From Novosphingobium nitrogenifigens DSM 19370 (lineage in GTDB: Bacteria; Pseudomonadota; Alphaproteobacteria; Sphingomonadales; Sphingomonadaceae): DNA of 64,000 nucleotides. The stretch's first letter is position 1. Each line of letters starts with the position of its first letter. Below are positions 1-64,000 of this stretch, piece after piece. Where the stretch lies: the NCBI RefSeq assembly GCF_000192575.1, contig NZ_GL876934.1, forward strand, positions 62,001-126,000. The letters are read 5' to 3'. The translations under genes and the position numbers were made by a program. The notes beneath the pieces were generated by a model. It did no database searches and was not told the origin of the DNA. It saw only the letters and a program-made list of their open reading frames with translations.

Positions 1-1658
1 AACCGGCCCACCGCGCATTCCCCAAGCGGATTGAGGACTGGGACATGGACCGCATCGTCGCGGACTATGTCGCGGCTGCCGAACGCGTGAAGGCCGCCGG
101 GCTCGACGGGATCGAGTTCGAGGCTTACGGCCACCTGCTCGACCAGTTCTGGTCGCCGCTTACCAACGACCTGCCCGAACCTTGGGGCGGCAGCCTTGAA
201 AACCGGATGCGTTTCCCGCTGACCGTGATCGAGGCCGTCCGCAAGGCCGTCGGCCCCGAGATGCTGCTCGGCGTCCGCTTCTCTGCCGAGGAAACAGTCG
301 AAGGCGGCTATGGCGAAGCCCAGGGAATCGAGATCGCCAAGCGGCTCGAAGCCTCCGGCCTCGTCGATTTCCTCAATGTCGTGCGCGGCCATATCGCCCA
401 TGACGCAGGCCTCACCGACCTCATCCCCATTCAGGGGATGGCGAGCGCGCCCCATCTCGACAGCGCCCGACGGGTGCGCGAGGCGACCGGGCTGCCGGTG
501 TTCCATGCCGCCAAGATCCAGGACGTTGCGACCGCACGCTATGCTGTCGAAAGCGGCGCGGTCGACATGATCGGCATGACCCGTGCGCACATGGCCGACC
601 CGCATATCGTCCGCAAGATCGTCTCGGGCAGCGAACACACCATCCGCCCCTGCGTCGGCGCGAACTATTGCCTCGACCGCATCTATCAGGGTGGCGCGGC
701 ATTCTGCATCCACAACCCGGCGACAGGTCGCGAACTGACCATGCCGCACGACATCCCGCCCGCCGCGACCAAGCGCAAGGTGGTGATCGTCGGCGCAGGC
801 CCCGCCGGTCTCGAAGCCGCACGCGTCGCTTCGGCGCGCGGGCACGACACACTGGTGATCGAGGCGGCCAACAATGCCGGTGGACAGGTGCGCCTGACCG
901 CCCAAAGCCCCCGCCGCCGCGAGATGATGCAGATCATCGACTGGCGCCTCGAACGCTGCCTCGAACAGGGCGTGCGCTTTTCCTTCAACACCTGGGCCGA
1001 CGAGGACACCATCCTTGCCGAAGCGGCCGACGTGGTGATCGTGGCGACGGGCGGCCTTGCCGACGGGGTCCCGCTCGAAAACGGCGCGGATCTGGTCGTC
1101 ACGGCATGGGACCTGATTTCCGGCGACGTGAAGCCGGGCGCCGAAGTGCTCGTCTATGACGACGCGGGCGACCATGCCGGGCTTCAGGCCGCCGAAGTTG
1201 CCGTCGCAGCAGGCTCGCGGGTCGAAATCATGACCCCGGACCGCGCCTTTGCCCCCGAAGTCATGGCGATGAACCTCGTTCCCTACATGCGCTCGCTGCA
1301 AAAGGGGAAGACGACTTTCACCGTCACTTACTCGCTCAAGAGCGTCGAGCGCGAAGGCAATCGTCTGAAAGCGGTGATCGGCAGCGATTACGGCGACTTG
1401 CGTCAGGAACGCCTGTTCGACCAGATCGTCGTCAATCACGGCACGCTGCCGCTCGACGACCTCTATTTCGCGCTCAAGCCGTTGTCGTCCAATCTCGGCG
1501 CGGTGGACTACCCCGCCCTGATCGCGGGCAAGCCGCAGGGTGAAGGCCATCGCAATCCCGAGGGCCGCTTCGAACTCTATCGCATCGGCGACGCGGTTGC
1601 GGCGCGCAATACCCACGCGGCGATCTATGACGCGCTGCGCCTGGTGAAAGATCTCTGA
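1..1658 (+). CDS. NADH:flavin oxidoreductase / demethylase-type flavoprotein, 5' partial
   Basis: This gene enters from the left edge; the reading frame is open from base 3, so the true start lies outside. The N-terminal part is an FMN-binding TIM barrel of the old-yellow-enzyme/2,4-dienoyl-CoA reductase type. The C-terminal part is an FAD/NAD(P) Rossmann region with VVIVGAGPAGLEAAR near codon 246, counting from the ATG at 45. The FeS cluster region reads CVGANYC and then Cys 12 residues later, so the canonical second Cys of the four is Ala. From memory this resembles the stachydrine/dimethylglycine demethylase subgroup (StcD, DgcA) more than true dienoyl-CoA reductases. It sits next to a GbcA-like Rieske oxygenase, which supports oxidative N-demethylation of a methylated amine. 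The substrate is inferred, not shown. Confidence 0.82.
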   Translation, partial: PAHRAFPKRIEDWDMDRIVADYVAAAERVKAAGLDGIEFEAYGHLLDQFWSPLTNDLPEPWGGSLENRMRFPLTVIEAVRKAVGPEMLLGVRFSAEETVEGGYGEAQGIEIAKRLEASGLVDFLNVVRGHIAHDAGLTDLIPIQGMASAPHLDSARRVREATGLPVFHAAKIQDVATARYAVESGAVDMIGMTRAHMADPHIVRKIVSGSEHTIRPCVGANYCLDRIYQGGAAFCIHNPATGRELTMPHDIPPAATKRKVVIVGAGPAGLEAARVASARGHDTLVIEAANNAGGQVRLTAQSPRRREMMQIIDWRLERCLEQGVRFSFNTWADEDTILAEAADVVIVATGGLADGVPLENGADLVVTAWDLISGDVKPGAEVLVYDDAGDHAGLQAAEVAVAAGSRVEIMTPDRAFAPEVMAMNLVPYMRSLQKGKTTFTVTYSLKSVEREGNRLKAVIGSDYGDLRQERLFDQIVVNHGTLPLDDLYFALKPLSSNLGAVDYPALIAGKPQGEGHRNPEGRFELYRIGDAVAARNTHAAIYDALRLVKDL

Positions 1659-1714
1659 GAGTCTGATTCAAAATCCGCCGGGTGGGGGAGAGGGCCGGGG
1701 CCGCTCATTGGAAA
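1659..1714. repeat. Hairpin repeat family, copy 1 (internal-deletion derivative)
   Basis: The repeat begins directly after the stop codon of the flavoprotein. The first 16 bases (GAGTCTGATTCAAAAT) are the exact reverse complement of 52837-52852. The rest (GGGTGGGGGAGAGGGCCGG, then a CATTGGAAA end) matches the reverse complement of 52678-52710. The palindromic core of the larger copy is missing. It lies between two convergent genes. Confidence 0.75.
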
Positions 1715-1724
1715 CCCGAGGAAC

Positions 1725-2633
1725 TCAGCCCTCCGCCTTGAGTTCCTCGGCCAGCCAGCGCGCCACTTGCTCGCCTACCGGGGTGGAGCGGCGGCGTGCC
1801 GGCACCAGCACGGTGTACATGCCTTCGGGCAGGACTTCGCGCGATCCCAGCCGGACCAGGCTGCCGTCCCGGATATAGCGTTCGCACAAGGCGCTCCAGC
1901 CGAGCGCGACTCCCTGCCCCGCCCGGGCCGCCTCGACCGCGTCGGTGTAATGGTTGAAACGCATGGCCGGGGATACGCTCGTTTTGGGCAGGCCAACGCG
2001 GGTCAGCCACGTCTGCCACGAATACCACTGCCGATCGGACACGTCGTTTTCGATGAGGTCGGCGGCCCGCTCGATGAAAGCGTCACCATCCCCCGCCCGC
2101 GCGGCAAAGGTCGGGGAGCAGACCGGAAACAGCACGTCCGTCCGCGTTCCCATCAGGCGCCCGTCGTCAAAGGGCGGCACTCCGAAACGCACCAGCACAT
2201 CGACTTCCCCGCTCTCCAGACCGATCCGGCTGTCGCGCGAGACCAGCCGCACCTGCACGTCGGGAAAGGCATCGCGAAACGCGCGCAAGCGCGGCATCAG
2301 CCACAGGGTCGAAAAGGCAAGCGTGGTGCCGATCGTCACCACTTGCGAAATGGCCCTCGCCCGCGCCTGCTCAACCGACTGGCGAATGCCAGAAAAACTG
2401 GTGGCAAGCGAAGTCGCGAGTTCGAGACAATTGTCGGTCGGCACGATCGCACGGTGCCGCCGTTGGAACAGCAAGGTGCCAAGATCGGCTTCGAGTGCGG
2501 CGATCTGGCGGCTGACTGCGGCCTGCGTCACGCCCAGTTCCTGCGCCGCAAGCGTGATCGAGCGATGGCGCGCCGCCGCCTCGAGCGCGACCAGCGCATT
2601 GAGCGAGGGGATCGCTTTACGAAAACTGGCCAA
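1725..2633 (-). CDS. LysR-family transcriptional regulator (GcvA-like)
   Basis: The protein has an N-terminal winged helix-turn-helix (PSLNALVALEAAARHRS, then LAAQELGVTQAAVSRQIAALE) followed by a periplasmic-binding-type effector domain, about 302 residues, normal for LysR. I chose the TTG start at 2633 because an AGGCAGGA-like ribosome site precedes it and the protein then begins just before the usual GcvA-type PSLNAL segment. An ATG at 2699 in the same frame would add 22 atypical residues. It is divergent from the Rieske oxygenase, with an inverted repeat between them, so it probably controls the demethylation genes. The inducer is unknown. Confidence 0.88.
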   Translation of the reverse strand: MASFRKAIPSLNALVALEAAARHRSITLAAQELGVTQAAVSRQIAALEADLGTLLFQRRHRAIVPTDNCLELATSLATSFSGIRQSVEQARARAISQVVTIGTTLAFSTLWLMPRLRAFRDAFPDVQVRLVSRDSRIGLESGEVDVLVRFGVPPFDDGRLMGTRTDVLFPVCSPTFAARAGDGDAFIERAADLIENDVSDRQWYSWQTWLTRVGLPKTSVSPAMRFNHYTDAVEAARAGQGVALGWSALCERYIRDGSLVRLGSREVLPEGMYTVLVPARRRSTPVGEQVARWLAEELKAEG

Positions 2634-2711
2634 TGTCCTGCCTTTCGACCCATCGCCGCGCGCTTGTGCGCACTGCTGTACAGGCAGGCACTTTCGCATT
2701 ACTTTTTCTCA

Positions 2712-2751
2712 ATCGAAAGATGAATCTTTGTGCCGTTGAAGCCCTTTCGAT
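2712..2751. promoter_or_regulatory. Candidate LysR operator in the divergent promoter
   Basis: ATCGAAAG (2712-2719) and CTTTCGAT (2744-2751) form an inverted repeat 24 bases apart. AAAGATGAATCTTT (2716-2729) is a second, tighter palindrome overlapping the left arm. Both lie in the gap between the LysR gene and the Rieske gene, where LysR proteins usually bind. Assignment is from position and symmetry only. Confidence 0.4.
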
Positions 2752-2791
2752 CATCACCGACAGTCACCGAAATTGCCCCAGAGGAGCGAAC

Positions 2792-4042
2792 ATGACCCGC
2801 CCCGATCCCAGCATTTCCGACCTTGTCGCCGACCGTCGTCCCGGCCACTCCCTGCCCGCCGGGCTCTATACCCGCGCCGATGTGTTCGATGCGGACATGG
2901 AGATCTTCTTCCGTAATCACTGGATCGCCGTCGGCCTCGAATGCGACGTTCCCGAGCCGGGCGATGCCTATGTCCTCGACATCGGCAAAAGCAGCCTGAT
3001 CCTGCTGCGCGACGACGAAGGCGAAATCCGCGTCCTGCACAACGTCTGCCGCCATCGCGGTGCGCGGGTGCTCAATGCGGGCAACTCCATCGTCTCGAAA
3101 CTGGTCTGCCCCTATCACCAGTGGACATACGAACTGTCGGGCGAACTGATGCATGCGCCCCACATGGGCCAGGGTTTCGACAAGAGCTGCCGTTCGCTCA
3201 AGCCGGTGAAATTCGTTTCGGTCGGCGGCCTCGTCTATGCCTGTCTGTCGGACAATCCGCCCGAGGACATCGACCGGCTCATCGAAACGATGGAACCGCG
3301 TCTGGCGCCCTATGACATTCGCAATGCGAAAGTCGCCTACCAGTGCGACGTGATCGAAAACGGCAACTGGAAGCTGACGATCGAAAACAACCGTGAATGC
3401 TATCACTGCCTCGGCAACCATCCCGAACTGTGCCTGTCGTTCATCGATCTCGATTTCGGATATGATCCGGCCGCGCTGAGCCAAGCCGATCGCGAACGCG
3501 CCGATGCACACGAGGCGCGCTTTGCCGAAGTGACGATGGCGTGGGAAGCGGCCGGTTATCCCTCTGCCGCTGTCCTTCCCCGCGTCGAAGGCGACACCAA
3601 TTTCCGCACCCAGCGCCTGCTCATGAACGGCGCAGGGGAAAGCCAGTCGCCCGACACGCGTGCCGCCTGCAAGAAACTGCTCGGCACGATGACCGACAAG
3701 ATGCTGGGCGACGTGCATCTGTGGGGGCACAACACCTGGAACCACTTCATGGCCGACCATGCGGTGATCGCGACGGTCATCCCGCTCGGCCCCGACCGCA
3801 CGCTCGTGCGCACCAAGTGGCTGGTTCACAAGGACGCGGTCGAAGGCGTCGACTATGACGTCCAGCACCTGACCAGCGTGTGGGTCGCCACCACGGATCA
3901 GGACGCCGAACTGGTCGAACGCTCGCACGCCGGGGTCAGCGACCCGGCCTATGAGCCTGGCCCCTATTCGGAATTTGCCGAAACCGAACTCGAAAGCTTT
4001 GCCGGTTGGTACGTGCGCCAGATGCGCGTCAACGGGTACTGA
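2792..4042 (+). CDS. Rieske non-heme iron oxygenase, GbcA/stachydrine-demethylase-like
   Basis: The 416-residue protein has a Rieske [2Fe-2S] centre with C86-x-H88 and C106-x2-H109, and a catalytic domain with the iron-binding stretch ECYHCLGNHPE. The layout and length fit the alpha-subunit-only oxygenases that demethylate glycine betaine, stachydrine or carnitine-like substrates. The start at 2792 has GAGGAG at 2781-2786; an in-frame upstream ATG at 2633 would run through the promoter region and is rejected. Its stop overlaps the start of the reductase by one base (TGATG), so the two are translationally coupled. Expected reaction: O2- and NADH-dependent hydroxylation of an N-methyl group with loss of formaldehyde. 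The exact substrate cannot be read from the sequence. Confidence 0.9.
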   Translation: MTRPDPSISDLVADRRPGHSLPAGLYTRADVFDADMEIFFRNHWIAVGLECDVPEPGDAYVLDIGKSSLILLRDDEGEIRVLHNVCRHRGARVLNAGNSIVSKLVCPYHQWTYELSGELMHAPHMGQGFDKSCRSLKPVKFVSVGGLVYACLSDNPPEDIDRLIETMEPRLAPYDIRNAKVAYQCDVIENGNWKLTIENNRECYHCLGNHPELCLSFIDLDFGYDPAALSQADRERADAHEARFAEVTMAWEAAGYPSAAVLPRVEGDTNFRTQRLLMNGAGESQSPDTRAACKKLLGTMTDKMLGDVHLWGHNTWNHFMADHAVIATVIPLGPDRTLVRTKWLVHKDAVEGVDYDVQHLTSVWVATTDQDAELVERSHAGVSDPAYEPGPYSEFAETELESFAGWYVRQMRVNGY

Positions 4043-5112
4043 TGAGCGTGCTTGCGCTCGGTTGCGAAGCCGGTACGCGTTTCTGGGATCGCGAAACCGA
4101 CGGCGAACTGGTGTGCATCGGCGTTCACGCCGAAACGCACGACATTTCAACGTTCACGTTTGCGGGAAGCGAAGGCCAGTCCTTCGCTTTCCAGCCCGGA
4201 CAGTACTTCACATTCGAAGTGCCTTTGGACGAGAGCGTCGAACAGCGTTGCTATTCGATCTCGTCCTCGCCGATGCGGCCGCGCACGATCGCCGTCACGG
4301 TCAAGCGCGTTGCCGACGGGCGCGTGTCCAACTGGTTTCACGATCACCTCAAACCCGGTGACCGGCTGCGCGCCATGGGGCCGCTCGGCGTATTCACGCC
4401 TCCGGCGGACTATCGCGGCAAGCTGCTGTTGCTGGCGGGGGGATCGGGCATCACGCCGATGATGGCGATTGCCCGCGCCCATGCCGATGCATGCCGGATG
4501 CCTGACACTGTGCTGATCGAGGCGGCCCGCACGCCTGCCGACCTGGCCTTTGCCGACGATCTTCTGGCGATGAGCAAGGGAGCAGGACCGTTCCGCCCCG
4601 TCCTGCTCCCCGAAACGGTTCCAATGGGACAGGCGTGGCAGGGACTTGTCGGGCGCATTTCGGCACCCTTGCTCCAGGCTGCGGTTCCCGACCTTGCCGA
4701 GCGACTGGTCATGGTCTGCGGCCCAGCGCCGTTCATGGCCGCCGCGCGCGAGATCTGTGCGACACTCGGCCTTCCCGCCGACCGCTACATGGAGGAAAGC
4801 TTCGACGCCGCAGGCGATCTGCCTGACGCACCAGAACCGGAAGGCGCCGCGCAGTTCAGCGTGACGTTCAGCCGTCAGGGCAAGACCATTGCCGTTGGCG
4901 CAGGCCAGCCGATCCTCTCTGCCGCCCGCGCACAGGGGGTGGTCCTGCCCTCTTCCTGTGCGACGGGCCTGTGCGGTACGTGCAAGTCGAAGCTGGTGAG
5001 CGGCAAAGTCGAGATGAAGCACAACGGCGGCATCCGCCAGCGCGAGATCGATGCCGGGATGATCCTGCCCTGCTGCGCCACGCCGCTGGGCGATCTCGTC
5101 ATCGAACGCTGA
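4042..5112 (+). CDS. Oxygenase reductase, FAD/NAD with C-terminal plant-type [2Fe-2S] (GbcB-like)
   Basis: The 356-residue electron-transfer partner of the preceding oxygenase. The order is a ferredoxin-reductase FAD domain (RCYSISSSP), an NAD(P) domain (LLLAGGSGITPMMA) and a C-terminal plant-type ferredoxin with C306-x4-C311-x2-C314-x29-C344. This order is that of GbcB and related Rieske reductases. It starts at the ATG overlapping the oxygenase stop by one base. It passes electrons from NADH through FAD and FeS to the Rieske centre in the cytoplasm. It may also serve the second Rieske oxygenase at 13.8-14.9 kb, which has no reductase beside it. Confidence 0.92.
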   Translation: MSVLALGCEAGTRFWDRETDGELVCIGVHAETHDISTFTFAGSEGQSFAFQPGQYFTFEVPLDESVEQRCYSISSSPMRPRTIAVTVKRVADGRVSNWFHDHLKPGDRLRAMGPLGVFTPPADYRGKLLLLAGGSGITPMMAIARAHADACRMPDTVLIEAARTPADLAFADDLLAMSKGAGPFRPVLLPETVPMGQAWQGLVGRISAPLLQAAVPDLAERLVMVCGPAPFMAAAREICATLGLPADRYMEESFDAAGDLPDAPEPEGAAQFSVTFSRQGKTIAVGAGQPILSAARAQGVVLPSSCATGLCGTCKSKLVSGKVEMKHNGGIRQREIDAGMILPCCATPLGDLVIER

Positions 5113-5140
5113 TAAAAAAGAACGATATTCGGGGAATGCA

Positions 5141-6520
5141 ATGCCGGTGCCAGAGGGTGAGACGATAGAGGGGCCAGTGCGCCCGCGCGAATTTTTCGGC
5201 CATCCGGCTGGGCTGTCGGTCCTGTTCGCGGTGGAATTGTGGGAGCGTTTTTCCTTTTACGGAATGCGCGCGCTGCTGATCATCTATCTCACCACCGTGG
5301 CCCTTGCCCAACGCCCGCAGGACATGCTCGGCTTTGGATTGACCGCGCAAGTGCTCGGCTTCGACGCGGCCCATGCCACGTCCGCGCAATGGCAGGCGCT
5401 CGCCTCGCATCTCTATGGGCTTTACAGCGGTTTTGTCTATTTCACCCCGCTTATCGGCGGGTGGCTCGCCGACCGCTGGTTCGGCAAGAAGAAAGTCATC
5501 GTCGCGGGCGGCCTGCTGATCGCGGCTGGCCACATCATCCTGACTTCACATCGCTATTTCCTGCTCGCGCTCTTGCTGGTGATCGTCGGCACGGGCGGCG
5601 TCAAAGGCAATATCGGAGCGCAAGTCGGCGACCTCTATGCGCCTGAGGACAAGCGGCGCGAACGCGGTTTCTCGCTGTTCTATGTCGGTATCAACATCGG
5701 CGCGACCGCAGCCCCGCTGCTCTGCGCATGGCTCGCCGATCGCTGGGGCTGGGCCCCCGCGTTCGAGGCGACATCGGTCGGCATGGTGCTTGGCCTTGGC
5801 ATTTACATGGCCGGTGCGCGCTGGCTGCCCGACCGGCCGCAACGCTCGCAAAGCATCGCGACCGCGCGCCCCGAAACCGCTGTGGGTAACGGCGGACACT
5901 CCACCGGCGGACATTGGGGTGTGCTCGCGATCCTGACCGTCGCGTCGGTATTCCTGTGGATCAGCTACGAACAACAGGCCAACAGCCTGATGCGCTGGAT
6001 CGTCGCGGCCCCCGACGACATCATGATGAGCTGGGTTCAGGCCATTCCGCCCGCCGTCGTCCTGCTCGGCACACCAATCCTGACGCGGTGGTGGTCGGCG
6101 CAGGCGAAACTCGGACGCGAACCCGATCCGGTGCGCAAACTGCTGATCGGGGCGACCATCGTCCTTCTCGCCCAATTGCTGCTGCCCGTGCTCGCGCTCG
6201 TGTCGGGCTCGTCGGGCCCCTCGATCGCACCGCTGCTCATTTATTTCTTCCTGTGGGAACTGGGCGATCTCTTTTTCAGCCCGGCGGCGATGGGCCTCTA
6301 TTCGCGGCTTGCTCCCGAAGGCCACGACGCGGTGACCATGGCGATCTGGTATCTGACCGTCTTTGCCGGAAACATCGCCAGCGGCTGGATCGGGGGCCTG
6401 TGGGGCACACTGTCCCCGCTTGCCTACTGGGTACTGATCGCGGCGCTGACGGGCGTTTGCGTGACCATCATCCTGACCGGGCGCACCACCATGCGCCGGA
6501 CCATCGGCGCTGCGGCATGA
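5141..6520 (+). CDS. Proton-dependent oligopeptide (POT/PTR2) family transporter
   Basis: The 459-residue inner membrane protein has about 12 hydrophobic segments. It carries the POT family motif E32-x2-E35-R36-F37 followed by FYG in the first helix, and a PTR2-type GGWLADRWFGKKK loop. GGGGAA at 5131-5136 supports the ATG at 5141. Family members import di- and tripeptides, and sometimes nitrate or amino acid conjugates, with protons. Its place between the oxygenase-reductase pair and a CocE-type hydrolase suggests that it imports the substrate of this island, possibly a peptide-like or betaine conjugate. That substrate is inferred from context only. Confidence 0.9.
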   Translation: MPVPEGETIEGPVRPREFFGHPAGLSVLFAVELWERFSFYGMRALLIIYLTTVALAQRPQDMLGFGLTAQVLGFDAAHATSAQWQALASHLYGLYSGFVYFTPLIGGWLADRWFGKKKVIVAGGLLIAAGHIILTSHRYFLLALLLVIVGTGGVKGNIGAQVGDLYAPEDKRRERGFSLFYVGINIGATAAPLLCAWLADRWGWAPAFEATSVGMVLGLGIYMAGARWLPDRPQRSQSIATARPETAVGNGGHSTGGHWGVLAILTVASVFLWISYEQQANSLMRWIVAAPDDIMMSWVQAIPPAVVLLGTPILTRWWSAQAKLGREPDPVRKLLIGATIVLLAQLLLPVLALVSGSSGPSIAPLLIYFFLWELGDLFFSPAAMGLYSRLAPEGHDAVTMAIWYLTVFAGNIASGWIGGLWGTLSPLAYWVLIAALTGVCVTIILTGRTTMRRTIGAAA

Positions 6521-6540
6521 CGCCCCCGGAGAAGCATTCC

Positions 6541-7131
6541 ATGACCGTTTTCCGCCGTACCACCGCCGTTGCGGCCCTTCTCCTTCTTGGCGCCCTTCCC
6601 GCGCGTGCAGAGACCACCGCGCTTCCTTCGACCCTCGCCGACAGCGCGTCCGCGATGATCGATCCCAAGGCGCCCTGCGCGGGCCCCGACTATCGCCAGC
6701 TCGATTTCTGGATCGGCGACTGGCGCGTTCTCGACGGCAAGAGCGGCAAGACGGTCGCCCACGATCGCATCCGCGCCATCCACGGTCATTGCGTGATCCG
6801 CGAGGACTTGCGCTTCACCGGCGCACTCTATCGCCGCCCCGGCACCCCGTTCGCGCTCGCCGGGCTCTCCATCAACCGTTTCGATGGGCAGCAATGGCTG
6901 CAGATGTGGGCCGACAACCAGTGGGGTGCGATCCTGTTCAAGGGCGCACGCCGCGCCGATGGCGCATTCCAGTTCGATACCGTCATCCCCTCGCGCGGTC
7001 GGGACGTCCGGCTCGTCTGGCATACCGAACCCGACGGCCTGCGCATGGAACAATATGGCGCAAAGGCAGGCTCGGGCGTCTGGGAACGCTACGAGGATCT
7101 CGTCTATCGCCGCGAACGCCCGCACCGCTGA
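6541..7131 (+). CDS. Exported protein of unknown function
   Basis: The 196-residue protein starts with a Sec signal peptide (MTVFRRTTAVAALLLLGALPARA, cut after ARA). The mature part contains LDFWIGDWRVLD and regularly spaced aromatic residues, which looks like a small beta-rich fold resembling DUF1579-type proteins. I chose the ATG at 6541 because GGAGAAG lies six bases upstream; an in-frame ATG at 6517 overlaps the transporter stop and would place a tail before the signal peptide. It is probably cotranscribed with its neighbours. A periplasmic accessory role for the uptake or hydrolysis steps is possible but unproven. Confidence 0.75.
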   Translation: MTVFRRTTAVAALLLLGALPARAETTALPSTLADSASAMIDPKAPCAGPDYRQLDFWIGDWRVLDGKSGKTVAHDRIRAIHGHCVIREDLRFTGALYRRPGTPFALAGLSINRFDGQQWLQMWADNQWGAILFKGARRADGAFQFDTVIPSRGRDVRLVWHTEPDGLRMEQYGAKAGSGVWERYEDLVYRRERPHR

Positions 7132-7156
7132 TCCCCCCGAACATCAAGGTTCCCTC

Positions 7157-9202
7157 ATGAGCACGCCCGCGAAGAGCCCCACCCCGAAGAATATCATCGT
7201 CGAAGAGCATATCTGGATCACGTTGAAGGACGGATGTCGCCTCGCCGCGCGGCTGTGGCTGCCCGAAGATGCCCTCGACAATCCGGTCCCGGCCATTCTC
7301 GAATATATCCCCTATCGCAAGCGGGACGGGACGCGCGGCCGGGACGAACCGATGCACGGCTATTACGCACAGAACGGCTATGCCGCCGTGCGCGTGGACA
7401 TGCGCGGGTCGGGGGAATCGGACGGTCACATGGCCGACGAATACCTGCCGCTCGAACAGGACGATGCCCTCGAAGTCATCGCCTGGATCGCACAACAGCC
7501 GTGGTGCGACGGGGCCGTGGGCATGCAGGGCAAGTCGTGGAGCGGATTCAACGCGCTTCAGGTTGCCGCCCGCCGCCCTCCTGCGTTGAAAGCGATCATC
7601 ACCACGTTCTCGACCGACAACCGCTTTACCGACGACATCCACTACATGGGCGGATGCCTGCTCAACGACAACTTGTGGTGGGGCTCGATCATGCTCGCGT
7701 TTCAGGCGCGACCGCTCGACCCGGCCATCGTCGGCGACAGCTGGCGTGCCGCTTGGCTGGAACGCATCGAAAAGATGCCGTTCTTCCCCGCGCTCTGGCT
7801 CGCGCACCAGCGTTACGACGCCTATTGGCAGCACGGTTCGGTCAGCACCGACTATGACGCCATCGTATGCCCGGTCCTGACCATCGGCGGCTGGGCCGAC
7901 AGCTATACCAATTCGGTGCCCCGTCTTCTGGCCGGGCTCAATGTGCCCTGCCGCGGGATCATCGGCCCCTGGGGTCACATCTATCCCCACGACGGCGTTC
8001 CGGGCCCCGCGATCGGCTATCTGCAGGAAGCCGTGCGCTGGTGGGACCACTGGCTGAAAGGCCGCGACACCGGTGTGATGGACGATCCGCAGCTGCGCGC
8101 CTATGTCGAGGACCCGGTCGCACCCGAAGGCACCCGGACCGAAATGCCCGGCCGCTGGGTGGGGCTGGCGCAATGGCCCTCGCCCGAACTAACCCCGCTC
8201 GTGCTGCACACCGGCGCTGACGGTTCGCTGGGCGAAAACGCAGGAGACAAAAACGCGGGCAAGCAAGGCCTGCTCACGATCCGCTCTCCTGAAAGCCATG
8301 GCCGCGCGGGCGGCGAATGGATGGGTGCCGGCTGTCCGGGCGAGCATCCCACCGACCAGCGGCTCGACGATGGCGGCGCGCTCGTGTTCGAAACGGCCCC
8401 GCTCGAAACCGAAATCTCCACTTTGGGCGCGCCGCGCCTTTCGCTCGAAATTGCCGCAGACGCCCCGGTCGCCCATGTCGTCGCGCGGCTCAGCGATGTC
8501 GCGCCCGACGGCCGCGTCACGCGGGTTTCCTATCAGGTGTTCAACCTGACGCATCGCGACAGCCATACCAACCCTGCCCCGCTCGAACCGGGGCAATTCT
8601 ATCTCGTCGATTTCGACCTCAATGCCTGCGGCCACCGCTTCCTGCCGGGGCACCGCATTCGCCTTGCCGTCGCCAGCACGTACTGGCCGATGATCTGGCC
8701 GACGCCGACTCATGTCGAACTCAGCCTCCGGGCCGAGGCTTGCAGCCTGACTTTGCCGCGTCTACCCGACCATCCGACGACCGTCACCATGTTGCCGCCC
8801 GCGCACGGCCCGATGACCCCGATGACCCGCATCGAGGAAGGCACCATTCGCCGTTACAGCCAGCAGGATCACGTCACCGGCGAGCACACGTATGTCACCG
8901 ATGCCGTCGGCGGGGTTTTCGGCGAAGGCGTCATCCGCTTTGACGAGATCGGGACCGAGATCGCCCACAGCCTGCGCCGCGAACTCACCATTCGCGACGA
9001 CGATCCGCTGTCGGCGCGTTATGTCCTCGACCAGACATTTGCCATGGGTCGGGACGGCTGGCGCACGCGCAGCGAAATCCGCACCGCCATGCACAGCGAT
9101 GCCACCCATTTCCACCTTTCCGGCGATCTCGCCGTATTCGAGGATGACGAATGCGTGGCAAAGCGCGAATGGCGTGAATCCATTCCCCGCGATCTGATGT
9201 AG
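7157..9202 (+). CDS. CocE/NonD family hydrolase (X-Pro dipeptidyl-peptidase S15-like)
   Basis: The 681-residue protein has an alpha/beta hydrolase domain followed by a C-terminal jelly-roll domain typical of CocE/NonD. The nucleophile region is GMQGKSWSGF (Ser127), the acid is in GGWADSYTNS (Asp248), and the base is in IGPWGHIYPH (His274). The oxyanion-type stretch EYIPYRKRDGTRGRD near residue 48 is also conserved. No signal peptide is visible, so it is probably cytoplasmic. Family members cleave cocaine, glutaryl-7-ACA and other esters or amides, or X-Pro peptides. In this island it could release the amine from an ester or amide imported by the POT transporter. Confidence 0.9.
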   Translation: MSTPAKSPTPKNIIVEEHIWITLKDGCRLAARLWLPEDALDNPVPAILEYIPYRKRDGTRGRDEPMHGYYAQNGYAAVRVDMRGSGESDGHMADEYLPLEQDDALEVIAWIAQQPWCDGAVGMQGKSWSGFNALQVAARRPPALKAIITTFSTDNRFTDDIHYMGGCLLNDNLWWGSIMLAFQARPLDPAIVGDSWRAAWLERIEKMPFFPALWLAHQRYDAYWQHGSVSTDYDAIVCPVLTIGGWADSYTNSVPRLLAGLNVPCRGIIGPWGHIYPHDGVPGPAIGYLQEAVRWWDHWLKGRDTGVMDDPQLRAYVEDPVAPEGTRTEMPGRWVGLAQWPSPELTPLVLHTGADGSLGENAGDKNAGKQGLLTIRSPESHGRAGGEWMGAGCPGEHPTDQRLDDGGALVFETAPLETEISTLGAPRLSLEIAADAPVAHVVARLSDVAPDGRVTRVSYQVFNLTHRDSHTNPAPLEPGQFYLVDFDLNACGHRFLPGHRIRLAVASTYWPMIWPTPTHVELSLRAEACSLTLPRLPDHPTTVTMLPPAHGPMTPMTRIEEGTIRRYSQQDHVTGEHTYVTDAVGGVFGEGVIRFDEIGTEIAHSLRRELTIRDDDPLSARYVLDQTFAMGRDGWRTRSEIRTAMHSDATHFHLSGDLAVFEDDECVAKREWRESIPRDLM

Positions 9203-9209
9203 GACCAGC

Positions 9210-10652
9210 ATGAGCCCCGAGCAGTCGCAAGCCCACGTCCAGGCGCACGAACTGATGCGCGCGGGGCGCCATGCCCAGGCCCTCCCCCTTGCCCGAAAGG
9301 CCGTCGCGGGCCTTTCGCGGTGTACGCCCGCACAAGGCCTGCTCGCCGCGATCCTGCTCAATCTGGGGCAGGATCGCGAGGCGCTTTCCGTGATCGAGGC
9401 CGCCAGTGCCCTGCCCGAGGCGGATGCTGCCGGATGCGATACGCTGGCCCATGCCTGTCTCCGGCTCGATCGCCCCGTCGAGGCCAATGCGCTCTATCGT
9501 CGTGCCGCCAACCTTGCCCCCCATGCCGCAGGCGCGTGGTACAACCTTGCTGCCAGCGAGCGCGGCCTTGGTCATCTGGAGGCGGCCGAGGCGGCCTGCG
9601 ACCGGGCCATCGCCTGTGATCCGGCGCATTATTCAAGCTATCTGCTGCGCTCCGAACTGCGCGTGCAAAAGCCCGAGGCGAACCACGTCGAAAGCCTGCG
9701 GGCAGTGCTCGCGACGCTTCCGCCCGGGTCGCCGCCGCGCGTTCCGCTCGGCTATGCGCTGGCCAAGGAACTCGACGACATCGGCGCCTACGACGAAGCC
9801 TTCGGCTGGTTTGCCGAGGCCGCTGCCGTGCGCCGTCGCCATCTGGCCTATGATGTCGCCACCGACGAGCACAAGCTTGCCCGCATTGCGGAAGTCTTTG
9901 CCCCGGTCATCCCGACGACACCGCGCAAGGACCGGGCGAAATTCGTCTTCATCATCGGCCTGCCGCGCTCGGGCACGACCCTTCTCGAACGCGTGCTGTC
10001 GAACTTGCCCGGCGTTGCCAGCAACGGCGAAACCGACAATTTTGCCCGGGCCCTGCTGTCGGCAACACCGCCGGGTTCCGAAGACATCTTTGCCCGCGCC
10101 GCGCGTGCCGATCCCGCCCTTGTCGGAGCAACCTATGCACGCCTCGCAGAGCGCCGGGATGCGGAGACCGTGATCGAAAAGCTGCCGATGAATTACCTCT
10201 ACCTCGGCGCAATCCGGCAGGCGCTACCCGATGCGGCCTTGCTCGTGCTGCGCCGCCCCGCGCTCGACAGCTGCTTTGCGATGTTCCGCACGCTGTTCGG
10301 CGAGGCCTATCCCTTCAGCTACAATTTCAACGATCTCGCCCGCTATTACGCCGCCTACGACCGGCTGATGGACCATTGGCGAGACCGTCTGGGCGGAGCT
10401 TTGCACGAAGTCGACTATGCCTCGCTCGTGACCGAACCGGAAACGACGTCCTCCTCCGCCGCCGCGCATTGCGGCCTCCCCTGGCAGGACAAGGCAACAG
10501 CCATCGAGACCAACCGCGCGGCCTCGTTCACCGCAAGCGCCGCGCAAGTCCGGCGCCCGATCTATCGCACCTCGCTCGATCGCATCGGCCACTATCGCGA
10601 CCAGCTCGAGCCGCTGGCGAAAGCCCTGCGCGCGCACGGTATCGGGGTTTAG
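9210..10652 (+). CDS. TPR-repeat sulfotransferase-domain protein
   Basis: The 480-residue protein has about 230 residues of tetratricopeptide repeats followed by a sulfotransferase-type domain with the PAPS-binding loop FIIGLPRSGTTLLERVLS around residues 247-264. It starts eight bases after the hydrolase stop. Such TPR-sulfotransferase proteins are often found next to TonB-dependent receptors in sphingomonads and caulobacters, and the next gene is one. The acceptor is unknown; some family members may act on proteins or may not be true sulfotransferases. Confidence 0.85.
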   Translation: MSPEQSQAHVQAHELMRAGRHAQALPLARKAVAGLSRCTPAQGLLAAILLNLGQDREALSVIEAASALPEADAAGCDTLAHACLRLDRPVEANALYRRAANLAPHAAGAWYNLAASERGLGHLEAAEAACDRAIACDPAHYSSYLLRSELRVQKPEANHVESLRAVLATLPPGSPPRVPLGYALAKELDDIGAYDEAFGWFAEAAAVRRRHLAYDVATDEHKLARIAEVFAPVIPTTPRKDRAKFVFIIGLPRSGTTLLERVLSNLPGVASNGETDNFARALLSATPPGSEDIFARAARADPALVGATYARLAERRDAETVIEKLPMNYLYLGAIRQALPDAALLVLRRPALDSCFAMFRTLFGEAYPFSYNFNDLARYYAAYDRLMDHWRDRLGGALHEVDYASLVTEPETTSSSAAAHCGLPWQDKATAIETNRAASFTASAAQVRRPIYRTSLDRIGHYRDQLEPLAKALRAHGIGV

Positions 10653-10788
10653 TTCAAAATTCGCTGAAAAAGGCCGCAACGGCCCACTCCCGCACCCGAC
10701 CGCCCACAGAATACTATCATTGGGCGGTCGGGTGCGGGAGTGGGCCGTTGCGGCCTCTTGGGAATTCCGGCATCACCGGAATTCCCAA
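10653..10788. repeat. Hairpin repeat family, copy 2, with perfect 36-bp stem
   Basis: The element fills the gap between convergent genes. It starts with TTCAAAATTCGCT, then 10671-10706 and 10721-10756 form a perfect 36-base inverted repeat around a 14-base loop (CAGAATACTATCAT). It ends with a second palindrome, arms 10758-10770 and 10776-10788 (TTGGGAATTCCGG, loop CATCA). The loop and flanks match the copy at 52.67 kb. It may also serve as a bidirectional terminator. Confidence 0.85.
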
Positions 10789-10796
10789 TCGGACGA

Positions 10797-13331
10797 TCAA
10801 AACGCGCGCGAGACCCGCAGGCCCATCTCGCGGGGACGATTGACGGTATAATCGTCGGTCAGGTTGTTGAATTCATGGACCTGCGTCGGCGGGACCAGCA
10901 CCCACTGGCTGTTGACGAGGTTCTTGGCATAGATCGTCGCGCGCCAGAGGCCGTGCTTGATTTCAGCCGAGGCATTGAGGACCGCATATTCGGTCGACCG
11001 CGAAACCGTGGTCGTGCCGAGGCTGCTGGCAATGCCCATCGCGACCGACGTGCGATAGTTGCCGTTGAGGTTAAGCGTCATCTGATAACCCGGCGCGATC
11101 GGCGTCGTGTACTGCAGATTGGCCCCGGCGCTGAACTTCGGGCTACCGGGCAGCTGCTGACCCGAAACGCCCGAGATCAGGCCATCGACAATCACCCCAT
11201 GACCATTGTTCGCGGGCAGCGAGAACGGCGCGGTCAGGCGCGCGTCGGCATAAGCGGCACTAACCGAATAGGTGAGCCCACGGATCGGCAGCGGACCGCT
11301 GACTTCCGCTTCGAAGCCCTTGGATGAAGCGGAGACGCCATTGTAGACGGCAAGGTTGCCCGACGGCAGGCTCGATGCGATCTGCGGGTTCGACCACTTG
11401 ATGTAGAAACCGTCGATCGAGTAGTTGAAGCCGTTGCGCAGGTGCCCCTTGAAACCGCCTTCGAAGTTGTTGGTCTTGTCCGACTTGTAGGTCGCAAGCT
11501 GCGAACTTTCCTGGAAAATCCCGGTCAGCGGAACCGAGTTGGCACCACCGCGACGGAACCCTTGCGACCACAGTGCATAGACGAACTGCGAATGCGACCA
11601 CTCGTACGAGATGTTCGCCTTGCCGATGAACTTGCCGGTCGTCGAGCGGTGCGGCGAGGCCGGAATATCGGTCGGGAACGTATAGTCCACATAGGACTGC
11701 GAGTCGGTGAACCACTGCGAGAAGTGACGCAGGCCGCCGGTAATCTGCAACTTGTGCGTGATGTGCCAGGTCAGTTCGCCGAAGACCGAGAAATCGGTGA
11801 AGCGCTGGTTGTCGATCTGCTGGAAATTGATGTCCTGCGGATTGGCGATGACAAGACAGGGCGACGATGCGCCGCTGCCCGCCTGACCGTTGCAGCCCTG
11901 TGCCACCGAGCGTTCGGGCGACCCCGGAACGGCAATGGTCCACGATCCGCTGCGGCTCTGGTTTTCATAGAACGCGCCCAGAGCGAAATCGATCTTCTTG
12001 TCAGGCCCGCCCTTCGACACCAATCGCAATTCCTGCGCAAAGGTGTGGTTGTGGTCGTCGAATTCCTGATCGTAGACGAAGCGGGGATTGGCCGGAACGC
12101 CCGCGTAGTAGGAAAGATAGGCACCATTGGCGATCCCGGCGAGATCGTAGGTATTGTCTTCGAGCGTGTGTCCTGTGCTGGTCTGGATCGTCGTCGTCGT
12201 CGACAGTGTCGCAAAGCCCGCGTCATAGCTGGCATCGACACTGATCAGGTTGGTATTGCGGTTGAACGGCTGGTCGATCCGCGAATAGGCGGTGTACTTG
12301 CCGCCCGCAGGCAGCGCGTAGCTCGAATCCAGCGCCGACGCCCCACCGGCATAGTCGGTGTTCACCACCGGACCGCCGTCACCCTTCACATAGGAATGAA
12401 GGTAGGAAACCTCGAGCTTGAACTCGTCGACAGGCTGCCACAGCAGCGCCGCGCGCGTGGTCAGCGTGCGCTGATAGTTCCAGTCCTTCTTGTTGTAATA
12501 GACCGGCGAGCTGTTGACCGGATCGGCCGGGTTCGCGAGCGTCGGGATCGCCGAAACGCCGCTGCCGTCGGTCTTCATCAGGCCATAGGCGTCGATGAAG
12601 CCGGGATCGTAGGAATATTTCGCCGAACCGCGAAACGCCAGCGTCTTGGTCAACGGAATGTTGAGCATGCCACCGAAAGTATAGCTGGGGTCGCTCGCGT
12701 GCGAGACCTTGCCGACGCTGGCTTCGGCATTGCCCTTGAACACGCCGAGTTCTGGCGAATTGGGCAAGATACGCAGCGCACCGCCGAGCGAACCGGCACC
12801 ATAAAGCGTACCCTGCGGACCGCGCAGCACTTCGACCTGCTTGATGTCGTCAAGCTGGATATAGCCTTCGACCGGCGAATTGCCGATGTAGACGCCGACC
12901 GGGCTCTGTTCGAAATTGCGGAAGCCGCGCGTGGGCGAGCCGGTGGCGTTGATACCGCGAATGATCGGAACCGTCGCACCGGCATTGCGCGCACCGGCGT
13001 CGAACATGCTGAGGCCCGGAATGCTCTGCGTCAGCGAGGCGAGATCGGTAACCCCCGCATGGGCGAGCGCGCGGGCGTCAAGCACCGACATCGAATAGGG
13101 AACGCTTTCCAGCTTCTGGTCCCGGCGATTGGCCGTGACGACGATTTCCTGCGCCGCCGGCGCGTCGGCGGCCGAGGTTGCGGTTACCGGAGCTGCCTCG
13201 GCATGGGCGGCGAGCGGCATCATGGCCGCACCGACCGCCAGCATGGCGCCCAGCATCACACTTCGGGATGGGGATGCACCAGAATAAAGAGATGTGGTTG
13301 AACAAAGGGTTGCGACATCACACGGCTTCAT
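10797..13331 (-). CDS. TonB-dependent outer membrane receptor
   Basis: The 844-residue protein has a signal peptide (hydrophobic stretch MLGAMLAVGAAMMPLAAHA after a basic N-terminus). A TonB-box-like EIVVTANRR is followed by a plug domain (VEVLRGPQGTLYGAGSLGGALRI) and a long beta-barrel ending in GLRVSRAF, with terminal Phe as usual. GGGGAA upstream of the ATG at 13331 supports this start. It imports an unknown substrate across the outer membrane, energised by TonB. Position between the TPR-sulfotransferase and the second Rieske oxygenase suggests that it feeds the catabolic island. Confidence 0.95.
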   Translation of the reverse strand: MKPCDVATLCSTTSLYSGASPSRSVMLGAMLAVGAAMMPLAAHAEAAPVTATSAADAPAAQEIVVTANRRDQKLESVPYSMSVLDARALAHAGVTDLASLTQSIPGLSMFDAGARNAGATVPIIRGINATGSPTRGFRNFEQSPVGVYIGNSPVEGYIQLDDIKQVEVLRGPQGTLYGAGSLGGALRILPNSPELGVFKGNAEASVGKVSHASDPSYTFGGMLNIPLTKTLAFRGSAKYSYDPGFIDAYGLMKTDGSGVSAIPTLANPADPVNSSPVYYNKKDWNYQRTLTTRAALLWQPVDEFKLEVSYLHSYVKGDGGPVVNTDYAGGASALDSSYALPAGGKYTAYSRIDQPFNRNTNLISVDASYDAGFATLSTTTTIQTSTGHTLEDNTYDLAGIANGAYLSYYAGVPANPRFVYDQEFDDHNHTFAQELRLVSKGGPDKKIDFALGAFYENQSRSGSWTIAVPGSPERSVAQGCNGQAGSGASSPCLVIANPQDINFQQIDNQRFTDFSVFGELTWHITHKLQITGGLRHFSQWFTDSQSYVDYTFPTDIPASPHRSTTGKFIGKANISYEWSHSQFVYALWSQGFRRGGANSVPLTGIFQESSQLATYKSDKTNNFEGGFKGHLRNGFNYSIDGFYIKWSNPQIASSLPSGNLAVYNGVSASSKGFEAEVSGPLPIRGLTYSVSAAYADARLTAPFSLPANNGHGVIVDGLISGVSGQQLPGSPKFSAGANLQYTTPIAPGYQMTLNLNGNYRTSVAMGIASSLGTTTVSRSTEYAVLNASAEIKHGLWRATIYAKNLVNSQWVLVPPTQVHEFNNLTDDYTVNRPREMGLRVSRAF

Positions 13332-13790
13332 TCTGTATTCCCCATGTTTTTCAGGCGCAGGTCATCGATCGCAGAAGTGGCAATCCCTCGATGCCGCGCG
13401 CTGCCTCATTGCATTGAACGTGTCTTTTCATGCGCATCGGGCCTGCCTGCCCTGCGCGTGGAAACTCTCGCTGGTCCGGTCACGTCCCGTCTTTTGCTGC
13501 GACGGGACTCCTCCCCCCGGTCACTTTGCAAGGACGCTTCGGAAGCCTGCCTCAAGCGCTTCCATGAGGGGGAGATTATGAATCATGTACACCTATGTCA
13601 AGAATGACGACTATGGCGTACGCAAATCGATTCCAATTTTTAAATATTGTTTTTCATGAGTTTACCGCAGTCACGAAAGGATTTCGCTTATAAGGGAGGC
13701 AGGAAAGCCACGATCAAGGGGGCTTTCGCGCACGAACAAGCAGGCGCCGAGTCACGACGCCGCAAGGTCCGTCACACCCTGGATGGAAGA
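13332..13790. other. 459-base intergenic region, no convincing gene
   Basis: This stretch holds the upstream region of the TonB receptor, which reads leftwards. About 13590-13660 is unusually AT-rich for this window and is a plausible promoter or regulator area. Two very short open frames (from 13577 and 13584) have no clear coding support. I see no strong hairpin. Confidence 0.4.
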
Positions 13791-14939
13791 CTATTCAGCA
13801 GCCTCCGCCGCCGCGACCCCGACAAGCATCCGCCCGAGATAAAGCTGAAAGTCGCGGATCGTCCCTTCGTAATCGGCCGGAGCGAGCAACCCCGGAGCAA
13901 AGGCCCGAGCCCTGAGCCCGACAGTCACCCGTTCGAGCTGTGCCTTGTCCTCGGAATTGGCCGCGTGATAGAGATCGAGCCGCCGCTCGAGCTCTTCGGG
14001 CGCAATCTCGCCATGAACGGCAACGCCCCAACGCGCGATGACGCCGTCGGTGCCGTCGGGCAACAACGCCATGTAGAGAACCTGGTGCGGGCAGACGCCC
14101 ATGACCAGTCCCGGAAAGATCCCGACCATCACCGAACAGCGCCGTTCCTCGCGCGTCAGGTCGGGGTGGCAATCGCCCCGATCGGGGCACGCCGGGGTAT
14201 AATGCGCCCTGTAACCGGTAAAGCCCGGACCGCCGGGAAAATATTCGCACAGCTCGGTCGGCGTGATCGGCTTGAGCGAGGCCTCGTGAACCACCGAAAG
14301 GTGGTACCCTTCCATGAAATTCTCGAACAGCGATTTCCAGTTGGTGCCCCATCGCTCTTCGACGACGGCGGCATGACGCATGGCTTCGGGGTGATAATTG
14401 CGCAGGATCGGATCGAGCCCGGCAAGATCGGGCGCCAGCGGCCCGGCCTCGCCCGACAGATTGACGAACAGGAACCCCGCCCAGATCTCACTGCGGAATT
14501 CGGGCAAGGCGCAAGCCGCGCGATCGAACCCGGCGACCTGCCGCATCATCGGCGCCCCGATCAGCGAGCCGTCATGGCGATAAGTCCAGGCGTGATAGGG
14601 GCAGGAAAAAGCGGGCGCATTCCCGCTCCCTTGCGCGACGAGCGCAGCCCGATGGCGACAGACGTTGGAGAGAACCCGGATCGTCCCCTCGCCGTCGCGC
14701 ACGATCAGCAAGGGCTCGTCCAGCACCGTCATCGTCCGGTAATCGCCCGCATCCGGCGTCTCGTCCACACGGCCAAGGCACAGCCAGCCGTCACGAAACA
14801 GCCTGTCTTCTTCCAGCGCCAGGAATTGCGGCGACGTATAGAACGCCCCCGGCAAGGCCCGCGCATCCCCCGAACAATGCGCCGCCAGGGCCCTGACAAG
14901 ATCGGCAGGAGCAAGATCGGATGTCATCGACGGGGCCAT
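13791..14939 (-). CDS. Rieske non-heme iron oxygenase alpha subunit
   Basis: The 382-residue protein has a Rieske centre (CRHR ... CPYHAW, Cys and His pairs 17 residues apart) and the catalytic iron stretch ENFMEGYHLSVVH. It is shorter than, and clearly distinct from, the oxygenase at 2792. ATG at 14939 is preceded by a weak AAGAGA; a second in-frame ATG lies at 14927. No reductase or ferredoxin lies beside it, so it probably borrows electrons from the reductase at 4042 or another protein. It is likely a demethylase or ring hydroxylase; the substrate is unknown. Confidence 0.88.
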   Translation of the reverse strand: MAPSMTSDLAPADLVRALAAHCSGDARALPGAFYTSPQFLALEEDRLFRDGWLCLGRVDETPDAGDYRTMTVLDEPLLIVRDGEGTIRVLSNVCRHRAALVAQGSGNAPAFSCPYHAWTYRHDGSLIGAPMMRQVAGFDRAACALPEFRSEIWAGFLFVNLSGEAGPLAPDLAGLDPILRNYHPEAMRHAAVVEERWGTNWKSLFENFMEGYHLSVVHEASLKPITPTELCEYFPGGPGFTGYRAHYTPACPDRGDCHPDLTREERRCSVMVGIFPGLVMGVCPHQVLYMALLPDGTDGVIARWGVAVHGEIAPEELERRLDLYHAANSEDKAQLERVTVGLRARAFAPGLLAPADYEGTIRDFQLYLGRMLVGVAAAEAAE

Positions 14940-15035
14940 GGCACAGTCTCTTTTCGCAAATCCCTGGAGGAACAGGCGAAAGCTGACACCGCGCTCCGAG
15001 CGGCGGCAACTTCCTAGTTACACCGCGCTTCCGAT

Positions 15036-15079
15036 GCGTAAAAGAAAAGGCCTGCGGTACCATGTCGGTACCGCAGGCC
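15036..15079 (-). terminator. Rho-independent terminator after the 52-residue gene
   Basis: A perfect 13-base stem (15049-15061 and 15067-15079, GGCCTGCGGTACC) with a five-base loop is followed on the minus strand by TTTTCTTTTA. It closes the aceA plus small-gene transcript. Confidence 0.85.
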
Positions 15080-15117
15080 CGCTTTCCTCCCCAGGAAAGT
15101 ACCAGTTTGAAGCCCTC

Positions 15118-15276
15118 TTACCGGCCCATGGCGCTGCCAAGGCGGTGGTAGAGGTTCGAGAACTTCACCGATTCCGGCGTGTCCTCGATGTGCTTGAGAT
15201 AGAAAAGTACAGCCTCGCGGATCAGCCGGAAGTCCTCCGTGGAGAGGACCGCACGAGCGCGTTGAGGTTCAGCCAT
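15118..15276 (-). CDS. Small protein of unknown function downstream of isocitrate lyase
   Basis: This 52-residue gene (MAEPQRARAVLSTEDFRLIR at its start, ending HRLGSAMGR) has a strong ribosome-binding site, AAGGAG, seven bases before its ATG at 15276. It is followed by a perfect terminator. The protein is mostly helical and charged, with no signal peptide or membrane segment. It lies 116 bases after aceA on the same strand, so it is probably cotranscribed with aceA. Function unknown; a regulator or cofactor of the glyoxylate shunt is only a guess. Confidence 0.72.
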   Translation of the reverse strand: MAEPQRARAVLSTEDFRLIREAVLFYLKHIEDTPESVKFSNLYHRLGSAMGR

Positions 15277-15349
15277 GCTCAGTCTCCTTCTTCAGTCTTC
15301 GTGGCAAAATGCCGCGAACTTGATTTTCTGCAGCCGGTGGGCCGTCCTG

Positions 15350-15379
15350 TTCCGCATCCACCCTGGGGCGGATGCGGAA
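15350..15379 (-). other. Hairpin between aceA and the small gene
   Basis: TTCCGCATCC (15350-15359) pairs with GGATGCGGAA (15370-15379), and the stem extends inward with one wobble. No U-tract follows on either strand, so it is more likely an mRNA-stability element or weak attenuator than a terminator. Confidence 0.45.
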
Positions 15380-15392
15380 TGGCCCCCCAAAA

Positions 15393-16988
15393 TTATGCCG
15401 CGAACTGGTTCATCGTGTTGTGAGCGCCGCCGGCCTTGAGAGCCGCTTCACCCGCGAAGTATTCCTTGTGGTCGTCGCCCATGTCCGAACCGGCCATGTT
15501 CTGGTGCTTGACGCAGGCCAGGCCTTCACGGATTTCGCGACGCTGCACCCCGGCGACATAAGCCAGCATGCCTTCTTCACCGAAGTAGCCCTTGGCGAGC
15601 GTGTCGGTGCTGAGCGCCGCGGTGTGGTAGGTCGGAAGCGTGATGAGGTGATGGAAGATCCCCGCTTCACGCGCCGCGTCCCGCTGGAAGGTCTGGATGC
15701 GGGCATCGGCTTCGGTGGCAAGTTCGGTGCCGTCGTAGTCGACGCTCATCAGCTTCGCACGGTCATAACCCGACACATCGCGCCCTTCCGCAGTCCAGGC
15801 GTCGAACACCTGCTGACGGAAGTTGAGCGTCCAGTTAAAGCTCGGCGAGTTGTTGTACACGAGCTTGGCGCCCGGGACGACTTCGCGAATGCGGTTCACC
15901 ATGCCGGCGATCTGACCGATGTGCGGCTTTTCGGTTTCGATCCAGAGCAGGTCGGCCCCGTTCTGAAGGCTGGTGATGCAGTCGAGCACAACGCGGTCCT
16001 CGCCGGTTCCCGAACGGAACTGGAAGAGGTTCGAGGGAAGACGCTTGGGACGCAGCAGTTCGCCGTTGCGGCTGATCAGCACGTCGCCGTGGCCGAGGTT
16101 GGCCGCGTCGACCGCTTCGCAGTCGAGGAAGCTGTTGTACTGGTCGCCAATGTCGCCCGCTTCACGGACAACCGCGATCTGCTTGGTCAGGCCCGCGCCG
16201 AGCGAGTCGGTACGCGCCACGATCACGCCGTCGTCAACGCCCAGTTCGAGGAAGGCATAACGGACCGCGCGGATCTTCGCGAGGAAGTCTTCGTGCGGAA
16301 CGGTAACCTTGCCGTCCTGGTGACCGCACTGCTTTTCGTCCGAGACCTGGTTTTCGATCTGGATGCAGCAAGCGCCTGCTTCGATGAACTTCTTGGCAAG
16401 CAGGTAGGTCGCTTCGGCGTTGCCGAAACCGGCGTCGATGTCGGCAACGATGGGAACCACATGGGTTTCATAGTTGTCGATCACGTGCTGAAGACGCTGG
16501 ATTTCGACTGCGTTGCCTGCTTCGCGTGCCTTGTCGAGATCGCGGAAGATCATGCCCAGCTCGCGGGCATCAGCCTGCTTGAGGAAGGTGTAGAGTTCCG
16601 CGATCAGCGCCGGGACGCTGGTCTTTTCGTGCATCGACTGGTCGGGCAGCGGACCGAATTCGCTGCGCAGGGCGGCAACCATCCAGCCCGACAGGTAGAG
16701 GTAACGACCCTTGGTGGTGCCGAAGTGCTTCTTGATCGAGATCAGCTTCTGCTGCCCGATGAAGCCGTGCCAGCAGCCCAGCGACTGGGTGTAGTTGGCC
16801 GGATCGGCGTCATAGGCGGCCATGTCGGCGCGCATCACCTTGGCGGTGTAGCGGGCGATGTCGATACCGGTCAGGAACCGGTTCTGGAGGCGCATGCGAG
16901 CCGCGGATTCGGCTTCGATGCCGTCCCACTTCGCACCGTAGGTCGAGATTGCTTCGCCGGCGGCGGCGATGGTCTGCTGATAGGTCAT
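15393..16988 (-). CDS. aceA: Isocitrate lyase
   Basis: The 531-residue protein belongs to the long-form isocitrate lyases, as in Pseudomonas aeruginosa. It carries the catalytic KQCGH motif at about 219-223 (Cys221) where the shorter E. coli type has KKCGH, plus the Mg-binding region IVADIDAGFGNAEAT. It cleaves isocitrate to glyoxylate and succinate, the first step of the glyoxylate shunt, allowing growth on acetate, fatty acids and other C2 sources. The ATG at 16988 is chosen over upstream in-frame codons, which would place about 40 unrelated residues before MTYQQTIAAAGEAI. The divergent XRE/IrrE-type regulator is the expected controller. Confidence 0.97.
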   Translation of the reverse strand: MTYQQTIAAAGEAISTYGAKWDGIEAESAARMRLQNRFLTGIDIARYTAKVMRADMAAYDADPANYTQSLGCWHGFIGQQKLISIKKHFGTTKGRYLYLSGWMVAALRSEFGPLPDQSMHEKTSVPALIAELYTFLKQADARELGMIFRDLDKAREAGNAVEIQRLQHVIDNYETHVVPIVADIDAGFGNAEATYLLAKKFIEAGACCIQIENQVSDEKQCGHQDGKVTVPHEDFLAKIRAVRYAFLELGVDDGVIVARTDSLGAGLTKQIAVVREAGDIGDQYNSFLDCEAVDAANLGHGDVLISRNGELLRPKRLPSNLFQFRSGTGEDRVVLDCITSLQNGADLLWIETEKPHIGQIAGMVNRIREVVPGAKLVYNNSPSFNWTLNFRQQVFDAWTAEGRDVSGYDRAKLMSVDYDGTELATEADARIQTFQRDAAREAGIFHHLITLPTYHTAALSTDTLAKGYFGEEGMLAYVAGVQRREIREGLACVKHQNMAGSDMGDDHKEYFAGEAALKAGGAHNTMNQFAA

Positions 16989-17110
16989 TGAACCTGTCCC
17001 GTGTTGGTTGTGATTCGAATTTCCCGCGACCCGGCAGGGCCGCCTGACGAGTTGTGGATTACCCCGTCCGATCGCGGGCTGGGAGAGCCTGCGAAGTGCT
17101 CTTGTCAAAC

Positions 17111-17140
17111 TTTACAGATTTTGCTTGTACAGTTGTACAG
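17111..17140. promoter_or_regulatory. Tandem TTGTACAG sites in the aceA/regulator divergent promoter
   Basis: TTGTACAG occurs twice head to tail (17125-17132 and 17133-17140), with a related TTTACAG 14 bases upstream (17111-17117). The sites lie 13 bases before the regulator ATG and about 120 bases from aceA. This suggests autoregulation by the XRE-type regulator, possibly with control of aceA. Confidence 0.45.
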
Positions 17141-17152
17141 AACTTGACGGAT

Positions 17153-18616
17153 ATGCCAGTGGCCCACTCTTCCGAACCCAAACGCACCGCTTTACCCAAA
17201 GGCGAGGACGCCCCAAGGGACAATGCCGCCCGCCCGCTCTACCTCGGCCCCCGGATCAAGCGCCTGCGCCGGGAACTCGGCCTCACACAGCAAGCCATGG
17301 CCGAGGACCTCGGCATCTCGCCCAGCTACGTCGCACTGATCGAGCGCAACCAGCGCCCGCTGACCGCCGACCTGCTGCTCCGCCTTGCCCGCAGCTACAA
17401 ACTCGACATGAGCGAACTCGCCGCCGATGAGCGCGACGATTACGCCCGCCGCCTTTCGGGCATGCTCAAGGACCCGATCTTTGCCGAGATCGACCTGACC
17501 TCTCTCGAGATCAGCGACATCGCGACCAGTTTCCCCGGTGTTGCCGAGGCCATGCTGCGCCTCCACGGCGCCTATATCCGCGAACAGCAGGCTCTGGCCG
17601 GTCTCCGCGAGGGAACCGGCGGCGACAGCATTGCCGATCCGGTCGGCGACGCCCGGCGCTTCATGTCAACCCGCCGCAACCATTTCCCGACGCTCGACGC
17701 CCGCGCCGAAAGCCTCGCCGACGAAATCGCGCGCACGGGCGGACAACAGGAATGGCTGCGCAAACAGGGCGTCCGCCTGCGCTTCATGCCCGCCGACGTC
17801 ATGATGGGCGCCCTGCGCCGCTATGACCGCCACAACGAACAATTGCTGATCGACGACGCGCTCAAGGCCGAACAGCGGCAGTGGCAAATCGCGGTCCACA
17901 TCGCCTATACCGCCTTGCGCACCGAAATCTCGGCGCTGGTCCGGGGCGAAAGTTTTGCAACGCCGACCGCCGCCCAACTCGTGCGCCGCGCTCTTGCCGC
18001 CTATACGGCCGGGGCCCTGCTCATGCCCTACGACAAGTTCGCGCGCGCAGCACAAGCGCGCGGACACGACATCGACGTGCTCGCCGGGATGTTCGGCGCA
18101 AGCTTCGAACAAGTCGCCCATCGCCTGACCACGCTCGGGCGACCGGGCCATGAAGGCGTGCCGTTCTTCTTCATCCGCGTCGATGCAGCAGGCAATGTGT
18201 CGAAGCGGTTCGACGGCACCGGCTTTCCCTTTGCCGCGCATGGTGGCGGTTGCCCGTTATGGACCCTGCACCAGGTCTTTCGCTGGCCGGGACAAATCCT
18301 GCCGCAATGGCTGGAAATGCCAGACGGGCAACGCTTCTTCTCGATCGCGCGCACGGTGACGAGCGGCGGCGGCGGCCACGACCGCCCGGTCACGATCCGC
18401 GCCGTCGCTCTCGTCTGCGCCGCCGAACATGCCGACAAGCTGGTCTATGCCCGGCCCGAGGGCATGCCCGCCCCGCCCGCGACACCGATCGGCATGACCT
18501 GTCGCCTGTGCAATCGCGCCGAATGCACCGCGCGCAGCGAACCACCGCTTGGCCGCGACATCCTGCCCGAGGATTACCGGCGCGTGGCCGCCCCCTTTGC
18601 CTTTGCCGAAAGTTGA
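17153..18616 (+). CDS. XRE-family regulator with IrrE-like and C-terminal short-chain-acyl sensing domains (RamB/ScfR type)
   Basis: The 487-residue protein has an N-terminal helix-turn-helix (GPRIKRLRRELGLTQQAMAE, then LGISPSYVALIERNQRP, about residues 30-80), a middle IrrE/ImmA-like region, and a C-terminal DUF2083-type domain ending in a Cys-rich stretch (MTCRLCNRAECTAR). This architecture is that of RamB and ScfR, regulators of acetate and glyoxylate metabolism that sense short-chain acyl-CoA. The IrrE region lacks an obvious HExxH zinc motif. It is divergent from aceA, as expected. ATG at 17153 has only a weak ribosome site; an in-frame ATG at 17054 lies deep in the promoter. Confidence 0.9.
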   Translation: MPVAHSSEPKRTALPKGEDAPRDNAARPLYLGPRIKRLRRELGLTQQAMAEDLGISPSYVALIERNQRPLTADLLLRLARSYKLDMSELAADERDDYARRLSGMLKDPIFAEIDLTSLEISDIATSFPGVAEAMLRLHGAYIREQQALAGLREGTGGDSIADPVGDARRFMSTRRNHFPTLDARAESLADEIARTGGQQEWLRKQGVRLRFMPADVMMGALRRYDRHNEQLLIDDALKAEQRQWQIAVHIAYTALRTEISALVRGESFATPTAAQLVRRALAAYTAGALLMPYDKFARAAQARGHDIDVLAGMFGASFEQVAHRLTTLGRPGHEGVPFFFIRVDAAGNVSKRFDGTGFPFAAHGGGCPLWTLHQVFRWPGQILPQWLEMPDGQRFFSIARTVTSGGGGHDRPVTIRAVALVCAAEHADKLVYARPEGMPAPPATPIGMTCRLCNRAECTARSEPPLGRDILPEDYRRVAAPFAFAES

Positions 18617-18700
18617 GCAAAAGCGCCGCGCGGTTGCGGCGAAGGACATCGACCGCTATCGCGCCCGCTCCATCCGACTCGAACCGCGAAGGCACTGCCC

Positions 18701-19210
18701 GTGGCCACCATCATTCCCCTTGCCGATGTAGATCCCGCTCTGGTCGAAACCCTGCTCGACACCGCATTCGAGCCGGCGCGACACCAGCGTACGGCCTACA
18801 AGGTGCGCGAAGGCATGGACTGGCTGCCCACCCTGTCCTTTGCCGCACTCGATGACGACGACATGCTGGTCGGCACGATCCAGTGCTGGCCGGTCGCCCT
18901 GACCGATCCGCAGGGCCGCGCCCACCCGATGATCATGGTCGGCCCCGTCGCCGTCATGCCCGGGCTTCAGGGGCTGGGCTACGGCAAGGCCCTGGTCACC
19001 GCCAGCCTGTCGGCGATCGACCCGCGTGCGCCGCTGCCGCAGGTCCTGATCGGCGATCCGGAATACTACGAACGCTTCTTCGGCTTTTCCAACGCCCAGA
19101 CCGGCGGATGGAGCCTGCCCGGGCCGTTCGAACAGCGCCGCCTGCTGTGCCGCGCGGCCAACCCCGCCGTCCTTCCCCGCGAAGGCATGCTGGGGCCTTG
19201 GCGCGGCTGA
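18701..19210 (+). CDS. GNAT family N-acetyltransferase
   Basis: The 169-residue protein starts with GTG at 18701. It has the acetyl-CoA binding motif A region VGPVAVMPGLQGLGYGKAL (R/Q-x2-G-x-G/A type, about residues 80-98) and a YYERFFGF C-terminal stretch common in YhbS-like acetyltransferases. It leads a run of same-strand genes (DUF1285, Nudix, CCA enzyme). Substrate unknown. Confidence 0.88.
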   Translation: MATIIPLADVDPALVETLLDTAFEPARHQRTAYKVREGMDWLPTLSFAALDDDDMLVGTIQCWPVALTDPQGRAHPMIMVGPVAVMPGLQGLGYGKALVTASLSAIDPRAPLPQVLIGDPEYYERFFGFSNAQTGGWSLPGPFEQRRLLCRAANPAVLPREGMLGPWRG

Positions 19211-19233
19211 CGCGATCTGGCAGGGCATAAGCC

Positions 19234-19821
19234 GTGCCCTATACGCCGCCGCCCGAACTTGCCGCCCTGACCCTTGCCGAACTGGCCGAGGCGGTGGCCG
19301 CGCGCCGCCTGCCTCCGGTCGAGCAATGGACGCCCGATCGCGAAGGCGACAGCCTGATGCGTATCGCCGCTGACGGGACATGGTATCACGACGGCGGTCC
19401 GATCACGCGTCCGGCAATGGTGCGGGCCTTTTCCGGCCTGCTCCTGCGGGAAGCCGACGGCCGCCACTACCTCGTCACCCCGCACGAGAAACTCGCGATC
19501 GCGGTCGAGGACGCAGCCTTTATCGCGACCGACATGGACGTGCGCCACGATGAAGCGGGCCGCCCGGTGCTGGCGTTTCGCCTCAACACCGACGATGTCG
19601 TGCTGGCGGGGCCGGACCACCCCCTGCGCGTAGCCGGAACGGCGGATACGCCCGCGTTCTATCTCGGCGTGCGCCACAGCACCGAGGCGCGCCTCAACCG
19701 CAGCACGTATGGCCAGTTGATCGACCACGCCCTTGCCGTGTCCGGACCAGAAACGCTGGCGCCAGAAACGCTGGCAGTCGAATCCGGGGGCATGCGTTTC
19801 CCCCTTCTGCCCGGCACATGA
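19234..19821 (+). CDS. DUF1285 domain protein
   Basis: The 195-residue protein starts with GTG and contains the DUF1285 hallmarks MRIAADGTWYHDGGPI, followed by RPAMVRAFSGLLLRE and YLVTPHEKLAI. It has no signal peptide. Its last four bases overlap the start of the Nudix gene (ATGA), indicating tight coupling. The function of the family is not established. Confidence 0.9.
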   Translation: MPYTPPPELAALTLAELAEAVAARRLPPVEQWTPDREGDSLMRIAADGTWYHDGGPITRPAMVRAFSGLLLREADGRHYLVTPHEKLAIAVEDAAFIATDMDVRHDEAGRPVLAFRLNTDDVVLAGPDHPLRVAGTADTPAFYLGVRHSTEARLNRSTYGQLIDHALAVSGPETLAPETLAVESGGMRFPLLPGT

Positions 19822-20435
19822 CCGACGCGCTCTATGACCGGCTTGCCCGGCTTCATGCCCAAGGCCATGGGCGCGAGGAAAGCCCGCCCTGGCGCGACTG
19901 GCGGCCGCCGCCGGGCGTACGCCTGCGTCCGGCGGCCGTCCTCATTGCAGTAACCGACCGCCCCGGCCATCCCGACGGGCCGGGCGTTCTCCTGATCCAG
20001 CGCCCATCGACCATGCGCGCGCATCCCGGACAGGCGGCTTTTCCCGGCGGCAAGCTCGACCCGGGCGAAAGCGTCGTCGAAGCGGCCCTGCGCGAGGCGG
20101 AAGAGGAACTGGGCATCGACCCGGCGCTGGTTCGCGTGGTCGGCGAGACCGATCGTTTCCGCACCGGCACCGGCTATGACGTCGCGCCGGTTCTGGCTGT
20201 CGTTCCCGGCGACATCGCGATCCAGCCGAACCCGCAGGAAGTCTCCCAGTGGTTCGAGCCGCCGTTCGGTTATATCCTCGATCCCGCCAACCAGCATCGG
20301 CGCTCTGCCGAATTCAACGGACGGCGCGGCGAATATATCGAGATCCTCTGGAACGAACACCGCATCTGGGGCGTGACCGGCGGGATCATCGCCAACCTGT
20401 CCCATCGCATTTCCTGGAACGGACCGAAGTCTTGA
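19818..20435 (+). CDS. CoA pyrophosphatase-type Nudix hydrolase
   Basis: The 205-residue protein has a full Nudix box, G-x5-E-x7-REAEEELG, preceded by the NuBI/UPF0035 motif LLIQRPSTMRAHPGQAAFPG that marks CoA/acyl-CoA pyrophosphatases such as NudL. It would cleave CoA to 4'-phosphopantetheine and 3',5'-ADP. It overlaps the DUF1285 gene by four bases and is immediately followed by the tRNA nucleotidyltransferase. Confidence 0.92.
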   Translation: MTDALYDRLARLHAQGHGREESPPWRDWRPPPGVRLRPAAVLIAVTDRPGHPDGPGVLLIQRPSTMRAHPGQAAFPGGKLDPGESVVEAALREAEEELGIDPALVRVVGETDRFRTGTGYDVAPVLAVVPGDIAIQPNPQEVSQWFEPPFGYILDPANQHRRSAEFNGRRGEYIEILWNEHRIWGVTGGIIANLSHRISWNGPKS

Positions 20436-21619
20436 CGTCATCCCTGCCCGCCGCGCCGTGGACCCGGCGCGAAGACCTTGCCGAAGTTGTCCTCGCACTC
20501 GATCCCGATGGCGAAGGCCTCTGCCGCTGGGTCGGCGGGGCCGTGCGCGACACGCTGGTCGGGATCGCGGTCAAGGATATCGACATGGCGACGCGGCTCC
20601 TGCCCGAGGAGACTCTCGCCCGTCTGAAAGCCGCCGGGATCAAGGCCATCCCGACCGGCCTTGCCCACGGTACGGTGACTGCCCTCACGGCCGGTGGCCC
20701 GGTCGAAATCACCACCTTGCGCCGCGACGTCGAAACCGACGGGCGCCATGCGACGGTCGCCTTTTCGACCGACTGGCGCGAGGATGCCGCCCGCCGCGAT
20801 TTCACCATCAACGCGCTCTATGCCGACCCGCGCACGCTGGAAATCAGCGACTATTTCGGCGGTCAGGCCGATCTCGCCGCACACCGCGTTCGCTTCATCG
20901 GTGACGCGGAAACCCGCATTCGCGAGGATTACTTGCGGATCCTGCGCTATTTCCGCTTCCACGCCCGGTTCGGCTCATTGCCCGCCGACGCGGAAGCCGA
21001 AGAGGCCTGTGCCCGCCTTGCGCCCGGCCTCAAAGGCCTGTCGCGCGAGCGGGTCGGCTGGGAACTCCTGCGCCTGCTCGGCCATCCCGACCCGGCACCC
21101 ACGCTGCGTCGCATGGCCGAACTCGGCGTTCTGGCGCAGATCCTGCCCGAGGCCGATCCCGAAGCCCTGCCCCCGCTGGTCGCCGCCGAGGCATGCGAAA
21201 ACGTCGCTCCCGATTCCCTGCGGCGCCTTGCCGCCATCCTGCCGCCCGATCCCCCGCTTGCCGAACAGGTCGCCGCGCGCCTGCGGCTTTCCACGGCGCA
21301 GAAAAAGCGGTTGGCGACTGCCGCTGCACGAACGAGTGAAACCGGAGAGCCCCGAGCGCTTGCCTATCGGCTGGGCATGACCGAGGCGAGCGACCGCCTG
21401 TTGCTCGCCGGGCAAAGCCTTGCTCCGCTTGCCGGATGGAGCCCGCCGACTTTCCCGCTCAAAGGCGGAGCCATCGTTGCGCGGGGCATCGGTGCGGGCC
21501 CCATGGTTGCCCGCCTGCTTCGCACGGTCGAAAACCGCTGGATCGACGAAGGATTTCCTGACGAGGAAAGAATCGAGGCAATGCTGCAGGAAGAGATCGC
21601 ACGCCTGCCTTCGACCTGA
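20432..21619 (+). CDS. CCA tRNA nucleotidyltransferase / poly(A) polymerase family protein
   Basis: The 395-residue protein begins at a TTG (20432) overlapping the Nudix stop. The head domain has the class II nucleotidyltransferase signature RWVGGAVRDTLVG followed by DIDMAT, then RRDFTINALYADP and the RILRYFRFHARFG stretch. The C-terminal helical part is as expected. It adds or repairs the 3' CCA end of tRNA. The start could instead be upstream, but no better codon is visible without invading the Nudix gene. Confidence 0.9.
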   Translation: MTSSLPAAPWTRREDLAEVVLALDPDGEGLCRWVGGAVRDTLVGIAVKDIDMATRLLPEETLARLKAAGIKAIPTGLAHGTVTALTAGGPVEITTLRRDVETDGRHATVAFSTDWREDAARRDFTINALYADPRTLEISDYFGGQADLAAHRVRFIGDAETRIREDYLRILRYFRFHARFGSLPADAEAEEACARLAPGLKGLSRERVGWELLRLLGHPDPAPTLRRMAELGVLAQILPEADPEALPPLVAAEACENVAPDSLRRLAAILPPDPPLAEQVAARLRLSTAQKKRLATAAARTSETGEPRALAYRLGMTEASDRLLLAGQSLAPLAGWSPPTFPLKGGAIVARGIGAGPMVARLLRTVENRWIDEGFPDEERIEAMLQEEIARLPST

Positions 21620-21718
21620 ACCCGATGCTGCAAAACCTAACCAAACGTTACGCGCAGCATTACGCTTTCATCATGTACCGCGAATAGCGATCCTTAAATT
21701 CCACCGATGGTAGTCCCG

Positions 21719-21744
21719 CTGTTGATACACTGAAAAACAACAGC
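21719..21744. other. Short hairpin upstream of the chemoreceptor
   Basis: GCTGTTG (21719-21725) and CAACAGC (21738-21744) form a seven-base stem that ends next to the AGG ribosome site of the chemoreceptor at 21753. It could affect translation. Confidence 0.25.
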
Positions 21745-21752
21745 AGGCTGCC

Positions 21753-23516
21753 ATGGCTTTTCTCGGGTCGCTCAAGATCGCAACCATCTCTCTTGCCGGT
21801 ACTCTCGTCATTGCGGCGACCGGACTTGCGGGAACATTCATTCCCTCCATGGCCGCGCTGGAAGCCAGCAATAGCCTCGACATGCTCAAGGGCAATGCCA
21901 TGCCCAGCGTACGGTCGTTTTCCGTTCTGGCCATCGCCATCGGCAACGCCCGCGTCTCGACCTACAAGGTGACTCAACCCCTCTCCCCACAGGAAGCCGC
22001 TGCGGCCCAGCAGGACTACGTCGATCGCGTCGCCACCGTCGACAAGCTGATTGCCGACTACGCTCCGCTTGTTTCAGACGATCACGAGGCGCAGCAATAT
22101 TCCACGCTCAAGGCCACGTGGGGGCAATGGAAAGAGAAAGTCGGCGAAGCCGTGCGCATTGCCGCAACCGACAAGTTTGCCGGTGCCGAATACCTGTCGC
22201 ACGATGCCAAGCCGCTCGGCCTTGAGATGCAAAAGCGTGTTCAGGAAGAGCTCGACTACAACGTCCTCCTCGCCAACAACAAGATCGATGAGGGGGCGCA
22301 CGCCGTTTCCGAGGCCGTCCGCCTGGCCATCATCACCGGCGGGCTCTCGATCCTGCTTGCGCTCGCGATCGTCGCGCTGATGCGCAACCGCGTCACAGGG
22401 CCGCTCAACGGGATCGCCCGTGCCATGGGTGACATGGCCGCCGGAAATCTCGACCGCGAGGTTCCTCATACCGACCTCACCGACGAAGTCGGCGCAATCA
22501 GCAACGCATTGGTGGAAATCAAGCGCAGCGTGGCCGAACGCGCCGCCGCCTCTGCCGAAACCGAAATGGCCGCCCAGCGCCGGATCGTCTCCGCCCTGGG
22601 CAACGGCCTCTCCGCACTCAAGGCCGGCCGCCTCACCCATGTCATCCACGAGGATTTCCCCGGCGAATATCGCGTCCTGCGCGAAGACTTCAACGCCGCG
22701 CTCCTCGCCCTGCGCGACATCATCGGCGACGTGAACCAGGCCTCCGACAGCGTCCGCACCGGCGCCCACGAGATCTCGTCCGCCGCCAACGACCTTGCCC
22801 GCCGCACCGAGGCACAGGCTGCCTCGCTCGAAGAAACCGCAGGGGCCGTCCGCAGCCTGACCGAAGCTGTCGCCGAGACCGCTCAGTCGGCAGGCGAAGC
22901 CGAAGGCATCGCCCACAACGCTTCGACCAGTGCGGAAAACGGGGCCGAAGTCATGACCAAGGCCGTTCACGCCATCAACCAGATCGCCGAATCGACCAAG
23001 AAGACAAGCGAGATCGTCGCCCTGATCGAAGGCATTGCATTCCAGACCAACCTGCTCGCTCTCAACGCCGGGGTCGAAGCCGCCCGCGCAGGCGAAGCCG
23101 GCAAAGGCTTTGCAGTCGTCGCCAACGAGGTTCGTGCACTGGCTCAACGCAGCGCCGAAGCGGTGAAGGACATCAACGCCATCATCGGCACCAGCAATCG
23201 CGACGTGGCAGATGGGGTCTCCATGATTGCCGAGACCCAGACCGCACTCGACCGCATCCGCGAATGCAACACCGAACTGACCGCGCTGATCAACACGATC
23301 GCCCGCGCCTCTCATGAACAGTCGAGCGCCATCTCGCAGGTCAATGGCCGCATCAGCGACATGGATCGCATGACCCAGCAGAACGCCGCGCTGGTCGAAG
23401 AATCGACTGCGGCCGCCCACAGCCTTGCCAATCAGGCCAATGGCCTCGGCTCGCTCGTGTCGCGCTTTGACATCGGCAGCGGCGGCGGCACTCGCCACCT
23501 CTCCCGCGCGGCCTGA
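21753..23516 (+). CDS. Methyl-accepting chemotaxis protein
   Basis: The 587-residue protein has an N-terminal membrane helix (about 8-32), a roughly 160-residue four-helix-bundle sensory domain with the charge pattern of 4HB_MCP, a second membrane helix (about 192-212), a HAMP domain, and a cytoplasmic signalling domain with the conserved hairpin [20 protein letters not shown] and [19 protein letters not shown]. No CheA-binding pentapeptide is seen at the end. No other che genes lie in the window, so it must work with a distant chemotaxis operon. Confidence 0.95.
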
Positions 23517-23528
23517 TCCCGCCTGAGG

Positions 23529-24395
23529 TCAGGAGCCTCCGGCTTGCCCATGGGCAATGCGCGGAACCACGGTCATGATCGTATCGACGGGGACGGCAAA
23601 ACCGATCCCCGCCGATGCCCCCGAAGGACTGTAGATCGCGGTATCCATCCCGATCAGACGCCCGCTTGAATCAAGAAGCGGGCCGCCCGAATTGCCCGGA
23701 TTGATCGCGGCGTCGGTCTGGATCAGGTGGTCCACCCCCTGCCCACCATTGCCACCCGGCAGGGACCGGTCGAGCGCCGACACGATCCCGGTCGTCAGCG
23801 TCCAGTCGAGCCCGAACGGATTGCCGATCGCAAAGACCTTTTGCCCGACTTTCAGGTCCCGACTGGTCCCGATCGGAATCGGCGGCGGCCTGCGGAACGA
23901 GACCCCGATTTTCAGCAAGGCGATATCGTTGTCGGGGCTGGCCCCCACCAGCGACGCCTGAAACCGACGCCCGTCGGCGAGACGGATCGTCGCGGCCGAT
24001 GCCCCCTGAATGACGTGAAAGTTGGTGAGGACATGTCCGGCATCGTCCCAGATGATGCCCGATCCGGTCCCGCGCGGAACCGAGAAGACATTGCGCGACC
24101 ACACGTCCTCGACCAGTTGCGAGGTGGAGATCGAAACGACCGATCCCCGCGCATTCTCGAACAGGGCAATCGTCGCCTTTTCATCCGAGGCCAGATCCCC
24201 ACGCGGCGTCACTGTCCGCCCAGCCCCGTTGTCAGGCGAAATCAGCGCATCGATCCGGGGCAGCATGTGCCACAGGATCATCAGCGACGCGATGCACAGG
24301 GTCATCACGACCCAGCGCCCATTCCCGGACGGGGGCATTTTGGGGGAGCGAGGCGGCTGCGGCCCTTGGGGCCATGGAGATTGCGGCGGGTTCAT
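23529..24395 (-). CDS. Membrane-anchored HtrA-type trypsin-like protease without PDZ domain
   Basis: The 288-residue protein has a proline-rich cytoplasmic N-terminus, one membrane helix (about 29-45) and a periplasmic chymotrypsin-fold domain. The triad is complete: H127 (LTNFHVIQG), D157 (DNDIALLKI) and S236 (INPGNSGGPL). The frame ends about 20 residues after IGFAVPVDTI, where DegS and DegP continue into PDZ domains, and the convergent chemoreceptor stops 12 bases away, so there is no room for one. It may be a degenerate DegS/DegP-type quality-control or signalling protease. Confidence 0.9.
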   Translation of the reverse strand: MNPPQSPWPQGPQPPRSPKMPPSGNGRWVVMTLCIASLMILWHMLPRIDALISPDNGAGRTVTPRGDLASDEKATIALFENARGSVVSISTSQLVEDVWSRNVFSVPRGTGSGIIWDDAGHVLTNFHVIQGASAATIRLADGRRFQASLVGASPDNDIALLKIGVSFRRPPPIPIGTSRDLKVGQKVFAIGNPFGLDWTLTTGIVSALDRSLPGGNGGQGVDHLIQTDAAINPGNSGGPLLDSSGRLIGMDTAIYSPSGASAGIGFAVPVDTIMTVVPRIAHGQAGGS

Positions 24396-24476
24396 CGCGC
24401 CCGGAAATGACCCGCACTCGGGTTTCCGGTCAAGAGGCAGGCCTGATCAAGAACGTAGGCAGGGCCCGCCGAAGGC

Positions 24477-25025
24477 TCAGAAAGTTCCCTCAGGTCCTTT
24501 CCAGGTCCGGCGTTCCTCGGCCGCGCGCAGCACTTCATAGGCGACTTGCAGCTTCTGGAATTCCTTCGCCGCCGCCTCGTCGCCGGGACGGACATCGGGA
24601 TGGACGAGCTTGGCCTTGGACCGCCACGCCTTGCGCACGGCATCGAAATCCGCATCGGGATCGAGTTCGAGCACTTCGAGTGCGCGCAGTTCATCGCGGC
24701 TCCTGCTGCCGTCTCCCGGCCCCGCCCAGGCATTCCACGACGACTGGCGATAGCTTGCGCCTTCGGCACGTTCGGCCTGTTCGCGGGCGCTCGCCTCTTC
24801 CTTGTCCAGCCCTTCGAAATAGTTCCAGTTGGAATTGTATTCGGCAGCGTGGCGTTCGCAGAAATACCAGCGTTCGGGCGAGTTGGGCGACTTGGGCGCC
24901 GGGCAATTGCCCGGCTGGTCACATCCGGCACGGTCGCACATGCGCACGGGCTTTGCCTCGCGGCCGCTGCCATAGCCGCGCCAGCGAGGGAATCCCCAGT
25001 CGTTCGTTCGTCCTTGTCGGCTCAT
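24477..25025 (-). CDS. J-domain (DnaJ-like) protein
   Basis: The 182-residue protein carries its J domain at the C-terminus, with the essential HPD motif at 142-144 (KLVHPDVRPGD) and the ALEVLELDPDADFDAVRKAW helix before it. The N-terminal half has Cys30, Cys35, Cys41 and Cys56 plus a CERH motif, which may bind zinc. It is a likely cochaperone of DnaK; the client is unknown. Confidence 0.88.
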   Translation of the reverse strand: MSRQGRTNDWGFPRWRGYGSGREAKPVRMCDRAGCDQPGNCPAPKSPNSPERWYFCERHAAEYNSNWNYFEGLDKEEASAREQAERAEGASYRQSSWNAWAGPGDGSRSRDELRALEVLELDPDADFDAVRKAWRSKAKLVHPDVRPGDEAAAKEFQKLQVAYEVLRAAEERRTWKGPEGTF

Positions 25026-25110
25026 GACCGTTTCTGAAAGCCAATGCAGCCGGGAAGGTCAAGCGATTGGTGGCCGATCACCTTCCCCCGCAGGTGTGTT
25101 TCCGCATAGC

Positions 25111-25146
25111 AAAAGGCCCGGGGAACCCATGTCCCCCGGGCCTTTG
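25111..25146 (-). terminator. Terminator downstream of pal
   Basis: AAAGGCCCGGGG and CCCCCGGGCCTTT form a strong stem around a short loop just after the pal stop. The A-run and T-run flanks make it usable in either direction. It likely ends the tol-pal transcript. Confidence 0.75.
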
Positions 25147-25187
25147 TGCCGGGTATCGGAGCGCCGATTACCTGAACCGTTTCCGGA

Positions 25188-25706
25188 TCATTCGACCGTG
25201 ATGGTCACCGCACGGCGGTTCTTGGCCCAGCTTGCTTCATCCGAACCCAGCGCGATCGGACGTTCCTTGCCGTAGCTCACCGTATTGATGCGGCTGGCAT
25301 CGACGCCAAGGCCGACCAGATAGGTCTTGGCCGCATTGGCGCGGCGTTCGCCCAAGGCAAGGTTGTATTCGCGGGTGCCGCGTTCGTCGCAGTGCCCTTC
25401 GATGGTGATCTTCTTGCCCGGATACTTGGCCAGCCACTGCGCCTGGCTCTGCAGGATGCCCTGGCTTTCGGTATCGACATTGTACTTGTCGAGCTCGAAG
25501 TGGATGGTGTCGGAAATCACCGAGGCAAGGAAGTCGGCCTGGCTGCCCGGAACCGGTCCGGCGGGCGCCGGAGTGGGCGGCGGCGGCGGCGTGCGGGTGG
25601 TGGTAGCAGCCTCGGGCTGGGGCGGCAGTTCCTTGGGCTTACCGGCGCAACCGGCGAGAGCAAGGCTGGCGAGAACAACCGAAGCGGTCAAAATCTTGGG
25701 CGTCAT
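25188..25706 (-). CDS. pal: Peptidoglycan-associated lipoprotein Pal
   Basis: The 172-residue lipoprotein has a signal peptide ending in the lipobox LALAGC, a Pro/Thr-rich linker, and an OmpA-like peptidoglycan-binding domain (VISDTIHFELDKYNV at its start; GHCDERGTREYNLALGERRA, with the conserved Asp and Arg). GGAG before the ATG at 25706 supports this start. It is anchored in the outer membrane, binds peptidoglycan and interacts with TolB and TolA. It is the last gene of the tolQRAB-pal cluster. Confidence 0.97.
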   Translation of the reverse strand: MTPKILTASVVLASLALAGCAGKPKELPPQPEAATTTRTPPPPPTPAPAGPVPGSQADFLASVISDTIHFELDKYNVDTESQGILQSQAQWLAKYPGKKITIEGHCDERGTREYNLALGERRANAAKTYLVGLGVDASRINTVSYGKERPIALGSDEASWAKNRRAVTITVE

Positions 25707-25823
25707 CAGGAGGATCTCCTTGGGGGAGCGACGGAGGGAAGTTGCATCGGTACAAACGGAATCGCAACCGGATTCCCGTTGCATGTGCGAAACACTACGA
25801 AGATTTAAGATAACCGCCGAAGA

Positions 25824-27260
25824 TCACGGCAGAACCGGGCCCCATGCAGGGTCGGAGGCATCTACCGGCGTTTTGAGGCGCCGTTCGTTGCGTCCGGTCA
25901 AGTCCACCTGCCAAATGCTGGTATGCCCGGTGTTTTTCTCGGTCCGGAAGAACTGGATGATGCGTCCGTTGGGAGCCCAGGTCGGCGCTTCGTCCTGCCA
26001 GCTGTCGGTCAGATAGCGCAGGTTGTTGCCGTCCGGGTCCATCACCGCAACGCGAAGATTGCCAGCGATGTGAGTAAACGCGATCTGGTCCCCGCGCGGG
26101 CTCCATTCAGGCGTTGCCGCCCGTCCGCCAAAAAAGCTGATGCGGTGCTGCCCCGAACCGTCGGAGTTCATCACATAGACCTGCTGGCTGCCCGAACGGT
26201 CACTTTCGAACACGATCTTGCGACCGTCGGGCGAGAAGCTGCCGCCGATATTGATACCCGGCGTATTGGTCAGGCGTTCCGACGGACCGCCCGAGGCAGG
26301 CACGCGATAGATGTCGGTGTTCCCGGCAATGGCCATCGAATAGAGAATGGATTTCCCGTCCGGCGACCAGCGCGGCGCGAACGTCGGCCCCTTGCCCTCG
26401 GTCACCAGACGCTGGCTGCCGCTGCCGATGTCATAGACATAGATGCGCGGGCGGCCGTCGAGATAGCTGAGATAGAGGATCTTGCTGTAATCGGGCGAAT
26501 AGCGCGGCGTCAGCGCGGTCGCCTGACCATTGGTGATGAAGCGGTGGTTGGCCCCGTCCGAATCCATGATCGCCAGCTGCTTGCGCCGATGATCCTTGGG
26601 ACCGGTCTCGGCGATATAGGCAATCTTGGAATCGAAGAACGGGCTTTCCCCCGACAGGCGCGAATAGACCATGTCGGCGCACTTGTGCGCGGCACGGCGC
26701 CAGTCTTCGGGCTTTACCACATAGCCTTCGCGCGCCAGTTCCTGTCCCAGCGCGACGTCGTAGAGATAGCATCCGACGGTCAGGCGCCCATCGGCCCCGC
26801 CCTTCACGAACCCTTGCACCAGCATTTCGGCCGAACGCGCGCGCCATCCCGAAAAGGCAGGCGCAGTCACTTCGGCATAAGCGATACCCGGCAGGCTGTC
26901 AGGCCCGGTCGGCTTGAACAACCCGTTGAACTTCAGATCGTTGAACACGACGCGGGCCAGATTGCGCCCGACCGCTTCGGTGTTCCCGCCTTCAGCTCCC
27001 GTCGCCACCGGGCGATCGGTCGGGAAGCTCGGAATGGCAATGCCGAGATCGCGCCAGGCGCTGTCATCAGTGACCGACCCGGTCAACCCGCCCGAGGACG
27101 CTGCATTGGCCGCTTGCGGCGCATTCGACGCGGGCAAGGCCTGCTGCTGCGCATGGGCAGCCCCGGCAAGGCCGAAACCGAGGGCAAGGACGGCCGCCCC
27201 GCATCGCACCAGCGAAGCGAAGGACGGCACCGCACCGGTCAGGGGAATCTTGTCAGTCAT
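25824..27260 (-). CDS. tolB: Tol-Pal system protein TolB
   Basis: The 478-residue periplasmic protein has a signal peptide (LVRCGAAVLALGFGLAGAAHA), an N-terminal TolB domain and a six-bladed beta-propeller with WD-like repeats ending in PDGKSI, PDGRKI or PRGDQI. It couples Pal to TolA. I chose the ATG at 27260; a TTG at 27299 would precede the signal peptide with extra residues. It lies 45 bases after tolA. Confidence 0.96.
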   Translation of the reverse strand: MTDKIPLTGAVPSFASLVRCGAAVLALGFGLAGAAHAQQQALPASNAPQAANAASSGGLTGSVTDDSAWRDLGIAIPSFPTDRPVATGAEGGNTEAVGRNLARVVFNDLKFNGLFKPTGPDSLPGIAYAEVTAPAFSGWRARSAEMLVQGFVKGGADGRLTVGCYLYDVALGQELAREGYVVKPEDWRRAAHKCADMVYSRLSGESPFFDSKIAYIAETGPKDHRRKQLAIMDSDGANHRFITNGQATALTPRYSPDYSKILYLSYLDGRPRIYVYDIGSGSQRLVTEGKGPTFAPRWSPDGKSILYSMAIAGNTDIYRVPASGGPSERLTNTPGINIGGSFSPDGRKIVFESDRSGSQQVYVMNSDGSGQHRISFFGGRAATPEWSPRGDQIAFTHIAGNLRVAVMDPDGNNLRYLTDSWQDEAPTWAPNGRIIQFFRTEKNTGHTSIWQVDLTGRNERRLKTPVDASDPAWGPVLP

Positions 27261-27305
27261 GGGATCATGCAGTCCTGTGCGTGAAATTGCGTGCTGCAAA
27301 CGCGC

Positions 27306-28382
27306 CTATTGCGAAAGTTTGCGGTCGAAACGGAAAGCGGAAACATGCCGCCAGGTGGCATAAGCCTGTGGCGGCAGCTTGAACGGGGCGGCAAGCTGCA
27401 CCGCCCGGATTGCGAGTTCGGCGTGGCGTTGCGCCTGTGCGCGATTGGCGTCGGTAATCCCGCTCTGCGACACGACCGTTGGCCTTCCTGCCAGCGTCCC
27501 GTCGGGATTGAGCGTCCAGGCCAGAACCGTCACCAACTTGTCAGTATCGACGCCATCCGGAGCCGACCAGTGCGGCTTGATCTGGCGGGACACCGCGCTC
27601 ACCAGGCTGGCGGTCGAAACCGCGCCGAGCTTGTCGCCCGGCGAGACCTTGTCGGTGCCCGGGCTCGAAACGCCGGGAATGCCTTTCAGGAAATCCGGGC
27701 CGATCTTGCTGCCCCCAACCGGAGCATTGGGGTGAACGCGCGCGCGCGTATCGCCTCCCGACTGCGCCTTCGCAGACGCCGCCTTGGAGGGAGCGGATTT
27801 GGCCGGAGCGGGCTTTGCCGCACTGGGTTTTGCCGCAGTGGGTTTTGCCGGGGCCGGTTTCGCGGGCTTTGCCTCTGCCCTGGGTTCCGGCTTGGGCTCA
27901 GGCTTCGGCTTGGGCATCGGCCGGGGAGCGGGCTTGGGCTCAGGTTTTGGCTGGGGTTCCGGCTTCGGATGGGGAACCGGCTTGGGCACCGGTTTCGGCT
28001 GCGGCTTGGGCTCAGGCCTGGGTTCGGGCCGCGGTTCCGGTTTCGCGACAGGCTGGGGTTTGGGCGGCTGGGGCTTTGGTGCAGGCTGAGGTTCCGGCGC
28101 AGGCGGCGGCGGGGCAGCCTGGGGCGCGGGCTCATCGGCGTGCTCGGGCTCGCCCAGTTGGGGCGCCACGTCGGGCGCGGGCTGCGCATTGGGCTTGGGC
28201 GAAACCGATTCGTCGGCAATGGTATCGGCCAGCGACACCGTCACCCGTTCCGGCGGCGGCTGAACCGTCCGTCCCGGAGGCGACAGCGTCAGCCCCGCGA
28301 TCAACGCGACGTGCGCGACAATCGCGATGCCAAGGCCAAGGCCTTCTTCCCGTGTCATTCCGTTCGGCGGAGTTTCGCGCAT
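27306..28382 (-). CDS. tolA: TolA-like cell envelope protein
   Basis: The 358-residue protein has one N-terminal membrane helix (GLGLGIAIVAHVALIAGLTL), a long periplasmic linker of Pro-Lys, Pro-Glu and Ala-Lys repeats (about residues 70-215), and a C-terminal TolA/TonB-type domain. Position between tolR and tolB fits TolA. The linker is mostly Pro-Lys/Glu rather than the Ala-Lys/Glu helix of E. coli TolA. It transmits proton-motive force from TolQR to TolB/Pal during cell division. Confidence 0.9.
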   Translation of the reverse strand: MRETPPNGMTREEGLGLGIAIVAHVALIAGLTLSPPGRTVQPPPERVTVSLADTIADESVSPKPNAQPAPDVAPQLGEPEHADEPAPQAAPPPPAPEPQPAPKPQPPKPQPVAKPEPRPEPRPEPKPQPKPVPKPVPHPKPEPQPKPEPKPAPRPMPKPKPEPKPEPRAEAKPAKPAPAKPTAAKPSAAKPAPAKSAPSKAASAKAQSGGDTRARVHPNAPVGGSKIGPDFLKGIPGVSSPGTDKVSPGDKLGAVSTASLVSAVSRQIKPHWSAPDGVDTDKLVTVLAWTLNPDGTLAGRPTVVSQSGITDANRAQAQRHAELAIRAVQLAAPFKLPPQAYATWRHVSAFRFDRKLSQ

Positions 28383-28394
28383 CAGATCGCCGCC

Positions 28395-28850
28395 CTAGGG
28401 TGCCTCGACTGAACCGTTGGTGACCAGCGAGATGGATTTGAACCCGGCGGAATTGAGTTCACCCATCACCGCGATCACCCGGCCATAGTCGAGATGACGG
28501 TCAGCGCGCAGCGTCACCAGCGGCAGTTTCCCGTCCGCATCGCGCGTCACGCTGGTCAGCCGGTCGGTCAGTTCGCCCGGGGCGAGTTCCTGATTGTCGA
28601 GGAACAGGCGCCCTTCCCCATCCATGCTGATGGTGATCTCGTGCGGCTCTTCCTTGAGCGCCTCGGCCTTGCTGTCGGGCAGGTCGATCGGCACGCCCGC
28701 GCTCAGCATGGGCGCGGTCACCATGAAGATGATCAAGAGGACCAGCATCACGTCGACGAGCGGCGTGACGTTGATTTCCGACATCGGCCCGGCCCGGCCG
28801 CGTCCGCGCCGCCGACGCCCGCCGCCCGGAGAGGCAAGGTTCATCGCCAT
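28395..28850 (-). CDS. tolR: Tol-Pal system protein TolR (ExbD family)
   Basis: The 151-residue protein has an Arg/Gly-rich cytoplasmic N-terminus, then one membrane helix with the catalytic Asp (LVDVMLVLLIIFMVTAPML) and a periplasmic domain. It starts five bases after tolQ and ends 12 bases before tolA, so the genes are cotranscribed. It forms the proton channel with TolQ. Confidence 0.96.
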   Translation of the reverse strand: MAMNLASPGGGRRRRGRGRAGPMSEINVTPLVDVMLVLLIIFMVTAPMLSAGVPIDLPDSKAEALKEEPHEITISMDGEGRLFLDNQELAPGELTDRLTSVTRDADGKLPLVTLRADRHLDYGRVIAVMGELNSAGFKSISLVTNGSVEAP

Positions 28851-28855
28851 TGCGC

Positions 28856-29557
28856 TTACTGCTCCAGTTCGCGGCTGAGCGTGGTGTGGAAACGGTCGGC
28901 AAAGCGGAACAGGCCGGTTTCGAACCCGTTCACCCGGTGGGAGAAGCGGTTATAGGCGACCACCGAGGGAATGGCCGCGAACAGGCCGATCGCGGTTGCG
29001 AACAGGGCTTCGGAAATGCCCGGCGCCACCACCGCGAGCGAGGAATTCTGCTGCGCGCCGATGTTGAAGAAGCTGTCCATCACGCCCCACACGGTCCCGA
29101 ACAGCCCGACGAACGGAGCCACGGTCCCGACGGTCGCCAGAAAGTTGAGCCGATTGGACAGGCGATCGGTTTCCTGCGTCACCGCGCTTTCCATCGCCAT
29201 CGACAGGCGCTGGCGCGTGCCTTCGCGGTCGATCGACTTGCCCGAGGTCGAACGACGCCATTCGGCAAGGGCTGCGGAAACCACGCGAGCCGAGGGGATG
29301 TCCTGATCCTCGTGGCTCTTTTGATAGGCGTCGATATCGCGGGCCGACCAGAAGCCGTCCTCGTACTTGCGGCAGCGCGACCGCACGAGCGTCATGCGCA
29401 CCATGAACCCGACGATGATCGTCCAGACCCAAACCGAGGCGAGCACCAGCCCACCCATCACGATCTGGACGACGATGTCGGCGTGCAGGAACAGCTCGAC
29501 CGGGTTGAGCCGGGTCGGCGCACCGGAAACACCGGCGGCAAGGGCTTGGAGCATCAT
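28856..29557 (-). CDS. tolQ: Tol-Pal system protein TolQ (MotA/ExbB family)
   Basis: The 233-residue inner membrane protein has three membrane segments, including LATVGTVAPFVGLFGTVWGV and ISEALFATAIGLFAAIPSVV, which line the proton channel with TolR. ATG at 29557 has a GAGAG site; a TTG two codons upstream is possible. It starts ten bases after ybgC, completing the ybgC-tolQRAB-pal order found in many Proteobacteria. Confidence 0.96.
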   Translation of the reverse strand: MMLQALAAGVSGAPTRLNPVELFLHADIVVQIVMGGLVLASVWVWTIIVGFMVRMTLVRSRCRKYEDGFWSARDIDAYQKSHEDQDIPSARVVSAALAEWRRSTSGKSIDREGTRQRLSMAMESAVTQETDRLSNRLNFLATVGTVAPFVGLFGTVWGVMDSFFNIGAQQNSSLAVVAPGISEALFATAIGLFAAIPSVVAYNRFSHRVNGFETGLFRFADRFHTTLSRELEQ

Positions 29558-29567
29558 GCGCAAACTC

Positions 29568-30035
29568 TCATTCGGTCTCGAGTGGGGTGGTTGGCGGTGC
29601 GATCACCGCGCGAAAGGCTTCCATCCAGGCAGGCGGCTGGCGACGCGGACGCCCGTTCGGAGCGACAAACGCAACGCGCACACTCGCACTGCACAAGAGA
29701 TCATCGCCGCGCCGGGCTTCCTGTTCAAGCCGGCAAGTCGCCGGGGACAGATCGCCGACGCGGGTCACGATCACGACAGCATCGTCAAGCCGCGCGGGGC
29801 GCAGATAGCGCAAGGCGACCTCGGTCACCGCATAGGCGCCCTCGCCCGCTTCGTGCGCGGCGCGCTGATCGATGGAAAGACAGCGCAGGAGGTCGGAACG
29901 CGCCCGTTCAAACCAGCGCAGATAATTGGCGTGGTAGACCACCCCCGACAGGTCGGTGTCCTCGAAATAGACCCGCACCGGAAACAGGTGACAGGCGCCG
30001 TCGAAACGGCCGGAGGGCGGTTCGGGGGAAACCAT
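29568..30035 (-). CDS. ybgC: Tol-Pal-associated acyl-CoA thioesterase YbgC
   Basis: The 155-residue hotdog-fold protein has the YbgC signature VYFEDTDLSGVVYHANYLRW with the catalytic Asp. It cleaves acyl-CoA thioesters and is usually the first gene of the tol-pal operon, as here. The first residues before RVYFEDTD are variable. Confidence 0.95.
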   Translation of the reverse strand: MVSPEPPSGRFDGACHLFPVRVYFEDTDLSGVVYHANYLRWFERARSDLLRCLSIDQRAAHEAGEGAYAVTEVALRYLRPARLDDAVVIVTRVGDLSPATCRLEQEARRGDDLLCSASVRVAFVAPNGRPRRQPPAWMEAFRAVIAPPTTPLETE

Positions 30036-30113
30036 GGTCTGAGTTAGTAGCCGCAGCCCCGAACCAAGGGCAAGGCCGCGCCTTGTTAAAATGCGTTTAA
30101 AGGCATGCGCGGC

Positions 30114-30133
30114 CCGCCCCGATCACGGGGCGG
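30114..30133 (-). terminator. Possible terminator after hinT
   Basis: CCGCCCCG (30114-30121) and CGGGGCGG (30126-30133) form a tight eight-base stem just past the hinT stop. No clear U-tract follows within ten bases, so termination may be weak. Confidence 0.4.
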
Positions 30134-30140
30134 CTGGACT

Positions 30141-30518
30141 TCAGATGGCCAGCATCGGGCCGAGCGGGCGCCCGGCAAAGACGTGGACGTGAAGATGGGG
30201 CACTTCCTGATGCGCGTCCGACCCGACATTGGCGAGCAGGCGGTAGCCGGGCTCGACATGCCCCGCTTCGCGCGCGACATGACCGACGGCACGAACGAAT
30301 CCGGCAATTTCCGCTTCGCTCGCCTCGCTCGAAAAGTCGTCCCAGCTGACATAGCGCCCCTTGGGAATCACCAGAACGTGAGTCGGCGCCTGCGGGTTGA
30401 TGTCGTGAAAGGCCAAGGCCCAATCATCTTCATAGACCTTGCGCGCGGGGATCTCGCCCCGCAGGATCTTCGCGAAAATATTCTGATCGTCGTAGGGCTG
30501 GGTGGCATCGACGGCCAT
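30141..30518 (-). CDS. hinT: HIT family protein (HinT-like)
   Basis: The 125-residue protein has the histidine triad HLHVHVF (His108, His110, His112) and a conserved NIFAKILRGEIPA start. HinT-type proteins hydrolyse AMP-lysine and other phosphoramidates. It follows hisE by two bases, a common arrangement in alphaproteobacteria. Confidence 0.94.
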   Translation of the reverse strand: MAVDATQPYDDQNIFAKILRGEIPARKVYEDDWALAFHDINPQAPTHVLVIPKGRYVSWDDFSSEASEAEIAGFVRAVGHVAREAGHVEPGYRLLANVGSDAHQEVPHLHVHVFAGRPLGPMLAI

Positions 30519-30520
30519 GA

Positions 30521-30844
30521 TCAGGAACTCCTGCTCGCTTTTTCGACAATCCCCGATGTCCCTTCGCGCCGGGCCAGTTCGGCCAGCACCGTGTCGAACG
30601 CGACGCCGCGTTCGGCCAGCAGCACGAAAAGATGGAAGACAAGATCGGCGGCCTCTCCGGTCAGGGCCGCATCGTCGCCGGTCAGGGCGGCAATGACCAC
30701 TTCGGTCGCTTCCTCGCCGACTTTCTGCGCGATCTTGCCAAGTCCCTTGGCATGAAGGCGCGCCACATAGCTGCTGTCGGGGTCGCCGCCGAGGCGGCCT
30801 GCGATCACCGTCTCAAGACGGGAGAGAAGATCGGCGTGGTCCAT
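30521..30844 (-). CDS. hisE: Phosphoribosyl-ATP diphosphatase
   Basis: The 107-residue protein has the MazG-like fold with KVGEEATEVVIAAL and EAADLVFHLFVLL motifs that bind Mg. It catalyses the second step of histidine synthesis, PR-ATP to PR-AMP. It lies last among the his genes here, 51 bases after the exported microprotein gene. Confidence 0.95.
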   Translation of the reverse strand: MDHADLLSRLETVIAGRLGGDPDSSYVARLHAKGLGKIAQKVGEEATEVVIAALTGDDAALTGEAADLVFHLFVLLAERGVAFDTVLAELARREGTSGIVEKASRSS

Positions 30845-30895
30845 TGCGCGACGGCCATGAAGCGCGACGAGGCGAAGGTCAAGGCTCCCGCGACT

Positions 30896-31063
30896 TCAGT
30901 CGCGGCGCCGGGCCACCTGCCGCCCGATCACCAGTCCGACAACTCCCAGTGCCAGCAAGGCGAGCGCCGCCGGTTCATCGACTTGCGCGCTGTCGGCCGC
31001 CTGCGCCCATGCGGGCGAGGCTGCCACAGCCAGTGCGACAAAGGGAACCATGCGGAAAATCAT
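30896..31063 (-). CDS. 55-residue exported microprotein with PEP-CTERM-like tail
   Basis: Reading leftwards from an ATG at 31063 with AGGTGA seven bases upstream, the frame gives 55 residues. The first 20 form a signal peptide (MIFRMVPFVALAVAASPAWA). About ten residues then follow, and the end is VDEPAALALLALGVVGLVIG plus RQVARRRD. This is the three-part layout of PEP-CTERM sorting signals (PEP motif, membrane helix, basic tail), with DEP in place of PEP. It lies between hisF (74 bases away) and hisE (51 bases away) on the same strand. Almost nothing would be left of the protein after both cleavages. Translation and sorting by an exosortase are untested. Confidence 0.62.
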   Translation of the reverse strand: MIFRMVPFVALAVAASPAWAQAADSAQVDEPAALALLALGVVGLVIGRQVARRRD

Positions 31064-31138
31064 GGGGTTCACCTATCGCGAACCCGCCGATTCTTCAAGG
31101 AAACCGAAAACGGGGAATCCCGTTACGGCACGAAACAC

Positions 31139-31900
31139 TCACCCCCGCGCCGGCAGTCCTGCCGCCCGCAAGGCCGCATGAGCCTGCGCAATGGTATGCG
31201 TTCCGAAATGGAAGATCGACGCGGCCAGAACTGCACTGGCATGCCCTTCGACCACGCCTTCGACAAGGTGATCGAGCGAACCGACCCCACCGCTGGCGAT
31301 GACCGGAACCGGCACAGCATCGGCAATCGTGCGGGTCAGTTCAAGGTCATAGCCGCCCTTGGTGCCATCGCCATCCATCGACGTCACCAGCAACTCGCCC
31401 GCGCCGAGTTCGGCAAGGCGAACCGCATGGGCAAGCGCGTCGATGCCGGTCGGCTTGCGCCCGCCGTGCGTGAAAATCTCCCACTTGCCCGGCCCCACGC
31501 GACGCGCGTCGACCGAGCCGACAATGCACTGCGCACCGAACTTTTCGGCAATGTCCCGGACGAGTTCGGGCCGCGCCACGGCCGCCGAATTGACCGCAAC
31601 CTTGTCCGCGCCTGCCAGCAACAGCGCCCGCGCATCGGCAACCGCGCGCACCCCGCCACCCACGGTCAGCGGCATGAAGCAGACTTCAGCCGTGCGCGCG
31701 ACGACATCGAGCAAGGTGCCCCGCCCTTCGTGACTGGCCGAAATGTCGAGGAAACACAGTTCGTCCGCCCCGGCCTTGTCATAGGCGCGCGCCTGTTCGA
31801 CCGGATCGCCCGCATCGCGCAAGTCGACGAAATTGACCCCTTTCACCACGCGGCCATCGGCCACGTCGAGACAGGGAATGACCCGGATACGAACGGTCAT
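31139..31900 (-). CDS. hisF: Imidazole glycerol phosphate synthase, cyclase subunit
   Basis: The 253-residue TIM barrel has Asp11 in [15 protein letters not shown] and the second catalytic Asp in IVGSVDARR, plus the GGVGSLDHL phosphate-binding loop. With HisH it converts PRFAR and glutamine-derived ammonia to imidazole glycerol phosphate and AICAR. Confidence 0.97.
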
Positions 31901-31952
31901 CGGCGTTTCCTTCCCTTCAAACCGGCCCCGAGGAACCCGTCACCTGCGGCGA

Positions 31953-32681
31953 TCAGGCCGCCTCGGCCATGGCGATCGCGGCGGCAAGGTCGAGCCGCCC
32001 GTCATAGAGCGCGCGACCGGTGATCACGCCCTCAATGCCGTCGGCTTCATGAATCTTGAGCAGGCGAATGTCGTCGATTCCCTTGACCCCGCCGCTGGCG
32101 ATCACCGGAATCTGCGTCGCACGAGCCAGATCGACAGTCGCCTCGATGTTGCATCCCTTGAGCAAGCCATCGCGACCGACGTCGGTGAACAGGATCGAGG
32201 CGACCCCGGCGTCCTCGAACCGGCGCGCCATGTCCGCGATCGAGACGTCCGACACTTCGGCCCAACCGTGAGTCGCGACCATGCCGCCCCGCGCATCGAC
32301 GGCAACGACGATACCGCCCGGATAGGCGCGTGCCATGTCCTTGACGAATTGCGGGTCGTTGAGAGCAGCCGTCCCGATGACCACGCGCGCAACACCCAGG
32401 TCGAACCAGCCGTCGACAGCGACCGGCGTGCGGATGCCGCCCCCAAGCTGAACATGGCCGGGGAACGCCTTGAGAATGCCCTCGACCGCCTCGCGATTGC
32501 GCGCTTCACCGGCAAACGCGCCGTCGAGATCAACGACGTGGAGATACTGGCTTCCGGCCTGCGCAAAAAGCTGGGCCTGCTGGGCCGGATTGTCGCCATA
32601 GACCGTCGCCCGGTCCATGTCGCCTTCGGCAAGGCGGACGACTTCGCCGCCCTTGAGGTCGATCGCGGGAAAAACAATCAT
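31953..32681 (-). CDS. hisA: Phosphoribosylformimino-AICAR-phosphate isomerase
   Basis: The 242-residue TIM barrel starts MIVFPAIDLKGGEVVRL with the catalytic Asp8, and has VAVDARGG with the second catalytic Asp. The ATG at 32681 is the natural start; an in-frame codon at 32846 would invade hisH. It converts ProFAR to PRFAR. Confidence 0.97.
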   Translation of the reverse strand: MIVFPAIDLKGGEVVRLAEGDMDRATVYGDNPAQQAQLFAQAGSQYLHVVDLDGAFAGEARNREAVEGILKAFPGHVQLGGGIRTPVAVDGWFDLGVARVVIGTAALNDPQFVKDMARAYPGGIVVAVDARGGMVATHGWAEVSDVSIADMARRFEDAGVASILFTDVGRDGLLKGCNIEATVDLARATQIPVIASGGVKGIDDIRLLKIHEADGIEGVITGRALYDGRLDLAAAIAMAEAA

Positions 32682-32703
32682 CTTGAAACGTGATCCCTTC
32701 GTC

Positions 32704-33336
32704 TCAGGGTTTCCAGGCGAGGAACCGGGCCAAGAGCGACAGGCCGTAGTCCTGGCTCTTTTCCGGATGGAACTGCACGCCCAGAATGGTGTCGCGCGCC
32801 ACGGCCGCGACCACGCCGCCGCCATGATCGGTGATCGCGGCGACATGGTGGCCGTTTTCCGGCACGAAATGATAGGAATGGAGGAAATAGGCTTCGCCCG
32901 GCTCGATCAGGGCGGCGCCGTCGCTGCTGTGTTGACGCGGCGCCACATCGTTCCAGCCCATGTGCGGAACCTTGATTGCCGGATCGGTGCTTTCGATCCG
33001 GCGAACTTCCCCGGCGATCCAGCCAAGACCCGGCGTCACGCCGAATTCGATGCCGCGATCGGCCAGAAGCTGCATCCCGACGCAAATGCCCAGGAACGGC
33101 GCGCCGCCGACCTCGACCCGCTCGGTCATCGCCTCGACCAGCCCCGGAACCGCGCGCAAGGCCTCGATACAGGCGCGAAAGGCGCCGACACCGGGCAGGA
33201 CGATGCGATCGGCCGCCCGCACCACGTCGGGATCGGCCGTCACCACGATGCCCTCGCCCCCGGCAACGCGCAGGGCGTTGGCGACCGAGCGCAGATTGCC
33301 TGCGCCATAGTCGATGAGAGCCGTGACCTCAGCCAC
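32704..33336 (-). CDS. hisH: Imidazole glycerol phosphate synthase, glutamine amidotransferase subunit
   Basis: The 210-residue class I amidotransferase has the nucleophile Cys85 in FLGICVGMQ and the His-Glu pair in VQFHPEKS. I use the GTG at 33336, which gives [14 protein letters not shown] and overlaps the end of hisB by eight bases. Upstream in-frame codons would run far into hisB. Confidence 0.96.
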
Positions 33337-33928
33337 CGAGCTGCCCCTTGGTCGAGGGGATGGCATCGGATTTGCGCGGGTCGATCGCGATCGCCTGACG
33401 CATGGCGCGGGCAAAGCCCTTGTAGATGCCTTCGATGATGTGATGATTGTTGGTGCCGTAAAGGCACGCGATGTGCAGCGTGATCCCCGCCGACTGGCTC
33501 AGCGACTGGAACCAGTGCTCGAACAGTTCGGTGTCCATTTCGCCCAGGCGCGGCTGCGTGAACGCGGCTTTCCACACCAGGATCGGACGCCCGGAAATGT
33601 CGAGCGCGACGCGAGCGAGCGCCTCGTCCATCGGCGCGTGCGCCTCGCCGTAGCGGGTGATGCCCTTCTTGTCGCCGAGCGCCTGCGCGATCGCCTGGCC
33701 CAGCGCGATGGCGCTGTCCTCGGTCGTGTGGTGCTGGTCGATATGAAGATCGCCCTTCACCCGCATGGTCACGTCGATCAGCGAATGTCGGCTGAACTGT
33801 TCGACCATGTGATCGAGGAAGCCGATTCCGGTCGAAACGTCATAGACGCCCGTACCGTCCAGATTGACGGAAACGGCAATGTCGGTCTCGGCCGTGGTGC
33901 GAGTGATGGAGCCGGTGCGCATGGGCAA
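33329..33928 (-). CDS. hisB: Imidazoleglycerol-phosphate dehydratase
   Basis: The 199-residue monofunctional enzyme has the metal-binding motifs [28 protein letters not shown] and [14 protein letters not shown]. It dehydrates imidazole glycerol phosphate to imidazole acetol phosphate. It is the first gene of the his run and is divergent from sspB across a 143-base gap that must hold its promoter. Confidence 0.97.
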
Positions 33929-34071
33929 TCGCCTATAGGCCTGCGCGCCGCCAAATCAATCGGTCGATCGCGCCTTTGCGCACCCGAAGCACCCTTGCGA
34001 TGCGCCTCCGACGCTGCGGCAAGAACAATCCGTGCTTGACCGGGGGACGCGGGGGCGTCATCCGTTAGGGC

Positions 34072-34557
34072 ATGAGTGAAGCCCCTGACAGCCTGATCCC
34101 CTACGACGAAATCGTGCAGGAGGCCCTGCGCGCCGTTGTCGGTCGCGTGCTTGGTCAGGTCGAGGCCTCGGGTAGCGTCCTGCCCGGCAATCACCATTTC
34201 TACATCACGTTCAAGACCGGAGCTCCGGGCGTTTCGATTCCCGACCGTCTGCGCGAACGTTTCCCCGACGAGATGACGATCGTCCTGCAGAACAAGTTCT
34301 GGGATCTGAACGTCACCGACACCGGGTTTACCGTCGGCCTGTCGTTCAGCCAGATTCCCGCGACGCTGGTCATTCCCTTCAGCGCGATCACCGCGTTCGT
34401 CGATCCCGCTGTCGATTTCGGCCTTCAGTTCCAGGCGATCGGCGATCTCGACGACGAATTGCACGAAGCTGCCGAAAACGACGTTCCCGAGTCGCCGGTC
34501 ACGACCGCCGACGATGGATCGAACGTCGTCACCGTCGATTTCGGCCGCAAGAAATAA
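34072..34557 (+). CDS. sspB: ClpXP protease specificity-enhancing factor, alphaproteobacterial SspB
   Basis: The 161-residue protein has the SspB core (NHHFYITFKTGAPGVSIP, VLQNKFWDLNV, LVIPFSAITAFVDP) and a charged tail ending in TVDFGRKK, a likely ClpX-binding peptide. It delivers ssrA-tagged proteins to ClpXP. Confidence 0.93.
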   Translation: MSEAPDSLIPYDEIVQEALRAVVGRVLGQVEASGSVLPGNHHFYITFKTGAPGVSIPDRLRERFPDEMTIVLQNKFWDLNVTDTGFTVGLSFSQIPATLVIPFSAITAFVDPAVDFGLQFQAIGDLDDELHEAAENDVPESPVTTADDGSNVVTVDFGRKK

Positions 34558-34579
34558 TACCCCGCCGGTCGCGAACGTC

Positions 34580-34951
34580 ATGAGCCTGCCTGACACCACG
34601 CAAGTGCAAACCGCCCGTACCCAAAGCAAGGTGGCTGCGGTCAAGCACAAGCTCGGCTTCCTTTCGCCGATCCTGACGCTCATCGCCGCCGACGTTGCCC
34701 TGCGCGCCGGCCACAAGGTGGTTCGCCAGGCGGTCGAGCACGGCCTACTCAAAGGGACGGCTGCCAGCAAGGCCCGCCTGATTCGCGGCAATTCGGTCAA
34801 GGAAACGGTGGTTGCCACCGCCATTGCCGAAGTGGCTCGCCGTTCGGTTCCCGGCGCGATCCTTGTGGGCGGCGTACTTCTCGCCAAGTTCCTGCACAGC
34901 CGCCGCGCCGAAGCGCGGGCCAAGGCGCTTCAGCCGCCCAAGGCGAGCTGA
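34580..34951 (+). CDS. Conserved hypothetical protein with hydrophobic segments
   Basis: The 123-residue protein is basic, with hydrophobic stretches near residues 27-40 (LGFLSPILTLIAADVAL) and 91-104 (VPGAILVGGVLLAKFL), so it may associate with membranes. I do not recognise a family. The start at ATG 34580 lies 22 bases after sspB; its last 22 bases overlap the convergent ASCH-like gene. Confidence 0.65.
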   Translation: MSLPDTTQVQTARTQSKVAAVKHKLGFLSPILTLIAADVALRAGHKVVRQAVEHGLLKGTAASKARLIRGNSVKETVVATAIAEVARRSVPGAILVGGVLLAKFLHSRRAEARAKALQPPKAS

Positions 34952-35451
34952 ACCTCCAGCACGACGACCTCCGGGCCATCGGCCCAGCGCAACCCGGTGA
35001 GCGGGTGGTTGCAATCCCACCAGCGAACGAAAGCCCGTCGGGGAAACAGTCCCCGATGTCCCTCGCCACGCGCGTCGCCCATGGTGATCGCCTGCAAGGC
35101 TTCGCGGCGAACCCCGGTGATTTCCAACCGGACGCGACAGGCCCAATCGGGCATATGCACCGCCGCCAGCCATTTTTCCGCAGCGTCGAGGATGGGCCGT
35201 CCCTGCCACATCGCGCCTTCGCGATCGCGGCGCCAGCCATCGGCAAAGGCAACGTGACCGGCACGGCGCAGATCGGTGGCGACTTCGCCGCCTGACGCAA
35301 ATCGTCCCGGCACCACCGCTTCGGCCACCGCAACGACGGCGCCGGGCGCAAGGCTGGCCAGAGGTGAAGCAAGCGGCACGCGCACCTGTCGCTTGGCGCC
35401 GGACAGGAACGCGCGCGCCATGGCCGGGTCGGCGATCAAACGGGCGATCAT
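34930..35451 (-). CDS. ASCH/PUA-like domain protein related to phage proteins
   Basis: The 173-residue protein resembles a phage-type ASCH-fold family in pattern: an ARAFLSGAKRQVR start (family form LAGRKTQTRR), then the segment HMPDWACRVRLEITGVRREA, followed by LQAITMGDARGEG and a W-rich C-terminus. Such proteins occur in prophages and may bind RNA or nucleotides. ATG at 35451 (MIARLIADP) is the likely start; upstream residues look non-coding. No other phage gene is nearby. Confidence 0.6.
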   Translation of the reverse strand: MIARLIADPAMARAFLSGAKRQVRVPLASPLASLAPGAVVAVAEAVVPGRFASGGEVATDLRRAGHVAFADGWRRDREGAMWQGRPILDAAEKWLAAVHMPDWACRVRLEITGVRREALQAITMGDARGEGHRGLFPRRAFVRWWDCNHPLTGLRWADGPEVVVLEVQLALGG

Positions 35452-35578
35452 GGCGCGGTGATGGCCGAGTTCGCGCGATGGGACAAGAGCGGTCGGGAAC
35501 GCTGTCCGGCGCCATTTTCCGCCCCATCCGGTCCCGACCACGCTTGACCGCCGGGGCATGGCTGGGCCATCAGCGCGC

Positions 35579-36268
<690 letters not shown>

Positions 36269-36333
36269 GCACTCCGCCCCGCGCTCGTGCGCGACCGATC
36301 CTCCGCTCCGGACGGAAGGACCATGGCAAGACG

Positions 36334-37206
36334 GTGATAGGGAAAAAACGGCCTCGCCTTGCCCGCACGGTCGCCGCCGTGCTCGCGACCGTTCTGGTCG
36401 TCGCGCTCTACGGTTTTTCCGAGGCGCGCCGCGATCCCGTTGTCCGGCGCGTGACGGTGATCATGCCCGGTGGCGGCTATGGCCCGCACGGGATGCGGAT
36501 CGCACTGGTTTCCGACATCCATGTCGACAATCTCGCGATGCCGGTTTCCCGGCTCGAACACATCGTCGACCTGATCAATGCCGAACACCCCGACCTGGTC
36601 CTGCTCGACGGGGATTTCGTCAACGGCACGTCCGAACACGATCCGGCCGCCCATCCGGCCTCGGTCATCGAGCCGCTCTCGCGCCTGCGGGCGCCGCTCG
36701 GCGTCATCGGCGTCATCGGCAACCACGATTACCTGACCGGTATTCCGGAAGTGAAAGCCGCGCTGCGCGAAGCGGGCATCCCGGTGCTCGACGACAGCGC
36801 CGTCCGCATCGGCCCCATCGCGCTTGCCGGACTGACCGAGACTTTCGCGACCCGAACCCAGTTCCGACAGGCCATGGCATCCGCCCGTTCGCTGGGCGGC
36901 ACGCCGGTCATTGTCGCCCATGCGCCCGACAACGTCCGCTGGCCCGCGTTCGACGTTCCTCTTTACCTGACCGGGCACACCCATTGCGGACAGATCGTGG
37001 TCGGCCCCCTGTCCAACTGGATCAACCTGCTGGACGGGAAGCAGAACTACGACCCGCGTTATCGCTGCGGGATTGTTCGCGACTGGGGCCGGATCACGAT
37101 CGTCACGGGGGGCCTTGGCACCAGCCACATGCCGATCCGGATCGGCGCACCGCCCGATTTCTGGATGATCCGCCTTGTCGGCGAAAAGGATCGTGGCTGG
37201 CGCTGA
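36334..37206 (+). CDS. Membrane-anchored metallophosphoesterase (YaeI-like)
   Basis: The 290-residue protein has an N-terminal membrane helix (about 11-28) and a calcineurin-type domain with all metal ligands: D61-x-H63, D94 (LDGDFVNG), N130-H131-D132 and GHTHCGQ. GTG at 36334 is the start. The family includes YaeI, a lipid-modifying phosphodiesterase. Substrate unknown. Confidence 0.9.
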   Translation: MIGKKRPRLARTVAAVLATVLVVALYGFSEARRDPVVRRVTVIMPGGGYGPHGMRIALVSDIHVDNLAMPVSRLEHIVDLINAEHPDLVLLDGDFVNGTSEHDPAAHPASVIEPLSRLRAPLGVIGVIGNHDYLTGIPEVKAALREAGIPVLDDSAVRIGPIALAGLTETFATRTQFRQAMASARSLGGTPVIVAHAPDNVRWPAFDVPLYLTGHTHCGQIVVGPLSNWINLLDGKQNYDPRYRCGIVRDWGRITIVTGGLGTSHMPIRIGAPPDFWMIRLVGEKDRGWR

Positions 37207-37213
37207 TACAGGC

Positions 37214-37531
37214 CTATTGCCGCAGCTTCTTCGCCGCCTGAGAGGCCTTGACGGAAACGTCGTCGACGGCATCGGCCGCCGCGCCCTTGCCCTTGGCGAC
37301 CAGTTCCTTGCCCACAGCCTGCGCACTGTCGGCCGTATCCTGCGCCGCTCCGCTCAGACGCGCCATGTCAGCGTCGAGCCGTGCATCCGCATGACGCGTC
37401 GATGTTTCCTCGGGCGTCGGTTCGGCCTGTCCAGCGTCCCCGTCCTTGTGACACCCCGCCAGGGTAAAGACGACAGCAAGGCCGATCGCGGCCGTCCAGG
37501 CGAGCACACGATTGCGTCGTTCGTTCATCAT
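37214..37531 (-). CDS. Small lipoprotein
   Basis: The 105-residue protein has a signal peptide with lipobox FTLAGC (Cys26 or nearby), then a polar helical part rich in Ala, Lys and Asp ending KKLRQ. AGGA precedes ATG 37531. It lies 92 bases behind the GlsB-like gene, with a long-loop hairpin between them, so it may share its stress promoter. Confidence 0.75.
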   Translation of the reverse strand: MMNERRNRVLAWTAAIGLAVVFTLAGCHKDGDAGQAEPTPEETSTRHADARLDADMARLSGAAQDTADSAQAVGKELVAKGKGAAADAVDDVSVKASQAAKKLRQ

Positions 37532-37575
37532 AACATTGTCCTTCGTGCATGGCGCTTGGGCAGATCCTCCCCCGG

Positions 37576-37621
37576 GGCGCAATGGTCCGGAGAAAAGGGG
37601 GGAAAACCAGACCATTGCGCC
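37576..37621 (-). other. Long-loop hairpin between two envelope genes
   Basis: GGCGCAATGGTC (37576-37587) and GACCATTGCGCC (37610-37621) are perfect 12-base arms around a 22-base A/G-rich loop. It lies directly after the GlsB-like gene stop. No U-tract follows on the minus strand, so it may stabilise or partly terminate the message. Confidence 0.5.
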
Positions 37622-37623
37622 GT

Positions 37624-37875
37624 TCAGCGCAGCGAGCCGCGCCGAAACAGGTTGACCAGCCCCAGCAGCACGATCGCCCCGATCAACGAGACCGAGAACG
37701 TGCCGATGGTGAGCGGACTGTTGTTGATGTCGCCATGGGCAAACAGTGCCCCGCCGAGAAAGGCGCCGACCAGCCCGATGACGACATTGCCGAGCAGGCC
37801 GAAACTCTCGCGCATGATCATGCCGGCGATGGCACCGACAACGGCGCCCGTGACCAGCCAGATGAGGATACCCAT
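37624..37875 (-). CDS. GlsB/YeaQ/YmgE family membrane protein
   Basis: The 83-residue protein has three hydrophobic helices and the family pattern MGILIWLVTGAVVGAIAGMI, then FGLLGNVVIGLVGAFLGG. GGAGAG precedes ATG 37875. The family is small, Gly-rich and membrane-bound, and is often stress-induced in alphaproteobacteria. An EcfG-type promoter lies 33 bases upstream. Confidence 0.92.
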   Translation of the reverse strand: MGILIWLVTGAVVGAIAGMIMRESFGLLGNVVIGLVGAFLGGALFAHGDINNSPLTIGTFSVSLIGAIVLLGLVNLFRRGSLR

Positions 37876-37907
37876 GATCGCTCTCCATTGCTTGTCTTGC
37901 ATTGAGT

Positions 37908-37932
37908 AACAGGGCAAAAGCCCGAATGTTCC
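37908..37932 (-). promoter_or_regulatory. EcfG-type general stress promoter
   Basis: On the minus strand GGAAC (37932-37928) is followed after 17 bases by GTT (37910-37908). This matches the EcfG consensus GGAAC-N16/17-GTT. It is correctly placed for the GlsB-like gene, and ecfG is in this same window. Confidence 0.6.
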
Positions 37933-37954
37933 ATCGGTCCGGACGGAGACGACC

Positions 37955-38278
37955 ATGCCGTCAGGCAAAACGCCCGCGACCGGGCATTGGCGAACGCGGC
38001 GGCTGTTCCGGTTCGCGCCCATCGTCGCCGCGATCACGGCGCTGCCGCTGGGCGGCTGTTCCGACACCAGGACATGGCACGGCTATTTCTATGAAAACGT
38101 GCTGGTGAACGGGGCCGCCGAACTGTCGGTCCCCTATCCCGACGCGCGCAGCTGCCTTGCCGGAATGCGGGCCTACATGACCAAGGCGCCGCCCAATTCC
38201 GGCTTTGCCTGCGCGCGCGGCTGCCCCGAACCGATGTCGGGCGGCATCATTGCCGATTGCCGCGAAGTCGTGCGGTGA
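37955..38278 (+). CDS. Small putative lipoprotein of unknown function
   Basis: The 107-residue protein has a basic N-terminus, a hydrophobic helix and a lipobox-like PLGGC (Cys35), then a Cys-containing mature part (ARSCLAGMRAY, ACARGCPEP). The spacing of cysteines could allow two disulfides. It stops two bases before the sensor kinase ATG, so the two are probably cotranscribed. No family recognised. Confidence 0.65.
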   Translation: MPSGKTPATGHWRTRRLFRFAPIVAAITALPLGGCSDTRTWHGYFYENVLVNGAAELSVPYPDARSCLAGMRAYMTKAPPNSGFACARGCPEPMSGGIIADCREVVR

Positions 38279-38280
38279 CC

Positions 38281-39756
38281 ATGGCTGAGCCCGAACAAGT
38301 CACCGAGCAGGAGCGTCGCGCGCTTCGCGGCACGATCACCCGATTTCTGACGGTCGGTCTGGTCGCACTGGTCGGCATTGTCGCCTCGGGCGGCGTACTC
38401 ATGTCGATGAACCAGAGACAGATCGAGCTGATCGGCCACAGCTATCAGGTGGAGCGCGAAATCGCCAATATCCGCCTTGCCGTCGCGAGACTGGTGGCGG
38501 TGAGCCGGGAACCGCATGGCCGGAAGGGGCCTTCCGCCCTTCTCGCACGAGCACCGGTCGAGGCGGGCCTCAGCCTTGCAACGGAGCGCCTGTCCGACCT
38601 CTCGCGCGACAATCCCCGGCAACAGGCGCGCATCGTCATGCTGACCGATGCCGCCCGCAAGGCCGAACGCAATGCCAGCGCCGGAGCCGTGCTCGACGAT
38701 ACCGGCGGCTATCTCAGCCCCGACCCGACCGTGCTCGTCAACCGACTGTGCGATGTCATGGCGGCCGAGGAAAGCCGCCTGCTCGACTTGCGCATCGCCC
38801 GCCTGCGCGACATCGACAACGGGCTCTACGTCATTCTCGGCCTTGCGGGCGTGCTGCTGGCCGTGGTCGGCGCGCTGATCTTCACCACCCTGCGAAGCTA
38901 TACCCGCGAGCTTTCCGCCTCGCACGAAGCCCTGCACGAAGCGAACGAAGGGCTCGAGGCGGCGGTGCAGGAGCGGACCGCCGAATTGAAGCGCGCCAAT
39001 GCCGAGATCCAGCGCTTTGCCTATATCGTCAGCCACGACTTGCACTCGCCACTGGTCAATATCCTGGGCTTCACGTCGGAACTGGAAGCCGCCAATGCCG
39101 TGCTCCATGCGGCACTGGACAAGGCCCGGACCGAAAGGCCGGACAGCATCGATCCCACGACCTGCGTCGTGATCGAAGAAGACATGCCCGAAGCGATCCA
39201 TTTCATCCGCAGTTCTTCGGCCAAGATGGACCGGCTCATCAATGCGATCCTCGAACTGTCCCGGCTGGGCCACCGCACGTTGCGCCCCCAATGGATCGAG
39301 CTGGGCACGCTGTGCCATGCCGTTGCCGACACCATGCAAGTGCGGCTGGCCGAAAGCGGGGGCGAACTCGTTCTCGACGAACCGATGCCCGAAATCCTGA
39401 GCGACCGGCTCTCGATCGAACAGATCATCGCCAACCTCGTCGAGAACGCGATCAAGTACGCCCATCGCGACCGCCCCCCGCACGTGCGCGTCACTGCGCG
39501 GCGCAGCGGCCCCGATGTCGTCATCGAAGTCGCCGACAATGGCCGAGGCATTTCCGAAAAGGATCACGACCGCGTCTTCGACCTGTTCCGGCGATCGGGG
39601 CCACAGGACCGCGAGGGCGAAGGGATCGGCCTTGCCCATGTCCGGGGGCTTGCCCACCGGCTCGGCGGGACGGTCGCGCTGCGCTCAAAGCCGGGCGTGG
39701 GCTCCACGTTCACGGTGACATTGCCCGTCCACTATCAGGCCGCCGATCCGTCCTGA
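38281..39756 (+). CDS. Sensor histidine kinase with CHASE3-like sensor
   Basis: The 491-residue protein has a membrane helix at about 21-43, a periplasmic helical region with the CHASE3-type AAEESRLLDLRIARL stretch, a second helix at about 182-203, then a coiled coil, a HisKA domain with phospho-acceptor His252 (IVSHDLHSPLVNI) and a HATPase domain (ENAIKYA, DNGRGI, GEGIGLAHV). It begins the three-gene phosphorelay here. Signal unknown. Confidence 0.93.
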   Translation: MAEPEQVTEQERRALRGTITRFLTVGLVALVGIVASGGVLMSMNQRQIELIGHSYQVEREIANIRLAVARLVAVSREPHGRKGPSALLARAPVEAGLSLATERLSDLSRDNPRQQARIVMLTDAARKAERNASAGAVLDDTGGYLSPDPTVLVNRLCDVMAAEESRLLDLRIARLRDIDNGLYVILGLAGVLLAVVGALIFTTLRSYTRELSASHEALHEANEGLEAAVQERTAELKRANAEIQRFAYIVSHDLHSPLVNILGFTSELEAANAVLHAALDKARTERPDSIDPTTCVVIEEDMPEAIHFIRSSSAKMDRLINAILELSRLGHRTLRPQWIELGTLCHAVADTMQVRLAESGGELVLDEPMPEILSDRLSIEQIIANLVENAIKYAHRDRPPHVRVTARRSGPDVVIEVADNGRGISEKDHDRVFDLFRRSGPQDREGEGIGLAHVRGLAHRLGGTVALRSKPGVGSTFTVTLPVHYQAADPS

Positions 39757-39795
39757 ACCTTGCACCCAATACCGTTTTGAAGGAAACCCACCCGC

Positions 39796-40236
39796 ATGAC
39801 CGGCGAACGATCCGTCACCATCATCATGATCGAGGATGACGAAGGTCATGCCCGCCTGATCGAAAAGAACGTCCGGCGCGCGGGGATCCACAACCGGATC
39901 GTCCATTTCACCGACGGCACCACTGCGCTCGACCACATCCTGCATGACGAAGCAGGCCCCCGCCGCAACGGCCCGGCCCTGATCCTGCTCGACCTCAACC
40001 TTCCGGACATGAGCGGAACCGAAATCCTCGCCCGGATCAAGGCGGACGAGGATTTGCGCCGGATGCCGGTCGTCATCCTGACCACCACCGACGACCGCCA
40101 CGAGATCGAACGGTGCTACGATCTGGGCTGCAACGTCTACATCACGAAGCCGGTCAATTACGAGAATTTCGCCACCGCGATCCTGCAACTCGGCCTGTTC
40201 CTGTCGGTGATCCAGATTCCCGGCAGCGCGCTGTGA
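39796..40236 (+). CDS. Single-domain response regulator (Rcp1-like)
   Basis: The 146-residue protein is a lone receiver with the acidic pair in IEDDEGHA, phospho-acceptor Asp66 (ILLDLNLPDMSG) and the conserved Lys in ITKPVNY. It has no output domain. Its stop overlaps the next start by one base. It probably shuttles phosphate between the flanking kinases, as Rcp1-like receivers do. Confidence 0.93.
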   Translation: MTGERSVTIIMIEDDEGHARLIEKNVRRAGIHNRIVHFTDGTTALDHILHDEAGPRRNGPALILLDLNLPDMSGTEILARIKADEDLRRMPVVILTTTDDRHEIERCYDLGCNVYITKPVNYENFATAILQLGLFLSVIQIPGSAL

Positions 40237-41282
40237 TGCCCAATTCCGGCTCGCGCATTCTCTACGTCGACGACGATCCCGGCCTGTGCCGACTGGCACA
40301 GCGGAAACTGGAACGCATGGGTTTCGTCGTCGAACTCGCCCATGGCGGCGAAGCCGCGCTCGAGGCGATCGGGGATCGGCCGTTCGATCTGGTCGCGCTC
40401 GACCATTACATGCCGGGACAGGACGGCGCCACGACGCTGGCGCAGCTGATGGAGCTGCCCTCGCCCCCGGCCGTCGTCTATGTCACCGGAACGCAGGAAA
40501 CCCACGTCGCGGTTCAGGCCTTGAAGGCAGGCGCGGCCGACTATGTCGTCAAATCGACCAGCGAGGATTTCTTCGACCTGCTCGGCCGCACGATCAACCA
40601 GGCGCTCGATGCCCGCCGCCTGAAAGCGGAAAAGGACCGGGCGGAACAGCACTTGCGCGAAACCAATGCCCAGCTCGAGGCAATGCTGGTCGAAATGAAC
40701 CATCGCGTCGCCAACAGCCTGCAGATGATCTCCTCGCTCGTCAGCCTTCAGGCTCGGCGCGCCAGCGGCGAAGAGGCCCAGACGATTCTGATGGACATGC
40801 GCCGCCGCATCGATGCCGTTGCGCGCGTCCATCGCCAGCTCTATGCCGATGGCGGCGGGGGAACCCGCATCTGCATGGCGGCCTATGCCCACGCGCTGGG
40901 CCGGGACCTGACCGACAGTTTCGGGCTCGATGCCGGTCGCCGAAGGATCCGCGTCCTTGCCGAACCGATGGAACTGCCGACGGCGACCGCGATTTCGCTC
41001 GGCATCCTTGCCAACGAACTGGTCAGCAATGCCTGCAAATATGCCTATGCCGACGATGCGGAAGGCGAAGTGCGGGTCCGCTTCGAGCCGATCGGCAGCG
41101 ACGGCTATCGCCTGACGGTCGAAGATGACGGCGCTGGCTGGGACGAGAACAATGCCGCGCGGGGGACCGGAATCGGGTCACAGATGATCCGCGCCATCGC
41201 CGAGGGACTCGGGGCACGCTTCTGCCGGAGCAACAGTGCCACCGGGGTACGCGCGATCATCGAAAAATTACCTCCGGAATGA
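40236..41282 (+). CDS. Receiver-HisKA_2 hybrid kinase (PakF-like layout)
   Basis: The 348-residue soluble protein has a receiver domain (Asp56 in LVALDHYMP, Lys106) followed by a HisKA_2 dimerisation helix with phospho-acceptor His156 (EMNHRVANSLQMISSLVSLQ) and a HATPase domain (ANELVSNACKYAY, DDGAGW). The order receiver-then-kinase is that of PakF, one of the HisKA_2/HWE kinases that activate PhyR in Sphingomonas. PhyR is about 2.3 kb downstream. Activation of PhyR is inferred. Confidence 0.88.
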   Translation: MPNSGSRILYVDDDPGLCRLAQRKLERMGFVVELAHGGEAALEAIGDRPFDLVALDHYMPGQDGATTLAQLMELPSPPAVVYVTGTQETHVAVQALKAGAADYVVKSTSEDFFDLLGRTINQALDARRLKAEKDRAEQHLRETNAQLEAMLVEMNHRVANSLQMISSLVSLQARRASGEEAQTILMDMRRRIDAVARVHRQLYADGGGGTRICMAAYAHALGRDLTDSFGLDAGRRRIRVLAEPMELPTATAISLGILANELVSNACKYAYADDAEGEVRVRFEPIGSDGYRLTVEDDGAGWDENNAARGTGIGSQMIRAIAEGLGARFCRSNSATGVRAIIEKLPPE

Positions 41283-41479
41283 TGACCAATCCGGTGAACC
41301 TGTGACGTTTTTACAACAAAATCCATGTGTTGAAATTTTTTTTGGGCTTGAGAGCCCCTTCATGCAACAAATTTGATCCCAAGCACTTTTCCTTCCGAAC
41401 GCTGGTCAGTAGGCACGCGCACCCGGGCTTCAGCCCCGGACCCTTTGCCCCCCGGCTTCATTGAAAAGAAGGGAAAACC

Positions 41480-42577
41480 ATGAAAAAACTAGTCGTAGCC
41501 GCGGTTCTCGCGTCCACGTCGCTTGCCGGAACCGCCGCCCATGCGCGCGACACCGGCCCCTACGTCATGATCGAAGGTGGCGGCGTCAAGAACGAACAGA
41601 CCAATGTGAACGGCCCCGAAGGCGACGTTCACTCGGACCACTTCAAGACCGGCTGGGAAGCTGGCGGCGTTCTCGGTTACGACTTCGGTCACTTCCGTCT
41701 TGAAGCTGAAGGTTTCCACCACGAAACCCACCTGAGCGTGCTCGAAAACGGCGCCGGCCGCTTCACCAACGGCAACGGCGCTTCGGGCAAGGCCACCGCG
41801 ACCGCAGCCATGGCCAATGCGCTGTTCAGCGTCGGCCACTGGGGCGGCATCAAGGCCTATGCCGGCGGCGGCGTGGGCTGGGCTCGCACCTCGCTGAGCG
41901 AATACGCACCTGAATCGGCTTACATCCACGATCACGACAGCGGCTTTGCATGGCAGCTGATCGGCGGCGTGACCATGCCGATCACGCGCACGATCGATTT
42001 CGGCCTGCGCTATCGCTACTTCCGCCCCGATGGCGCGGATCACTTCACCGCTTCGGACGGCACCGTGCACCAGGCACAGCTGACCTCGCACTCGCTGCTG
42101 GGCACGCTGAGCTTCAACTTCGGCAAGGCGAGCCACTCGGCTCCGGTCGAAACCCAGGCTCCGCCGCCGCCCCCGCCGCCGCCGCCCCCGCCGCCTCCCC
42201 CGCCGCCCCCGCCGCCGGCTCCGGTCTGCAACAAGGGCCCGTACATCGTGTTCTTCGACTGGAACAAGTCGGACATCACGACCGAAGCGGCAACGATCCT
42301 CGACAACGCGATCACCGCGTATGGCAACTGCGCCAGCGTTCCGATCGAACTCGACGGCTACACCGACCGCTCGGGCAGCCCGAAGTACAACCTCGGCCTG
42401 TCGGCTCGCCGCAACGCCTCGGTTCAGGCTTACCTGACCGCTCACGGCGTCCCGGCTGCCGAAATCGCCACCAAGGCCTTCGGCGAAGCCAATCCGCGCG
42501 TCCCGACCGAAGACGGCGTGCGCGAACTGCAGAACCGTCGCGTGGAAATCACCTACGGTCCGGGTTCGGGCAACTGA
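41480..42577 (+). CDS. OmpA-family outer membrane protein
   Basis: The 365-residue protein has a signal peptide (MKKLVVAAVLASTSLAGTAAHA), an eight-strand beta-barrel like OmpA/Omp25 (GPYVMIEGGGVKNE to LLGTLSFNFGK), a run of 19 prolines (codons 42161-42217), and a C-terminal OmpA domain (YIVFFDWNKSDIT; ELDGYTDRSGSPKYNLGLSARR). It links the outer membrane to peptidoglycan. A strong terminator follows. GAAGGGAAA precedes the ATG. Confidence 0.95.
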   Translation: MKKLVVAAVLASTSLAGTAAHARDTGPYVMIEGGGVKNEQTNVNGPEGDVHSDHFKTGWEAGGVLGYDFGHFRLEAEGFHHETHLSVLENGAGRFTNGNGASGKATATAAMANALFSVGHWGGIKAYAGGGVGWARTSLSEYAPESAYIHDHDSGFAWQLIGGVTMPITRTIDFGLRYRYFRPDGADHFTASDGTVHQAQLTSHSLLGTLSFNFGKASHSAPVETQAPPPPPPPPPPPPPPPPPPPAPVCNKGPYIVFFDWNKSDITTEAATILDNAITAYGNCASVPIELDGYTDRSGSPKYNLGLSARRNASVQAYLTAHGVPAAEIATKAFGEANPRVPTEDGVRELQNRRVEITYGPGSGN

Positions 42578-42648
42578 TCGCCGCGACCTGCGGCGGGCCC
42601 GTCCCGCCGCAGGTCAGCGACCGGTGTCGTCAGGATCTGACGCAAAAG

Positions 42649-42679
42649 AAAAGGGGCCGGGAAACCGGCCCCTTTTTTT
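42649..42679 (+). terminator. Terminator after the OmpA-family gene
   Basis: AAAAGGGGCCGG, loop GAAA, CCGGCCCCTTTTTTT: a GNRA-capped stem followed by seven Ts. It also separates this gene from the convergent ecfG gene. Confidence 0.92.
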
Positions 42680-42706
42680 GGGTTCCACAACGATGGAACG
42701 CGACCG

Positions 42707-43357
42707 TCAGGCGACCAGCCGCTCGAGCACGTGGGGCGGCGCGATCGCCTGCAACTGTGCAAGGAAAGCGTCCAGCACTTCGCCCTTGAGCACAAAGTCC
42801 CGCCGCGCATCGGGCAAGGAGCCGCTTTCGATGGTCGCGGAAAGGGCCGCACGCGCACGGGCGATCCGGCTCTTGATCGTGCCGATCGCGACGCCGCAGA
42901 TTTCCGCCATTTCCTCGTAGCTTACATGCCCGATCGAAAAGAGCACGAGCGCTTCACGCTGAGCCGCTGGCAAGAGCGCCAGTGCGCGCAGCACATCGGT
43001 CGCTTCGACACGGCCTTCCTGTCCGCCCTTGGTGCGCAAAGTCCGTTCCGCCATCTGCTCGTCATAGGCGCCGACGAACCGTTCGCGGCGGACTTCGCCG
43101 AGATAGACGTGGCGCAGGATCGTGAAAGTCCAGGCCCGGATACTGGTCCCGGCAATGAAACGGTCGCGCGCGGCCCATGCCTTGGCCAGTGCCTCTTGCG
43201 CCAGGTCGTCGGCGCGGTCGCGATCGCCGCACAACGAACGCGCATAGGCGCGCAGATGGGAAATGACCGACGTCAGTTCGACGTGAAATTCCGCGTCGGT
43301 CAGCCGGGGCAGGTTTTCCTCGCCCCCTTCGATCTCATGATCGGTGTGTTCGCTCAT
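42707..43357 (-). CDS. ecfG: ECF sigma factor of the general stress response (EcfG/ECF15 type)
   Basis: The 216-residue protein has sigma region 2 (LRAYARSLCGDRDRADDLAQ, then IRAWTFTILRHVYLGEVRRE) and region 4 (LPAAQREALVLFSIGHVSYE, then EMAEICGVAIGTIKSRIARA). These match EcfG-family sigma factors. It is divergent from phyR-nepR. In this system NepR holds EcfG inactive until phosphorylated PhyR captures NepR. GGAG before ATG 43357 supports the start. Confidence 0.88.
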   Translation of the reverse strand: MSEHTDHEIEGGEENLPRLTDAEFHVELTSVISHLRAYARSLCGDRDRADDLAQEALAKAWAARDRFIAGTSIRAWTFTILRHVYLGEVRRERFVGAYDEQMAERTLRTKGGQEGRVEATDVLRALALLPAAQREALVLFSIGHVSYEEMAEICGVAIGTIKSRIARARAALSATIESGSLPDARRDFVLKGEVLDAFLAQLQAIAPPHVLERLVA

Positions 43358-43420
43358 GATACGTGCTCCGCCTTGGTTGTCTTGCCCGGCACTACGGTCC
43401 CGAAAGGTTCTGCACGACGG

Positions 43421-43447
43421 GGAACATCCGCGCCGCCCAAGCGTATC
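43421..43447 (+). promoter_or_regulatory. Possible EcfG-type promoter upstream of phyR
   Basis: GGAAC (43421-43425) is followed after 16 bases by CGTATC, close to the GGAAC-N16/17-CGTT consensus but with an A in place of the last T. It points toward phyR, about 170 bases away, and would allow autoregulation. Confidence 0.35.
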
Positions 43448-43619
43448 GAAGGACCGACAGCCATGGCATGCAAAGACGGTTGACCGAGCCAACTTGACTA
43501 CAGGATTAATCGTGCAAGGCTGATCCCCGATCCGCGACGAACCGACCGCGGGAAGAGGATCAGCGGATCACGCAAGGACCGGTTCGCAAGGAATCGCACA
43601 AGGAAAGCCCGAGATCGAT

Positions 43620-44420
43620 ATGACGTTCGAGCAGACAACGACTCCTGACGATCCGCCCGTGGACGGCGATGGCCCGGGCATCGACGGGCTTTCCCGCAAT
43701 CTTCCCTATCTGCGGCGCTATGCCCGTGCGATCACCGGATCGCAGTCGCGCGGCGACCGCCTCGTCCAGACCATGCTCGAAGCCGCCGTACACGATCCGG
43801 CCCTGCTCGCGCGCATCGCACAAAGCCGGGTCGCCCTTTACCGGACCTTTTCGGAACGGGCCGCGGCCGGGGAGCCGGCAACGCCATCGCAGCTGGCCCG
43901 CGTTCCGACCCGGGCCCGCCACGCGCTTCTGCTCAACCGGCTGGAGGATTTCTCCCTTGCCGAAACTGCCGCCATTCTCGACGTGGACGAAGCGCAAGCC
44001 CGCGCGCTGGTTTCCGAAGCTCTCGACGACATTGCCAGCGAGGAAAGCGCGGACGTCCTTGTCATCGAGGACGAACCGCTGATCGCGGCGCATCTCATGG
44101 CCATCGTCGCCGATGCCGGGCACCGTCCGCTCGCCCATGCGACCACGGCGACAGCGGCCCGCGAGGCCTTTGAACGCTATCGCCCCGCCCTCGTGCTGAG
44201 CGATGTGCAACTGGCCGACGGCAGTTCGGGCATCGACGCGGTCGAGGACATCCTGCGCCTTGCCCCGGTTCCGGTGATCTTCGTGACCGGCTATCCTGAA
44301 AAACTGCTCACCGGCGAAGGGCCCGAACCGGCCTTCCTGATCCGCAAGCCATTCCGCGACGAGACGATCCATGCCACGATCAGTCAGGCGCTTTTCTTTG
44401 GAGCGCGACTGGCAGGATGA
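43620..44420 (+). CDS. phyR: General stress response regulator PhyR (sigma-like plus receiver)
   Basis: The 266-residue protein has an N-terminal EcfG-like domain (residues 25-140) and a C-terminal receiver with Asp195 (LVLSDVQLADG) and Lys243. The FAT GUY-type motif reads PVIFVTGYPEKLL at 218-230. When phosphorylated, the sigma-like domain binds NepR and frees EcfG. Its last four bases overlap nepR. Confidence 0.95.
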   Translation: MTFEQTTTPDDPPVDGDGPGIDGLSRNLPYLRRYARAITGSQSRGDRLVQTMLEAAVHDPALLARIAQSRVALYRTFSERAAAGEPATPSQLARVPTRARHALLLNRLEDFSLAETAAILDVDEAQARALVSEALDDIASEESADVLVIEDEPLIAAHLMAIVADAGHRPLAHATTATAAREAFERYRPALVLSDVQLADGSSGIDAVEDILRLAPVPVIFVTGYPEKLLTGEGPEPAFLIRKPFRDETIHATISQALFFGARLAG

Positions 44421-44638
44421 ACCCCAACGAACGCAATCCGTGCGACAGGACCTCTTTCGTGCCCCGATCACGCAAGTCCAAGACGCCCCCGCGACAGCCT
44501 CTGGAACAGCCGGAGTGGAGCCGTCACATCAAGGCCTATTACGATCAGGCCGCCAGCGAACCGATCCCGGATTCCTTCGTCAAGCTGATGGAAGACCTCG
44601 CCCGTGCGGCGAAGAAGGAGGATCCCTCGCGGAAATGA
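44417..44638 (+). CDS. nepR: Anti-sigma factor NepR
   Basis: The 73-residue protein has a disordered basic N-terminus and the NepR core WSRHIKAYYDQAASEPIPDS followed by FVKLMEDLARA, the two helices that clamp either EcfG or PhyR. It overlaps phyR by four bases (ATGA). In many relatives nepR is linked to ecfG; here it is in the phyR operon. Confidence 0.93.
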   Translation: MNPNERNPCDRTSFVPRSRKSKTPPRQPLEQPEWSRHIKAYYDQAASEPIPDSFVKLMEDLARAAKKEDPSRK

Positions 44639-44683
44639 CGCGAGGGGACCGGGCCGACGGACGCCTGCCCACGCAAGGAAAGC

Positions 44684-44710
44684 ATCGCCCCGGATCAGGT
44701 CCGGGGCGAT
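44684..44710. terminator. Bidirectional hairpin between convergent nepR and SDR genes
   Basis: ATCGCCCCGGA and TCCGGGGCGAT are perfect 11-base arms around a five-base loop. There is no long U-tract, but position between convergent genes suggests termination. Confidence 0.55.
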
Positions 44711-44754
44711 ACTGAGGACAGGTTGGCACTCATGGAGCCCCCTGCCCCCAAAGC

Positions 44755-45558
44755 TCAGTGCCCCGAAGGATCGGCAAAGTCGGTCGGGATCGCCCCGTTG
44801 ACGATCCCGCCGTCGATCGGCAACGGCGTGCCCACGACATAGTCCCCTGCCCGACTGGCAAGGAAGATCGCCCCGCCCGCCATGTCCTCGATCGTGCCGA
44901 CCCGGCCCGAAGGAATGCCCTCCGCCGACTTTTCCGGCGCCAGCTTCGCCGCCTTGTTCATTTCCGACGGGAATGCGCCAGGGCAAATGCAGCTGACGAC
45001 GATATCGTCCTTGATCAGGCGTGCGGCCATGCGGCGGGTGAGCTGGATCACGGCCGCTTTCGAGGCCTGATAGGAATAGGTTTCCCAGGGATTGAGCCGA
45101 AGCCCGTCAATCGAGGCGATGTTGATGACTTTGGCCAGATGCCCGGTGGCAGCCCCCGCCTTGAGCAGCCCGTACAGCTTTTGCGTGAGGAAAAACGGCG
45201 TCTTGACGTTGAGGTTCATCACCTTGTCCCAGCCCGCTTCGGGGAAGACCTCGAAATCCGCCCCCCACGCGGCACCCGCGTTGTTGACGAGAATGTCGAT
45301 CCGGCTTTCCCGCGCGGCGAGTTCGGCGGCAAGATCCTCGATCCCGGCCAGTGTCGAGATGTCGCCGGGCAAGGCGATGCACCGTTCGCCAAGCCGTGCG
45401 GCGGTTTCGGCCACGGCCTCGGCCTTGCGCGCGGTGATATAGACCCGCGCGGCTCCGGCGGCGAGGAACCCTTCGGCAATCATTTCGCCGATCCCGCGCG
45501 ATCCGCCGGTGACGACGGCCACACGCCCTTCAAGGCTGAACAGCCCGGAAAAATCCAT
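44755..45558 (-). CDS. Short-chain dehydrogenase/reductase
   Basis: The 267-residue classical SDR has TGGSRGIG at the N-terminus, NNAG, and the catalytic Ser with YSYQASK (Tyr and Lys). It is last in a minus-strand run with two acyl-CoA dehydrogenases, so it likely oxidises a hydroxyacyl intermediate of the same pathway. Confidence 0.92.
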   Translation of the reverse strand: MDFSGLFSLEGRVAVVTGGSRGIGEMIAEGFLAAGAARVYITARKAEAVAETAARLGERCIALPGDISTLAGIEDLAAELAARESRIDILVNNAGAAWGADFEVFPEAGWDKVMNLNVKTPFFLTQKLYGLLKAGAATGHLAKVINIASIDGLRLNPWETYSYQASKAAVIQLTRRMAARLIKDDIVVSCICPGAFPSEMNKAAKLAPEKSAEGIPSGRVGTIEDMAGGAIFLASRAGDYVVGTPLPIDGGIVNGAIPTDFADPSGH

Positions 45559-45614
45559 TATCTTCTCTCCCTTGCGATTGGCCCCCGACGAGCGATCTCA
45601 TCGGGGGTCCGGCA

Positions 45615-46754
45615 TCAATATCCGCTCAGCGTCGCGACGCGGTCGGCATGGTAATTGGCGTCACCCAGAAATTCGGCGAGCGCGCGGTCGCGTTTCATGT
45701 AAAGGCCGATGTCGAATTCGTCGGTCATGCCGACACCCCCGTGCATCTGCACACCTTCGCGAACGGCCAGATTGGTGGCGCGGCTCGCCTTGGCCTTGGC
45801 CACCGAGACCATGAGGTCCGCGCGCGAGGAACCGGCATCGAGCAGCTGCTGCGCCTTGATCACCGCCGCTTCGGCAATTTCCAGTTCGGAATAGAGATGC
45901 GCGGCGCGATGCTGCAGAGCCTGGAACTCGCCGATCAGCTTGCCGAACTGCTTGCGGGTCTTGAGATAGGCCGTGGTCATGGCAAAGGCCCCGCCGCCGA
46001 CGCCGGTCAGTTCGGCAGCACTGCCGATGCGTCCGGCTGCCAGGGCCTTGTCGAGCACGGCCCGGCCACCATCGACTTCGCCGATGACTGCGCCACCATC
46101 GACTTCGACGCGATCGAACGTGACATGGCTGGCGATCGAGCTGTCGACCAGCCGGACCGCATTGTGCCCGATCCCCGCAGCATCTTTCGGCACGGCGAAC
46201 AGGGTGATCCCCTCTGCATCGCTATCGCTGCCCGCTGTCCGGCCTGCCACGATCAGGGCATCGGCCGTGGCGCCATGGATGACGAAGTCCTTGCGCCCGC
46301 TGAGGCGGAAACCATTGCCCGCGCGCTCGGCCTTGAGAGCGATGCGTTCGGGGCGATGCTTGGCCCCTTCGTCGAGCGCGAGTGCCAGCACGCTTTCCCC
46401 GGCAACCACGCCGGGCAGATAACGTCCTTTCAGATCCTCTGACGCATGGCCGAGCGCGGTGGCACCGACCACCGCAGTGGACAGGAACGGCGACGGGGTC
46501 AGATTGCGGCCGATCTCGCGCAGGACAATCCCCGCCTCGACATGACCAAGCCCGAGGCCGCCATCCGCTTCGGAAACGAGAATGCCGGTCAGCCCCATTT
46601 CGGCAAACTGCTTCCACAAGGCCGGGTCGTACCCCCGCGTGTCGTTGCCGTCGCGCAGACGCCGCAGCTGGGGCTTGATCGCCCCTTCCCCGGCGATGAA
46701 CCCGGTGACGGTGTCAGCCAGCATGGCCTGATCTTCATTGAAATAGAGCGGCAT
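45615..46754 (-). CDS. Acyl-CoA dehydrogenase, small subunit of a probable heteromeric pair
   Basis: The 379-residue protein has ACAD folds with DKALAAGRIGSAAELTGVGG in the middle and QMHGGVGMTDEFDIGLYMKR near the end. It is shorter and more divergent than the neighbour upstream, and the two genes are adjacent, as in PimC/PimD-like and FadE heterotetramers. The usual catalytic Glu cannot be placed with certainty. FAD-dependent desaturation of an acyl-CoA is expected. Confidence 0.88.
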   Translation of the reverse strand: MPLYFNEDQAMLADTVTGFIAGEGAIKPQLRRLRDGNDTRGYDPALWKQFAEMGLTGILVSEADGGLGLGHVEAGIVLREIGRNLTPSPFLSTAVVGATALGHASEDLKGRYLPGVVAGESVLALALDEGAKHRPERIALKAERAGNGFRLSGRKDFVIHGATADALIVAGRTAGSDSDAEGITLFAVPKDAAGIGHNAVRLVDSSIASHVTFDRVEVDGGAVIGEVDGGRAVLDKALAAGRIGSAAELTGVGGGAFAMTTAYLKTRKQFGKLIGEFQALQHRAAHLYSELEIAEAAVIKAQQLLDAGSSRADLMVSVAKAKASRATNLAVREGVQMHGGVGMTDEFDIGLYMKRDRALAEFLGDANYHADRVATLSGY

Positions 46755-46793
46755 GATCCTCTCCTGTTGTTCTGTGTCGTGGCTCGCGCCGGT

Positions 46794-47957
46794 TCAGGCG
46801 CCGGGAAGGTCGAGGATGCGCTTGGCAATGACGTTGAGCATCACTTCGCTGGTGCCGCCCTCGATCGAATTGGCCTTGGTCCGCAGCCACGAACGCGCAG
46901 GGGTTCCGCCCCGCGTTTCGGCGCTTTCCCATTCGAGTGCAGTCGAACCGCCCGCCGCCATGAGCAGTTCGTGGCGCTGCTTGTTGAGCTCGGTCCCGCT
47001 GTATTTCATCATGTTGGGCTGGGCCGGATGGGCCTTGCCCACCTTGATCTCGTCGAGGAACTTCTCGCCCATCGCGGCGAAGGCCAGAGCATCGACGTCG
47101 AACTGCGCCAGTTCCGCCCGCAGGACCGGGTTGTCGATCCCGCCGTTGCGCTGAACGACGGCGCCGATGGCATTGAGCCGTTCACTTCCGCCTGCGCCCG
47201 AGATCATCTCACGCTCGTGGCCCAGCAGGTACTTGGCGACGTCCCAGCCGCGATTGAGTTCGCCCACGATCTGCGCCTTGGGCACGACGACATTGTCGAA
47301 AAACGTCTCGCAGAACGGCGAAGCACCGCTGATCAGCTTGATCGGCCGGGTCGAGACTCCCGGCGTCGTCATGTCGAACAACAGGAAGCTGATGCCCTGA
47401 TACTTGTTCGCCTTGTCGGTGCGGACAAGGCAGAAGATCCAGTCGGCCTTGTCGGCATAGCTGGTCCAGATCTTTTGCCCGTTGACGATCCAGTGGTCGC
47501 CCTTGTCCTCGCCGAACGTCTGGAGCGAAACCAGGTCGGACCCCGAACCGGGCTCCGAATAGCCCTGGCACCAGCGGATTTCGCCGCGGGCGATCTGATT
47601 GAGGTAATGGACTTTCTGCTCTTCAGTGCCGAACTTGAGCAGCGCGGGGCCAAGCATCCAGATGCCAAAACTCGACAGCGGGGGCCGCGCGCCGATGCGG
47701 GCCATTTCCTCGCGCCAGATCTTGGCCTGGGCAGGGTCCATGCCCGCCCCGCCATAGGCCTTGGGCCAGTCGGGCACCGTGTAACCATGCGCGACGCAGC
47801 GTTCGAGCCAGATCTTCTGCGCCTCGCTCTTGAAAGCAAACGCCCGCCCGCCCCAGCAGATGTCATCCTCGTCCTCGATCGGACGACGCATTTCAGGGGG
47901 GCAATTCGCATCGAGCCAGGCGCGGATGTCCGCGCGGAAGGCCTCGAGATCGGTCAT
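46794..47957 (-). CDS. Acyl-CoA dehydrogenase, large subunit of a probable heteromeric pair
   Basis: The 387-residue protein has the acyl-CoA/FAD region RWCQGYSEPGSGSDLVSLQT and a C-terminal NSIEGGTSEVMLNVIAKRIL stretch typical of ACADs. GAGAGGAG precedes ATG 47957, directly beside the palindromic operator candidate. With the small subunit it probably forms an alpha2-beta2 enzyme for a bulky or branched acyl-CoA. Confidence 0.9.
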   Translation of the reverse strand: MTDLEAFRADIRAWLDANCPPEMRRPIEDEDDICWGGRAFAFKSEAQKIWLERCVAHGYTVPDWPKAYGGAGMDPAQAKIWREEMARIGARPPLSSFGIWMLGPALLKFGTEEQKVHYLNQIARGEIRWCQGYSEPGSGSDLVSLQTFGEDKGDHWIVNGQKIWTSYADKADWIFCLVRTDKANKYQGISFLLFDMTTPGVSTRPIKLISGASPFCETFFDNVVVPKAQIVGELNRGWDVAKYLLGHEREMISGAGGSERLNAIGAVVQRNGGIDNPVLRAELAQFDVDALAFAAMGEKFLDEIKVGKAHPAQPNMMKYSGTELNKQRHELLMAAGGSTALEWESAETRGGTPARSWLRTKANSIEGGTSEVMLNVIAKRILDLPGA

Positions 47958-47972
47958 CGTTGTTCTCCTCTC

Positions 47973-47990
47973 TTAATCGAGAGGTTAAAT
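47973..47990. promoter_or_regulatory. Operator candidate, copy 1
   Basis: TTAATCGAGAGGTTAAAT is an imperfect palindrome (TTAA..GGTTAA). It is 16/18 identical to 49043-49060 and overlaps the ribosome-site region of the acyl-CoA dehydrogenase at 47957. Likely bound by a TetR-type or similar regulator encoded elsewhere. Confidence 0.6.
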
Positions 47991-48127
47991 CGAGTCGCGA
48001 CCACCTTTCAAGCCCGCATTTCCGGACAATTTTCAAAGTCCCCGATGCCGTAGCGTCAACCGCCAAGCTGTTGACGGAGCACTGAATGCGGCTCAGTTTC
48101 CGGCCCCAGAACACAATTGGGAACAGG

Positions 48128-49003
48128 ATGTCCACCATGACAAATCCGTCGCGATTCAGCGGCAAGACCGTCGTTGTCACCGGCGCGGCCTCGGGGATCG
48201 GCCGCGCCACCGCGCTTGCCTTTGCCGCCGAAGGGGCGCTCGTCCATGCCGCCGACATCGATGCCGAGGGGCTTGCCGCGACGGCCGCTGCGGCCAGCGG
48301 TTCGATCGACACTCATATCACCGACGTCACCGATACCGGCTCCATCCGTGCCCTGATGGACGGGGCCGCGGCTGAAACCGGAGGCATCGACGTCGTTTTC
48401 AACAATGCCGGAGCAGGCGGCGACCGCGCACGCATCGACGAGATCGAACCCGAAGGCTGGGACCGCACGATGGACCTGCTGCTGCGCTCGGTCGCATTCG
48501 GCATCCGTTATGCCGTCCCGCACATGATCGGCCGCGCTTCGACCCGCACCGGCGGGGCCGCGATCATCAATACCTCCAGCGTCGCGGCGGTCGGCCCCGG
48601 CTATGCCCCGACGGCCTATTCGGTGGCCAAGGCCGGCGTGCTGCATCTGACCAAGGTCGCCTCGGCCGATCTTGCCCGTCACGGCATCCGCGTGGCCGCG
48701 GTCCAGCCCGGCTTCATCAACACCAACATCTTCACCAGTGCGCTTGCCATGTCCGGCGAAGTCGAAGCCCAGGCCAAGGCCGTGATTGCACAGATGTCGA
48801 CACAGGCCCAGCCGGTCGCGCGCGGTGGTCAGGGAGAGGACATCGCCCGTGCGGTCCTGTTCCTCGCCAGCGAGGAAGCCGCGTTCGTCACCGGCACTTC
48901 GCTGATCGTCGACGGGGGTCTTACCGTGGGGCCACGCCACAGCTGGGACCCGGAAAGTCCAGGCATTTTTGAAATGCTGGAAAAATTCGCACCTCCATCG
49001 TGA
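48128..49003 (+). CDS. Short-chain dehydrogenase/reductase
   Basis: The 291-residue classical SDR has TGAASGIG, NNAG, and the catalytic YSVAK (Tyr, Lys) after INTSSVAAVG. ATG 48128 is chosen; a frame start at 48086 would lie in the promoter. It opens the rightward arm of the acyl-CoA locus. Confidence 0.92.
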   Translation: MSTMTNPSRFSGKTVVVTGAASGIGRATALAFAAEGALVHAADIDAEGLAATAAAASGSIDTHITDVTDTGSIRALMDGAAAETGGIDVVFNNAGAGGDRARIDEIEPEGWDRTMDLLLRSVAFGIRYAVPHMIGRASTRTGGAAIINTSSVAAVGPGYAPTAYSVAKAGVLHLTKVASADLARHGIRVAAVQPGFINTNIFTSALAMSGEVEAQAKAVIAQMSTQAQPVARGGQGEDIARAVLFLASEEAAFVTGTSLIVDGGLTVGPRHSWDPESPGIFEMLEKFAPPS

Positions 49004-49042
49004 AGAGCGGCTTGATCTCCCGCTCCCGTTCGCGCAGAGAAT

Positions 49043-49060
49043 TTAATTGATAGGTTAAAT
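49043..49060. promoter_or_regulatory. Operator candidate, copy 2
   Basis: TTAATTGATAGGTTAAAT matches the site at 47973-47990 at 16 of 18 positions. It lies 73 bases before the ACAD10/11-type gene at 49134, giving the two arms a shared control signal. Confidence 0.6.
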
Positions 49061-49133
49061 GAACGAGAATCGACGCCATCGGGGCGTCGCAGCGCAAGAA
49101 GCCCGCACGAGCGGGCATGATGGAGAGGAACTG

Positions 49134-50426
49134 ATGGATTTCGATCCGACCGAACGGCAGATCTACTGGCGCAACCGCGTGCGCGAGTTCATCGAGGATC
49201 ACGTCCGCCCGCGTCAGGGGGACTACAAAGCCGAACAGCTTTCCGGCGATCGCTGGAAAGTGCTGCAAGTGATCGAAGAGGAAAAGGCCCGCGCCAAGGC
49301 GACCGGCGTCTGGAACCTGTTCATGCCTCCGCGCAATGCCGGACACCATCACATCGATGAAACCTTCCGGTTCGAAGGCCCGGGTCTTTCCAATCTCGAA
49401 TATGCCCTTTGTGCCGAGGAAATGGGCCGCATCGGCTGGGCCAGCGAAGTATTCAACTGTTCCGCGCCCGACACCGGCAACATGGAAGTGCTCCACCGCT
49501 ACGGCACGCGCGCGCAGAAAGACCAGTGGCTCGCGCCCCTGATGAACGGCGACATCCGCTCGGCCTTCCTGATGACCGAGCCGCAAGTGGCCTCCTCGGA
49601 CGCCACCAATGTCGAAACCTCGATCCGGCGCGATGGCGATCACTATGTCATCAACGGGCGCAAGTGGTGGTCCTCAGGTCTGGGCGATCCGCGCTGCAAG
49701 ATCCTGATCGTCATGGGCAAGACCGACTTCGGCGCGAAGAAGCACCAGCAGCAGTCGATGATCCTTGTGCCCACCGACACGCCGGGCGTCGAGATCGTCC
49801 GCCACCTGCCCGTCTTCGGGTTCGATGACGCGCCCCATGGGCACATGGAAGTGCGCCTGACCGACGTGCGCGTGCCGGCCGACAATCTCCTGCTGGGCGA
49901 AGGACGCGGGTTCGAGATCGCGCAGGGGCGCCTCGGGCCGGGCCGCATCCATCACTGCATGCGCTCGATCGGCGCGGCCGAAGAAGCCATCGCCAAGATG
50001 GCGCGTCGCCTGCAAAGCCGGGTCGCTTTCGGGAAGACCATTGCCGAGCATTCGATCTGGGAACAGCGCATCGCCCATGCCCGCATCGACATCGAGATGA
50101 CTCGCCTGCTCTGTCTCAAGGCGGCGGACATGATGGACAAGGTCGGCAACAAATCGTCCGCGCTCGAAATCGCGATGATCAAGGTACAGGCGCCCAACAT
50201 GGCCCTGCGCGTGATCGACGATGCCATCCAGGCCCATGGCGGCGGTGGCGTGTCGGAGGATTTCGGCCTGGCCCAGTCGTGGGCGGGGCAGCGCACCCTG
50301 CGCCTTGCCGACGGTCCCGACGAAGTCCACTGCCGGGCCATTGCGCGGATGGAATTTGCCCGCCATGCGCAAACCCCTCAAAACGATCGCGATTTCAGCT
50401 CGGGCGATCTGGGCGTCGCGCGCTGA
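49134..50426 (+). CDS. ACAD10/11-type acyl-CoA dehydrogenase
   Basis: The 430-residue protein matches the ACAD10/11 dehydrogenase type: [54 protein letters not shown] and [20 protein letters not shown], ending [28 protein letters not shown] precedes ATG 49134. ACAD10/11 and LvaC act on 4-phosphorylated acyl-CoA, removing the phosphate. The matching kinase is three genes on. Confidence 0.88.
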
Positions 50427-50491
50427 CGGCAATCGGCCCCGGCGAGGATGCCGGGGCCGCTTTCCCACATTTTCGACCAAGGAGCCTTGCC

Positions 50492-51580
50492 ATGAAAGCC
50501 GCCGTTCTCGAACAAGCCGGCAAGCCGCTGGTCATCGACGATCTGACCGTCTCCAAGCCCGGCCCCCATGAAGTGCTGATCCGCACCGTGGCCTGCGGCC
50601 TGTGCCATTCGGACCTCCATTTCATCGAAGGCTCCTATCCCCACGCGATGCCCTGTGTTGCCGGACACGAAGCGGCAGGCATCGTCGAGGCCGTCGGCAG
50701 CGAAGTGCGCACGGTGAAAAAGGGCGATCACGTCGTCACCTGCCTCTCGGCCTTTTGCGGCCATTGCGAATATTGCGTGACCGGTCGCATGGCGCTGTGC
50801 CTTGGCGGCGATACGCGCCGGGCGCCCGGCGATGCGCCGCGCCTGACCCGCACGCGCGACGGGATCGCCGTCAACCAGATGCTCAATCTTTCGGCCTTTG
50901 CCGAAATGATGCTCGTCCACGAACACGCCTGCGTCGCGATCAATCCCGACATGCCGCTCGACCGTGCGGCGGTGATTGGCTGCGCAGTGACGACGGGCGC
51001 GGGAACGGTCTTCAACGCGTGCAAGGTGACGCCGGGCGAGACTGTCGCCGTCGTCGGTTGCGGCGGCGTCGGGCTTGCCACGGTCAACGCGGCCCGGATC
51101 GCGGGCGCGGGGCGTATCATCGCCGCCGACCCGATCCCGGAAAAGCGCGAACTGGCGCTGAAACTGGGGGCCACCGACGTCATCGACGCAACTGCGCCCG
51201 ACGCTGCAAAACAGATCGTCGAAATGACCAAGGGCGGCGTCGACCATGCCATCGAGGCGGTCGGACGCCCCGCTTCGGCCAATCTTGCCGTCGCGGCCCT
51301 GCGCCGGGGGGGAACTGCCACGATCCTTGGCATGATGCCGCTCACCGAGCGCGTGGGGCTGAGCGCGATGGATCTCCTGTCGGGCAAGAAGCTCCAGGGC
51401 GCGATCATGGGCATGAACCGCTTTCCGGTCGATCTGCCCCGCCTCGTCGATTTCTACCTGCGCGGGCTGCTCGATCTCGACACGATCATTGCCGAGCGGA
51501 TCCCGCTCGAAGCGATCAATTCGGGCTTCGAGAAAATGAAAGCCGGTCATTCGGCCCGTTCCGTCATCGTATTCGAATAA
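50492..51580 (+). CDS. Zinc-dependent alcohol dehydrogenase
   Basis: The 362-residue MDR protein has catalytic-zinc ligands in CGLCHSD and GHE, four structural-zinc cysteines (CGHCEYCVTGRMALC), and the NAD-binding VVGCGGVGLATVNAAR. It resembles long-chain class III-like alcohol dehydrogenases. AAGGAG (50479-50484) precedes ATG 50492. It may oxidise an alcohol substrate entering this pathway. Confidence 0.93.
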   Translation: MKAAVLEQAGKPLVIDDLTVSKPGPHEVLIRTVACGLCHSDLHFIEGSYPHAMPCVAGHEAAGIVEAVGSEVRTVKKGDHVVTCLSAFCGHCEYCVTGRMALCLGGDTRRAPGDAPRLTRTRDGIAVNQMLNLSAFAEMMLVHEHACVAINPDMPLDRAAVIGCAVTTGAGTVFNACKVTPGETVAVVGCGGVGLATVNAARIAGAGRIIAADPIPEKRELALKLGATDVIDATAPDAAKQIVEMTKGGVDHAIEAVGRPASANLAVAALRRGGTATILGMMPLTERVGLSAMDLLSGKKLQGAIMGMNRFPVDLPRLVDFYLRGLLDLDTIIAERIPLEAINSGFEKMKAGHSARSVIVFE

Positions 51581-51597
51581 CCGGGAGAGGATCGCGC

Positions 51598-52665
51598 ATG
51601 ACAACGACACTGGACGCACAGGCCGCCTTTACCGGAACCGTTGCGCCCGAAGGCGACGACCGGCTCGACGAAACCCGCCTGACGCAATGGTTCGAACAGA
51701 ATGTCGCCGGGTTCGTCGGCCCGCTGTCGATCGCAAAGTTCAAAGGCGGGCAATCCAATCCCACCTATCGCATCGACGCACCGTCCGGCCCTTATGTCCT
51801 GCGCCGCAAACCCTTTGGCAAGCTGCTGCCCTCGGCCCATGCAGTCGATCGCGAATACAAGGTTCAGGCCGCCCTGTCCGCCACCGGATTTCCGGTCGCC
51901 CCGCAATATGGCCTGTGCACCGATGACAGTGTGATCGGCTCGTGGTTCTATGTCATGGGCTGTGTCGATGGGCGCACGATCTGGGACGGGGGCATGCCCG
52001 GCGCCACGCCCGAAAGCCGCCGCGCGCATTACGAGGCCATGGTCGATACGCTGGCCGCCTTGCACAACATCGACGTCGAGGGGGTCGGCCTTGGCGATTT
52101 CGGAAAGCCCGGAAACTATTTCGGGCGGCAGGTGGAACGCTGGACCCGGCAATATCGCCTGTCGGAAACCGAAACCATGGACGAGATGGAGCAGCTGATC
52201 GCCTGGCTCCCCGCCACTTTACCCGAACAGACGCGCGTCAGCGTGGTTCACGGCGACTATCGCATCGACAACATGATCTTTGCGCCAGGCGAACCGCGTG
52301 TCGCGGCCGTGCTCGACTGGGAACTCTCGACGCTCGGCGATCCGCTCGCCGACTTCACCTATTTCTGCACAGCCTGGGTTCAGGACAACGCGGGGCGCTC
52401 GGGCGTGCAGGATCTCGACCGCAAGGCGCTGGGCATTCCCGAACTCGAAGAGGTGGTGGAACGCTACTGCGCGCAAACCGGGCGTGACGGATTGCCGGGG
52501 CTGGACTGGTATCTTGCCTACAACTTCTTCCGCCTTGCCGCGATCATTCAGGGTATCAAGAAACGCGTAATCGACGGCACCGCCTCATCCGCCCACGCCA
52601 AGGCCATGTCCGAGAAAGTGCAGCCCCTCGCCGCGCTGGCATGGGCCCATGCGCAAAGGGTTTGA
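51598..52665 (+). CDS. APH-fold phosphotransferase, ACAD10/11- and LvaA-like kinase
   Basis: The 355-residue protein has the ACAD10/11-type kinase layout: the lysine-bearing FKGGQSNPTYRI and GPYVLRRKPFGKLLPSAHAV regions, the catalytic loop VHGDYRIDNMIF, and the metal-binding DWELSTLGDPLAD. It starts 17 bases after the alcohol dehydrogenase. LvaA phosphorylates 4-hydroxyvaleryl-CoA; here the same step on an unknown 4-hydroxyacyl-CoA is likely. Confidence 0.88.
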   Translation: MTTTLDAQAAFTGTVAPEGDDRLDETRLTQWFEQNVAGFVGPLSIAKFKGGQSNPTYRIDAPSGPYVLRRKPFGKLLPSAHAVDREYKVQAALSATGFPVAPQYGLCTDDSVIGSWFYVMGCVDGRTIWDGGMPGATPESRRAHYEAMVDTLAALHNIDVEGVGLGDFGKPGNYFGRQVERWTRQYRLSETETMDEMEQLIAWLPATLPEQTRVSVVHGDYRIDNMIFAPGEPRVAAVLDWELSTLGDPLADFTYFCTAWVQDNAGRSGVQDLDRKALGIPELEEVVERYCAQTGRDGLPGLDWYLAYNFFRLAAIIQGIKKRVIDGTASSAHAKAMSEKVQPLAALAWAHAQRV

Positions 52666-52852
52666 TTGGAAATTCAGGAATTTCCAATGGCGGCACCGGC
52701 CCTCTCCCCCACCCGACCACCCATAGGGTACTATCGTTGGGTGGTCGGCCCCTTCGGCGAAAACGTCCCCCGGACGTTTTCGTCGCCCGAAGAGCGGGAG
52801 TGGGCTGGTGCCGCCTTCAAAATTCGCTCTCTGCGAATTTTGAATCAGACTC
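52666..52852. repeat. Hairpin repeat family, copy 3 (longest)
   Basis: The element starts right after the kinase stop with a 22-base palindrome (TTGGAAATTC AG GAATTTCCAA). A stem follows with arms 52689-52724 and 52739-52815 around a TACTATC loop; the right arm carries an extra inner hairpin (about 52749-52792). It ends TTCAAAATTCGC ... GCGAATTTTGAA. The core matches the 10.65 kb copy and the flanks match the 1.66 kb copy. Confidence 0.8.
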
Positions 52853-52950
52853 CAAAAGCCGGAGCGGCATGAATACGGATCTGCAATAGCTGGACGAAAT
52901 CGGGGCGATCGCGATAGGTTGCCCGTCCCGATTTCGTCCGGAGAGTTCAT

Positions 52951-55900
52951 TTGCGCTTGCGTCGATCCGCTGCCCTTTTCTTGCTCTCTTCGATGCTTAC
53001 AACGCCCGCGCTCGCCGCGCCGGATGCGCGCCCGGTCATTGCGCCGCCGCCCGACTGGGTTCTTCCCGCCACCATGCCCGCCGCCCCGACCGCGATCGAA
53101 GGGGCCTCGGTCGTCGATCTCCTGCTCGACCAGCAAGTGCGGCTGATCGACGGGGGCGTCGCCACCTATCGCGCCAATGTCTACCGGATCGCCTCGTCAC
53201 AAGGGCTCGACGCCGGAGCCCTGCAACTCAACTGGGACCCCAGTCTCGAAACGCTGACCATCCATCGCTATCGCATCCTTCGCGAGGGCAAGGTCATCGA
53301 CCTCGTCGGCACCGGCGCCAAACTGCAAGTCGTGCAGCGGGAAAAGAATCTTGAAAACGCGACGCTCGACGGGGAGCTGACCGCGTCGCAACAACCCGAA
53401 GACTTGCGCGCGGGCGACGTCATCGACCTTGCCTATACGATCGTGCGCAAGGATCCCGCGACCGGTGGCCGCGCCGAAGGGCTCTATGGCCCTCAGGACG
53501 GCGTGCCCTATGGCCGCTATCGCCTGCGCGTGACCTGGCCAAAGGGACGCACCGTGCAATGGCGGGCAGCCCCCGGTGTGGTCGTCCCCCATCTGTCTGA
53601 AAAAGGCGGCGAAAGCGAATTGCTGTCCGACCTTGCCAATGTGACGACGCCGCGTCCGCCCTCGGGCGCGCCCGCGCACTACGGCATGGTCAATCTGGTC
53701 GATCTGACCGAATTTCCCGACTGGCCCTCGGTCTCGCGCGCCTATGCCGGGCTTTTTGCCAAGGCCGTGGCGATTGCCCCCGACAGCCCGCTCAAGGGCG
53801 AGATCGCGCGGATTGCTGCCGCGTCCCCCGATCCGGTGCGCCGGGCCGAACTGGCGCTGGCTCTGGTCGAGGAACAGGTCCGCTATCTCTTCATCGGCAT
53901 GGATGACGGCGGTTTCGTGCCTGCTCCCGCCGACCAGACGTGGCAACGCCGCTATGGCGACTGCAAGGGCAAGACCGCTCTCCTCATCGCGCTGCTGTCC
54001 GGGCTCGGGATCGAGGCGCGTCCGGTCCTCGTCAACACCGATGACGGCGATGCCACGGCCCACCGCCTGCCGACGATGGCCGGTTTCGACCACGTCATTG
54101 TCGAGGCGACGATCGCCGGGCGCAGCTACTGGCTCGACGGAACGCGTCAGGGGGACACCCGGCTCGATCGGCTGGTCATGCCCGACATGGTCGTCGGCCT
54201 GCCCGCGACGGCCACGGGAAGCGGCCTGATCCCGATGATCGAACCCGCCCCGACGGTGCCGGAAAGCCTGACCAGCCTTGCTCTCGACGCGTCACAGGGG
54301 ATCGAGGTTCCCGCCCCCGCGACCGGGGAAATGCGCTTTCGCGGTGATCAGGCCGCGCAAGTGCGAATGAAGTACGCGGGCTATTCCTCCACCGATCTCG
54401 AACGCGCGCTCAAGAAGCTGTGGCGCGACACTTACGACTTCGTCACCCCCGACGAAGTGGCCGCGCGCGAGGAAAAAGACAGCGGCGAATTCGTCATCTC
54501 CATGAAGGGGAAGGCGAAAATGGACTGGTACATGAGCGGGTCGACCCGCTGGTACGAACTCGACCGCGCGCGCGTGGGATGGAAGATCAAAGTCGAACGC
54601 GACGGCGAACTCAACCCCGACGCGCCCTTCGCCTTCGATTATCCGGCATGGTGGGCCAATCGCGAAACCATCATCCTGCCGCAGAAAGGCACCGGGTTCG
54701 CCTTGCAAGCCAAAGACATCGATCGCACCGTCGGCGATCTCTATGCCTTTCATCGCAAGGTCGCCATCACCGACGGCGTGCTGCGGATGGAAAACGACAC
54801 CCGCGCACTCAAAGACGAATTGCCAGCCACACAGGCCGTCTCCGTCCGCGACGAGATGCAGACGCTCGCCAATGACGGCGTCTTCGTGCGCGTCCCCGAC
54901 AACTACCTCTACACCCCCGCCGATCTCGTCGCGCTGGCAGAAGACAAGCCCGCTCTCGCCAAGGCTTATGTACAGAACGGCGCCGTCCGCCTCGACCAGG
55001 CCGACACCGCCGGGTCCATCGCCGACGAAAAGCAGGCGATCGCGATCGATCCCAAGCTGTCGATGGCGCATGCGGTTCTCGCCCTCGCCTATTCCCGGAC
55101 CGGCAAGGATGACGAAGCGGCGCTGCACGAAGCCGATCTCGTGACGGACGCCAAGTCATGGCTGCCATGGGCGGCGCGCGGCGGCGTGTTCCTGCGACGC
55201 ACCGATTTTGCCGGCGCCGTCGCAGCCTATGACAAAGTGCTCGCGACCAATCGCAACGACGTCAGCGCGCTGGTCGGACGGGGTTCGGCCCATCTCGGCC
55301 TCGGCCATTCGGCACAGGCCCTGGCCGATTTTGACGCAGCTCTGGCGATCATGCCGAAATTGCCGTTGCAAGCGGCGCGAGCCGTGGCGCTGGCCGGGGT
55401 CGGTCGCCGAGAGGAAGCGCTCGATCAGGCAGACATCGCCATTGCCCGTTCGCCCGACGATCGTCAGACCCGCCTCCTGCGCATCGACGTTCGGTACCAG
55501 ACCGGCGACGGCGCGGGGGCTCTCGCCGATGCCGACTATCTCCTCGCGCACAAGCCGACGGCGCAGGACTATCTGCTCCACGCCCACCTTTTGCCGGACA
55601 ACGATACTGCCCGGCGCGAAGCCGACATCGACGCCGCGCTCAAACTCGACGGCAAGAATGCCGAAGCCTATCTGCTGCGAGCGCAAGGGGCGATTGCAAC
55701 CGGGCGACTGGCTCTTGCCGATACGGCACTGGGGGAAGCGGAAAAGCGCAAGGCCAATGCCCTTGCCGTGACCAGTCTGCGGCTCGACCTGCTCGCCAAG
55801 CGCGGAGATGCGACGGCCGCACTCAAGCTTGCAAACGAAGTCGTCTCGAGCCATCCGGACGATGCATCGACCCGCAACATGGTCTGCTGGTTCAAGGCGA

Positions 55901-56220
55901 CGCGCAACATCGCGCTCGATACCGCGCTCGCCGACTGCGACGCCGCCGTGAAACTGGCGGCGAACACGCCATCCTATCTTGACAGTCGAGCCTTTGCCCG
56001 CCTGCGCGGCGGAGATACCAAGGGGGCAATCACCGACTATTCGGCAGCGCTCCACCAATCGCCCGACCTCGTCGCCTCGCTCTATGGCCGGGGTATCGCC
56101 TATGCCCGGCTGGGCGACCGCAACCGCGCGCTGGCCGACCTGTCACGCGCCCGCGCCGACAAGCCGGACATCGATACGGTCTGGGCCGATTATGGGGTGA
56201 CGCCGCCGCCGGGATTCTGA
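52951..56220 (+). CDS. Exported DUF3857/transglutaminase-like protein with TPR repeats
   Basis: The 1089-residue protein starts at a TTG with GGAGAG before it. A signal peptide (MRLRRSAALFLLSSMLTTPALA) is followed by DUF3857, a transglutaminase-like domain with a complete Cys338-His381-Asp396 triad (RYGDCKGKTALL, FDHVIVEA, YWLDGT), then a beta domain and about eight tetratricopeptide repeats from residue 680 on. Probably periplasmic; the substrate is unknown. The last 31 bases overlap the convergent amidase gene. Confidence 0.88.
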   Translation: MRLRRSAALFLLSSMLTTPALAAPDARPVIAPPPDWVLPATMPAAPTAIEGASVVDLLLDQQVRLIDGGVATYRANVYRIASSQGLDAGALQLNWDPSLETLTIHRYRILREGKVIDLVGTGAKLQVVQREKNLENATLDGELTASQQPEDLRAGDVIDLAYTIVRKDPATGGRAEGLYGPQDGVPYGRYRLRVTWPKGRTVQWRAAPGVVVPHLSEKGGESELLSDLANVTTPRPPSGAPAHYGMVNLVDLTEFPDWPSVSRAYAGLFAKAVAIAPDSPLKGEIARIAAASPDPVRRAELALALVEEQVRYLFIGMDDGGFVPAPADQTWQRRYGDCKGKTALLIALLSGLGIEARPVLVNTDDGDATAHRLPTMAGFDHVIVEATIAGRSYWLDGTRQGDTRLDRLVMPDMVVGLPATATGSGLIPMIEPAPTVPESLTSLALDASQGIEVPAPATGEMRFRGDQAAQVRMKYAGYSSTDLERALKKLWRDTYDFVTPDEVAAREEKDSGEFVISMKGKAKMDWYMSGSTRWYELDRARVGWKIKVERDGELNPDAPFAFDYPAWWANRETIILPQKGTGFALQAKDIDRTVGDLYAFHRKVAITDGVLRMENDTRALKDELPATQAVSVRDEMQTLANDGVFVRVPDNYLYTPADLVALAEDKPALAKAYVQNGAVRLDQADTAGSIADEKQAIAIDPKLSMAHAVLALAYSRTGKDDEAALHEADLVTDAKSWLPWAARGGVFLRRTDFAGAVAAYDKVLATNRNDVSALVGRGSAHLGLGHSAQALADFDAALAIMPKLPLQAARAVALAGVGRREEALDQADIAIARSPDDRQTRLLRIDVRYQTGDGAGALADADYLLAHKPTAQDYLLHAHLLPDNDTARREADIDAALKLDGKNAEAYLLRAQGAIATGRLALADTALGEAEKRKANALAVTSLRLDLLAKRGDATAALKLANEVVSSHPDDASTRNMVCWFKATRNIALDTALADCDAAVKLAANTPSYLDSRAFARLRGGDTKGAITDYSAALHQSPDLVASLYGRGIAYARLGDRNRALADLSRARADKPDIDTVWADYGVTPPPGF

Positions 56221-57731
56221 ACGGAATCGCGGTTCAGCACGGGACGGCGGGACAGGACGTCGCCCGCCACCTCTTCATAGGCCGCCGCAGCCGCGAGACA
56301 GGCTGCCTCGCCATGGACCGGGGCGACGATCTGCACGCCCATCGGCAAACCGCCGTCATTGAAACCGGCCGGAACCGCCAGCGCGGGACATCCGGCCAGC
56401 GTCACGAGGCAAGCGACTTTCATCCACTCGTGATAGCTGGTCATGGTTACCCCGCCGACGTGTCTGGGCCAGTCCTGCTCGATGGGAAAGGGAAAGACTT
56501 GGGCGCTCGGGACGATCCACAGATCGCACCGGCGAAACACGGACGCGACGGCCCGGCTCCATCGGGTGCGGACCGCCGACAAGGCACTGACATCATAGGC
56601 GGAAAGCGCCATGCCGCCTTCGATCTCCCAGATCGCCTCAGGCTTGAGCCCCGCACGCTTTGCGGGATCGCGATAGAGATCGATCATGCCCGAACCGTTG
56701 ATCCAGTGGCGCAAGCCGACAAAGGCACGCCAGGCTTCCTCGACAGGGAAATCGGGCACGACCTCGACAATGTCGGCCCCCATCGCGGCAAAGCGGTCGA
56801 GCGCCTGACGACAGGTGTCGAGGACACCTGGATCGAACGGGACCGCACCACCGAAATCGCCCGACCAGCCGATCCGCTTGCCGCGCAAGGACGCCGGTTC
56901 GACCATGCGCAAGGCTGCGGTATCGCACGCCTCCGACAGCGGCGCACGGATGTCGCGCCCCGCCATGACCGACAGCATCAGCGCAAGATCCCCGACATTG
57001 CGCGCCATCGGCCCGACCACACCGGGCGAAGGCAACCAGTCGTCGTTGGTGTCGGCAGGAATGCATCCCATTCCGGTGCGAAAACCGTAGACATTGTTCC
57101 ATGCGGCCGGATTGCGCAGGCTGCCGCCGTAATCGCTGCCGTCGGCCAGCGGCACCATGTCGAGCGCCAGAGCCACTGCCGCTCCGCCGCTGCTGCCTCC
57201 GGCCGAGCGGGACAAGTCGTAAGGATTGCGGGTCGCACCCCAGATCGGATTGACCGTGTGCGACCCCAGCCCGAATTCGGGCGTATTGGTCTTGCCGATG
57301 AAAGTCACACCCGCGCGGCGCAGGCGTTCGACCGGCAAACTGTCATGTCCGGCAATGTCGTGGGCAAAGATCGGCGAGCCCATCGTGAACGGCAATCCGG
57401 CCACCGGTTCGAGATCCTTGACCGCGTGGGGCAGGCCGTGGAGCGCCCCCAGCGGGATGCCTGCCCCCACGACCCGATCCGACGCCTCGGCTGCGCGCAC
57501 CATGGCGCCGCGATCCTGCAAACCGATGATCGCATTGACAGTGGGGTTGAGCGCATCGATCCGGTCGAGGAAAGCCTCCATCACCTCGACCGCCGAAATC
57601 CTGCGGGTCGCGATCGCTGCGACAAGGTCGCGTGCCGACCATGCCGTCAGCGGCCCGGACGGTCCGTCGGACGTTTCCCTGCGCCGGACGAGCGTTCCGG
57701 CAAGTGCGGCGATGGAAAAGCGGCTGGTCAT
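56190..57731 (-). CDS. Amidase-signature hydrolase
   Basis: The 513-residue protein has the amidase Ser-Ser-Lys triad: Lys105 (HAVKDLEP), Ser180 (SAGGSSGGAAV) and Ser204 (GSDYGGSLRNPA). The usual GSDTGGS has Tyr for Thr. ATG 57731 gives a normal N-terminus; a TTG at 57782 is possible. No signal peptide. Substrate unknown. Confidence 0.88.
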   Translation of the reverse strand: MTSRFSIAALAGTLVRRRETSDGPSGPLTAWSARDLVAAIATRRISAVEVMEAFLDRIDALNPTVNAIIGLQDRGAMVRAAEASDRVVGAGIPLGALHGLPHAVKDLEPVAGLPFTMGSPIFAHDIAGHDSLPVERLRRAGVTFIGKTNTPEFGLGSHTVNPIWGATRNPYDLSRSAGGSSGGAAVALALDMVPLADGSDYGGSLRNPAAWNNVYGFRTGMGCIPADTNDDWLPSPGVVGPMARNVGDLALMLSVMAGRDIRAPLSEACDTAALRMVEPASLRGKRIGWSGDFGGAVPFDPGVLDTCRQALDRFAAMGADIVEVVPDFPVEEAWRAFVGLRHWINGSGMIDLYRDPAKRAGLKPEAIWEIEGGMALSAYDVSALSAVRTRWSRAVASVFRRCDLWIVPSAQVFPFPIEQDWPRHVGGVTMTSYHEWMKVACLVTLAGCPALAVPAGFNDGGLPMGVQIVAPVHGEAACLAAAAAYEEVAGDVLSRRPVLNRDSVQNPGGGVTP

Positions 57732-57860
57732 GCCGGGAATGACAACGTCCCTTCCCCGCAAAGGCAAGAGCCCACCCAACAAAGAACAGCGATGGCCAAA
57801 GAGCAGCTATAGCCAAAGAACTCTGGGCCACGGCGCGGGGTGGTGCCATATCCTCCGCCC

Positions 57861-58277
57861 ATGAGACAGGCAGCCGACGAACTCGTCATCGCAACCAACG
57901 GCAAGGGGCTGGTCGAACTGACCGACGCCGTCGTTCGCTGGGTCCGCGAACAAGGCATGACCACCGGACTGCTGACCATGCTGTGCCGCCACACCTCGGC
58001 ATCGCTGTGCATTCAGGAAAATGCCGCGCGCGAAGTCCGGGGCGACATCCTGCGCTGGCTCGACCGCATGGCCCCCGAAAACGGGACTTATGCCCACGAC
58101 GACGAAGGGCCGGACGACATGCCCGCCCATCTCAAGGCCATCCTGACCGGCGTCACCCTGTCGATCCCGGTGATGAACGGAAAACCGGCCTTGGGTACAT
58201 GGCAAGGGATCTATCTCGTCGAACACCGGATTGCACCGCATCGGCGCCATCTTGCCATGCACCTTATGGGCAACTAA
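57861..58277 (+). CDS. YjbQ/UPF0047 family protein
   Basis: The 138-residue protein has the family motif LLTMLCRHTSASLCIQENA and ALGTWQGIYLVEHR. YjbQ proteins have weak thiamine-phosphate synthase activity. The start may be ATG 57861 or GTG 57840. Confidence 0.9.
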   Translation: MRQAADELVIATNGKGLVELTDAVVRWVREQGMTTGLLTMLCRHTSASLCIQENAAREVRGDILRWLDRMAPENGTYAHDDEGPDDMPAHLKAILTGVTLSIPVMNGKPALGTWQGIYLVEHRIAPHRRHLAMHLMGN

Positions 58278-58351
58278 CCTTTCGCAAACCCATATTCCGT
58301 CACAATACGCGCCGCGCCGGTCCCCTCCCCCAGCGCCTCCCCCCGCACACG

Positions 58352-58555
58352 ATGATCGGATCCGAAGTCATGCCGCACAAGACTGTCCCTGCCCAGTACT
58401 GGCCCGACGAGCGCCTGCTGAAAGCGGCTGCCCTGATGCAAGAGGCACTCGACCTGCTCGACAGCGTGGGCGAAACCCGCTCGGCCGTGCATCTTCAACA
58501 CGCGATCGACGTGCTGGGGGACACCCCGCGTTACCCGCAGGCTCACGCGGGGTGA
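58352..58555 (+). CDS. Small conserved-looking protein of unknown function
   Basis: The 67-residue protein is helical (ERLLKAAALMQEALDLLDSV, then AVHLQHAIDVLGDTP), with no signal peptide. A start at ATG 58370 is also possible. It follows yjbQ by 74 bases. Confidence 0.55.
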   Translation: MIGSEVMPHKTVPAQYWPDERLLKAAALMQEALDLLDSVGETRSAVHLQHAIDVLGDTPRYPQAHAG

Positions 58556-59383
58556 TCATTCGGACGGTGAATTGTTCTCAGGGCGCTGCTTGAGATACCG
58601 CCGGACAACGACCACGCCACCCCAGCCAAGAGCCAACAGCGCCATCCACGGCACCAAGGTCACGGCAGCGAAAACCATGAAGGACAGGCTGCCCAGTATA
58701 TTGGACCAGCCGTCCTTGATCGCTCCGACAAAGGGCCCGTCACTCAGACTGAGATCGACGGCACCGGATTCGTAATCGAGCCTCATGGGAGTGGATGCCA
58801 AGGCCCGCGCAGCATTCTGCGCGACACCATTGCTCTGACGGGAACTGTCCGCAAGGAAAGCAAGACGCTGCTCGAGCATGGAACGCTCCGCAGCGGGCAA
58901 CCCCGGCTTTGCCAATTGCGCCTTGACCTGCTCGCGCTCGTTATTCTGTGAGGCTGTGTCGGCATTGGCGGAAGCGAGAGCGGCTCCCATCTCCTCGCTC
59001 TCGATCCGCACATCGTCCAGCATGCCACCATGTTTGCCGACGACCTCGATCGCCAACTTCCCGAAACGCCGCGCGGCATCCGGGGCAAGCCGCAGCGAAA
59101 GGCTCGCGTCGACCCGCCGATCGCGTCCGACATGATAGGTCATGCCGGTGACACGGCAGACCGTCGGCCCCAAAGCCTCGCACTGCGACGCATGATCTTC
59201 CTGCGTTGCGGCGATGCGTTCAACCGGCAGACGAAATCCATAATTGAAACTGATCGCAAGATCCGGCTGGGCCGAAACTTCCACATTTGGGCCGGGTCCG
59301 CTTTCCGGCTCACTTGCCTCCGGTGCTTTTTCAGAACACGCGGAAAGACACAAAAGCGCAGCACCCAAACAAATTCTACGCAT
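58556..59383 (-). CDS. DUF4349 lipoprotein
   Basis: The 275-residue protein has a lipobox (LCLSAC, Cys16), a DUF4349-like region with the RFGKLAIEVVGKHGGML segment and a coiled coil (about 150-185), and a C-terminal membrane helix (about 228-262). Probably membrane-anchored at both ends. Function unknown. Confidence 0.82.
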   Translation of the reverse strand: MRRICLGAALLCLSACSEKAPEASEPESGPGPNVEVSAQPDLAISFNYGFRLPVERIAATQEDHASQCEALGPTVCRVTGMTYHVGRDRRVDASLSLRLAPDAARRFGKLAIEVVGKHGGMLDDVRIESEEMGAALASANADTASQNNEREQVKAQLAKPGLPAAERSMLEQRLAFLADSSRQSNGVAQNAARALASTPMRLDYESGAVDLSLSDGPFVGAIKDGWSNILGSLSFMVFAAVTLVPWMALLALGWGGVVVVRRYLKQRPENNSPSE

Positions 59384-59444
59384 AACCGGATGCCCCCAAT
59401 CCGAACTGATCCCCCCCTCCCCTATCTCGTAAAACTATATTCAA

Positions 59445-59491
59445 AAAGAACAAAATGATCCCGCCCGGTATCTTTGCGGATACCGGGCGGG
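59445..59491 (-). terminator. Terminator of clpB
   Basis: CCCGCCCGGTATC (59460-59472) and GATACCGGGCGGG (59479-59491) form a perfect 13-base stem, followed on the minus strand by a T-rich run (TTTTGTTCTTTTTG). It lies 39 bases past the clpB stop. Confidence 0.9.
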
Positions 59492-59530
59492 TCATTGACA
59501 GAGGCTGTTGGAACCTGAACGATCAGGCTA

Positions 59531-62110
59531 TCATTCGACCGTGAACGTCAGCGCGCCGTCGCCTTCGTCGATGTGGACGGCATGACCGTCCGGCACATCC
59601 CCGGAGAGCAGCTTTTCGGCGAGCGGGTCCTGCAGGTACCGCTGCACCGCCCGCTTCAACGGCCGTGCGCCATAGACCGGGTCGTAACCGACCCGACCCA
59701 GCCAACGCTTGGCCGCGTCCGACAGGTCGAGCGTGATCTTCCGGTCCTTGAGCAGGTTTGCCACCCGCGCGACCTGAATATCCACGATCGGTGCCATGTG
59801 TTCCTGACCCAGGCGGTGGAAGAGAATGATCTCGTCCAGCCGGTTGAGGAACTCCGGACGGAAATGGGCACGCACGACTTCCATGACCTGCGGCTCGACG
59901 CTGCTGGCGTCGGCGCCGTCGGGCAGGTTGGCAAGGTACTGGCTGCCGAGGTTGCTGGTCAGGATGATCAGCGTGTTGGTGAAATCCACCACGCGTCCCT
60001 GCCCATCGGTCAACCGCCCGTCGTCGAGCACTTGCAGCAGCACGTTGAACACGTCCTGATGCGCCTTTTCCACTTCGTCGAACAACACGACCTGATAAGG
60101 CCGACGCCGCACCGCCTCGGTCAGCACACCGCCTTCGTCATACCCGACATAGCCCGGAGGCGCACCGATCAGACGGCTGACGCTGTGCTTTTCCATGAAT
60201 TCCGACATGTCGATGCGGACCATGGCGTTGTCGTCGTCGAACATGAACCCGGCCAGAGCCTTGGTCAGCTCGGTCTTGCCGACACCCGTGGGGCCAAGGA
60301 AGAGGAAGCTGCCCAAAGGCCGGTTCGGATCCTGAAGCCCCGCACGGGCACGGCGCACCGCCTTCGACACGGCCGTGACTGCATCCTTCTGGCCGATCAC
60401 CCGCTTGCCGAGCGCGTCTTCCATATGGAGCAGCTTTTCCCGTTCGCCTTCCATCATCCGGTCGACCGGGATCCCGGTCCAGCGGCTGACGACGGCGGCG
60501 ATGTCCTCGGCGGTCACTTCCTCGCGCAGCAACGCATTCTGGGCGGTGCTCCGCGCTTCGGCGAGTTGCCGTTCGAGTTCGGGAATGCGGCCATAGGCCA
60601 GTTCCCCGGCACGGGCGAGATTGCCCTGCCGCTGTGCCTGTTCGAGTTCGATCCTGGCAGCGTCGAGTGCTTCCTTGATCTTGCCTTCGGCAGCGATCTT
60701 GTCGCGCTCGTTCTGCCAGCGGGTGGTCAGCTCGCTCGACTGCTGTTCAAGGTTGGCGAGTTCTTCGCGCAAGTTGACCAGCCGATCCTTGGACGCGGCG
60801 TCGCTTTCCTTGGCGAGCGCCATTTCCTCGATCTTGAGCTGGATGATCCGGCGGTCGAGATTCTCGATTTCCTCGGGCTTGGATTCCACTTCCATGCGGA
60901 TGCGGCTCGCCGCCTCGTCCATGAGGTCGATGGCCTTGTCCGGCAGAAAACGGTCGGCAATGTAACGGTTCGACAGCGTGGCCGCCGCGACGATCGCATT
61001 GTCGGCAATCCGCACGCCATGGTGCAGTTCGTACTTCTCCTTGATCCCGCGCAGGATCGAGATGGTGTCCTCGACCGTCGGCTCACCCACGAAGACGGGC
61101 TGGAACCGCCGCTGCAACGCGGGGTCCTTTTCCACGTACTTCTGATACTCGTCGAGCGTGGTCGCACCGATGCAGTGCAGCTCGCCGCGCGCCAGAGCCG
61201 GCTTCAGAAGGTTCGAGGCATCCATCGCGCCGTCGGTCTTGCCCGCGCCGATCAGGGTGTGCATCTCGTCGATGAAGAGGATGATTTCCCCTTCGGCACC
61301 CTTCACTTCGTCGAGCACGGCCTTCAACCGTTCCTCGAACTCGCCGCGATACTTGGCCCCCGCGATCAGCGCGCCCATGTCGAGCGCCATCAGCCGACGA
61401 TGACGCAGGCTTTCGGGCACGTCGCCATTGGCGATGCGCAGGGCAAGCCCTTCGGCGATCGCCGTCTTGCCGACGCCGGGTTCGCCGATCAGCGCAGGGT
61501 TGTTCTTGGTGCGCCGGGCAAGGATCTGGACCGTGCGGCGAATTTCCTCGTCGCGACCGATCACCGGGTCGAGCTTGCCCTCGCGCGCCGCTTCGGTCAG
61601 GTCGCGGGCATATTTCTTCATCGCGTCATAGGCGTTTTCGGCCCCGGCGCTGTCGGCCGTGCGTCCGCCGCGCAGGGCGGTAATCGCCGCTTCAAGCCCG
61701 GCCGGAGTGACATTGGCCGCTTTCAGCGCCTGTCCAGCCGACGTGGTGGTCGCAAGCGCAAGCGCCAGCAACAGCCGTTCGACCGTCACATAGCTGTCGC
61801 CCGACTTGGTCGCGACCTGTTCGGCCTGATCGAGCACGCGCACCGCGTCGTTGTCGAAACCGGGCGAGGCTTGCGCACCCGATCCAGTCACCGCCGCGAC
61901 CTTGCCCAATGCCTTGTCGATTTCGGCATTGGCAATCACGGGGTTGCCACCGGCGCGCTGGATCAGCCCGCTGGCCATGCCTTCACCATCCTCCAGCAGA
62001 GCCTTGAGCAGATGGTCAGGCGAAATGCGCTGGTGATTGAGCCGGATGGCGAGAGTCTGCGCCGCTTGCAGGAAGCCCTTGGCGCGGTCGGTGAATTTTT
62101 CGAGGTTCAT
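59531..62110 (-). CDS. clpB: ATP-dependent disaggregase ClpB
   Basis: The 859-residue AAA+ chaperone has the N domain ([20 protein letters not shown]), a first AAA domain ([15 protein letters not shown]), the coiled-coil M domain, and a second AAA domain ([16 protein letters not shown]). It works with DnaK to dissolve aggregates. ATG 62110 ([11 protein letters not shown]) is the start; the upstream open frame is not coding. Confidence 0.97.
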
Positions 62111-62359
62111 GGGTACTGTTTCCCTCCTGATACCGACCAGATAGTGTGGCTTTTTAGTCACACAAGGAGGTGGATCAAATTTCCTTGTCGTTTTGATCAC
62201 TTCGGTCCGCGCCAGAGGTTCTGCGCCTTTCGAATGACAGCATGGCGACCGTCTCGGCTTCGTCATCGCAATCGCATCGGCCTGTAACATACCCCGGTTA
62301 CCCGCCCCGTGACGCGCCGTCTGCGTCGCAACCATTTCAAGATGTTCGGGGACCTTTCG
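62111..62359. promoter_or_regulatory. Divergent promoter region of clpB and the TonB receptor
   Basis: On the minus strand, CTTGTGTGACTAAAAAG followed by CCACACTAT about 45 bases upstream of clpB resembles a heat-shock (sigma-32) promoter, CTTG-N13-CC...TAT. No clear promoter could be read for the receptor. Confidence 0.35.
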
Positions 62360-64000
62360 ATGATCCTGTTTCGCACGCGGCTGGTGCTGACCGCATCCGG
62401 CCTGACCCTTGCCGCGCTCGGCGCCCTGCCTGCCCTTGCCGCCGAAGCTCCTGCGGCCCCCGCGACCGCTGCGCCCGCCGCTGCCGAAACCTCTGCCGCA
62501 CCCGATGCATCCGGGGATCAGCTGTCCGAAATCGTCGTCACGGCTGAAAAGCGTCCGCAAAGCCTGCAGACGACGCCGATCGCGATCTCGGTGCTCGACA
62601 GCAATACCCTGACCAACCGCCATGTCGTCTCGCTGCTCGACATCGGTGACGGCGCGGTTCCCTCGCTGCGCGTGGCGCCGTTCTATTCGCGCAATTCCGC
62701 ACTCGTCCTCAACGTGCGCGGCGTCGGCGTGCTCTCGGACAGCAACCAGCCCGCCCGTGACCAGGGCGTGGGCGTCTATATCGACGGGGTCTATCTTGGC
62801 CGTGCACAGGGTCTGGGCACCGCGCTGTTCGACATCGAAAGCATCGAAGTGCTCAAGGGGCCGCAGGGCACCCTGTTCGGCCGCAATACCGAAGGCGGCG
62901 CCGTCTCGATCGTGACGCGCAAGCCGAGCGGCGAATTCCATCTCAACACCACGGTCGGCTACGGCAACTACGGCGCCTACAAGGGCGAAATCCACCTCGA
63001 CCTGCCGAGCTGGCACAACATCGCGGTCAAGATCGACGGCGTCGTCTCGCACCGCGACGGCACGGTCAAGAACCCGCTGGCCGGACAGACCGACTTCAAC
63101 GCCTATGACAAGCGCGGCCTCCATGCCGAGGCGCTGTGGAAACCGGTCTCGAACTTCTCGGCCGACTATTCGTTCGACATGTCCTATGACAGCTCGACGC
63201 CCTATTACCTTCAGGGGCTTACCCACGGCACCGTCGCCCAGGCCCCCGCGCTCTATCTTCAGCCCACCCGCGCCGATGTCGCCAATATCGGCGCCGTGCA
63301 GCAGGCCAGCGTCGGCAAGACGTTTGGCCATCGCCTGACGCTCGACTGGGACATCGCGCCCTCGATCAAGCTCAAGTCGATCAGCTCATACCGGACGCTG
63401 TCGCAGGGCCAATACGACAACGGCTCGGTCAACGGCAGTGCCTATACTGCGGGCGGCTCATTCGCGCGCTATTCGCTCGCCCATTTCTGGCAGCATCAGG
63501 GTAGCCAGGAATTCCAGCTGATCGGCGAAACCGGTGAATTCAAGTATGTCGCGGGCGCGATGTACTACATCGAAACCGTGCAGGACGACGCGCAGGCGTT
63601 CTATACCATGCAGTGGAATTCGACCGGAACGGCCGGGACGGTGATCTCGCCGCTGACGGCCAAGGTCAACGGCGTCTCGGGCACTTACGACTATTCCAAC
63701 TATCCCGCCGCCCGCGCCAGCCACGTCACCAGCCAGTCGCTCGGCGTGTTCGGGCAGGCGACCTGGACCCCGGCATTCCTGGGCAACATCGCCCACCTGA
63801 CCGGCGGGTTGCGCTGGAGCCGCGACATCAAGCACGGCGACCTGTTCCTGCTCAACGGCGCCACGCCGGTTTCGGCCACCACCGGCCAGACTTCGCCCTA
63901 TTACATGTACAGCAGCTGGTCGCGGGTCGATCCCATGGTCAACATCGCCGTCGACGTGACGCGCGACGTCCACCTCTACGGCAAGTGGAGCACCGGCTAT
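62360..64000 (+). CDS. TonB-dependent receptor, 3' partial
   Basis: The gene runs off the right edge after 547 codons. It has a signal peptide ([20 protein letters not shown]), a TonB-box-like [13 protein letters not shown], a plug with VEVL-like [20 protein letters not shown], and the start of the barrel. GGGGA before ATG 62360 supports this start; ATG 62342 is in frame. Substrate unknown. Confidence 0.93.

Follow-up and report, generated by a model that had tools for sequence, protein, structure and literature searches.

Why would a protein that consists of little more than a sorting signal be encoded between two genes of histidine biosynthesis? The question is raised by a small reading frame in a 64,000-nucleotide stretch of Novosphingobium nitrogenifigens DSM 19370 (contig NZ_GL876934.1, positions 62,001 to 126,000), here called the window, whose numbering is used below. 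The frame runs on the minus strand from 31063 to 30899, with its stop codon at 30898..30896 (30896..31063 in all), and encodes a microprotein of 55 aa, MIFRMVPFVALAVAASPAWAQAADSAQVDEPAALALLALGVVGLVIGRQVARRRD; a GTG located 9 nt upstream of the ATG would extend the product to 58 aa. Its neighbours on the same strand, all named by eye, are hisF upstream (31139..31900), hisE downstream (30521..30844) and, after hisE, a gene for a HIT-family protein (30141..30518) which is kept in family loci.

The layout proposed in the initial annotation was borne out when the translation was examined by eye. A signal peptide ending in A-W-A (residues 1-20, 31004..31063, minus strand), with cleavage expected after A20, is followed by a linker of 8 residues, a DEP box (residues 29-31, 30971..30979, minus strand), a hydrophobic helix with the pattern G40-x2-G43-x3-G47-R48 (residues 34-48, 30920..30964, minus strand) and the basic end RRRD. 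No histidine residue occurs in this copy. A search of the whole N. nitrogenifigens genome revealed no second copy at E < 0.1, its two weak matches being stretches of ORFs of about 400 codons, and tblastn with the microprotein against a plasmid collection gave no match.

An ORF of this size is by itself uninformative in GC-rich DNA, and we therefore turned to its relatives. Matches at E up to 1 were obtained in 94 of 99 same-genus genomes, but many of the weak ones are other proteins, and for this reason presence was scored from the DNA upstream of hisE, a gene found in 96 of the 99. The microprotein adjoins hisE on the same strand in 75 of these 96 Novosphingobium-type genomes, 72 of which have hisF upstream. 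In one genome (G065) the locus begins at a contig end, and the stretch fetched for two more (G054 and G092) showed no hisF upstream; since the microprotein stands beside hisE in these two as well, the tie is to hisE rather than to hisF. In the 20 genomes clearly devoid of the gene, hisF and hisE are separated by only -7 to 138 nt, and G016, whose locus is cut by a contig end, counts as neither presence nor clear absence. In one genome, G044, some 800 additional nt containing repetitive reading frames separate the microprotein from hisE (L036, about 600-1400).

In all 107 pairs of copies above 60% identity pN was lower than pS, with a median pN/pS of 0.39, and by this sequence measure the gene is under purifying selection. 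The best-kept positions among the 75 relatives, in the numbering of the window's copy, are G47 (75), G43 (74), A20 (72), G40 and L36 (71 each), P31 (69) and R48 (66). The box reads PEP in 50 relatives, PDP in 11, DEP in 5, SEP in 2 and PQP in 1, and is missing from 6; the linker, which would be the cargo, is short and poorly conserved. A family-wide profile search at E up to 0.001 matched 136 of 249 genomes and 62 of 96 genera, counts that are upper bounds, as some matches are tails of other PEP-CTERM proteins. At the best 30 family loci (18 genera), hisF and hisE flank the match in every case. The 34 named loci are mostly from Novosphingobium, with two from Alteraurantiacibacter and one from Pseudopontixanthobacter. 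With its conserved place and purifying selection, the frame noticed initially is a real, protein-coding gene, kept between hisF and hisE in other sphingomonads.

In sequence, the microprotein is of PEP-CTERM type, with a signal peptide, a [P/D]EP box, a GxxGxxxGR helix and a basic tail. The PEP-CTERM-like character noted initially holds for 6 of 10 chosen relatives, which score above the TIGR02595 cut-off; the window's copy lies below it (9.5 versus 16 bits), as it does for PF07589 (13.8 bits, cut-off 20.7) and for every curated cut-off in NCBIfam and Pfam, and no dedicated model for the microprotein was found in these two collections. Signal peptide, PEP box, helix and basic end are shared with the PEP-CTERM proteins of the XrtA/PrsK-PrsR system (TIGR02595, PF07589; Haft et al. 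2006, PMC1569441). In contrast to those proteins, the microprotein has no cargo domain, carries an extra glycine before the basic tail (G47, 75 of 75), is kept in genomes without an exosortase and, in the window, scores under the cut-off.

Tiny PEP-CTERM-type proteins are already known as models (TIGR04200, NF046088), and by its sequence scores the microprotein is below both cut-offs. The PExPT-CTERM protein targeted by XrtJ (TIGR04200) is equally tiny, and alignments to its model of 57 positions run almost the full length, e.g., residues 4-53 on positions 4-53; however, scores range from 12.0 to 20.1 bits against a cut-off of 40 in the seven members (of 10) with a match at E up to 1, and the exosortases of the window's genome are A and V-like, unlike the XrtJ setting. 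EppA (NF046088) is likewise small, linked to exopolysaccharide (EPS) and membrane-anchored, as its model name states, but the match is 15.3 bits against a cut-off of 90, in one of 10 members, and one of 25 members matches at E up to 0.1. The gene for the flocculation PEP-CTERM protein PepA of Aquincola is RpoN-dependent, with a -24/-12 promoter shown experimentally there (excerpts of PMC9850573; NF033554), yet PepA is far larger (a model of 261 positions) and is encoded next to prsT, whereas the microprotein is cargo-less. A literature search by title returned no paper on this gene, and none joining PEP-CTERM with Novosphingobium or with the histidine operon.

Is the place in a biosynthetic operon meaningful in itself, as the initial annotation implied by calling it odd? 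A TTGAC, the core of a -35 element, occurs between the microprotein stop and hisE in 73 of 74 genomes, where shuffling predicts 3.3 (G044 was left out, its microprotein-hisE interval being 800 nt). In the window it is the TTGACC at 30878..30883 (minus strand), a -35-like element of hisE, and TTGAC also precedes hisE in 14 of the 20 genomes that lack the microprotein. Because hisE keeps a -35-like box of its own and a separate control region precedes the microprotein, the histidine-operon setting looks incidental, and a meaning of the place as such is unsupported. Judged from these elements, the microprotein is probably its own transcription unit.

The control region of the microprotein comes in two classes. 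In class i, a sigma-54 site (TGGCAC-N5-TTGCW, at least 9/11) precedes the gene in 37 of 75 genomes, against 1.5 expected from dinucleotide shuffles, with none at this score on the reverse strand of the 75 upstream regions. The scan was confined to the region before the gene, and some matches found without this restriction (e.g., in G000 and G044) fell inside coding sequence. Counted from the best TGTCGG-N5-TTTACA match to the start of the site, the spacing is 81-83 nt in 31 of the 37 genomes, 70 in three and 104 in one; two have no such motif upstream. The motif itself scores at least 10/12 in 34 of 75 genomes (1.2 expected). According to section 7 of PMC1569441, proteobacterial PEP-CTERM genes carry a 17-nt motif ending in TTTACA, a spacer of 62.8 ± 10.6 nt and a sigma-54 motif, and PrsR was inferred there to bind the motif of these promoters; in Aquincola, a PEP-CTERM gene has been shown to depend on RpoN (excerpts of PMC9850573). 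The class i layout of motif, spacer and sigma-54 site matches, at the level of sequence, the PEP-CTERM box so described, a further likeness to genes of the XrtA/PrsK-PrsR system.

In class ii, the gene is preceded by a palindrome, GTCCC-N5-GGGAC, which scores at least 8/10 in 36 of 75 genomes (4.8 expected) and at least 9/10 in 25 (0.3 expected). The two elements are nearly exclusive: the palindrome at 8/10 or better occurs in 2 of the 37 class i genomes (G074 and G091) and in 34 of the 38 others, and four of the 75 genomes have neither. At the 30 best family loci, the palindrome reaches at least 9/10 in 19 (0.2 expected) and the sigma-54 site at least 9/11 in 8 (0.5 expected). No sigma-54 site was found upstream of the window's own gene, which has instead a degenerate palindrome, GTGCCGTAACGGGAT, 68 nt before the ATG (31117..31131, minus strand); with its 8/10 this copy is weak taken alone, as such a score is expected in 4.8 of 75 regions.

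The PrsR/sigma-54 box was also sought across genomes. A narrow pattern gave 8 matches in 6 of 14 genomes, 6 of the 8 at the microprotein. A wider pattern was found in 87 of 99 genomes, with 3 matches to the reversed pattern in all 99 together, and in 21 genomes one of its sites belongs to the microprotein. In G047 (L162) and G056 (L185) the box precedes a different gene, and the coding sequence that follows is alike in the two loci. Visual inspection shows a conserved non-coding RNA directly after the box in 27 of the 30 box loci listed (L158-L187), and likewise in 5 of 5 exosortase-less genomes (L274-L278). In the window's genome this RNA locus (L172; C2:301413-301507, minus strand, plus about 80 nt after it) is flanked by genes for a NUDIX-like and a monothiol-glutaredoxin-like protein, both named by eye. 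The RNA has an 11-bp hairpin in which 6 pairs show changes on both sides among 23 chosen sequences, and 13 of the 30 box loci gave no Rfam match at gathering cut-offs. This RNA is possibly the main PrsR output in Novosphingobium.

What does the palindrome of class ii stand for? In 15 of 18 genomes (6 of 8 of class i and 9 of 10 of class ii) it occurs at 9/10 or better ahead of the first gene of the XrtA operon, which encodes a Wza-like export protein. The 18 genomes were chosen by the position of XrtA; five further ones entered via the palindrome itself and are not independent, and shuffles of all 23 regions give 0.2. In N. nitrogenifigens the palindrome before the EPS export gene (TIGR03027, 226 bits), which opens the XrtA operon, scores 8/10 and lies at 257 nt. 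A conserved stretch resembling GGCTAACGCAATATTCACCCTTTTT accompanies the palindrome before the first export gene of the XrtA/exopolysaccharide operon (L141, L143, L148, L150, L156, L188-L205). Elsewhere in the window's genome, a choice-of-anchor-A protein of 360 residues that ends in VPEPGMVGLLGLGLAGLVWRRRNARIARAA, an ordinary PEP-CTERM protein, has a perfect palindrome 112 nt ahead of its likely start; another palindrome stands at the head of an EpsF-like gene, similar to chain-length determinants (92 bits, under the cut-off) and 23 kb away from the second exosortase; and a third strict site (C9:581656) falls inside an ORF without any NCBIfam match. The palindrome was also considered as the mark of a genome-wide regulon, and this was rejected: the strict pattern yields 0-3 sites per genome, below the reversed-pattern control in 9 of 11 genomes. 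The strict pattern shows no genome-wide enrichment, and it is the location ahead of EPS genes, not the number of sites, that gives the palindrome its meaning. Since the control region of the microprotein is either the PEP-CTERM box or the palindrome of the XrtA/EPS operon, we place the gene in the EPS/exosortase regulon.

We then compared the occurrence of the microprotein with that of the sorting system itself. The window's genome encodes exosortase A (XrtA; TIGR03109, 325 bits), a second, XrtV-like exosortase (252 bits, below the cut-off of 313), PrsK (488 bits) and PrsR (TIGR02915, 663 bits). The initial annotation would have given up its reading had the frame not been conserved or had the genome no exosortase gene; the frame is conserved and the exosortase is present, and so neither ground applies. 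A PF09721 search at E up to 0.001 detected an exosortase in 91 of the 99 genomes of the genus and none in the other 8. Five genomes without a detected exosortase, rated 92-99% complete (G012, G015, G018, G042 and G067), all keep the microprotein, as does G040 (64% complete); G060 (83% complete) has no exosortase, no PrsK over the cut-off and no microprotein, and G016, with its interrupted locus, is also exosortase-less. Among the five, the EPS export family was not found in G015 and G018, is weak in G067 (44 bits) and partial, below the cut-off, in G012 and G042; PrsK is over the cut-off in four, and below it in G012.

On a tree of HisF and HisE (90 genomes, read without support values, G018 being absent from it), exosortase losses map to three or more places (G042; G012 with G015; G067). 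The G012/G015 pair has a pN of 0.23 versus a pS of 0.54, which suggests, from the two sequences, that selection on the microprotein continued there if the exosortase was lost before their split. The sequence is altered in G067 (PQP, GWY) and in G012 (R48 to C), and in these two the microprotein may be decaying. Conversely, six genomes (G010, G038, G050, G059, G090 and G097) have an exosortase and a microprotein that has lost the PEP box and kept the helix and G47; the six are near neighbours on the tree, perhaps reflecting one event. Retention without an exosortase and loss of the box beside one favour a role independent of exosortase cleavage. PrsK is below the cut-off in five genomes with the microprotein (G012, G017, G034, G039 and G040, of which G034 is rated 100% complete), thus PrsK is no obligate partner everywhere. 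An exosortase is present in 19 of the 20 genomes clearly without the microprotein, hence the microprotein is dispensable to the system.

What the sequences establish is a conserved, syntenic gene with its own regulatory element, an element common to the PEP-CTERM box or to the XrtA/EPS operon. The picture that we propose is of a cargo-less, PEP-CTERM-type membrane microprotein in the EPS/exosortase regulon of Sphingomonadaceae, with its own promoter inside the his cluster. It would be exported by Sec and cleaved after A20, leaving a mature protein of about 35 residues that spans the membrane once, N-out and C-in, and XrtA would recognise it in genomes that have XrtA together with the PEP box. 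The GxxGxxxGR helix may pack against a membrane partner of the PrsK/PrsR-XrtA circuit, and the job would be regulatory, at the inner membrane (feedback on PrsK, or XrtA occupancy), rather than delivery of cargo to the surface. That the microprotein is a small accessory or regulator of this circuit, acting by helix packing, is our tentative choice, at a little under an even chance. It agrees with a conserved coding gene, complete synteny at the best family loci, the sigma-54 and palindrome classes, retention without an exosortase, loss of the box and the short, variable linker; against it count the box in 69 of 75 relatives, which favours recognition by an exosortase, the dispensability of the gene, the gaps in PrsK, the possible decay in G067 and G012, the closeness of the six box-less genomes on the tree, and the weak palindrome and missing sigma-54 site in the window. 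MgrB-like regulators of histidine kinases are small single-span membrane proteins of fewer than 60 residues that are made under response-regulator control. They may offer a working likeness, with the difference that a cleavable signal peptide is expected here. Possible, if doubtful, is a more specific role as a feedback or decoy regulator of PrsK/PrsR and the exosortase: a cargo-stripped tail, induced with the EPS operon, would report the exosortase/EPS state to PrsK or limit XrtA, and together with the box-controlled small RNA it would be one of two main PrsR outputs in class i species, the pair outliving the exosortase in several lineages.

The microprotein could also be an ordinary, very short exosortase substrate, cut by XrtA at PEP/DEP so that a peptide of about 8-11 residues passes to an acceptor as a tiny surface peptide or tag. 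The PEP/PDP/DEP-type box in 69 of 75 relatives, the PEP-CTERM promoter box of class i, XrtA in the window's genome with an exosortase in 91 of 99 genus genomes, and the existence of equally tiny NCBIfam models (TIGR04200) all speak for such a substrate; nevertheless, five near-complete genomes keep the microprotein without an exosortase, six with an exosortase have lost the box, and the linker is not conserved, which leaves this explanation somewhat unlikely. Those same retentions without an exosortase and without the box, and weak, chance-like Pfam matches to unrelated transmembrane segments, would suit an old PEP-CTERM gene recruited as a membrane peptide to a general envelope role, e.g., membrane stress or lipid interaction. 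Such a detachment appears distinctly unlikely, as EPS/PEP-CTERM genes are indicated by each of two separate signs of regulation, and most genomes keep the box.

Two explanations remain that dispense with the sorting system altogether. The constant place directly before hisE is what one would expect of a histidine-operon leader or another cis-acting ORF whose translation tunes hisE, but the window's copy contains no histidine, its amino-acid sequence is conserved with pN below pS, the microprotein and hisE have an upstream element and a -35-like box of their own, respectively, and 20 genomes do without it; we consider a leader highly improbable. That the frame is a spurious ORF in a spacer, as its small size and the scores of the window's copy under every curated cut-off might suggest, is hardly credible for a gene conserved beside hisE, with pN below pS and syntenic at 30 of 30 family loci.

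Returning to the regulator or accessory that we favour, we note that the paper which defined PrsK/PrsR called the stimulus of PrsK obscure (excerpts of PMC1569441). Here, a tiny gene fixed beside hisE swaps a PrsR/sigma-54 box against the operator of an EPS operon and persists without an exosortase. It bears on roles of PrsK/PrsR apart from protein sorting, and on whether a cargo-less sorting tail can be a regulator, and the palindrome is a handle on the regulator of exopolysaccharide genes in sphingomonads.
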